This document shows positions 1-40,322 of a DNA stretch of 40,322 nucleotides, in pieces. Position 1 is the first letter of the stretch; the number at the start of each line of letters is the position of its first letter. The stretch is from Verrucomicrobiota bacterium (GTDB taxonomy: Bacteria; Verrucomicrobiota; Kiritimatiellia; UBA8416; SLMC01), in assembly GCA_030018915.1 (NCBI GenBank), contig JASEHE010000004.1, positions 1-40,322 of the forward strand, written 5' to 3'. Position numbers and translations under genes: made by a program. Under the pieces are notes generated by a model that did not search any database, was not told the origin of the DNA, and worked only from the letters and a program-made list of their open reading frames with translations.

Positions 1-334
1 TTTTCAGGAGGTTACACCTTCTCCACTTTTACAGGAAGTATCGGACATCACCGGTTGCGTCGCATTCACCGCTTGAATTTGCGCCTGTTCAACTGCAATG
101 CAGTTGCAGTATCAGCGACCGCCAACGTGTAATTTCCGGAGGATTCAGACCGTGAAATGACAGCAACCCGATTGATCGAACACGAAGGTCAACGCATTTC
201 ACTCAATGTTCATCGAGTGAAGACAACGGACTCTGTTCAAACGCAAATTGTGGGTTCAACGCAATCAGGATAAGCGGGCTCGACGACAGGTAGGCGAGGT
301 TGGCCGCGGTAATTGGAAACGCGGCGGTCAAACT

Positions 335-1993
335 TCACGGCGCAAGCAGCCGTTCGGCGTCTTCCTTAATCGCAGGGAACTTATCCCGAATCTCATTCAG
401 CCGGCTCTGGACGCCGTCCGGGTTCCCGTTCTCGCGCAGGAAGACCCCGTAGGCAAGGGTCTGCTCGGAACGGATTTTTCGGTCGAGGCTCGTGTCGGCC
501 AAGCAGTACTCGATGATTTTGACCAGTTGGGCCGGGGGAACCTCCGGCCAGGCAATTTTTTCGCCGCCGGTGATCCGGATGCCTTCCTCGGCGGCGCCGA
601 GGATGTCCTTGGCCGAGGCGCCAGAGCTCCACCCCCATTTGTAGGGGCGGGCGTTGAGCGAGTTCATGACGAATGTCTTGAGGTTCCGCAGACACGTCAT
701 GCGCTCCACGTGGGACTTGAGCGCCGCCTTGGCTTCGTCGGTATGCAGTTCCGCCTCCTTGGCAGCTAAGGCCTTCCGCATTTCGTCGTAACGGCACTGC
801 CTGAGCAGTTCCGCCTTCTTGGCTCGGAGATCTCCGACAGCGGCCAATTCATCGGCGATCAGTTTCTTGTGGGCCCCTTCCTTCTTTCGGGTCTCCTCGG
901 CAAGGCGCTTCTGTTCCTTCATCTTGTCGGCCTTTTCCTTCAATGCCAGCACATTCTGAACCGGCTCGCTCATGGCAAAGAGCATCTGCTGAATATCGCT
1001 TTCGCAAACCTTCACGGTCTTCGATTGTTCGTCCAGTTGGAGCAGGCATGGGGTAGACTGCCGTGGCGACGTTGCGCCTGCCACAGTCGCCGCCGCCTGT
1101 TCGGCGAAGGCCAATATGGCATGCGCCGCTTCGGCTTTTTCCGCGATCGCGTCGGCCTCGCCGACGATCCGGCCCATGAGTATGACGATCTCAGGAGGCC
1201 TAGGCGGCGGCAGCCTTCCAGGACGCGGGCGGGCCACGGGCTCCCTGGCCGGCGGAGCTTTCTCTTCGGGCGTGGGCGGCGAGTCGGGCGCAGGAGCCCC
1301 CTCGTCCGGCTGGCGGGCCGACCCGAACCGCTTACGTGTGGCATCCAACTGGGCACGAGTCATTTCGCCTGGCGGCGCGTCGTCATCCCCGGCCGGTTGG
1401 GCCTGGGGCGCTGGCTCCGGCTTCTTGGTCTCGCTGCGGCGTTCCTCCTGGACTTTGCGCAGGGCGGCGAGCTGGTCATTGCTGAGAACTCCTTCCGGTT
1501 CTTTGGAGAAGGGTTGCCTGGAAGCGGCCGGTTTGTCGCCCTTGGCTGAGTCCTTCTCTTTCTGGGCTTTGCGCAAGGCGTCAAGCTGGTCGTTGCCGAG
1601 AATGCCCTCCGGGTCCCGGGGAGGTGGTGGCTTGGGCGCAGTTGCGGGCTTCTCCGCCTTGGTCTGGTTCGGTTCCTTTGGATGAGGAGTATCCGAGATA
1701 TGCAGAGGCAGATACCGCTTGACCTGCTCGCGGTCGAATTGCGCGCCCGTGACGGCGAACACAGCGTCTTCGGCTTTGCGCGCCTGCTGCTGCGCAGTGG
1801 CGTTCAGGGCCGCGATATTGGTCACCGCACCGTGAATAAAGAGCAGGCACCGGACGGCGTTTGCCTTGTGATGGGCAAGCGTTTCGCCGGCTTCGCGCCG
1901 CTTTCGCGTCTTCTCCTGCTCTACCCTGAAACAAAAGAAGCCGAGCCCGAGCAAGAACAAAACTAGCGGTACGAAGATGCGCGCATATTTCAT
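335..1993 (-). CDS. Hypothetical protein with N-terminal membrane anchor, Pro-rich low-complexity repeats and coiled coil
   Basis: 552-aa ORF; N-term MKYARIFVPLVLFLLGLGFFCF hydrophobic anchor; repeated PEG(I/V)L(G/S)NDQL(D/A)ALRK motifs; charged Lys/Glu/Ala-rich helical stretch; C-terminal globular part (YKWGWSSGASAKDILGAAEEGIRITGGEKIAWPEV). Confidence 0.75.
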   Translation of the reverse strand: MKYARIFVPLVLFLLGLGFFCFRVEQEKTRKRREAGETLAHHKANAVRCLLFIHGAVTNIAALNATAQQQARKAEDAVFAVTGAQFDREQVKRYLPLHISDTPHPKEPNQTKAEKPATAPKPPPPRDPEGILGNDQLDALRKAQKEKDSAKGDKPAASRQPFSKEPEGVLSNDQLAALRKVQEERRSETKKPEPAPQAQPAGDDDAPPGEMTRAQLDATRKRFGSARQPDEGAPAPDSPPTPEEKAPPAREPVARPRPGRLPPPRPPEIVILMGRIVGEADAIAEKAEAAHAILAFAEQAAATVAGATSPRQSTPCLLQLDEQSKTVKVCESDIQQMLFAMSEPVQNVLALKEKADKMKEQKRLAEETRKKEGAHKKLIADELAAVGDLRAKKAELLRQCRYDEMRKALAAKEAELHTDEAKAALKSHVERMTCLRNLKTFVMNSLNARPYKWGWSSGASAKDILGAAEEGIRITGGEKIAWPEVPPAQLVKIIEYCLADTSLDRKIRSEQTLAYGVFLRENGNPDGVQSRLNEIRDKFPAIKEDAERLLAP

Positions 1994-2192
1994 GGCGAGC
2001 CACCTTCAAAACGAAGGCCAATGAAATATATGGCATACCACAGGATCGTGTCAACGGCAGGATGGCGGTTTTTGATTGTTCTGTGAGAGAATGCTGGCAA
2101 ACCGCCGGCTTCCCGATCAAAGGGATGCTTCTTTCATCTGCCTGGAATGGGCCGTTCGAATCCCGGAAGGCAGAGGCTGGTGAACCCGATGA

Positions 2193-4129
2193 GTGTCGAC
2201 ACGCAGGACGCAGGCCAAGACGCGGCGGCCGCGCCATCGTCCGGGCTTGGGGTCGCCACGTCGCATGCGTTGGGGATTGGTTCTGGGCGCGCTGGGGGTG
2301 GTGTATGGCGACATCGGCACCTCGCCGCTCTACGCCGTGCGGGAATGCTTCAACCCCGAAGGCGGGGCGGCTCCGTCGGTAGAAAACGTTCTGGGCGTTC
2401 TCTCGCTGATCTTCTGGGCGCTGATCCTGCTCGTCGGCGTGAAATACCACGTGACGGTCTTGCGCGTGGACAACGCCGGTGAGGGGGGGGATCCTGGCGC
2501 TCTTGACGCGAGTGGTGTCCTACCCGGTCGCCAGGCGGCCGTTCCTGAACCGGCGATTCGCTGTGGTGCTGGGATTGTGCGGCGCCGCGCTATTTGGTGG
2601 CGGACGGCATGATCACTCCGGCCATAATCGGTGCTGAGCGCGATGGAGGGGCTGAACCTAGCGACCCACGCTCTTCATCCCTACGTTGTGCCGATCACCG
2701 TGGCGGTGCTGATGGGATTGTTCATGGTCCAGCGCTATGGAACAGGCCGGATCGGGGGGGTCTTCGGCCCGATCATGCTGCTCTGGTTCGCTGTCCTTGC
2801 GCTGCTCGGGTTTGTGTGGGTCGTCCGCGAACCCCGGGTCCTCTGGGCGCTGAATCCCGCGCATGCCGTGATGTTCTTCGTCCGCAATGGCTGGCATGGC
2901 ACGCTGGTTTTCGGCGCCGTGATCCTTTGCGTCACGGGATGCGAGGCGCTCTACGCCGACATGGGGCACTTTGGACGGAAGCCGCTGACGCTGGCCTGGT
3001 TCTGGTTGGTATTCCCGGCTTTCTTGCTCAACTACTTCGGACAGGGCGCTTGCGTCATGATCCATACGGGGGAGCCCGTGGGCAACTTGTTCTACCGGCT
3101 GGCCCCTGGACCCTTCCTGTATCCCCTGATCCTCCTGGCCACGGTCGCGACAGTGATCGCCTCGCAGGCGCTTATTTCGAGCATGTTCTCCCTCGCGCGC
3201 CAGGCCATCTTGCTCGATGTTTTTCCCCGCATGGGCATCGTTCACACTTCCTCGGAGATTGAGGGCCGAATCTACGTGCCCGTGGTGAACGCGACCCTCT
3301 TCTTGGCCACGATCGGACTGGTCCTGGGTTTCCGTCAATCCTCCAGCCTGGCTGGCGCATACGGCGTGGCGGTGATCGGGGTGATGATGATCACGACCCT
3401 GCTCCTCGGCGCCGTTCAAATCGAGCAGTGGAAATGGCCCCTCTGGCAGGTCATCGCCATGAGCGGAACGCTCCTCGTGATCGAGACAGCGTTCCTGATG
3501 GGCAACGCGCCGAAAGTCGAACACGGCGCGTGGTTCCCGTTGGCGGCCGGGCTCGGCGTGTTCCTCGTGCTCAACACGTGGCGGAAAGGAAAGATCACCC
3601 TCGCGCGCGGCGCCGGGAAGCGGATGGGTTGACGCTGGACGACATCGTCAAACAACTGGCTGCGGAACCCATCCATCGCGTGCCGGGGACCGCGCTGTTC
3701 ATGCTCCGCCCGAAATCCGCTCCACGCGCGCTGCTGCACCACCTCAAGCACAACAAAGTGCTCCATGAACGGATTCTGCTCCTGTCCGTGACAACGGAGG
3801 AGGTCCCCATGGTTCCGGAGGCGTGGCAGGTCTCGGTCGAGGATTTCCCGGGCGGTTTCACAAGGATTCGCGCGCGCTGCGGGTTCATGCAGAGCGTCAA
3901 TGTCCAGCGCCTGCTCCAACTGGGCGAGTCACAGGGGTTGAAATTGCCGCGTGGCGAGATCAGCTACTACGTGGGGCGCATGACTCTGCGGGCGACCGGC
4001 AGTTCGAAGATGTGGCGATGGCAGAAGCGGCTGTTCGTTTTTCTTTTCCACAATGAGCGGTCGCCGGCCGATCACTTCGGCCTGCCGCCCAACCGCGTCA
4101 TCGAGCTCGGCCAGCAGGAGGAAATCTAG
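2193..4129 (+). pseudogene. kup: Kup-type potassium uptake protein, disrupted by about four frameshifts
   Basis: [26 protein letters not shown] (2193 frame), [23 protein letters not shown] (frame 1), [10 protein letters not shown] (2594 frame), VLSAMEGLNLATHALHPYVVPI...GIVHTSSEIEGRIYVPVVN (2631 frame) and LDDIVKQLAAEPIHRVPGTALFM...ISYYVGRMTL...RVIELGQQEEI (3428 frame) join into one Kup protein across frames. Confidence 0.88.
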
Positions 4130-6021
4130 CCCAAAAGCTTTGCTTTCAGAGCCAGGTAGCGCCGTGTGTAGCGGGCGCCCATCAAGGATTCGCGGTGATC
4201 GAACCCGAAGGCCCGGCGCTTTACGGCCAGGATCGGCGGCGCCTGGATTCGCTTCACTAGGCCCATGCCCTGGTACCGATTCCACCAGCGCTCGAGATCC
4301 GCGATGAACACGTCCGGAGTTCCGAACAGTTTCCCGATCCGACCCGCGTATCCCAGCTTCTTCTCCAGGCGCCCGGCCGCGTACCATTCGAGAATCTCCT
4401 CCGGCGTGGTCCGGTTCCAGCGCTCTACCCAGCTCATGAACAACCGATCGTGGTACGGGTAAAACAGCGGATCGCCTTGGCCCGTGTCCACGTTCTGGGC
4501 GGCGCTCAGCTCCGCGGACGGTGTGAGATCGAAGATTCCCGCCGGGATAATGGTTCGCCGGTAGACCGCCCGGTTCAGGTGTCGGCCGAGCGCATAGACC
4601 TCCATCTTCCACAGGTCGGCGATGTTGGCGAGGTAGCCGCACAGGTCGCCGTAGAGCGTCGTGTAGCCCACGGTGGCTTCGGACTTGTTCGCGTTGCAGG
4701 TGAACACGCCGCCAAAGGCCGCGGCGATGGCTGCCAGAACCCGCGACGACCGATCCCGGGCCTGGACGTTTTCCGTCATGAAGCCGCTCAGTTCGAGGCG
4801 CTGCGGTGGCAGGCGGTCCGAAGCGCGGATTCGTCGCCCGTTGATCTGGCGGCGTGTGAGTCTCACGCTCTCTCGGATCGGCAGTTCCTTGTAGAAGCAG
4901 CCGAGATTGGCGGCCAGTTCGCGCGCCAGCCGGATCGTGGTGGGTGAGGTGAACGGGCCCGGCATGTTGACGAGCAGCAGGTAGTCCGGTGAGAGAATCC
5001 GCCGGTAGCCGGCGGCGACCACGGCGGAGTCGATGCCGCCGGACACGCCTACGGTCACTCGCTTTATCCCGCACAGGTGGAGGAACTTGCGGGTGCCGTA
5101 CTCAATGGCCCGGTAGACCTCGGCGATGTCGTCTTCGACCGGCCGCGCCGTCTCGCCCAGGCGGGCCGACGGTGCAATGGGCAGATCGAGGGTCAACTGG
5201 GCCTCGCTGAACGGCGAGGCCGCGCTCACGACGCGGCCGCGCTGGTCGTAGATGCAGGAGGCGCCGTCGAACGTGAACACGGTTTTGCCGTTGTTTTGAA
5301 TGCCCGTGTGGTTGACGTAGAGCAGTGGCCGCCCGAACCGGCGCGCGTGAGCGGCATAGAGACGGTTGCGCTTGTGGTTCTTGTTCAGCGTGAAGGGCGA
5401 GGAGCTGATGTTGACGAAGAGGTCCACGCCGCGGCGCGACAGGATTTCCAGCGGCGAGATCGAGTAATCGCTGTCCCAAGCATCCTCGCAAAGCAGACAG
5501 CCCAGCGACAGCCGGCCGATCCGGATCGGGCGAGTGAGCCTTTCGGTCGGCGTTCCCAGCTCGTCGGCGAGTTTGCGCAGATCGCAGAAGTGCCGGCTGT
5601 CGTCGAACTGCCGGTAGTTCGGGTGAAACGTCTTCTTGATGACGAAAGGATAGGGCCCGCCCCGGGGAGCGACCGGCCGGCGGTCGTGGGCGGCGAACAG
5701 CGCGTTGTATTTCCGGACGCGGCCGTCTTCATTGCGCTTTGCCCAGTCCACGGCAACACTGCCGAACACGACGATCATGCGGTCGGACGCAGCCACGAGC
5801 GCGCGGGCGCAGCTTTCGCATTCGCGGAGGAACGCCTCGCGCTCCCATTCGTCGCCGATGAGGCAGCCCGGAATGGCCATTTCCGGGAACACGAGCAGCT
5901 CGACGCGATCGGTCCGGGCCGCCCGGACCTGCTCGAGCATGCGGGCGGCGTTGTCGGCGGGGCGTCCCGGAAGCACCTCCATCTGGACCAGGCGCGCGCG
6001 GATGACGCGGGAGGCGCTCAT
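4126..6021 (-). CDS. nadE: Glutamine-dependent NAD+ synthetase
   Basis: Nitrilase-like N-terminal domain (LLVFPEMAIPGCLIGDEW) fused to NAD synthase domain with GVSGGIDSAVVAAGY P-loop; start chosen at MSASRV. Confidence 0.92.
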   Translation of the reverse strand: MSASRVIRARLVQMEVLPGRPADNAARMLEQVRAARTDRVELLVFPEMAIPGCLIGDEWEREAFLRECESCARALVAASDRMIVVFGSVAVDWAKRNEDGRVRKYNALFAAHDRRPVAPRGGPYPFVIKKTFHPNYRQFDDSRHFCDLRKLADELGTPTERLTRPIRIGRLSLGCLLCEDAWDSDYSISPLEILSRRGVDLFVNISSSPFTLNKNHKRNRLYAAHARRFGRPLLYVNHTGIQNNGKTVFTFDGASCIYDQRGRVVSAASPFSEAQLTLDLPIAPSARLGETARPVEDDIAEVYRAIEYGTRKFLHLCGIKRVTVGVSGGIDSAVVAAGYRRILSPDYLLLVNMPGPFTSPTTIRLARELAANLGCFYKELPIRESVRLTRRQINGRRIRASDRLPPQRLELSGFMTENVQARDRSSRVLAAIAAAFGGVFTCNANKSEATVGYTTLYGDLCGYLANIADLWKMEVYALGRHLNRAVYRRTIIPAGIFDLTPSAELSAAQNVDTGQGDPLFYPYHDRLFMSWVERWNRTTPEEILEWYAAGRLEKKLGYAGRIGKLFGTPDVFIADLERWWNRYQGMGLVKRIQAPPILAVKRRAFGFDHRESLMGARYTRRYLALKAKLLG

Positions 6022-6167
6022 CGGTCGCCCTTCCACGGGGTCTTGCCCCAGCGCTCTTCCTCGAGCCGGCGCAGCCTGCGAAAGAAGCTCCGCAGTGTGA
6101 AGAACGTGACGCCGACTGTCAGAAGCGTTACGACGAGCATAATCGCCAGCTTGAAGATCTCATTCAT
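6018..6167 (-). CDS. Small single-span membrane protein overlapping nadE start
   Basis: MNEIFKLAIMLVVTLLTVGVTFFTLRSFFRRLRRLEEERWG; one hydrophobic helix then basic tail; TGA overlaps nadE ATG. Confidence 0.55.
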   Translation of the reverse strand: MNEIFKLAIMLVVTLLTVGVTFFTLRSFFRRLRRLEEERWGKTPWKGDR

Positions 6168-6346
6168 AGCTGGAGGAAGTATAGGAGGACGGCGAGCCGG
6201 CGACAACAGGAATTACCGCTGCCGTTTGCCGCGCTTTCCGCGCGCGCTGCTCCGTCAATTTCCGGATCGGGCGCTATCTTGAATTGATTTCTGAAGAGGG
6301 ACATGGTAGGTTCAAAGAATTGATCCCCAAACGGGATCGCATAGTT

Positions 6347-7873
6347 ATGTCCAAAAGCAAACCTAAGCGATTGAAGCTGCTCATCAACGGGGAATGGATC
6401 GAATCCAAGAGCGGCCGGCACATGCCGGTCACCAACAGCAGTACCGGCGAAGTCATGGCGGAAACGCCGAAGGCCACGGCTGCGGAGGTGAACATGGCGG
6501 TCGAAGCAGCCGCAGCCGCGTACCCTGAGTGGCGCGACACGCCGATCACCAAGCGCGTCCAGGTGATGTTCAAGCTCAAGGAACTCCTCGAGAAGAACTT
6601 GGGCGAATTGGCTGTCCTGGTGGCCACGGAGATGGGCAAGAACTACCAGGAAGCGCGCGGCGACGCGCTGAAGGCCATCGAGGTGGTGGAACTGGCCTGC
6701 GCGCTGCCGGTCACCATGCAGGGCCGGTCGCTGATGAACTGTTCCGCCCGTTTCGACACGGTGACCTATCGCGAGCCACTGGGCGTTTTCGCGGGCATCG
6801 CGCCCTGGAATTTCCCGGCAATGATTCCCATGGGCTGGATGACCCCGCTGGCCCTCACCACGGGCAACACCTGCGTCCTGAAGGCGGCGAGTTTTGTGCC
6901 GCAGAGCTCCATGCGCGTCGCCGAACTGCTCTACGAAGCCGGACTCCCAAAAGGCGTGTTCAACCTGGTGACCGCCGGACGCGACGAGGCGGAACTGCTC
7001 ATCAAACATCCTGCGGTCAGGGGCATTTCCTTCGTGGGATCCACCCAGGTGGGCCGGCACATCTACGCCACAGCCTCGGCCGGCGGAAAGCGCGTCCAGT
7101 GTCTCACCGAGGCCAAGAATCACGCCCTCGTGCTGAGGGACGCGCCGATCCGGGCCACGGCCCAGCGCATCATCAACTCCGCCTTCGGCTGCGCCGGCCA
7201 GCGATGCATGGCCTTGTCGGCGATCGCCGTCGAGGATACGATCGCGGACGAGCTGGTGGCCACGATCAGCGAATTGGCCCTGCAGCTCAAGATCGGGCCG
7301 GCCTGGGAACCGACCACGGAGTTGGGCCCGGTCTGCACGGACGAGCACCTGCGATTCGTGATCGACTGGATCGAGAAATCGGCAAAGGAAGGCGCCAAGC
7401 TCGTTCTCGACGGCCGCGGCGTGAAGGTCCCCGGCTGCGAGGGCGGCTATTTTATCGGCCCCACGATCTTCGACCACGTCACGCCGGAGATGAGTTGCGG
7501 CTGGCAGGAAGTGTTCGGCCCGGCGCTGTATGTCAAGCGTGTCAAGGATTTCGAGGACGGCATCCGGACGATCAACAGCAGCGAGTTCGCCAACGGCGCC
7601 TCGATCTTCACTCAGAGCGGCTACCACGCCCGCGAGTTCACACGCAGGATCGACGCCGGTATGGTCGGCGTGAACGTGGGCATTCCAGTGCCGATCTCCG
7701 TGTTCCCGTTCTGCGGGCACAAGAACAGCTTCTTCGGCGACCTGCACGTCATGGGCCAGGACGGAGTCGCGTTCTTCACTGAAACCAAGGCGGTGACCAG
7801 TTACTGGTTCGACGACAACGACAAGAAGGGCGACCGGGTGGGAACCTGGGAAGGCACGATCACGCGGACCTGA
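6347..7873 (+). CDS. mmsA: CoA-acylating methylmalonate/malonate-semialdehyde dehydrogenase (MmsA-like ALDH)
   Basis: ALDH fold: APWNFPAMIPMGWMTPLA, active-site FGCAGQRCMAL, MmsA-like C-term GMVGVNVGIPVPISVFPFCGHKNSFFGDLHVMGQDGVAFFTETKAVTSYWF. Confidence 0.88.
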   Translation: MSKSKPKRLKLLINGEWIESKSGRHMPVTNSSTGEVMAETPKATAAEVNMAVEAAAAAYPEWRDTPITKRVQVMFKLKELLEKNLGELAVLVATEMGKNYQEARGDALKAIEVVELACALPVTMQGRSLMNCSARFDTVTYREPLGVFAGIAPWNFPAMIPMGWMTPLALTTGNTCVLKAASFVPQSSMRVAELLYEAGLPKGVFNLVTAGRDEAELLIKHPAVRGISFVGSTQVGRHIYATASAGGKRVQCLTEAKNHALVLRDAPIRATAQRIINSAFGCAGQRCMALSAIAVEDTIADELVATISELALQLKIGPAWEPTTELGPVCTDEHLRFVIDWIEKSAKEGAKLVLDGRGVKVPGCEGGYFIGPTIFDHVTPEMSCGWQEVFGPALYVKRVKDFEDGIRTINSSEFANGASIFTQSGYHAREFTRRIDAGMVGVNVGIPVPISVFPFCGHKNSFFGDLHVMGQDGVAFFTETKAVTSYWFDDNDKKGDRVGTWEGTITRT

Positions 7874-7889
7874 CGGGGGAGGCGATGAC

Positions 7890-9185
7890 ATGACGACGCA
7901 GGAGCTCTACGATAAATACATGATCACGAGCATGGTGGCCGGGTTCGAGCCGGTCGTCGTGGACCGAGCGTCCGGCTGCGCGTACATCGAGCCGGACGGA
8001 AAGCAGTACCTGGACTGCTTTGCCGGCATTGCGGTGTGCAACGCCGGGCACGGGCACCCCAGGGTGGTCGCAGCGGCCAAGGCGCAGATAGACAAGCTGA
8101 TCCACTGCTGCACCTACGTCTACTACAGCCCGAAAGCGGCCGAACTGGCCAAGCTGCTGGCCGAGGCGACGCCGGGCGCGCTGCAAAAATCGTTTCTTGC
8201 GAACTCCGGCGCTGAGGCGATCGAAGGCGCGTTGCGCCTGGCCAAGCAGTTCACGAAGAGGCGTGAGATCGTGGCGCTGAGCCAGGGCTTCCACGGCCGC
8301 AGCTACGCGGCGCTGTCGGTCACGGGCAACTGGGCCCGGAAAAAGGGGGCCGGCCCCTATATGCCCGGCGTGGCGTTCGCGCCGGCGCCGGACTGCTACC
8401 GCTGCCCGTTCGGACATTCGGGCCCGGCGAAGTGCGGGATGGCTTGCGCCAAGCACATGGACTACGTCATCAAGTACAATACCTCGGCCGACGTGGCCGC
8501 CTTCATCGCCGAACCCATTCTGGGTGAAGGCGGCATCATCGTTCCGCCGGACGGGTACTTCAAGACGATCAAGCGGGTGCTGGACGCCCACAAGGCGCTA
8601 TTCATCTGCGACGAGGCGCAAAGCGGCTTCGGCCGGACCGGCAAGTTTTTTGCTATCGAGCACTACGGCGTAGAGCCGGAAATCATGACCATGGCAAAGG
8701 GCATTGCCGACGGCTTTCCGCTGGCGGCGTTCATCGCCCGCGAGGACGTGGCCGGCGCGTTCACGCCGGGCGACCACCTGTCCACGTTCGGCGGCAGCCC
8801 GGTATCCTGCGCGGCGGCCATTGCCAATATCGGGGTCATGAAGGACGAGAAGATTCCAGATGCGGCCGAGCGGCGCGGCCGGGAGATTTTGGCGCGACTC
8901 AAGGAGTTTCAGAAGAGCTGCAAGCTGGTCGGGGACGTGCGCGGCAAGGGCTTGATGATCGGCGTGGAACTTGTGAAGGACGCGGCCAAGACGCCGGCTG
9001 CGGCGGAAGCCAAGGCCGTGCGCAAGGCCTGCCGCGAGAGCGGAGTTCTGTTCGGACTGGGCGGGTCGCTGGCCAACGTAATCCGCATCCAGCCTCCGCT
9101 TACGATCAGCGCCAAGGAGGCCGACCTGGCCATGGACGTCCTGGAAAAAGCGCTGGCGGAAAAGGCTGTCGAAAAGCTCGCTTGA
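7890..9185 (+). CDS. Class III PLP-dependent aminotransferase (AGXT2/beta-alanine or GABA aminotransferase-like)
   Basis: LANSGAEAIEGALRLAKQFTKRREIVALSQGFHGRS, CDEAQSGFGRTGKFFAIEHYGVEPEIMTMAKGIADGFPLAAFIAR; 16-nt gap after mmsA. Confidence 0.9.
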   Translation: MTTQELYDKYMITSMVAGFEPVVVDRASGCAYIEPDGKQYLDCFAGIAVCNAGHGHPRVVAAAKAQIDKLIHCCTYVYYSPKAAELAKLLAEATPGALQKSFLANSGAEAIEGALRLAKQFTKRREIVALSQGFHGRSYAALSVTGNWARKKGAGPYMPGVAFAPAPDCYRCPFGHSGPAKCGMACAKHMDYVIKYNTSADVAAFIAEPILGEGGIIVPPDGYFKTIKRVLDAHKALFICDEAQSGFGRTGKFFAIEHYGVEPEIMTMAKGIADGFPLAAFIAREDVAGAFTPGDHLSTFGGSPVSCAAAIANIGVMKDEKIPDAAERRGREILARLKEFQKSCKLVGDVRGKGLMIGVELVKDAAKTPAAAEAKAVRKACRESGVLFGLGGSLANVIRIQPPLTISAKEADLAMDVLEKALAEKAVEKLA

Positions 9186-9320
9186 GTAGAAATCCGCGAT
9201 AAGAATACGGCCGCCGCCGTCCGCCACGCCCGCCTGCTGGTCAGGCCCGGGACGACGCTCTGCTCGTGGAAGGCGTGAAGGCGAAGGAGCGGCGGCAGCG
9301 CGGCCGGGACGGGCGCGCGC

Positions 9321-9689
9321 CTACGACGAGCCAGCGGGCGTTTCGTCGACCTCGATGCTCTCCAGGTGGAGCTCCCGCCCGTTCACCACCTCGACGTTGA
9401 CCGACGCGCACCCGGGGCACTCGAACGTCCAGTTCTCCACCGCGGATTCGGCCCCGCAGTCCCGACACTTCAGGCGGATCGGGATGAACCGGATCTTCAG
9501 GACGGAGCCTGCGGCAGGCGTGCCCCGCGTCAGCGCCGCGTACGCGGCTTCGAACGCCTCGGGCACGACCTGCCGCAGCCGACCGACCGCCACGCGCGCC
9601 TTGACCAGCCTCGCCGATCCCAGTCCCCTCCCCTCCATCTCACGCAGCAGGATGGCGAGCAGACTCTCGCACAAAGCGAACTCGTGCAT
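9321..9689 (-). CDS. hypA: Hydrogenase nickel incorporation protein HypA
   Basis: MHEFALCESLLAILL start; zinc-binding CRDC ... CPGC; 122 aa. Confidence 0.92.
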   Translation of the reverse strand: MHEFALCESLLAILLREMEGRGLGSARLVKARVAVGRLRQVVPEAFEAAYAALTRGTPAAGSVLKIRFIPIRLKCRDCGAESAVENWTFECPGCASVNVEVVNGRELHLESIEVDETPAGSS

Positions 9690-9709
9690 GGGCTATGGGC
9701 TCCGTCGTG

Positions 9710-10246
9710 TCAATGGCCGCATTCTGACACAGCACCGTCCCCGGCCACAATGCAAACCGGAGGGGTCAGGCGCGCCGATCGGGGAGCGAGTTCGCGGGCA
9801 ACCCGCCGCACATAGGAATCTAGCCTGGCGTTCAGGGCCGGCGACAGGCGGTCGCCCGGACCCAGGTCCACGGGCTCCACGCCGAAGATCACCACCGACG
9901 CAGGGCACTCGCCCAGCCGCGCGGACAACTCGATCGCCTGCAGGATGTCGCCCTCGTGCAGGGAATAAGCGGACTGGGCCTTGCGGGAGGCGACGTCGCG
10001 GGGGGCAAACCGCAGCATGGCGCCCGGCCGTTCGCCCATTCGGGCGCAGTCGATAATGACGGCCTTCTTGCGACCGGCCAGCGCGTGCACGATCCCCATC
10101 CCCGCAGCGCCGGCCTCCACGAACTCGGTGTCCGGGGACTGCTCCTCTTGCTCGGCGAGCTTCCGGATGATGCGGATGCCCACCCCCTCATCGCCCATCA
10201 GGAGGTTTCCGAGCCCGATCACGACGGTTTCGGCGCGTTGAGACAT
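9710..10246 (-). CDS. [NiFe]-hydrogenase maturation protease
   Basis: ETVVIGLGNLLMGDEGVGIRIIRKLAEQ, VEAGAAGMGIVHALAGRKKAVIIDCARMG, VVIFGVEPVDLGPGDRLSPAL; start at MSQRAETV. Confidence 0.9.
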   Translation of the reverse strand: MSQRAETVVIGLGNLLMGDEGVGIRIIRKLAEQEEQSPDTEFVEAGAAGMGIVHALAGRKKAVIIDCARMGERPGAMLRFAPRDVASRKAQSAYSLHEGDILQAIELSARLGECPASVVIFGVEPVDLGPGDRLSPALNARLDSYVRRVARELAPRSARLTPPVCIVAGDGAVSECGH

Positions 10247-10326
10247 GAGGAGGCCTCCGCGCAGGCGCGCGGCCTGCGGCCAATCGTCCGGAAGAAAAGC
10301 CGGGCGTCCTGCCCCACCCGGACGTG

Positions 10327-11625
10327 TCAGACGAACTGCACGTCCAGGTAGTGGGTCGAGCACGAGATGCAGGGGTCGTAGGACCGCACCAGCATTTCGA
10401 GGGCCTGGCGCACGTAGTCCTGGCCCCGGTCCATCATCGCCGGGACCAGCGCCTCGAAGTCCTTCTGGATGTTGGCGTGGTTCTGGCCGGTCGGGATGCA
10501 GATGTTGGCGCGCTCGCAGATGCCGGCCTTGTCAAACACATACCGGTGGAAGAGGATGCCGCGCGGCGCCTCGACGGCGGCGGCCCCGTTACCGGCCTTC
10601 GGCGTCACCTTCACGGGCTCCGGCTTGATTCCCCGGGTCAGCAGCTCGTCGATCAGTTGCAGGGCATGTTCCACCACCTGCGCGCTCTCGACGACCTGGG
10701 CGACCGAGTTCATGTAGGGATTGCAGCAGTCCGGCTTCAGACCGAAGGTCTTGGCCGTCTGGGCCGCCAGCGGCCGGAGGTGGGCGGCGTTCAGGTTGAA
10801 ACGGGCAAGCGCCCCCACGGCGTAGGAGTCGCGGTGCCACTTCGTCCACTTGGCCGTTGACTGCGGCGAGACATATTCGTTGGCGACCGACTCGAAGTTG
10901 TGAACATCCACGAGCTCCCGCGTGTCGGTGCTGCCGATCTTGCCGTGGTAGAACGTGTAGGTCTTGGGCTCGACCAGCGCGATGTACTCCGTGGGCCGGT
11001 CGAACGCCGGGAGCTTGCCGGCCACGCTGAGCACGACGCCGGCGATGGCCTCCAGGCGGGGAACGGTCTCCTCGATCTGTTTCTTCAGATCCCGGAGTTG
11101 CTGTTCGGTGGGGAGCCGGGCAAAGCCGCCCGGCACGGCGCTCACTGGGTGGGTCATGCGCCCGCCGATCACTTCCATGATCGCGTTGCCGACGCGGTGG
11201 GCGGCCACGATGGTCTTGACTTCGCTCGGGTGGGAGGCGACCAGTGGGATCACGGACTTGACGCCCAGGAGGTCCGGCGCAACGAGGTAGCCCACGTGCA
11301 GGACGTGGCTTTCGAGCTGCTCGCCACAGTCCAGGAGCAAGCGCAGCTTGTCGGTCTGCTCCGACACCTCAATGCCCATGGCGTTCTCCAGGGCCTTGAT
11401 GGCCACCAGGGAGTGGGAGACCGAGCAGATCCCGCAAATCCGGCTGACGATCGGCTGGATTTCGTCCCAGCGGCGGCCCCGCACCATGGCCTCGAAAAAG
11501 CGGGGGGCTTCGGGCGCCTGCCACTCCACCTTCTGGACCTTCCCGTCGCGGGCGCGCGCGACGATGTTGCCGTGCCCTTCCACGCGGGTGATGTGATGGA
11601 CGTCAATATTGAGTGTCTGGCCCAT
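10327..11625 (-). CDS. hydA: [NiFe]-hydrogenase large (alpha) subunit, group 3b-like
   Basis: L1 motif RICGICSVSH; L2 motif DPCISCSTH with short C-terminal extension YLDVQFV; start at MGQTLNIDVHHITRVEGHG. Confidence 0.92.
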   Translation of the reverse strand: MGQTLNIDVHHITRVEGHGNIVARARDGKVQKVEWQAPEAPRFFEAMVRGRRWDEIQPIVSRICGICSVSHSLVAIKALENAMGIEVSEQTDKLRLLLDCGEQLESHVLHVGYLVAPDLLGVKSVIPLVASHPSEVKTIVAAHRVGNAIMEVIGGRMTHPVSAVPGGFARLPTEQQLRDLKKQIEETVPRLEAIAGVVLSVAGKLPAFDRPTEYIALVEPKTYTFYHGKIGSTDTRELVDVHNFESVANEYVSPQSTAKWTKWHRDSYAVGALARFNLNAAHLRPLAAQTAKTFGLKPDCCNPYMNSVAQVVESAQVVEHALQLIDELLTRGIKPEPVKVTPKAGNGAAAVEAPRGILFHRYVFDKAGICERANICIPTGQNHANIQKDFEALVPAMMDRGQDYVRQALEMLVRSYDPCISCSTHYLDVQFV

Positions 11626-12370
11626 TCGCAAGCTCCTGCTGGCTGTTGTAGAGCAGCATGCGGCTGCGCAAGTCGGCCACTGTCTTGCCGTAATGCGCCA
11701 TGATGTCCCTGGCGGCATTCACGTTGGGGTCGTCAACGAAGCCGCGGCAGCCGTAGCACCAGAACCCGCCCGACGGGCACTTCGCGCCGCACCCGGCGCG
11801 GGTGACGGGCCCCAGGCAGATCTCGCTGTACTCGAAGCGGCATACGTTCCCGGCCATCTTGCACTCGACGCAAACCGGGTGGTTCGGAATGAGCGGGGTC
11901 TTGCCCAGGGCCAGGCAGCGCGCGATAGAGGTGAACTCCGACTTCGTGATCGGGCAGCCGTGCACGGCGAAGTCCACCTTGACGACCTCACCGACGGCCT
12001 TGGTCGGCTGGGTGTCCAAGTGCGGCATGGCCGAGTCCTTTCCGTACACGCGCGCGCGGACATCGTCCATCGTGAAGTTGTTCTTCAGTCTATTCACCCC
12101 GCCCATGGCGGCGCAGGCGCCGAGCGCGATCAGGACCTTGGCCCGGGCCCGGATCTCCTTGAGGCGCTCCTCGTCTTGGGCCCGGGTGATGGAGCCCTCG
12201 ATGATGGCGATGTCGTAGTCCTCGCTGTGCTCGGTCATGGCTTCGCGCCATTGGACGGGCTGGACCACGGCAATCAGGTCCAGAAGCTCCTCCTCCAGGT
12301 TCACTAGCTGAAGCTGGCAGCCCTCGCAGCAGGCAAAATCAAAGATGGCCACTCTCGGCTTGCTCGTCAA
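11603..12370 (-). CDS. hydD: [NiFe]-hydrogenase small (delta) subunit
   Basis: VAIFDFACCEGCQLQLVNLEEE, ALGACAAMGGVNRLKNNF, VHGCPITKSEF, CLGPVTRAGCGAKCPSGGFWCYGCRG; apparent TTG start overlapping upstream stop. Confidence 0.88.
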   Translation of the reverse strand: MTSKPRVAIFDFACCEGCQLQLVNLEEELLDLIAVVQPVQWREAMTEHSEDYDIAIIEGSITRAQDEERLKEIRARAKVLIALGACAAMGGVNRLKNNFTMDDVRARVYGKDSAMPHLDTQPTKAVGEVVKVDFAVHGCPITKSEFTSIARCLALGKTPLIPNHPVCVECKMAGNVCRFEYSEICLGPVTRAGCGAKCPSGGFWCYGCRGFVDDPNVNAARDIMAHYGKTVADLRSRMLLYNSQQELANGPDTQY

Positions 12371-13215
12371 ATCGCCTCCCTGACTTCGGCCACGTCGGAA
12401 TACCGAAAGACCGGCCCCTTCTGGCACACGTAAATTCCATTGACCTGGCAGTGGCCGCACTTGCCCACGCCGCACTTCATGTGGCGCTCCAGCGACACGT
12501 AGACGTTCGCGTCGGAAATCTTCAGCTTGCGGAGCTCGAGCAGGACGAACTTGTACATGACCGGCGGGCCGCAGATGACCGCCACGGTCCGGCCGGGGTC
12601 CACGGCCAGCCTGGGCATCAACGTGGTGATCACGCCGACGTTCCCCGTCCACCCCTCGTCGCCGCGGTCCACGGTTTCCTGGTAGGTCACGCCGGGCGCG
12701 GCCGCCCACCGGCGGGTTTCCTCCGTGAAGAGCCGCTCGGCCGGCGTCCTGGCGCCGAAAAGGATCGTGACCTTCCCGTAGTCGGCGCGGCGGTCCATGA
12801 CGTAGTTGATGGCGGAGCGCACGGGCGCCAGGCCGATGCCGCCGCAGATGAACAGCAGGTCCTTGCCCTTCATGGCGCCATCCACCTGGAACTCCGTGCC
12901 GAACGGCCCGCGGATGCCGACCTTCTCGCCCGCCGCGAGCGCGTGCAGCGCGCGAGTCACGTTGCCGACCTGCCGCGCGACCATCTGGAAGCTGCCCGCC
13001 TGGGTCGGCGAGGAGGAGATCGAGATCGGCGCCTCGCCGACACCGAGCACCGACAGTTCCACAAACTGCCCGGGCCGGTGCCCGAGCTCCCTGCCGGAGT
13101 CGAGCCGGAACTCGAGGAACCGATCGAGCTCGGTCATCGGCGCCGATCGGACCACGGTCGCCATCTCGGGCAGGTAGATGTCCGTTCCGCCTGCGCTTGT
13201 CTTCTTCTTGGCCAT
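12367..13215 (-). CDS. hydG: Hydrogenase gamma subunit, FAD/NAD(P)-binding oxidoreductase with 2Fe-2S motif
   Basis: GIRGPFGTEF, LLFICGGIGLAPVRSAINYVM, AVICGPPVMYKFVLLEL, CGVGKCGHCQVNGIYVCQKGPVFRY; start at MAKKKTSAGG. Confidence 0.9.
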   Translation of the reverse strand: MAKKKTSAGGTDIYLPEMATVVRSAPMTELDRFLEFRLDSGRELGHRPGQFVELSVLGVGEAPISISSSPTQAGSFQMVARQVGNVTRALHALAAGEKVGIRGPFGTEFQVDGAMKGKDLLFICGGIGLAPVRSAINYVMDRRADYGKVTILFGARTPAERLFTEETRRWAAAPGVTYQETVDRGDEGWTGNVGVITTLMPRLAVDPGRTVAVICGPPVMYKFVLLELRKLKISDANVYVSLERHMKCGVGKCGHCQVNGIYVCQKGPVFRYSDVAEVREAI

Positions 13216-14243
13216 CAGCGCGCCTCCGCGAGTCGGTTGAAGACTTCCACCGGGTTGGCGATGCGCGCAACGCACGCCGTGATGCAGCGGCCGCATCCCA
13301 CGCACGCGATCTGCCCGCCGATTTTCTCCGGGATGTACTGTCCTTTCCTGTAGTAGCGGTGGCGGTACCGGTCCGCTTTGTTCTTCCGAAAGTTGTGGCC
13401 CCCGGCCACCTTGGCGAAGTCCGCGAGCATGCAGCTGTCCCATATCCGGACGCGCGTCCCCCGGGCCAGGCTCCAGCCCACGTCTTCGCGCGCGTCGAAG
13501 CAATAGCAGGTCGGGCAGGTCAGCGTGCAGGAGCCGCAGGAGAAGCACAGCTTCGCCTTCTCCTCCCACACGGAGTGCTCGTAGCCTTTGCGGAGCAGGC
13601 CGGGCCAGTCCGCAGGCGCCGCCTTCAGCTCATGCTTCTTCAGGCGCTGGGCGTTTTGGGCCCAGACCTCGCGGCGCGCTTCCTGCGCGGCGGCGTCCGC
13701 GTCGGCGGCCGAGGCGAGCGCCCCGGCAATCGCCTCGCCCTTCTTCGTCGCCAGCTCCGCCACGTAGCCATCGCCGATTCGGGTGAGCAGGATGTCGTAG
13801 CCCGTCTCGACGTGCGAGGCGCCCATGTGCCCGGCAAAGGTGTTGGCCGACACCGCCTGCACGTCGACCGCCACGATCGTTGCGGCCTCCCGCCGCTTCA
13901 GGTAGCGCGCGTCGGCATGATCTTGGGAGAAGACCTCGTCCATCTGCCGGATGGCTGCCAGGTCGTAGGGATGCACGCCGAGCAGGACGAACGGCTCGGC
14001 CTCCACGCAGCTCGTGTAGCCGCCCGCGCGGCTGAACTCGAGCAACTTCTCGCGCGGCGGCTGCAGAAACACCTTGGGCGGCAGAAGCGTCACGTCATAG
14101 TCCAGCCTGAGGTCGGCTGCCCTGGCCAGGGGGCCCCAGGTGAACCGGTCGTCCCGGGCCTGCGCGCCCATGACCCGCCGCTTCCGGATCAGATCGTCCA
14201 CCCAGTCCAGCAGCGCTTTCGCGCTCACGCTCTTCATGCGCAT
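13215..14243 (-). CDS. hydB: Hydrogenase beta subunit, 4Fe-4S dicluster protein (sulfhydrogenase beta)
   Basis: CFSCGSCTLTCPTCYCFD and CVGCGRCITACVARIANP ferredoxin clusters; position first in hydBGDA order; ATGA overlap with hydG. Confidence 0.88.
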   Translation of the reverse strand: MRMKSVSAKALLDWVDDLIRKRRVMGAQARDDRFTWGPLARAADLRLDYDVTLLPPKVFLQPPREKLLEFSRAGGYTSCVEAEPFVLLGVHPYDLAAIRQMDEVFSQDHADARYLKRREAATIVAVDVQAVSANTFAGHMGASHVETGYDILLTRIGDGYVAELATKKGEAIAGALASAADADAAAQEARREVWAQNAQRLKKHELKAAPADWPGLLRKGYEHSVWEEKAKLCFSCGSCTLTCPTCYCFDAREDVGWSLARGTRVRIWDSCMLADFAKVAGGHNFRKNKADRYRHRYYRKGQYIPEKIGGQIACVGCGRCITACVARIANPVEVFNRLAEAR

Positions 14244-14309
14244 ACGTTCCCCCGCTTTCTTCGATCAAGGCAGCGGGCTGACCTTCGCGGGGTCCGCCCC
14301 GGTGTTCTC

Positions 14310-14702
14310 CTAGAAACGGTCGTAGACTCGGTTCATTTCCCGCAGGATGTCATGGCGACTGACAATTCCCACGACACGCCCGTCCTCCACGATAGGCGCC
14401 CGCCGGATCCGCTTGGACGCGCACCAGTTCGCCAGCGCCTCCACCGGCGTGTCGGGCGGGAAGACCGTCACGTCCTTGGTCATGGCCTCGCTGACGCGCG
14501 TATCCCGCGCATTCCCGCTGAAGGCGAAGTTCATGACATCGTGTTCGGTGATCACGCCCACGAGCCGGCCGGTGGCGTCCACCACGGGGACGCCGCTGAT
14601 GCGCCAGCGGAGGAGCAGCTTGATGACGTCGGTCAGCAGCATGTCCGGATCGGCGGTGATGACCGCCGTGGTCATAATGTCCCTGGCTGTTCTCAACTTC
14701 AT
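14310..14702 (-). CDS. CBS-pair domain protein upstream of hydrogenase operon
   Basis: ARDIMTTAVITADPDMLLTDVIKLLLRWRISGVPVVDATGRLVGVITEHDVM ... SEAMTKDVTVFPPDTPVEALANWCASKRIRRAPIVEDGRVVGIVSRHDILRE; two CBS motifs. Confidence 0.9.
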   Translation of the reverse strand: MKLRTARDIMTTAVITADPDMLLTDVIKLLLRWRISGVPVVDATGRLVGVITEHDVMNFAFSGNARDTRVSEAMTKDVTVFPPDTPVEALANWCASKRIRRAPIVEDGRVVGIVSRHDILREMNRVYDRF

Positions 14703-14917
14703 GGCCTATCATCCCCTATGCAGATCACTATTGCGTCTTCAGAGCCACCCGAACCGCAAATCGAGATTTGTAGTCGGTCTCCCCCGGGAAAATCAACTCT
14801 TTTCCCCCGCGGAGCCGCCTGGCCAGGCGAAGGCCGGCGCGCCGCCGCCTCCATCAATAAGCTCCTGGCGGAAACAGCCCGCCCGTAGTGCGCCGCCAGT
14901 CTCCTCTTGCGGTTCGG

Positions 14918-17900
14918 TCAATCCTGCCCGTGCGTGTGCCAGTGAATGAGAGTGAAGACCACTCTCTCCTGCATGGGGACCTGGCCTGTGCGGGAGGCCG
15001 CGAGTTCCGTGAACCGTTGGCGCGCGGCGTTCAGGCGTTTCTGCAACTCCTGCCGACATTCCCGACACTCTTGCGCCGATTGGGGCACGGCCACCTCGCC
15101 CCGTATCTCCAGGTCGGCCAACGTCGCCACCAGAGCGGCTTGGCCAGGATTGGCATACGCGCGTTTGATGCCATTAGCGCCCTGTCTGAAGGCGACGGCT
15201 GAGGGATCGAACATGTCGTCGGAACCCAGGGCGGACGGCTTGCCGTCGGGGATCTCGACCGTGACCGTGTCGTCCCAACGGTCCTTGATCCAGTCGGCGA
15301 CAGGTTGGCCCTTCTCTTCCGCGGACAGCGAATCCCAGACGCTGGCCGCAAGGTCGCGGGGACCGATCTGTCCGCGGCCGGCCTCCGCCCGATTCTCAGA
15401 AGTCTGAATGTCCTGCGCGCGTTGATAACGGTAGTATCTCGCAGTCTCGATGTAGAGTTCGTCGAGCGTTCGCGCGCGATGAGTCGCGTCGTTGACGCCA
15501 ATCATTTCGAAAACAGCGTCGTCCAGCATGCGGCGATCCGACTGCTGGAGTTCTCTGGAGAGTTCCACCGGCCGCGCCAGAATCTCCCGCATGTGTTGTT
15601 CGCTGTGGCAGCGCAGCATAGACTCCTGAACGAGATGCGTGACATCGCGACACGCCATGGCGCCGAGCGCTTCGCTCATGCGTTGAGCAAGGGCGGGTGA
15701 AACGCCGCGCGGGTCGGGGACTTCCAGCAAAACCGTATCAACCACCTCTGTCTTCAGCGTGCCCTCTGTTCCGGCGTAGCGTCCGTAGAAACACTTCATC
15801 AGGGCGAGAATCGTGCTGTTCAGAACGGCGGCCAGAACCGTCCGTTCCTGACTATTCAACGACCGCGGAGAAACGTAAAAGAGATTGTGATTGCACACCA
15901 ATTTGTCCGGGTTCAACGGCACGATGTGACGATACTTCTGGGCCATGGGCCAAAACACGAGGCCGGTTTCGATGTTGGTGAGGTCATGCCAAAGAGGGCG
16001 CGCCGCGCAAGTCGAGCGCTCAGGAAGTTTGACCGGTTTGGACTTCTTCGACGCGAACGTCCCGCGCGCGCCCCACCGGATGTACTTCGCGGCATAGGTG
16101 TGGGCGATTTCCTGCAACTCCTGGTTCACCCAGAGCACAACACGGTTGCGGTCGGCGGTCCGGATGACCGGACGATCCACCTCCATGAGACTGTGGACTT
16201 CGGGGCGGACGAACTCCCGCTCGATCGGATGGAGGGTGTTGTCTCCAGCCCGCACGATTCGGACCTTGCCTTCCTCGAGTTCCTTCAGTTTGCAGGGGGT
16301 TAGAAGCCCGACGTCGCGCCAGGGTAGTCCCTTGGCGAGTTCGGCAAGGACTTCCTCGGTGACATCGCGCGGCATGAAGAAAGCGTCGCAACCGCTGGTG
16401 ATGCCGCGCTTGATTTCCGCCACTTCACCGAGGCGCACGAAGCGGTCGCCGTATTCACGGATCAGGCGGAAGTAGAGGTCGGGGGCGCGGATGAAACGGC
16501 CCCATTTCCCGGCCACATAGCCCCTTCCTATCTCATACATGGCGTGGGTCTCTTTGACGCGACCGGGTTCCGTATCTTCATCTTTGTGAACGTCGTTTGA
16601 GTCGAAATCCTCATCCCAAAACAACCAGCCGGCGCGCACGCCTTCGTCCCACAATTGTCTCTGGGGGACGGGCATGACGCGAAGAAGAGCATCCGCGTAA
16701 GGTTTGTTCGGCGAATCCACGTTGAGGATCCGACTCCTCAGTTGCTCCGCAGCCTTCTGTCGCGCGGACTCGTCACCTGCGGGGCGGTCGTCGCCCAGGA
16801 TCTCGGCCACAGGTTTCAGCAGTCGGACGAAACGCGTAAGGTTGGCCATTCGGCGCTCCCCATCCGAACAGCGTTGCAGAATCGTGATGGCCGTTTTGAC
16901 GCGCGCATCCGGGAACCAAGGCTCATCCAGGCTCTCGATCACCGCAAGCAATTTGAAGTTCTGGAGTATCCACCGTTGCAGGGCAAACCCGTACTCGACA
17001 TCGAGCCAACTGGACGACGTGAGGAATCCAAAATAACCGTTCTCGTTGAGGAGAGATGCCGCCGCCGGCCAAAAATAGCAGTGAAGATCGCTCCGCCCGG
17101 TGAGTTTGAGGCCCGGCCACAGGCGGGAACAGAGTTCCTGGAAGTGCTCCTTGGTGTTCTTTCTTCGGCCCTCAAACTCCGTCTTGGACTCGTCGGCGCG
17201 ACGTTTGAGTTCGCTGCGTTTTTCAATGGACTCCTGCCGCACGTACGGGGGGTTGCCGACGACGGCGTCCACCCTCGGCAGAGGCACAGCGACGCGCCCG
17301 CGACTCCCGTCCGCATTGCGGAGGGCCGACGGGACACGGCAGAAGTTGTCCCTGTGCTCGATGACCTCGAAAAAGTTTCCGCGCGCTATGTGCGGGTAGT
17401 TCTCCTCCTCGTGGATTTGGCGGGCTGCCAGATTGAGTGTCGCCGGGTGCGCGGCGAAAAGAGCGATATCACAGCCGTAGATATCGGTCAGGAGTTCCTG
17501 GTGATGGCGGTGACTGTCGGCGGTGCGCTGGCGCGCGCGGCGCCGCTCGGCCAGCCAGCCCTTGCGGTAGTAGGCGCGTATCAGGAAACTGCCGGAACCG
17601 CAGGCGGGGTCCATGACTTTGTCGCCCGCGCGGTGGATGCAGAAGGCATTGATGATATCCGCGATGTCTTCGTTGGTGAAGAACTGGCCGAACTTCCGAC
17701 GCTCCTCGGGGGCAATCAGCCGCTGAAAAATGCCGCCGATGATGTCGTAGGGGATATCGCGGAAGTTGTAGTGCTCAAGGTTTGCGAAGACACCGCGCCA
17801 ACCCTGGCGGGCCATCGGCGAGGCGAAGACGAGAGAACCGACCCGGTCCTCGACGTCGGGGTAGAAGATGGGCTCGTAGTCGCAGCTCTCGATGACGGCC

Positions 17901-18775
17901 TGGTGGAACTGACCACGGAAATACTGGTAGATGCCTTCGTGTCCGTGGCGACTTCCGGAGGGCATGCTGAGCGCCGTCAGATTGCCCGGGTACCTGGCGC
18001 GGATTGCCTCATAGAAGATGGCGCGGTTGCAGAAGACATAACAGAGGGTGCGGGCGGCGCGGTCGAGGGTCCTGCGCCAGTCATCGGCGTTGTCGGGGTC
18101 GAAGGTCCATCCCATGTCGCCCGCCAGCCAGGCTTGGAGTCTCGCCGAAGAGCTGCGGTCCGTCCGACAGGTCTCCGCGAGGTAGTCGCTGGTGCCAACG
18201 ACCGGCCAATCCAGATGGCTTTCCAGGGAATGGATGAAGGCGGCGTCGGGAGTTAACCCCCAGTCCGTCTTCTTGTGTATGAGGATATGTGCGAGGAGCG
18301 CGAAGAGTTCTGGCAGAAACCTGTCGCGTATGGTCGGCAGTACTTCGGGGCGGCGACAATCGGCAGCGCGCCTGAGCTGCAGATTCAGGTCCCAAGGTCG
18401 CACTCGCCGCTCGATCATGGGTGCCTGCCACTTGCTGCGGTCGAACAGGACGAAGGTGTTTACGTTCCAAGTGAAAAAATAGGGGCACTGGATATTATCG
18501 GCCTTCTGGAATGCATCCTGCATGAGGGCGGCGTCGTAGGGAGAACGGCCTTCCGGTGTGCCCGGCATCTTCACTTCGCCACATAGCACCGGAGTCTGGC
18601 TTCCCCTCTGGAAGAAGCGGAGGTCGCTCCGTCGGTAGTTGCCGCGTCCGTACTGTTCGATCGTGGCATGTGAGAAGGGCCATTCGGGGTGGGTCGTGAA
18701 CAGCGCGTCGCAAAAGGATTTGACCTCGCTGCAGAACTCGAGTTCGTGCATTCGGATCTGACTGTTTCGTGGCAT
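14918..18775 (-). CDS. Fused PD-(D/E)XK nuclease / N6-adenine DNA methyltransferase, type IIG-like restriction-modification enzyme
   Basis: 1285 aa; N-term SDLRFFQRGSQTPVLCGEVKMP (D...ExK candidate), VMDPACGSGSFLIRAYY (SAM motif I), VDAVVGNPPYVRQE (motif IV NPPY), C-terminal region with NPDKLVCNHNLFYVSP...LAAVLNSTILALMKCFYGRYAGTEGTLKTEVVD typical of target-recognition regions. Confidence 0.87.
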   Translation of the reverse strand: MPRNSQIRMHELEFCSEVKSFCDALFTTHPEWPFSHATIEQYGRGNYRRSDLRFFQRGSQTPVLCGEVKMPGTPEGRSPYDAALMQDAFQKADNIQCPYFFTWNVNTFVLFDRSKWQAPMIERRVRPWDLNLQLRRAADCRRPEVLPTIRDRFLPELFALLAHILIHKKTDWGLTPDAAFIHSLESHLDWPVVGTSDYLAETCRTDRSSSARLQAWLAGDMGWTFDPDNADDWRRTLDRAARTLCYVFCNRAIFYEAIRARYPGNLTALSMPSGSRHGHEGIYQYFRGQFHQAVIESCDYEPIFYPDVEDRVGSLVFASPMARQGWRGVFANLEHYNFRDIPYDIIGGIFQRLIAPEERRKFGQFFTNEDIADIINAFCIHRAGDKVMDPACGSGSFLIRAYYRKGWLAERRRARQRTADSHRHHQELLTDIYGCDIALFAAHPATLNLAARQIHEEENYPHIARGNFFEVIEHRDNFCRVPSALRNADGSRGRVAVPLPRVDAVVGNPPYVRQESIEKRSELKRRADESKTEFEGRRKNTKEHFQELCSRLWPGLKLTGRSDLHCYFWPAAASLLNENGYFGFLTSSSWLDVEYGFALQRWILQNFKLLAVIESLDEPWFPDARVKTAITILQRCSDGERRMANLTRFVRLLKPVAEILGDDRPAGDESARQKAAEQLRSRILNVDSPNKPYADALLRVMPVPQRQLWDEGVRAGWLFWDEDFDSNDVHKDEDTEPGRVKETHAMYEIGRGYVAGKWGRFIRAPDLYFRLIREYGDRFVRLGEVAEIKRGITSGCDAFFMPRDVTEEVLAELAKGLPWRDVGLLTPCKLKELEEGKVRIVRAGDNTLHPIEREFVRPEVHSLMEVDRPVIRTADRNRVVLWVNQELQEIAHTYAAKYIRWGARGTFASKKSKPVKLPERSTCAARPLWHDLTNIETGLVFWPMAQKYRHIVPLNPDKLVCNHNLFYVSPRSLNSQERTVLAAVLNSTILALMKCFYGRYAGTEGTLKTEVVDTVLLEVPDPRGVSPALAQRMSEALGAMACRDVTHLVQESMLRCHSEQHMREILARPVELSRELQQSDRRMLDDAVFEMIGVNDATHRARTLDELYIETARYYRYQRAQDIQTSENRAEAGRGQIGPRDLAASVWDSLSAEEKGQPVADWIKDRWDDTVTVEIPDGKPSALGSDDMFDPSAVAFRQGANGIKRAYANPGQAALVATLADLEIRGEVAVPQSAQECRECRQELQKRLNAARQRFTELAASRTGQVPMQERVVFTLIHWHTHGQD

Positions 18776-19060
18776 GGTTAGGTTTTCGGTTTATGGCCAG
18801 GGGGGCAGGCCTCGTCTAGTGAATAGGGTCTCCCTTGATCAGAATCCTCTCTATTCCCGTCCTGAATTGTTTGTTCACCTTGCCTATTTCATACTCCTTC
18901 ACGTCCGGAAACGCCAGAGCGATTTGGTGGTTGGAACAGCGAGTGAACCGGAACAGTCAGAGACCACCGGCAGAGCCGGGGCTCACCTGTTGTCGTAACC
19001 GCAAACACGCGCTATTCCCAACTGGCTTGGCCGAGCACGGGCAAACGACCCAGACACCGC

Positions 19061-20089
19061 TCAGCAGATCCGCGGGAGATCCTCGCCCGTGGGCAGCGCC
19101 ACCATCCGCTCGCCGCCCGCGCGGGTTTCCATGACCACGGCGCCGGCGTGCCGGTCGGTCGCCCGGCCGATGACGGCCGCAGCCCGGCCGAGGGCCGTCC
19201 GTTGCAGCTCCCGGAGAACGGCCGCCTCATCTTCCGCCCGGCACACGATCACGGCTTTGCCCTCGTTGGCCACGTTCAGCGGGTCAAGGCCGAGAAGCTG
19301 GCATGCCCCACGCACCTCCCGCCGCGCGGGCAGCGCCTCCTCGCGAATCCGGATCCCGCACGACGACGACTCGGCAATATCCACCAGCGCGGCCGCCACT
19401 CCACCCCGTGTCGGGTCGCGAAGACAGCGCACGCCGGGCACGACATCAAGCAGCGGCCCGATCAGCGACCATAGCGCGGCCACGTCGCTTTCGAGCGCCG
19501 ACTCCAGGCCGAGATTCTCGCGGGCGTTCATGATCGCCATTCCGTGGTCGCCGATCGTCCCGCTGACGATCACGGCGTCGCCGGGCCGGGCGTTCGAGAC
19601 CGAGACGTCCACTCCCGGCTTCCGCGCGCCCAGTCCGGCCGTGTTGATAAAGAGCCCCGGCCGGCCGGCCCGGCCGGGATGCCCGCGCTCCACCACCTTG
19701 GTGTCGCCCGCCGCCACCAGCACGCCGGCTTCCCGGGCAGCCGCGCCGACCGAGCGGATCACCCTGCCCAGGTCCGCCACGGGCAATCCCTCCTCCAGGA
19801 TCAGACCGAGGGTCAGGTAGCGCGGGGCGGCGCCCTGCATGGCCAGGTCGTTGACCGTGCCGCAGACGGAGAGCTTCCCGATGTCGCCGCCCGGGAAGAA
19901 GATCGGCTGAACGACGTAGGAGTCGGTGGTCAGGACCAGGTACTGCTCCGGCACGGTCACGCAGGCGCCGTCGTCCAGCGTGTTGAGCGCGGGATTCCCG
20001 AGTTCGCGGACCATGAGGTCCCGGATCAATTGCCGGGTCAGCAACCCGCCGCCTCCATGCCCCATCAGGATAATCTCTTGAGTCTTCAT
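19061..20089 (-). CDS. hypE: Hydrogenase expression/formation protein HypE
   Basis: LMGHGGGGLLTRQLI, TTDSYVVQPIFFPGGDIGKLSVCGTVNDLAMQGA, conserved C-terminus PRIC. Confidence 0.93.
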   Translation of the reverse strand: MKTQEIILMGHGGGGLLTRQLIRDLMVRELGNPALNTLDDGACVTVPEQYLVLTTDSYVVQPIFFPGGDIGKLSVCGTVNDLAMQGAAPRYLTLGLILEEGLPVADLGRVIRSVGAAAREAGVLVAAGDTKVVERGHPGRAGRPGLFINTAGLGARKPGVDVSVSNARPGDAVIVSGTIGDHGMAIMNARENLGLESALESDVAALWSLIGPLLDVVPGVRCLRDPTRGGVAAALVDIAESSSCGIRIREEALPARREVRGACQLLGLDPLNVANEGKAVIVCRAEDEAAVLRELQRTALGRAAAVIGRATDRHAGAVVMETRAGGERMVALPTGEDLPRIC

Positions 20090-21153
20090 TTCGTCCCGTA
20101 CTTGTGCCAGGCGGCGCAGGCGCCCTCGCTGGAGACCATGCAGGGGCCCACGGGCGTGGCCGGCGCGCACGCCCGGGCGAACAATCCGCAGGCGTCGGGC
20201 GACACCTTGCCCATCAGCACCTCGCCGCAGCGACAGCCGCGCGCGTCCGCCGCAGGCGCCTGGGGAATGTCCTTGCCCAGCACTCGTTCGGCGTCGTGCC
20301 GGCCGAACGCCTCGCGAATCCGGCGCCCGCTGCCCGGGATGATCCCCAGTCCGCGCCATTCCGTGTCGCACTTCTCGAACACCTCGCCGCAGACGGCCTG
20401 CGCGCCGGGGTTGCCGTCCCGCGTCACGCTCCGGCGGTACTGCACCTCCACTTCGCCCCGCCGCTCGGCCACCTGGCGCAGCAGCATGACGAGTCCCTCG
20501 GCCATGTCCGCCGCCTCGAAGCCGGCAATGACGCAGGGGACGCGGTGCGCGCGGGCGAGCGGCTCGTAGGCGCCGGCGCCGATGATCACGCTGACGTGGC
20601 CGGGGCACAGGTAGCCGTCCAGGGCGGCCCCGCCGTCGAGCAAGGCGCCCATGGCCTCGGGTATGGTCTTGTGCGCGCAGGCCACCAGGAAGTTGGCGGT
20701 TTGGTCCGCCCGCGCCTGCCGGATCGTCCAGGCCACTGACGGCGCGGTGGTCTCGAAGCCGACGCCCAGGAACACGATACGCGCGGCCGGCCGCGCCTTC
20801 GCCAGTTCCAGCGCGTCGGCCGGGGAGTAGACGACCTCGACCCGCGCGCCCTCCGCCCGGGCGCGTTCGAGCGAGCCGCGCGCGCCGGGCACACGGACCA
20901 TGTCGCCGAACGTGGCCAGGACCACGCCGGGCCGGGCAGCCATGGCCATGGCGCGGTCCACGTAGCCTGTGGGCGTCACGCACACCGGACAGCCGGGCCC
21001 GGAAAGCAACTGGACGCCGGGCGGGAGCAGGGAGCGTAGACCGGAGCGGAAGCCCGTGACAGTGTGCGTTCCGCAGACCTCCATGAACCGCACCGGCCGC
21101 CCGATCCGGCCGGCCAGCCGCCGCATTTCGGCGATGTGTCCCTGGATGCTCAT
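20086..21153 (-). CDS. hypD: Hydrogenase formation protein HypD
   Basis: RFMEVCGTHTVTGFRSGLRSLLPPGVQLLSGPGCPVCVTPTGYVD, VFLGVGFETTAP, C-terminal CRCGEVLMGKVSPDAC; start at MSIQGHIAEM. Confidence 0.93.
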   Translation of the reverse strand: MSIQGHIAEMRRLAGRIGRPVRFMEVCGTHTVTGFRSGLRSLLPPGVQLLSGPGCPVCVTPTGYVDRAMAMAARPGVVLATFGDMVRVPGARGSLERARAEGARVEVVYSPADALELAKARPAARIVFLGVGFETTAPSVAWTIRQARADQTANFLVACAHKTIPEAMGALLDGGAALDGYLCPGHVSVIIGAGAYEPLARAHRVPCVIAGFEAADMAEGLVMLLRQVAERRGEVEVQYRRSVTRDGNPGAQAVCGEVFEKCDTEWRGLGIIPGSGRRIREAFGRHDAERVLGKDIPQAPAADARGCRCGEVLMGKVSPDACGLFARACAPATPVGPCMVSSEGACAAWHKYGTK

Positions 21154-21380
21154 GGCTGGGCGGGCCCGCCGGCGTTGATCGAGCGCATGATCGCGTCGTA
21201 TTCCCGGACGTCCTCCTCGGACCATTTCTGGATCGCAAAGCCGGCGTGAACCAGCACGTGGTCGCCGAGCCGGGGCTCATGGACAAAGGTCACGTTGCAC
21301 CGGCGTCGGACGCCATCCGCTTCCACAACGGCGTCCTGCCCGGTCAACTCAACGATCTTGGCGGGTACAGCGAGACACAT
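21150..21380 (-). CDS. hypC: Hydrogenase assembly chaperone HypC
   Basis: MCLAVPAKIVEL start, LGDHVLVHAGFAIQKWSEEDVREY. Confidence 0.93.
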   Translation of the reverse strand: MCLAVPAKIVELTGQDAVVEADGVRRRCNVTFVHEPRLGDHVLVHAGFAIQKWSEEDVREYDAIMRSINAGGPAQP

Positions 21381-21383
21381 TCT

Positions 21384-23663
21384 TCAATCCTCGCGCGCCA
21401 GTTCGCGGGCAATCGCCACCTGGCCCAAGCTGATGCAGGCGTCGTTCGGCGGCAGTCGCGCGTGCGAATAGACGCGGAACCCGCGTCCCAGCAGCTCCCG
21501 CGTCAGGCCGCCGAGCAGGCGCGCGTTCTGAAAACAACCGCCCGAGAGCGCCACCCGGTCCAACCGCTCCCGCAGGCGGATGGTTTCGCAGGCGCGCGCG
21601 CAGGCCGCGGCGACGGTCTCGTGGAAACCGGCCGCGATCGCGCCGCGATCCCGGCCGGCCTCGATGTCTTCGGCGATCTCGCGCAGCGCGGGGCCGAAAT
21701 CCAGCGTGTCGCCCGCCATCAGCCATCCGTACGGCGCCGCGGCCGCGACGCCCTCGGCCGCCGCCTCGAGGCGGACCGCCGCCTGGGCCTCGTAGGTAAT
21801 CGCGCCGCACACGCCCAGCATGGCCGACACCACATCAAACAGGCGTCCGGCACTGGAAGTCAAGGGCGATCGCGCGCCCCCTTCCACCATCCGGCGCAGG
21901 GCCGCTCGGAGGTCCGGGCCCAGGCCCGGGAGCAGGCGCGCGATCCGGTCCTCGTCCCCGTTCAGCTCGGTGAGCAGGCAACTGTAGGCCATCCGCTCCG
22001 GATGTTCGGTGGCGGCGTCGCCGCCGGGCATCCGGTAGGGCTTGAAGCGCGCGACCCGCCGGTATGCGCCGCGGCCGGCGGCGAGGAACTCGCCGCCCCA
22101 GAAGGTGCCGTCGTCTCCCATGCCGAAGCCGTCGAGGGCCACGCCGATCACGGAGCCGTCGAGCCCGTGCTCGGCCATGCAGGCCGCGATGTGCGCGTGG
22201 TGATGCTGTACTGCCACGTGGCGCGCGTCCGGGTAACGCCCCGCCTGCCGCGTGGAGACGTAGTCCGGATGCAGGTCGCGCGCGACCAACGCCGGCGTCA
22301 CCCCCAGCAGCCGGCAGAGGTCGGCGACCGCCTCGTGAAAGAACTCCTCGTTCCGCGGGTCCATGAGGTCGCCGACGTGCTGCGACACGAACGCCAGCGT
22401 CCCCCGGCTCACGCAGAACGTGTTCTTGAGGTCCGCCCCGCAGGCCAGGATGGAATCGGCGGCAGGCCCCTCCCCACTCGACTCGCCCCGCAGTGAAATC
22501 CCATCGGGCACGTAGCCACGCGAGCGGCGGATGAACAGCGGGCAACCGTCCGCCACGCGGACCACGGAATCGTCGCAGCGCCGGACGATCGGGCGGTCGT
22601 GCGCGAGGGCGTGGTCCGCGATGGGGCCCAGGATGCGCCGCAACTCCGCTTCGTCCCGCGCGATGGGTTCTTCGGCCCGGTTGCCGCTGGTCATGACCAG
22701 CGGCGCCACCTCCGCGAGCAGCAGGTGGTGAAGCGGCGTGTAGGGCAGAAACGCGCCGACATCGCGCGTATCCGGCGAGAGCAGGCAGGACAGGCCGGAT
22801 TCCGGAATGGTTTTCAGGATGACGATCGGCCGGGCGGCGCTCACCAGCAGCCGCTCCTCTTCCGGCCCTATCCGGCAGTGCTCCCGCGCGTGATCGAGCG
22901 AGCGGAACATGACCGCCAGGGCTTTGTGCGGCCGGCTCTTGCGCTCGCGCAGGAGTTCCACGGCCGCGTCCCGGCAGGCGTCGCAGCACAGGTGATAGCC
23001 GCCCACGCCCTTGACGGCGAGGATGCGGCCTTCGCGGAGAAGCCGGACCGCCTCGCGCAAGGGCTCGCCCGGCAGGCCGGCGCCGGCCGCGTCCAGAAGC
23101 GTCAGCCGCGGGCCGCACACGGGGCAGGCGTCGAGCTGGGCCTCGAACCGGCGGTCGCCGGGCCGGCCGAACTCCCGGCTGCACGCGGGGCACATCCGGA
23201 AGCCGGCCATGGAGGTGCGCTCCCGGTCGTAGGGCAGCTCGCGGGCGACGGTGAAGCGGGGCCCGCAGTCCGTGCAGTTGATGAACGGGTACCGGCGCCG
23301 GCGGTCGTTCGGGTCGGTCAACTCGGCCAGGCAGGCGTCGCAGGTGGCGAGGTCGGGCGGCAGGCCCACGGTCAGATCGCCGGAGCGCTGGCTGGTCAGG
23401 ATTTCGAAGGTTTCGCCGCCTGCGGGCGGCGCGTCCTCGACGGCCAGGTTATCGATGCGCGCCTGGCGGGGCGGGCGCTCGCGCAGGTCGGCGACGAAGC
23501 GCTCGAGAGGTGCGTCTTCCCCTTCCGCCTCGATCACCACGCCCGAGGGCGCGTTGCGGACCCAGCCGGCCAGGCCCCGCGCCACCGCCATCCGGTAGAC
23601 CGTGGGCCGGAACCCCACCCCCTGGACCCGGCCCGACACGCGGATGCGAATTCTCCGTTTCAT
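21384..23663 (-). CDS. hypF: Carbamoyltransferase HypF
   Basis: Acylphosphatase domain VSGRVQGVGFRPTVYRMA, CDACLAELTDPNDRRRRYPFINCTDCGPRFT, ALSGGCFQNARLL. Confidence 0.94.
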   Translation of the reverse strand: MKRRIRIRVSGRVQGVGFRPTVYRMAVARGLAGWVRNAPSGVVIEAEGEDAPLERFVADLRERPPRQARIDNLAVEDAPPAGGETFEILTSQRSGDLTVGLPPDLATCDACLAELTDPNDRRRRYPFINCTDCGPRFTVARELPYDRERTSMAGFRMCPACSREFGRPGDRRFEAQLDACPVCGPRLTLLDAAGAGLPGEPLREAVRLLREGRILAVKGVGGYHLCCDACRDAAVELLRERKSRPHKALAVMFRSLDHAREHCRIGPEEERLLVSAARPIVILKTIPESGLSCLLSPDTRDVGAFLPYTPLHHLLLAEVAPLVMTSGNRAEEPIARDEAELRRILGPIADHALAHDRPIVRRCDDSVVRVADGCPLFIRRSRGYVPDGISLRGESSGEGPAADSILACGADLKNTFCVSRGTLAFVSQHVGDLMDPRNEEFFHEAVADLCRLLGVTPALVARDLHPDYVSTRQAGRYPDARHVAVQHHHAHIAACMAEHGLDGSVIGVALDGFGMGDDGTFWGGEFLAAGRGAYRRVARFKPYRMPGGDAATEHPERMAYSCLLTELNGDEDRIARLLPGLGPDLRAALRRMVEGGARSPLTSSAGRLFDVVSAMLGVCGAITYEAQAAVRLEAAAEGVAAAAPYGWLMAGDTLDFGPALREIAEDIEAGRDRGAIAAGFHETVAAACARACETIRLRERLDRVALSGGCFQNARLLGGLTRELLGRGFRVYSHARLPPNDACISLGQVAIARELARED

Positions 23664-23675
23664 CGTGGGCGCCGT

Positions 23676-24338
23676 TCACCCTCCGCGACGCATCCACCCC
23701 ACCCATGCGTCCATCCCGGTCCCGCGCAGCGCGGAGACCTGGAACACGGGCAGGGCCGGATTGATCCGGCGGACGAAGCCGAGGCACGCTTCCAGGTCGA
23801 ACGTCAGATGCGGCAGAAGATCCGTCTTGGTCAGCACGAGCGCGCCCGCCTCGCGGAACAGCAGCGGGTACTTCAGCGGCTTGTCCTCGCCCTCGGTCAC
23901 GCTGAGCACGGCCACCTTGGCGTGCTCGCCGATGTCGAACTCGGCCGGGCAGACGAGGTTCCCGACGTTCTCGACCACCACGAGGTCCAGCGCGTCGAGC
24001 GGCAGATCGTTGAGCGCCGCGTGGACGAGCTTGGCCTCCAGATGGCAGGCGCCGCCGGTCAGAAGCTGGCTGACCCGCACGCCCAGGCTGGCGAGCCGCT
24101 CCGCGTCGCGGGTCGTCTCGACGTCGCCCTCCAGCACCGCGAAGCGGGTCGCCGGGCGCAGCCGCTCGGCGCTTTTCTCCAGGAGCAGGGTCTTGCCGCA
24201 GCCCGGGGAGCCGATCAGGTTGATCATGCGCGCGCGCTTCCCTGCCAGGGTCGCGCGAGTCTCCGCCGCCCACTTCGCGTTTTCTCCCATCAAGTCTTTG
24301 TATATCTTGACGTCCATCACCTGCTCCTTGCCGAACAT
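23676..24338 (-). CDS. hypB: Hydrogenase nickel incorporation GTPase HypB
   Basis: LIGSPGCGKTLLLEK P-loop, LEGDVETTRDAERL, GGACHLEA, VVENVGNLVCPAEFDIGE, LTKTDLL; no His-rich N-terminus. Confidence 0.93.
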   Translation of the reverse strand: MFGKEQVMDVKIYKDLMGENAKWAAETRATLAGKRARMINLIGSPGCGKTLLLEKSAERLRPATRFAVLEGDVETTRDAERLASLGVRVSQLLTGGACHLEAKLVHAALNDLPLDALDLVVVENVGNLVCPAEFDIGEHAKVAVLSVTEGEDKPLKYPLLFREAGALVLTKTDLLPHLTFDLEACLGFVRRINPALPVFQVSALRGTGMDAWVGWMRRGG

Positions 24339-24397
24339 GTTCAGAATGGGAAGATCGTCGCGGATTACGCGCCGGCCATATGCGGTGAGCAGACCCT

Positions 24398-24670
24398 ATG
24401 AAGACCTGCCGCGTGCGCCTGATGCTCCGCGCGGGGACCGGTTTCGACTTCGACGACGGAATCCAAAACGACAGAAAATTCAGGGCGGTCCAGACCGGCG
24501 GTCCTTCCGGAGGTTGCATCCCGGCCTCGCTCCTCGATCTGTCGATAGACTACAAGCTCCTGACCGAGGCCGGCTCCATCATGGGCTCAGGCGGGATGAT
24601 TGTGATGGACGAGGACACCCGCATGGTTGACGTGGCCCGGTGCTTCCTCGATTTTCCGCGCGGCGAAAAT
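24398..24670 (+). pseudogene. Remnant of NuoF/HndC-like NADH-binding diaphorase or hydrogenase subunit
   Basis: [60 protein letters not shown] is an internal NuoF-family segment; flavin/NADH domains upstream and CGKCTPCR 4Fe-4S domain downstream are missing. Confidence 0.82.
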
Positions 24671-24806
24671 GTCCACGTTCACACAGGCGCCGCACTGCCC
24701 AAGATCAGCCCGCATCGGCAGAACGCGCCGTCACCACGCGACCCTCGCGAACAGGCAGCCGGCCCGCGTTCCGCGTTTCCTTGAGCTCCGCGACGCCGTT
24801 CCCTGC

Positions 24807-27800
24807 TCAACGCCAGACGAAGACGGTGGGATATGTATTGGCGAAGCCGTCGCCATAGGTGTTGAAATAGGCGTTCGACGCCGCGTTCAGCCAGCAGGCC
24901 CAGACCCAGTTGGAAGAACGGGCCACTGTCTCGACCCTCGCTTCGTCCATGAAGCCGACGTAGTCGCAGCCGCCGCCGCTGCCCATGCAGGCATCTCCTC
25001 CGATGTCTTTCGGAGCGTAGGCGATGCCCGTCCCCATGGCCACGCCGTCCTCGTAAATGGCGCCCAGTGAGGACGCCCCGTTCAGAACAATGGCCACATG
25101 ATGCCACGCGCCGTCGTTCAGGTTCGTTCCATACGGCGTCCGCCATGTCCCATCGTGGTACCGAATCTGTGTGCCGCTGGTGGTGATGTCCATGATAAGC
25201 GGACCGGTCACAATATAGGTCAGCCGGGCATAGTTCCATGTTGTTGTGGTCTTCAACCAGTAGGAGAAGGTATAGTTCCGATTGCTGTTCGCGCCGCCGG
25301 CGTGCGCAATGCCGGTGATGTTGATGTCCGAGGAACCGTCGATGAAACTCTGTGCTCCGGCGATCTGCCCGGACACGTTCGCGCAACCGGAATTTATCCC
25401 GCCGAACTGGTTGGTAGTGGAGTCCGGAAACCGCGATGCGGCATTTGTGGTATGCAGATGCCACACTGCCAGGTGGCTGCTCGACCACGTTGCGCCATTC
25501 GTCGTGCAGGGCAACACGCTTGTCGCATCGGCATTCCCCCAATACGCCCAGATGTGGCAGTTGTTCGTGAAGATCGGGACCTGGACCCACACGTATGAGT
25601 TTGTGTTCGTGGCCCAGCTTTCGATCTCGTAGTTCAGCGGGTTCGTCGTCGTGGCGTCCGTGAACCGCAGATCGTACCCGTTGGTTGACGCAAACTGGCT
25701 GTACGAAAACCCGGTCAGGCTCGTTTTGAACACCACCAGCGCCGGGAAGTTCGTCAGCGGTTCGGTTCGGTTGTAGTTGGTGAACGAAATCCGCATCCGG
25801 CGCGCCCACTCGGACATGCCCGAATCGTCGTCCGTGATCGTCCCGACGCCGTTTCTGGATATCACGCCGTTCGTCGCCGAGGTCGCATTCAGGTAGAAGA
25901 ACTCGGACGGCCATTCGTTCAACGTGTCCCCAATCGCCGTCACCGTCACCGTCTTGGTCGTCTCGCCCGCGCTACAGAGGACGAGCCCGTTCGCGGCTGT
26001 ATAGTCGGTCCCGGCGACGGCGGTCCCGTCCGCCGTCGCGTAGACAACCCACACGTTCGTCGCGCTCTGCGCCGACAGGGTTAGAGCGAACGTCAAGTTT
26101 GTCGTGCCGCTGTTCCCTTCCGTGACCGTCGCGTCGCCGATCGTCACGTTCGGCGCCGGCGTCGTGAAGTTCGTGGTGGAATCCGCCCAGTCGATGTGCC
26201 AATCGTTGGTCACGTAACAGCGGTAGTAATACGTCTTGTTCGCCCACAGATTGCTCACCGCGATCGAAAATGCGCCTTCGCTCCGGGGCCCCAGGTTGTT
26301 CGTGTTGCCCCACGACGCCTGATTCGTCCCGCCGTCCGCGTCTCCCCAGAACACATACACCGTGCCCGTGTAGCCGTAAACGAAGTTGCCGTTCAGCGTG
26401 GCGTTCGTGGCCGTCACGCTCGTCGCGCCGGTGTTGGTGATCTGCGGGTCTTCGCTGTACAGCGTTATCGTCGCGCTATTCGGCTGCCGCGCCTCCGCCG
26501 CCACGACACTGGCAATCCGCACCGTCACGGTCTCCGCCGATTCCAAGTCCGAATCGTCTATTCCCGTCAGCACGATCGTTCCGGCCGGGTTTCCGGCCGC
26601 AATCGTGATGCTCGTGGCCGACATCGCGTAGTCCACATTCGACGACGCCGTGCCCTCGAACGAGAAGTTCACCGTCACATTGGACACGGCGGTCACGTCC
26701 AGCCGCGCCGTTACCGTCACGGTCCCGCCGGGCTCCATGAAACTGGACGCGTTCGCGTTCAGCCGCAGCAGCGCCGGCAGCGTAGCGAAGTTCGTGGTGT
26801 CGTTCGCCCAGTCAAAGCCGTACTCGTTCGTGGCGTAACAGCGGTAGTAGTAGGTCCCGCCCGCCAGCACCGTGACCGTTGTCGAGACCCAGCCGGCTTT
26901 CGCGGAGCCGACCGCGCTCGTGTTGGCCCACGAGCCCGGTGTTTCCACGCCGTCGCTCAGCCCCCAGTAGAACGTCACATCCGCCGGCCCGCAGGCGAGA
27001 TACCCGTTGAGCGTCGCTGCGGTCTGCGAGATGCTCGTGGCCATGCGGTTGCTGATCGCCGGCGCGCCGCTGGATCGGAAACTCTTCGCCGGATTGCCCC
27101 AGTCCTCGCCGGTGGAATTGGTTACATAGCAACGATAGTAGTACAGCGTGTTGGAAATCAAGCCGGTGATATTCGTTTCGAACGTCGCCCAGGCGCCGTA
27201 GCCGTTGCCGAGCGACTCCGTGTGCTCCCAACTCCCGGTTCCGGCCGTGCCGTAGTCATTTGTGCCCCAGCACACAAACACGTCCGGATTCGTCCCGCCC
27301 GTGTTCAATATCTCGCCGCGCATGGTCGCGTTGCTCCAGGTGATGCCGGTCGCCGCGAGGTTGCGCACCCGCAGAAGCGACTCCACGGTGGAATAGGAGT
27401 TGAACCACGAATTCGACGCCATGTTCCGGCATTCCGCCCATATCCAGTTCGTGGAGCGTCGGCACCACGAAATGCGCGCCTCGTCTATCAACCCGTCAAA
27501 CTTATACGCTGGGTACCCGGCGCCGCCGCCGCCGAGATAAAGATCCTTGCCGTCCGTGCCGGCCGCAGCCGTAGCGATCGTGGCCGCGTTGGTCCCGTCC
27601 ACAAAGAAAATGCCGTTCGTGCCTTGCCGGGTATAGGCCACGTACTTCCATTCCCAGTCGGGTATGGCCAGCGTACTCAGTTGCCACCCTGCACTATCCC
27701 TGAAACTCAGCGTGTTGTTCACGTTGTCGCGCAAGCCAAATACGAATCCGAGTCCGAGGTTGCAGTAGGTGCCCATAAAGATTTCCCAGTCCGCAAGGGC

Positions 27801-29843
27801 ATGCGACAGAATCAACGCGCTCACGGTGTAGTCGCCGGACAAGGTGAAATCCGCGCTGTCCGCCACCGCCACGTAGTCCACATCGGCGTCAAATTCGTTC
27901 GCCCCGTCCACCAGGCCCGTGGAAACCAACGTCACGCTGCCTTGCGCCTGACCGTGATGACGGTTGGTGGTGGAGTCCAGCGCGTTGGTCTGGGCCATGT
28001 GCCAAACGCCCTTGTAGTAAGTGTCCCACGTGGCGCCATTGGTCGTGCACGCCGGCGGATTGGTCGCGACCGGATTCCCCCAATACGCCCAGATGTGGCA
28101 GTTGTTCGTGAAGACCGGGACCTGGACCCACACGTATGAGTTCGTGTTCGTGGTCCAGTTTTCGACCTCGTAGTTCAGCGCGCTGCTCGTCGTGGCGTCG
28201 GTGAACCGCAGGTCGCCGCCCGCGGAAGAAACGAACTGGGTGTAGCCGAAGCCCGTCAGATTCGCGCCGAGCGTTACCAGAGCCGGAAAGTTGGTCAACG
28301 GCTCGGCGCGATTGTAGTTGGTAAATGAGATCATCATCCGGCAACTGAATCGCGTCATGTCCAGCAGCGTGTTGAAGCTTTCGCTGGACGACGCCCAGGT
28401 TCCGCCGTTCGCATTCTCGGCGTAGAAACGATAGTAATAGACGCCGTTCGGATTGAGGCCGCAGGCCGAGTATGCCATGGCCTCGCCCTGGGTCCGCGCG
28501 CCGAAATCAACCGCGTGGTCCCAGGCGATCGGCGCCGTGCCGCCGTCGTTATCGCCCCAGAACACCCACACAGCCGTTTGGGCCGTGCCGGTGCTGGTCA
28601 ATAGTCCGTTCAGCATGGCGTTCGTGGCCGCCACATTGCTCGCGCCGCTCCCGTTGCACACCACGGGAACAAGGCTCGCGCCGCCATCATACTCCTGGAA
28701 CACCACATTGTACGGCGAAGCGGCCCCTTCCTCCCACGTCAGGCCAATGCGGCCACTCGACATCACTTCATAGCAACTGATCGCGCTGACGATGGGAGTG
28801 GCGTCGGTCTTTACGTTCTGCTCCGCGCCCCAGGTCAGGCCATTGTACTTGCGGCAATATATCTTGTTGTCGTTCTTGTCGTAGAAGAGATAGAGATTGT
28901 CGCTACTGTCCCTGCTCAGGGCCGCCCTGCGGTGAGAAGTCAGTCCGGTGACGCTGTTGGTTATGGTTGACCACGTTCCGGCAAGCCCCGAAGTTCTCAA
29001 GCGATAATGGAGAGACCCGGCGTTATTGACATAGATCAAGTGGAGATTCCTGCAGGAGTCTTGAACCACGCCCCACGGATAATTATAATTGAGGTACCCG
29101 CCCCAGAGATCGCCGGCAACCACTTCATTGTTCGTATTCCACGTATTGCCGGAGGCATCATAGGTGTTGGCGGACAGCTCGTCCTCATAATGGCCATAAA
29201 CAAAAACCATATTGTTTCCACCCAGGGAAAATAAAACTCCGCCATTTCCTCCGGGGAAGTCCTCAAGCACGGAAGAAGAGACAGGATAGTAAGAAATCCA
29301 AGTTCCAATACCGCTTTGATTTGTGCTCAAAGCAGCGGCCATTTTTATCTCTTGCGCCCGAACTCCCACCCAGGGATAATTATTGTCATTTGTGCCAAGC
29401 CCCAGCACTCCCATCGCACATATCAACGACGGATTTACGGTTCTTGTTTGATCGCTCCATGTGACGGCCCCGCTGCTTTCAAGAAATCCCCTTCTGAAGA
29501 ACCCCCTATCCTCCCGTGTATTCGCCGCATAAACGTAGTTCCCCATGAATCTTGTTGTCCACATGCCGTGATTGTTACCTGGCGTATTGGTGAATATGTT
29601 GCCCTGGGAAGCCCAGGTATCACCATCCGCCGAAGAACAGATGACCGCGTTGGAGACGGCGCCGTCATCCTTCCAGAAGCATGTCCAATAGCGGCCGTTC
29701 GCGTATTGACAGTAGCGGGCGGGATATATGCGAAGCGCGTTGGTGGTCGTGCTCGTTCCCACCGTTGAGGCAGCCTCGACGCACCCGGCCAGAACCGCTG
29801 CTACTCCGATCGCCGACCACAGCGCTTTTCCGTAATTGCGCAT
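24807..29843 (-). CDS. Large modular exported protein with DUF2341, LamG-like, Calx-beta and FN3-like modules
   Basis: 1678 aa; signal-like N-term MRNYGKALWSAIGVAAVLAGCVEAAS; two RISFTNYNRxEPLTNFPALV...CHIWAYWGN (DUF2341) blocks each followed by a LamG-like domain; VTEGNSGTTNLTFALTLS...(Calx-beta); repeated ATNATLNG...YYYRCYVTN modules; SD-like GGAAGGGAG upstream of ATG. Confidence 0.85.
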   Translation of the reverse strand: MRNYGKALWSAIGVAAVLAGCVEAASTVGTSTTTNALRIYPARYCQYANGRYWTCFWKDDGAVSNAVICSSADGDTWASQGNIFTNTPGNNHGMWTTRFMGNYVYAANTREDRGFFRRGFLESSGAVTWSDQTRTVNPSLICAMGVLGLGTNDNNYPWVGVRAQEIKMAAALSTNQSGIGTWISYYPVSSSVLEDFPGGNGGVLFSLGGNNMVFVYGHYEDELSANTYDASGNTWNTNNEVVAGDLWGGYLNYNYPWGVVQDSCRNLHLIYVNNAGSLHYRLRTSGLAGTWSTITNSVTGLTSHRRAALSRDSSDNLYLFYDKNDNKIYCRKYNGLTWGAEQNVKTDATPIVSAISCYEVMSSGRIGLTWEEGAASPYNVVFQEYDGGASLVPVVCNGSGASNVAATNAMLNGLLTSTGTAQTAVWVFWGDNDGGTAPIAWDHAVDFGARTQGEAMAYSACGLNPNGVYYYRFYAENANGGTWASSSESFNTLLDMTRFSCRMMISFTNYNRAEPLTNFPALVTLGANLTGFGYTQFVSSAGGDLRFTDATTSSALNYEVENWTTNTNSYVWVQVPVFTNNCHIWAYWGNPVATNPPACTTNGATWDTYYKGVWHMAQTNALDSTTNRHHGQAQGSVTLVSTGLVDGANEFDADVDYVAVADSADFTLSGDYTVSALILSHALADWEIFMGTYCNLGLGFVFGLRDNVNNTLSFRDSAGWQLSTLAIPDWEWKYVAYTRQGTNGIFFVDGTNAATIATAAAGTDGKDLYLGGGGAGYPAYKFDGLIDEARISWCRRSTNWIWAECRNMASNSWFNSYSTVESLLRVRNLAATGITWSNATMRGEILNTGGTNPDVFVCWGTNDYGTAGTGSWEHTESLGNGYGAWATFETNITGLISNTLYYYRCYVTNSTGEDWGNPAKSFRSSGAPAISNRMATSISQTAATLNGYLACGPADVTFYWGLSDGVETPGSWANTSAVGSAKAGWVSTTVTVLAGGTYYYRCYATNEYGFDWANDTTNFATLPALLRLNANASSFMEPGGTVTVTARLDVTAVSNVTVNFSFEGTASSNVDYAMSATSITIAAGNPAGTIVLTGIDDSDLESAETVTVRIASVVAAEARQPNSATITLYSEDPQITNTGATSVTATNATLNGNFVYGYTGTVYVFWGDADGGTNQASWGNTNNLGPRSEGAFSIAVSNLWANKTYYYRCYVTNDWHIDWADSTTNFTTPAPNVTIGDATVTEGNSGTTNLTFALTLSAQSATNVWVVYATADGTAVAGTDYTAANGLVLCSAGETTKTVTVTAIGDTLNEWPSEFFYLNATSATNGVISRNGVGTITDDDSGMSEWARRMRISFTNYNRTEPLTNFPALVVFKTSLTGFSYSQFASTNGYDLRFTDATTTNPLNYEIESWATNTNSYVWVQVPIFTNNCHIWAYWGNADATSVLPCTTNGATWSSSHLAVWHLHTTNAASRFPDSTTNQFGGINSGCANVSGQIAGAQSFIDGSSDINITGIAHAGGANSNRNYTFSYWLKTTTTWNYARLTYIVTGPLIMDITTSGTQIRYHDGTWRTPYGTNLNDGAWHHVAIVLNGASSLGAIYEDGVAMGTGIAYAPKDIGGDACMGSGGGCDYVGFMDEARVETVARSSNWVWACWLNAASNAYFNTYGDGFANTYPTVFVWR

Positions 29844-29930
29844 ATTTACTCCCTTCCGCCACGTTGGCGATGTGCTGTCATGTCAACCATTGCGCCTGTT
29901 GCTATACACGAAATCCGCTTCATCCTGCAA

Positions 29931-31193
29931 CTACGAAACCTCGACCAGGACAAAAGTTTTTTTGCCCGAGCGAAACACGAGCAGACGGCCGTCCAGAAGG
30001 TCGGAAAGCGCCACCCGCGTCCGTGGCGTTTCCACCCGGCGGTTGTTCAGATAGAGGCCGCGGCTTTCGATCAACCGCCGCGCCTCTCCCTTGCTCGCGC
30101 ACAGACCGCTTGCCGCGGCAACGTCAACCACGGATCGGCCCTCGACCTCCGCCCGCGAGAGCGTCCTTGATGGAACGTCCGCAAAAACACGCAGCAAGTC
30201 CTCGGCGCGCAGCCCTTCCATGGATTCGCCGAACAGGACGGAACTGGCGATCCGGGCTGCCCGCAGCCCGTCCTCGCCGTGGACCAGGCGCGTGACCTCA
30301 TCGGCCAGCCGCCGTTGCGCATCCCGCTTTTCCGGTTGCTCACGGACGCAGGCTTCGAGATCGTGGATAGCCTCAAGAGGCAGGAGCGTGAAAATCTTGA
30401 GCAGCCGGACAACGTCCACGTCCTCGGTCCGCAGGAAGAACTGGTAGAAATCGTAGGGCGGTGTCCGGGCGGCGTCCAGATACACGGCATTGCCCTCGCT
30501 CTTGCCGAGCTTTTGTCCGCTACTGTCGCAGACAAGCGGCAGCGTGAGTCCGTAGGCAACGGCATTCCGCAGCCTGCCGATCAGGTCAATGCCGGCCGTG
30601 ATGTTCCCCCACTGGTCGGCGCCGCCGATCTGCAGAACGCATTGCTCGGCATCGAAGAGCTTCAGAAAGTCGCAGGCCTGCAGGAGCGGGTAGCTGAACT
30701 CGGCGAAACTCATTCCCGCCTCGCCGGCAAGCCGGGCGCGAACGCTTTCCCTGCCCAGCATGGCGCCCATCCGGAAATGCTTGCCCACGTCCCGCAGGAA
30801 CTCGATGAACGCGAAGTTGCCGAGCCAGTCGTGGTTGTCGACGATTCGGGCCGGCGCCGCCGGTTGGCCGAGGAACCGGGAGAGGTTTTCCCGGATTCCC
30901 TCCACGTTGCGCCGCGCCGTTTCGACGTCCGGCAGCGCGCGCTCCGCGGACTTGCCGGACGGATCGCCGATCAGCCCGGTGCCGCCCCCGACCACGGCGA
31001 TAACGCGGTGGCCGCATTGCTGGAAATGCGCCAGCGCCATGATCGTGGCCAGGTTGCCCACCTGCAGGCTCGGCGCCGACGGATCGAACCCGGCATACAG
31101 CGTGACCGGCTTGCGAAGCGCGGTCTCCAGGGCCGGATCGGTCATGGCTTCGAACAGATGCCGAGCCTTCAGAATCTCAATGACGTTATCCAT
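29931..31193 (-). CDS. tyrS: Tyrosyl-tRNA synthetase
   Basis: LYAGFDPSAPSLQVGNLATIMALAHFQQCGH, GGADQWGNITAGIDLI, GQKLGKSEGNAVYLD (KMSKS-like), C-terminal S4 domain; start at MDNVIEIL. Confidence 0.95.
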   Translation of the reverse strand: MDNVIEILKARHLFEAMTDPALETALRKPVTLYAGFDPSAPSLQVGNLATIMALAHFQQCGHRVIAVVGGGTGLIGDPSGKSAERALPDVETARRNVEGIRENLSRFLGQPAAPARIVDNHDWLGNFAFIEFLRDVGKHFRMGAMLGRESVRARLAGEAGMSFAEFSYPLLQACDFLKLFDAEQCVLQIGGADQWGNITAGIDLIGRLRNAVAYGLTLPLVCDSSGQKLGKSEGNAVYLDAARTPPYDFYQFFLRTEDVDVVRLLKIFTLLPLEAIHDLEACVREQPEKRDAQRRLADEVTRLVHGEDGLRAARIASSVLFGESMEGLRAEDLLRVFADVPSRTLSRAEVEGRSVVDVAAASGLCASKGEARRLIESRGLYLNNRRVETPRTRVALSDLLDGRLLVFRSGKKTFVLVEVS

Positions 31194-31299
31194 ACACAAC
31201 GCGGGCCGTGCCCGCAACCCAACTTTGTGAATTTTGCGCCTCTTGTGGTTTTCCGGTTTGCATGACGGTTCCGCGGGTGTGAGGCGTCGATCATCCTCT

Positions 31300-33105
<1,806 letters not shown>

Positions 33106-33134
33106 GCCTCTAGCCTGACCCCTCGCCGGCCCGC

Positions 33135-33274
33135 GCGGGCGGAAAGAACCTGCTCAGTCCGACAAGAAGTGTGGGATTGAGGTTGCTCCCTGCCATCCGG
33201 GCAAGTCGGCTTCATCCGGGCAGCAACCTGCTGCCCGGCAACGAATCGCAGACGAGCGCCCCGCGTCCGCCCGC
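33135..33274. ncRNA. Candidate structured RNA or rpsA leader element, class unknown
   Basis: Intergenic; closing stem 33135-33143 gcgggcgga with 33266-33274 tccgcccgc (9 bp), internal perfect hairpin ccgggcagca-acc-tgctgcccgg, cctgcc/ggcaag hairpin and gttgc/gcaac helix; strand cannot be decided by eye. Confidence 0.35.
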
Positions 33275-33404
33275 AATCCGAGGTTTGTATTGTTCCCCGG
33301 TTTTCGATTGCCGTCGTCGAAGCCCGCCTCACGGGGTAATCGGCGGTCTCCGAACCGCGAAAGCCCGACTCTACGCAAAATCGCGCCGCCCCGCAAGCCA
33401 TAAA

Positions 33405-35216
33405 TCAACGCCTTTGAAGCACGCCTCGGTAGCGGGGATTGTTCGGCTCCAGCTCCGCCAGGCGAGCCAGGGCCCTTCCAGCCAGATTGCCGTCGCGGGT
33501 TGCCGCCGCGCACCGGAGCAGTCCCTGCCACGCGCGGACGTTTTTCGGGTCGAGGGAAACCGCTTGCTCCAATGCCACGACCGCTTCCCGAGGCTTCTGG
33601 AGGTCCGCCAGCGTCATCCCAAGGTTGTGCCAGGCATTGACGTGCGACGGCCAGCGGCTGATCACCCGCTCGAAGCACGCGCGCGCCTCCTCGTAGTCGC
33701 CCGCTTCGGCGTAGAACACGCCGAGATCCGCGAGGTAGTTCGGATAGCGCCGCAGTTCCGCGCGCCGGAGCGACTCCATCTTCTCGAGCGCGTCCTTGAA
33801 CTGCCCCTTGCGCCTGAGATTCCGGGCCTGCGCCCAGGCCACGTTGGCGTCCGTCCGCGCGAGCGACGCATCATAGAGAGCGTGGAGCCGCTCGAACTCC
33901 TCAAAATCGCCGGCGTTGTAGAGAGTGACCAGGTAGTTGCCGACGATCCGTTCCGACGGCGGCGAATGGGTGAAGGCAAATCGGGCCAGGGTGGGCCCGT
34001 CACGCCATTTTCCCGCCTCGACAAACGCTTCCGCGCCCAGCAGCAAGACCAGGGCGAAGCCGACGCCGACGACCCAGCCGGTCCGCCCGGCGGCGGCCCC
34101 GCGCAGAAACCCGACCGCCATAAGAAGGAATCCGACAAGTGGCAGATAGGCAAACCGGACGGCGAAATACTGCATCATCGGCGCCAGATTGGAAACCGGC
34201 AGCAGCGCCAACAGCAGCCAGGCACACCCGAACCACACGCACGCGTCCTGGCGCCGCCGCGCCAGGCGCCAGGCAAGCGTCGCAACGGACAGGCCGATCA
34301 AAAAAGCGCCCGCGATCACCGACAACGAAAAGACGCGGTATCCACCCTTCATGAACGAGTAGTCCGGCAGAAAAGGCGGGATACCCAGCATGACGGCTAG
34401 GTAGCGCCACGCCACGGGAATCATGTCGAGGAGCGTCTGGCCGTAGGTTCCGGACAGCGGCGCCGGGACTTGCGCCACGGCGCGGAGTACGATCGTGCGA
34501 GTCAGCAGGAAAATGGTCAAGACCGCGCCATGCATGGTCAGCCAGGCCGCGAACTGGCGCCATGGCGGACGGGAAGGCAGCGCGAGCGGAAACAGAAAGA
34601 GCAGGAACAGGCCTGCCACGGATTCCTTGGCGTACAGGGCCGCGGCAAAACAGGCCACGCTCAGGACCAGCCCGAACCCGCGCCGATCCGCAGGCCCCGT
34701 CCAGGCATTCCACGCGGCGAGAAACGCCGCCATCGCAAAAGCCGTGGCCATGATGTCGTCCAGCGACTTGGCCCATGGCGCCACCTCGGAGGCCACTGGG
34801 TGAACGGCGAACAACGCGGCGACCAGGAAAGCCAGACCGCGGTGGCAACGGGGAGGCGCTGGAAACGCGAGCAACCGGAACGCGAGCGCGTAGAGGAGCA
34901 GCGCCGCCGCGTAGTGCCAGATCAGGTTCGCGACGTGAAAGAGCAAGGGGTTGGGCGTCCTCGTGATCCAGGTCAGCATCGCGAAGTGCAGCGTCCGCAG
35001 CGGTCGGTAGGGATAGGGCGGCATGGACTTCTGCGCGAGGGCGGACGCAAGGATGTCGGCGACGCGGCCCGGAACGCGTAACGCTTCGTTGTGCTCTATG
35101 TAGTATGCGTCGTCCCAGACAAAATCGAACCCAATCGCCTGGGCCCACACCGCCGCGCAGAATGCGGCCAGCGCAAGCGCCGGCGCCGCCGCCGGATAGC
35201 GTAAAACCCGTCCCAT
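33405..35216 (-). CDS. Multi-pass membrane protein with C-terminal TPRs, TMTC/PMT-like glycosyltransferase candidate
   Basis: FDFVWDDAYYIEHNEALR, PYRPLRTLHFAMLTW, AALFAVHPVASEVAPWAKSLDDIMATAFA; many TM segments then TPR-like NYLADLGVFYAEAGDYEEARACFERVISRWPSHVNAWHNLGMTLADLQKPREAVVALEQAV. Confidence 0.78.
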   Translation of the reverse strand: MGRVLRYPAAAPALALAAFCAAVWAQAIGFDFVWDDAYYIEHNEALRVPGRVADILASALAQKSMPPYPYRPLRTLHFAMLTWITRTPNPLLFHVANLIWHYAAALLLYALAFRLLAFPAPPRCHRGLAFLVAALFAVHPVASEVAPWAKSLDDIMATAFAMAAFLAAWNAWTGPADRRGFGLVLSVACFAAALYAKESVAGLFLLFLFPLALPSRPPWRQFAAWLTMHGAVLTIFLLTRTIVLRAVAQVPAPLSGTYGQTLLDMIPVAWRYLAVMLGIPPFLPDYSFMKGGYRVFSLSVIAGAFLIGLSVATLAWRLARRRQDACVWFGCAWLLLALLPVSNLAPMMQYFAVRFAYLPLVGFLLMAVGFLRGAAAGRTGWVVGVGFALVLLLGAEAFVEAGKWRDGPTLARFAFTHSPPSERIVGNYLVTLYNAGDFEEFERLHALYDASLARTDANVAWAQARNLRRKGQFKDALEKMESLRRAELRRYPNYLADLGVFYAEAGDYEEARACFERVISRWPSHVNAWHNLGMTLADLQKPREAVVALEQAVSLDPKNVRAWQGLLRCAAATRDGNLAGRALARLAELEPNNPRYRGVLQRR

Positions 35217-35341
35217 TTGCTCCCCTTTCACGAATCCGATTTCGGAACATTGCAATACTAGGACAAGGAATATATGGAATAATGGAACAATGGGAAGAAA
35301 TCTTTCCGGGAGCCTTGAGCAACGTCTCCACGGAACTAAGG

Positions 35342-35366
35342 CAATCCGCGAGAAACTCGCGGATTG
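35342..35366 (-). terminator. Perfect 11-bp hairpin just downstream of ispG, possible terminator or mRNA 3' end without a U-tract
   Basis: caatccgcgag-aaa-ctcgcggattg, 10 nt past the ispG stop on minus strand; no poly-T follows. Confidence 0.4.
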
Positions 35367-35376
35367 ATGATCCCCC

Positions 35377-36456
35377 CTACCCCTTCCACTGCCGGACTTG
35401 GCTCAAAACAGAGGCGACGGCTTCGGATTCCGAGACCGTGGCAACCGGTTCACCCTTGACGTACAGGGCGAATTTGCGCCGGCCGCCCGCAATGGCAATG
35501 TCGGCTTCCAGCGCCTCGCCCGGACCGTTCACCCGGCAGCCCATCACCGCCACCATGGGCCGCGGCGCCTTCGGGTTCTGCCGGTAGTACCGATCCAATT
35601 CCTCCTCGATCCGGCCGGCCGCCGCGATCACGTCCACCTCGATCCGGCCGCACGTCGGACAGGACGTCACGCTCGACCCCGGTTCACGCAGACCGAGCGA
35701 GCGAAGCAGTTCCAGCCCGACTCGAACCTCCCGGGCCGGCGTGTCGGTCAACGAAACCCGGATCGTGTCGCCGATGCCTTCGCTCAGCAAGATTCCCAGG
35801 GCAACGCACGAGCGAACCGTGCCGGCCAGGAAGGTTCCAGCTTCCGTCACCCCGAGGTGCAGCGGATAGTTCGTCCGTTCGGCGAGAAGCCGGTATGCCT
35901 CGACGGTCCGACGCGCGTCCGAAGCCTTCACGGATATCTTGATCCGCGCGAAGCCGAACTCTTCCAGCAGGCGGACGTGTCCCAACGCGCTCTCCACGAG
36001 CGCTTCGGCCGTGATGCCGCCGTGCTTGACGAGCAACTCCTTTTCGAGCGAGCCCGCATTGACTCCGATCCGGATGGGAACGCGGCGCGATTCGGCTGCC
36101 AGCGCGAGTTCCTTGACATGCCGCGGCGATCCGATGGTGCCGGGATTGATCCGAAGGCCGTCCAACCCGGCGTCCAGCGCCGCAAGCGCAAGCCGGTGGT
36201 TGAAATGGATATCGGCGATCAGCGGAATCGACGTTTGTTTGCGGATTGCGACCAGGGCCTTGGCCGCATCCTCGTCCGGAACCGCCAGCCGCGCGATGTC
36301 GCACCCAAGCGACTCGACTTCCCGAATCTGGGCCACGGCGCCGGAAACGTCCCGGGTGTCGGTCTTGGTCATGGTCTGAACGCTGACCGGGGCGCCGCCG
36401 CCCACCGGGACGCGGCCCACGAAAACCTGCCGGGTACAATACGGGATAGCGCTCAT
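35377..36456 (-). CDS. ispG: 4-hydroxy-3-methylbut-2-en-1-yl diphosphate synthase
   Basis: PVSVQTMTKTDTRDV, PLIADIHFNHRLALAALDAGLDGLRINPGTIG, SCPTCGRIEVDV, VMGCRVNGPGEALEADIAIAGG. Confidence 0.95.
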   Translation of the reverse strand: MSAIPYCTRQVFVGRVPVGGGAPVSVQTMTKTDTRDVSGAVAQIREVESLGCDIARLAVPDEDAAKALVAIRKQTSIPLIADIHFNHRLALAALDAGLDGLRINPGTIGSPRHVKELALAAESRRVPIRIGVNAGSLEKELLVKHGGITAEALVESALGHVRLLEEFGFARIKISVKASDARRTVEAYRLLAERTNYPLHLGVTEAGTFLAGTVRSCVALGILLSEGIGDTIRVSLTDTPAREVRVGLELLRSLGLREPGSSVTSCPTCGRIEVDVIAAAGRIEEELDRYYRQNPKAPRPMVAVMGCRVNGPGEALEADIAIAGGRRKFALYVKGEPVATVSESEAVASVLSQVRQWKG

Positions 36457-37931
36457 CGGTTCTCCGACGGCGCCTCAGGCGGGCTGGAAGGCGGCGCACC
36501 GGAGTTCGGTTGGTCGGTCTCTTCCGGGTTCGCGTCGGGTTCTCGGCTCGAAGCATCCGGGTTGCCCTTTACCATCCGCCGCGCGCGCGCGCCCCAGGTG
36601 GTGAAGCGGTCCAGATCACGGACGCTGAGGAAGACCAACAACCCCATCAGAAGCGCCATACAGACGTTGACCAGCGCGCCGGCGACCTTCTCGGGAACGG
36701 GCCGCCGCGCGCCGGCCTCCCAGAGCGAAAACAAGATATGTCCGCCGTCAAGCACCGGGATCGGTAACAGGTTGATAATCGCCAGGTTGACGTTCAGGAA
36801 GCCGATGAACCAGACGGCCAACATGAACGACAGCTTGGTCACGTGCCAGATTCCAAGGATCACGGCAACCGGGCCGCCCACGGCGCTTTGCGCGGCGCCC
36901 GCCGTCTTGGGATTTGTCAGGGCGGCCAGCACCCGGAAAATCGCCGTGGCGTGATCCCTGAGCTGATCGCATGGAGTCGGGCGTATGACCGCGCCGGTGT
37001 CCAACAGAGCGTGGCTGAACTTGATGCCCAGCCGGTATTCATTGGTCTCGGAATCCAACCGTGGCGCGACCGTCAGCGCCAAGTCTTCCGACTTCCCCCT
37101 TTGCGCCGGCCGCCGGATTTTCAAGGCGACAGGCCGGCCTTTCGCCTCCTGAACGATTTGGCGCACATGGGCGGCGCTCAGCACGGAAACGCCGTTCACT
37201 TCCAGAACGCAATCGCCCTCGCGCGCGCCGGCCTCGCGCGCGGCGCTATCCTCAACCAACTCATCCACTTTGCAGAGGTCCGGGCCCAACACCCCGGGAA
37301 TCATGCGCTCGCCGGTCTCCGCCTTCTCCGTCTTGAGCCGGATCGTCTTGCTCGACGAGTCCTGGGCCGCAACAACCAGCGTCACCTCTGTGGCCAGAGC
37401 GGCTTCCATCCGCGCGTCGCGCCAGGTCCGGACCGGCCGGCCGTTGACCGACAGAATGCGATCAGCCAGGCGAAGCCCTTGCGCATAAGCCTCTCCGTTC
37501 CGATCTATAAAGCCGACCGCCGAGTTGAACTCCTGTGGAATCCCCACCCAGTACACTATCCAGGCAATCAGGACAGCCAGCAGGACGTTGCCCGTGGCGC
37601 CTGCCAGGGACACAACGATCTTCTTCCAGGCCGGGGCCGGCGGCAGAATCTTCGGTTCCGATCCGTCGCTTTCCGATGTCTGGATGCGGCTCATGCCGGC
37701 AGGATCGATCTGCGGGAGGGCGACGTATCCGCCGAACGGGATCAAGCCGATCTTGTACACAATACCCTTACGTCGTTTCTTCCAGATCGCCGGTCCGAAG
37801 CCCATGGAAAAAACCTCTACGACCAGTCCAAGCGCGCGGGCGGAAAGGTAATGCCCGAACTCGTGAACGAGAATCGTAATCCCCAGGAAGACAACCAGCA
37901 AAATCAACACGGCTATGCCGGGTAATTCCAT
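36453..37931 (-). CDS. rseP: RIP metalloprotease RseP (site-2 protease)
   Basis: FLGITILVHEFGHYLSARALG (HExxH), PFGGYVALP, PDZ-like DRILSVNGRPVRTW and GDCVLEVNGVSVLSA, LPIPVLDGGHILFSLWE. Confidence 0.92.
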   Translation of the reverse strand: MELPGIAVLILLVVFLGITILVHEFGHYLSARALGLVVEVFSMGFGPAIWKKRRKGIVYKIGLIPFGGYVALPQIDPAGMSRIQTSESDGSEPKILPPAPAWKKIVVSLAGATGNVLLAVLIAWIVYWVGIPQEFNSAVGFIDRNGEAYAQGLRLADRILSVNGRPVRTWRDARMEAALATEVTLVVAAQDSSSKTIRLKTEKAETGERMIPGVLGPDLCKVDELVEDSAAREAGAREGDCVLEVNGVSVLSAAHVRQIVQEAKGRPVALKIRRPAQRGKSEDLALTVAPRLDSETNEYRLGIKFSHALLDTGAVIRPTPCDQLRDHATAIFRVLAALTNPKTAGAAQSAVGGPVAVILGIWHVTKLSFMLAVWFIGFLNVNLAIINLLPIPVLDGGHILFSLWEAGARRPVPEKVAGALVNVCMALLMGLLVFLSVRDLDRFTTWGARARRMVKGNPDASSREPDANPEETDQPNSGAPPSSPPEAPSENR

Positions 37932-37995
37932 TCCGAATTCCTTTCGCGCCGGCTGCCATGCTGAAACCGGCAGCCGTTCGTCCGGCCCGTTCCCG

Positions 37996-39186
37996 TCACG
38001 GCGCGCGGCACATTTCCACGGCCAGGTCCCGGGAAAAGCGATCCGCCGCGAGGACCGTGTCCAGGTCCGGGCTCGGCGCGCGGCGATGCCGATCCATCAC
38101 TTTTCCCACGACTTCCCAGATTCCCGAGAAGGCGATCCGTCCTTCCAGGAATGCCCGCACGGCGACCTCGTTGGCGCCGTTGAGGACCGCCGGCATTGTC
38201 CCGCCGGCTTTCGCCGCTTCGCGGGCCAGCCGCAGGCACGGGAAACGCCTTTCGTCCGGACAAAAGAAGCGCAATCCCTTGATCCGCGTCAGGTCCAGAG
38301 GCGGCAGCCCTCCATCCAGTCGCTCAGGATACGTCAAAGCGTACTGGATGGCAAACCGCATATCCGGAACGCTGAGCTGGGCCAGAACGCTGCCGTCCAC
38401 GAACTCGACCATCGAGTGGAGGATGCTTTGGGGGTGAACGAGGATGTCTATCTTCCGGATCGGCACATCGAAGAGCCAGCGGGCCTCCATCATCTCCAGC
38501 CCCTTGTTCATCAACGTCGCGGAATCTACGCTGACTTTCCTGCCCATGTTCCAGTTGGGATGAGCCAGCGCCTGCGCAACCGTCACTCGATCAAACGCGA
38601 CGCGCTTCCGGAACGCGAACGGCCCCCCGGAAGCGGTGAGGATCAGCCGCCGGATGCCCCGGGCTTCCCTGCCTTCGCGATCAGGCTTATGATTCCCGTT
38701 CTCCACGGCGCCGGCCAGGCACTGAAAGATGGCGCTCTGCTCGCTGTCTATCGGCAAAAGCCGCCCACCGTACTTCCGGCACGCCAGTGCCACGAGGTGT
38801 CCCGCGACCACGAGCACTTCCTTGGTTGCCAGCGCCACGTCGCACCCGAGCCGCAGCGCGGCGAGCACCGGCCTCAGCCCGGCAGTGCCGACCACCGCGC
38901 ATACGACGACATCCGCCTCGTGGAGCGTCGCAAGCTGTTCGAGACCCTCTGTCCCGGCATGAACGCGGACGCCGCGCGGCGCCTGGCAGGCGCAGCGGCG
39001 CGCCCCGGCGGCGTCGGCCACGGCCACGTGTTTCACGCCCAACTGCCGCGCCTGTTCCAGAAGCCGGCGGTGGTTCCGGTGGGTCGCCAGGCCGACGATC
39101 TTGAACGCCGGCCGCAGCGCCCGCGCAACGCGAATCGTATTCTCGCCGATGGACCCCGTGCTGCCAAGAATAACGATCTTCTTCAT
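37996..39186 (-). CDS. dxr: 1-deoxy-D-xylulose 5-phosphate reductoisomerase
   Basis: MKKIVILGSTGSIGENTIRVAR, ALATKEVLVVAGHLV, LPIDSEQSAIFQCL, TASGGPFAFRKR, HPNWNMGRKVSVDSATLMNKGLEMMEA. Confidence 0.95.
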   Translation of the reverse strand: MKKIVILGSTGSIGENTIRVARALRPAFKIVGLATHRNHRRLLEQARQLGVKHVAVADAAGARRCACQAPRGVRVHAGTEGLEQLATLHEADVVVCAVVGTAGLRPVLAALRLGCDVALATKEVLVVAGHLVALACRKYGGRLLPIDSEQSAIFQCLAGAVENGNHKPDREGREARGIRRLILTASGGPFAFRKRVAFDRVTVAQALAHPNWNMGRKVSVDSATLMNKGLEMMEARWLFDVPIRKIDILVHPQSILHSMVEFVDGSVLAQLSVPDMRFAIQYALTYPERLDGGLPPLDLTRIKGLRFFCPDERRFPCLRLAREAAKAGGTMPAVLNGANEVAVRAFLEGRIAFSGIWEVVGKVMDRHRRAPSPDLDTVLAADRFSRDLAVEMCRAP

Positions 39187-39369
39187 GTTTCGTCTTGAAC
39201 CATGCCTAGAATAAGACAATGATTTCCGGGTGTCTACCTCCTTATCCTTGCCTTGATTTCCTTTACGGACCGCTTGGGGCTCGGTACTATTCTCCCAATC
39301 CCAATTTGGCGGCGTTCAGGGTTCAGGTCAATCGTGAACATTGCTCCCGTTGCGCGTTGCGAGGCAATC

Positions 39370-39678
39370 ATGAAAACAAACTACGACGTCATGGTTGCGG
39401 GACACCTGTGTCTGGACATCATCCCGCGCTTCACGGACACGGGCACTCGCCGTTTCGACGAGATTTTCAGGCCCGGCAAACTCGTTTTCATGCGCGGAGT
39501 CGCGATCGGCACTGGCGGGTCGGTTTCCAACACCGGCATCGTGCTGCAGCGGCTGGGCAACCGGGTATGTTTCAGCGCGCGGGTCGGCGACGACGACTTC
39601 GGAAGATTGACCGTTGAAGCGCTCAAGCGGCACGGCTGCGCCGATGGAGTTCGCGCCGTTGAAGGCGCTGACAGGTAA
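39370..39678 (+). pseudogene. PfkB-family carbohydrate kinase, 3' truncated
   Basis: MKTNYDVMVAGHLCLDIIPRF...GTGGSVSNTGIVLQRLGNRVCFSARVGDDDFGRLTVEALKRHG; ends abruptly at a stop inside a GTAACTACTCAG hairpin repeat; catalytic C-terminal part absent. Confidence 0.85.
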
Positions 39679-39716
39679 CTACTCAGCAGGCATCCCGCGG
39701 CGGGATGCCTGCTGAG
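39675..39716. repeat. REP-like unit: 12-nt tag GTAACTACTCAG plus 17-bp perfect hairpin (copy 1)
   Basis: gtaactactcagcaggcatcccgcggcgggatgcctgctgag; arms 39682-39698 and 39700-39716. Confidence 0.8.
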
Positions 39717-40269
39717 GTAAAAGGGGCAAGCCCGCGCTGGAGTCATGGGTAAAGATCACGAGGTGTTGACTGCCGGCACGAAGGGGTTGCCGAGGAACAC
39801 ACGCTGCAACGCATCCAACGCGTTGAGTCCGTTTTTGCGGGCGGTGGAGACGTATCCGCGGATGCGACAGAAGTTCACGAGGGCCTCGAAGCTGCGGAAG
39901 GTGCCGGAGATTTTCTGCCGCAGCTTCATCATGCGCAGGTCCGTTTCCGACTGGTTGTTCGTGAATGGGATCGAGAAGTTCCGCATGAAGGCGAGGATGC
40001 CATCGGAGTGGTCGCGGAAGCGGTCAAGGAGGTTGCGGGCCTTGCTCTGCTTGCGGCGGCCCCGCCGTTTCGGGCCGTGTGCCGGAGCGACCGGGTTCTG
40101 CGCATAGCCCGCTTGCACGATGCGCTCGTAGCCCTTGAGGAACCGCTCCTGGTCTGACGGCGGCAGGGCGCTCAGGCCGGCGGCGCGGGCTGTGTCGACA
40201 GCGTTCTTGATGCCCAGCAACTGGTCGATCATGCCCTTGGCCCACCGTTGAGCCTGCTCCTCCCACAGA
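39717..40269 (-). mobile_element. IS66-family transposase 3' portion and probable element end
   Basis: ORF 39756-40232 plus in-frame upstream LWEEQAQRWAKGMIDQLLGIK; FTNNQSETDLRMMKLRQKISGTFRSFEALVNFCRIRGYVSTARKNGLNALDALQRVFLGNPF is IS66 C-terminal signature; sequence abutting copy 1 starts GTAAAAGGGG, compatible with an IS66 terminus (GTAA). Confidence 0.82.
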
Positions 40270-40310
40270 GTAACTACTCAGGTGCCCGCCCGCAGCGGGC
40301 GCGCACCTGA
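40270..40310. repeat. REP-like unit: same GTAACTACTCAG tag plus a different 16-bp hairpin (copy 2)
   Basis: gtaactactcaggtgcccgcccgcagcgggcgcgcacctga; tcaggtgc-c-cgcccgc / gcgggcg-c-gcacctga with one C.C mismatch. Confidence 0.8.
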
Positions 40311-40322
40311 AGGAATTGGCCC

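Follow-up and report, generated by a model that had tools for sequence, protein, structure and literature searches.

The right-hand end of the window, which is the whole stretch of 40,322 nucleotides analysed here (Verrucomicrobiota bacterium, assembly GCA_030018915.1, contig JASEHE010000004.1), contains the 5' part of a pfkB-family sugar kinase gene and the 3' part of an IS66 transposase gene (tnpC), both interrupted, together with two identical copies of the 12-mer GTAACTACTCAG, each followed by a strong stem (Table 1). This arrangement had been reported in the initial annotation and was confirmed by window search and folding; no further exact copy of GTAACTACTCAG was found in the window. 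The pfkB frame spans 39370–39678 and its stop codon is the TAA within the GTAA that starts the first tag. The tnpC frame is readable to 40269 and the gene is interrupted at 40269/40270, so that both gene truncations described earlier were borne out. The 158-aa fragment of the window transposase matched PF03050 (8.6e-10) and NF033517 (8.8e-26, with a score under the full-length cut-off, the sequence being a fragment), and was ~90–92% identical to residues 330–502 of the TnpC of a relative, L106. Stem A comprises 17 bp about a single base in the written sequence, or 16 bp with a 3-nt loop when folded, and stem B has one C.C mismatch. Folding as single-stranded DNA gave -21.5 kcal/mol (z = -9.2) for A and -16.6 kcal/mol (z = -4.6) for B, and none of 200 shuffles folded as well as either stem.

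Table 1. Features at the right-hand end of the window
Feature	Position	Strand	Remark
pfkB-family sugar kinase gene, interrupted, 5' part	39370..39674	+	PF00294, E=9.7e-7
Target-site duplication GCTGACAG, 8 bp, left copy	39667..39674	.	Right copy adjoins B end at start of contig C148
Terminal inverted repeat (tip) of IS66-type element, end A (tnpC 3' side)	39675..39686	+	
Subterminal hairpin A	39682..39716	.	Overlaps last 5 nt of tip repeat; covaries among relatives
IS66 transposase gene tnpC, 3' part, ~170 codons	39756..40269	-	PF03050, NF033517
Presumed 8-bp target site of nested insertion, TCTGTGGG on tnpC strand	40262..40269	.	
Terminal inverted repeat, end B (druA side), second nested copy	40270..40281	+	
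Subterminal hairpin B of nested copy	40278..40310	.	

Genomic copies of the tag and their flanks

A whole-genome search with the first 11 bases of GTAACTACTCAG returned 50 copies in 2.1 Mb, whereas the reversed control pattern gave 0 and 1. Apart from the copy at 39675, each pointed outward to a contig end no more than 142 nt away; such a layout is explained by the breaking of a short-read assembly at a repeated element. The sequence inside the tag belonged to only two hairpin classes with minor variants, A (n = 21) and B (n = 28), the one further end being cut after 12 nt. Class A ends continue into tnpC. The flanks outside the tag differed in nearly all copies, all 50 tags were borders of a repeat, and no solitary hairpin was found among them. 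The constant tag is an inverted repeat common to both ends, and the two stems in the window therefore differ because they belong to opposite ends. The covariation that had been read from these two stems did not hold, as they are non-equivalent ends and not homologues. Separately, two copies at the ends of contigs C4 and C208 (L010 and L056) had an identical 30-nt flank before the tag, which suggests a duplicated flank or strain variation.

When the flanks of A and B ends were compared all against all, six exact matches of 8 bp were found against 0.009 expected, and the other match lengths gave one or two pairs (5, 6 and 7 bp) or none (9–12 bp). The GCTGACAG at the window A end pairs with the copy beside the B end (L041) that opens contig C148. 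When these flanks were joined and the element was removed with one copy of GCTGACAG, a continuous full pfkB frame was restored across the two contigs. A paired B end was lacking in the bin for 15 of the 21 A ends. The B-end element at 40270 extends rightward, and the tag there is the B end of a second copy inserted inside the tnpC of the first. A single junction of this nested insertion was seen, and its partner, TCTGTGGG before an A end, was not among the genomic ends retrieved.

An IS66-family element with two different ends

These results together make us nearly certain that the tagged hairpins represent the two different termini of a single kind of multi-copy IS66-family element of ~2.6 kb. 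One copy lies in pfkB, with its A end at 39675 and its B end on contig C148; end A adjoins the 3' end of tnpC, and end B would adjoin a druA-like gene. By analogy with the IS66 family, from which its role is inferred, the DDE transposase TnpC would act on the GTAACTACTCAG tips and make the 8-bp target duplications. In this genome both end classes start with GTAACTACTCAG, and a complete relative, L109, has tips at 2 and 2637. Between its tips lie only two genes, a DruA-domain protein (PF14236, 68–1045) and a TnpC with PF03050, zf-IS66 and DUF6444, and no tnpA or tnpB was found there. L106 contains the same two genes, with the DruA-domain gene at 113–1054, and one tip; TnpC is full-length in both relatives. 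In nearly all relatives with a TnpC tail at least 72% identical, end A is located 84–90 nt after the tnpC stop, and in the window element tnpC lies 84 nt inside the tip. The bin yielded no element interior apart from the tnpC fragment of the window, and thus no complete copy for this genome. The sequence inside the B ends of this genome could be aligned to the leader that precedes druA in L106, which makes it very probable that the local element carries druA as well, although its interior was not binned. A MITE of an IS66 element was considered and rejected for the window copy, which carries tnpC between its ends.

IS66 members without tnpA and tnpB exist, these genes not being a required feature, and the nearest group is presumably the tnpC-only, ISBst12-like type. 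The element shares with the family a TnpC with DDE_Tnp_IS66 and zf-IS66 domains, tips starting with GTAA and 8-bp duplications. It differs in that its tip goes on with CTACTCAG, tnpC is preceded by a DruA-domain gene, a perfect covarying stem lies just inside the tip in this subgroup, and L109 is without tnpA and tnpB. In the literature, 8-bp repeats (PMC3281130) and GTAA tips are described for IS66 elements, some of which have passenger genes (PMC12888890). The transposition itself appears ordinary for IS66, and the variant with structured ends is apparently undescribed; none of the titles and abstracts returned by literature searches, which covered openly accessible papers, indicated hairpin ends of IS66. 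The initial annotation had taken the hairpins for a mobile family landing in coding sequence. They are indeed mobile, multi-copy and found in genes, but the inserted unit is the element and not the hairpin. The tag is essentially the ordinary IS terminus that had been named as the contrary outcome, but in two kinds from one IS rather than a single one. A defined element thus replaces the false lead of a new mobile hairpin family, and it helps to explain the breakup of the bin into 209 pieces.

The REP/RAYT or IS200/IS605-type reading proposed at first, in which solitary hairpins are moved single-stranded by a Y1 transposase and the complement of the tag is its cleavage or guide site, is very improbable. 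It draws on the layout of a tag plus palindrome, and REP/RAYT (TnpA_REP) systems do share with these ends a short conserved head, a variable palindrome, multiple copies and compensatory changes. REPs are headed by GT(A/G)G and occur as inverted pairs flanking a Y1 gene, and the IS200/IS605 family is without terminal inverted repeats or larger target duplications (PMC2817692). The head before the window palindromes is GTAACTA, the tag runs into the stem and GTAG occurs on the complement only. The hairpins here border a DDE transposon with 8-bp target duplications, with IS66 tnpC adjoining the hairpin, and none of the 50 genomic copies is solitary. Similarly, subterminal hairpins are shared with IS200/IS605 ends, but this element has inverted repeats, an 8-bp duplication and an IS66 transposase; the tag, with its GTAA start, is the terminal inverted repeat of this DDE element. 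A search for Y1 or RAYT genes in the genome yielded only two partial hits, on contigs 728 and 557 bp long and without an adjoining palindrome, and no RAYT (Y1) gene flanked by tagged palindromes was found there. That reading also draws on a relative, G215, which has perfect 49-nt palindromes that bear the tag at each end and are without 8-bp duplications. At least two of them (L141 and L142) look solitary, with no IS interior seen beside them, and a Y1 (RAYT-like) gene is ~0.56 kb away from L142. This proximity may be due to chance and is in a genome other than that of the window; furthermore, another G215 palindrome, L082, marks the B end of a druA-IS66 copy that has decayed, and L140 has, by eye, the same interior sequence. 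The G215 palindromes could be MITE-like derivatives of the IS66 element, though they are without 8-bp duplications. An assembly or binning artefact is hardly credible: the bin is from short reads and every copy does sit where a contig ends, but such breaks are expected from a collapsed repeat, the flanks are nearly all different and pair by 8-bp duplications, the pfkB frame is restored, and the same ends recur in independent assemblies. In another genome, G035, a 49-nt nearly perfect palindrome with the tag and one diverged end (L065) was seen without IS genes beside it.

Stem conservation and possible roles

Older relatives with ~40–50% TnpC identity keep GTAACTACTCAG or a near form without a comparable stem. 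Distant tnpC-only relatives have the same or a close tip and perfect 8-bp duplications, namely tctatttt (L210), ccaagttg (L211) and gatttgct (L205). The presence of tag and duplication without a stem in these relatives indicated that tag and hairpin are separable. An A-end stem directly after the tag was found in one TnpC clade (support 100/100) and, with few exceptions, lies 84–90 nt past the tnpC stop. The clade comes from bins assigned to Verrucomicrobiota, Planctomycetota, Fermentibacterota and Acidobacteriota, although binning errors may contribute to this spread. Only when the same end was compared between relatives was the covariation claimed at the outset recovered. Over 15 pairs in 10 distinct A ends, pairing held in 90.7% of cells against 77.8% in shuffles, 8 of the 15 pairs were changed on both sides (4.2 in shuffles), and double-change cells numbered 18 (6.2 in shuffles); these counts are supportive and not a probability, as the hand-trimming of the arms to omit the loop biases them towards the structure and the sequences come from relatives of one another. 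Slid structures of the A ends were paired in 34–46% of cells.

Within the genome, three of the 28 B ends were off the canonical sequence and all by palindrome-type changes: L016, a contig-end copy, has an exact inversion of the inner stem, and L025 and L052 have an arm correction. One of the 19 readable A ends, L009, has its central base flipped, and another four A ends each show one C-to-T change. L016, L025, L052 and L009 are the ends of contigs C22, C75, C196 and C1, respectively. The palindrome-type changes would be explicable by template switching within the hairpin, and since template switching gives such changes, perfect stems are not a proof of selection.

We lean towards a working role of the stems at the element borders, split about evenly between end recognition or regulation and insulation. 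That the hairpins at both borders act purely as transcription insulators, which stop or disarm incoming host transcripts and end the tnpC message, with no part in DNA recognition, is a tenable though doubtful explanation. It agrees with the strong stems at both borders of the window element, the fixed place of stem A ~40 nt past the tnpC stop, and the keeping of stems despite sequence change. Against it, neither stem is followed by a T-run on either strand and a terminator scan found neither. The B tip in the two copies with a strong B stem lies ~160–170 nt upstream of the druA start, which is too far to hide a ribosome site directly. An intrinsic terminator was rejected on the negative scan, and the missing T-runs make classical terminators unlikely. 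That the stems are functionless and kept perfect by template switching, in which replication copies one arm onto the other, is somewhat unlikely. The three deviant B ends and the flipped base of L009 are what it would produce, but both the place and the length of the stem are kept in bins from several phyla, and the partly decayed stems in three related copies (L110, L111 and L112) argue that perfection is not automatic. Recognition of the folded end, as hairpin or cruciform, by TnpC and/or the DruA-like protein through its shape, with the sequence free to change, is rather unlikely as a specific proposal. If it were true, this process would have left its traces in the inverted hairpin centres of single copies. 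Should the stems prove important for movement, the element would be a DDE transposon with structured ends, a feature usually tied to Y1 elements, which move as single strands, and the puzzling DruA domain would be placed in the context of a transposon. An Rfam search with the hairpin gave no credible match.

The DruA-domain companion gene

Among the papers searched, none mentioned DruA together with IS66. The DruA domain (DUF4338) has been described as GNAT-like (PMC10853773). The DruA-like protein had only a marginal PADLOC DruA match and no PDB relative by sequence, and its AlphaFold model (mean pLDDT 46) was too poor for use. A DruA-domain (PF14236) gene accompanies tnpC in this IS66 subgroup not only in L109 and L106 but also in L213, L214 and L215. 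A rule that the hairpin goes with druA was rejected, as L213 has druA without a strong stem. In addition, a different DruA-like gene (L227, G000:C138:16248-16757; 37% identity) is located ~200 bp from an A end.
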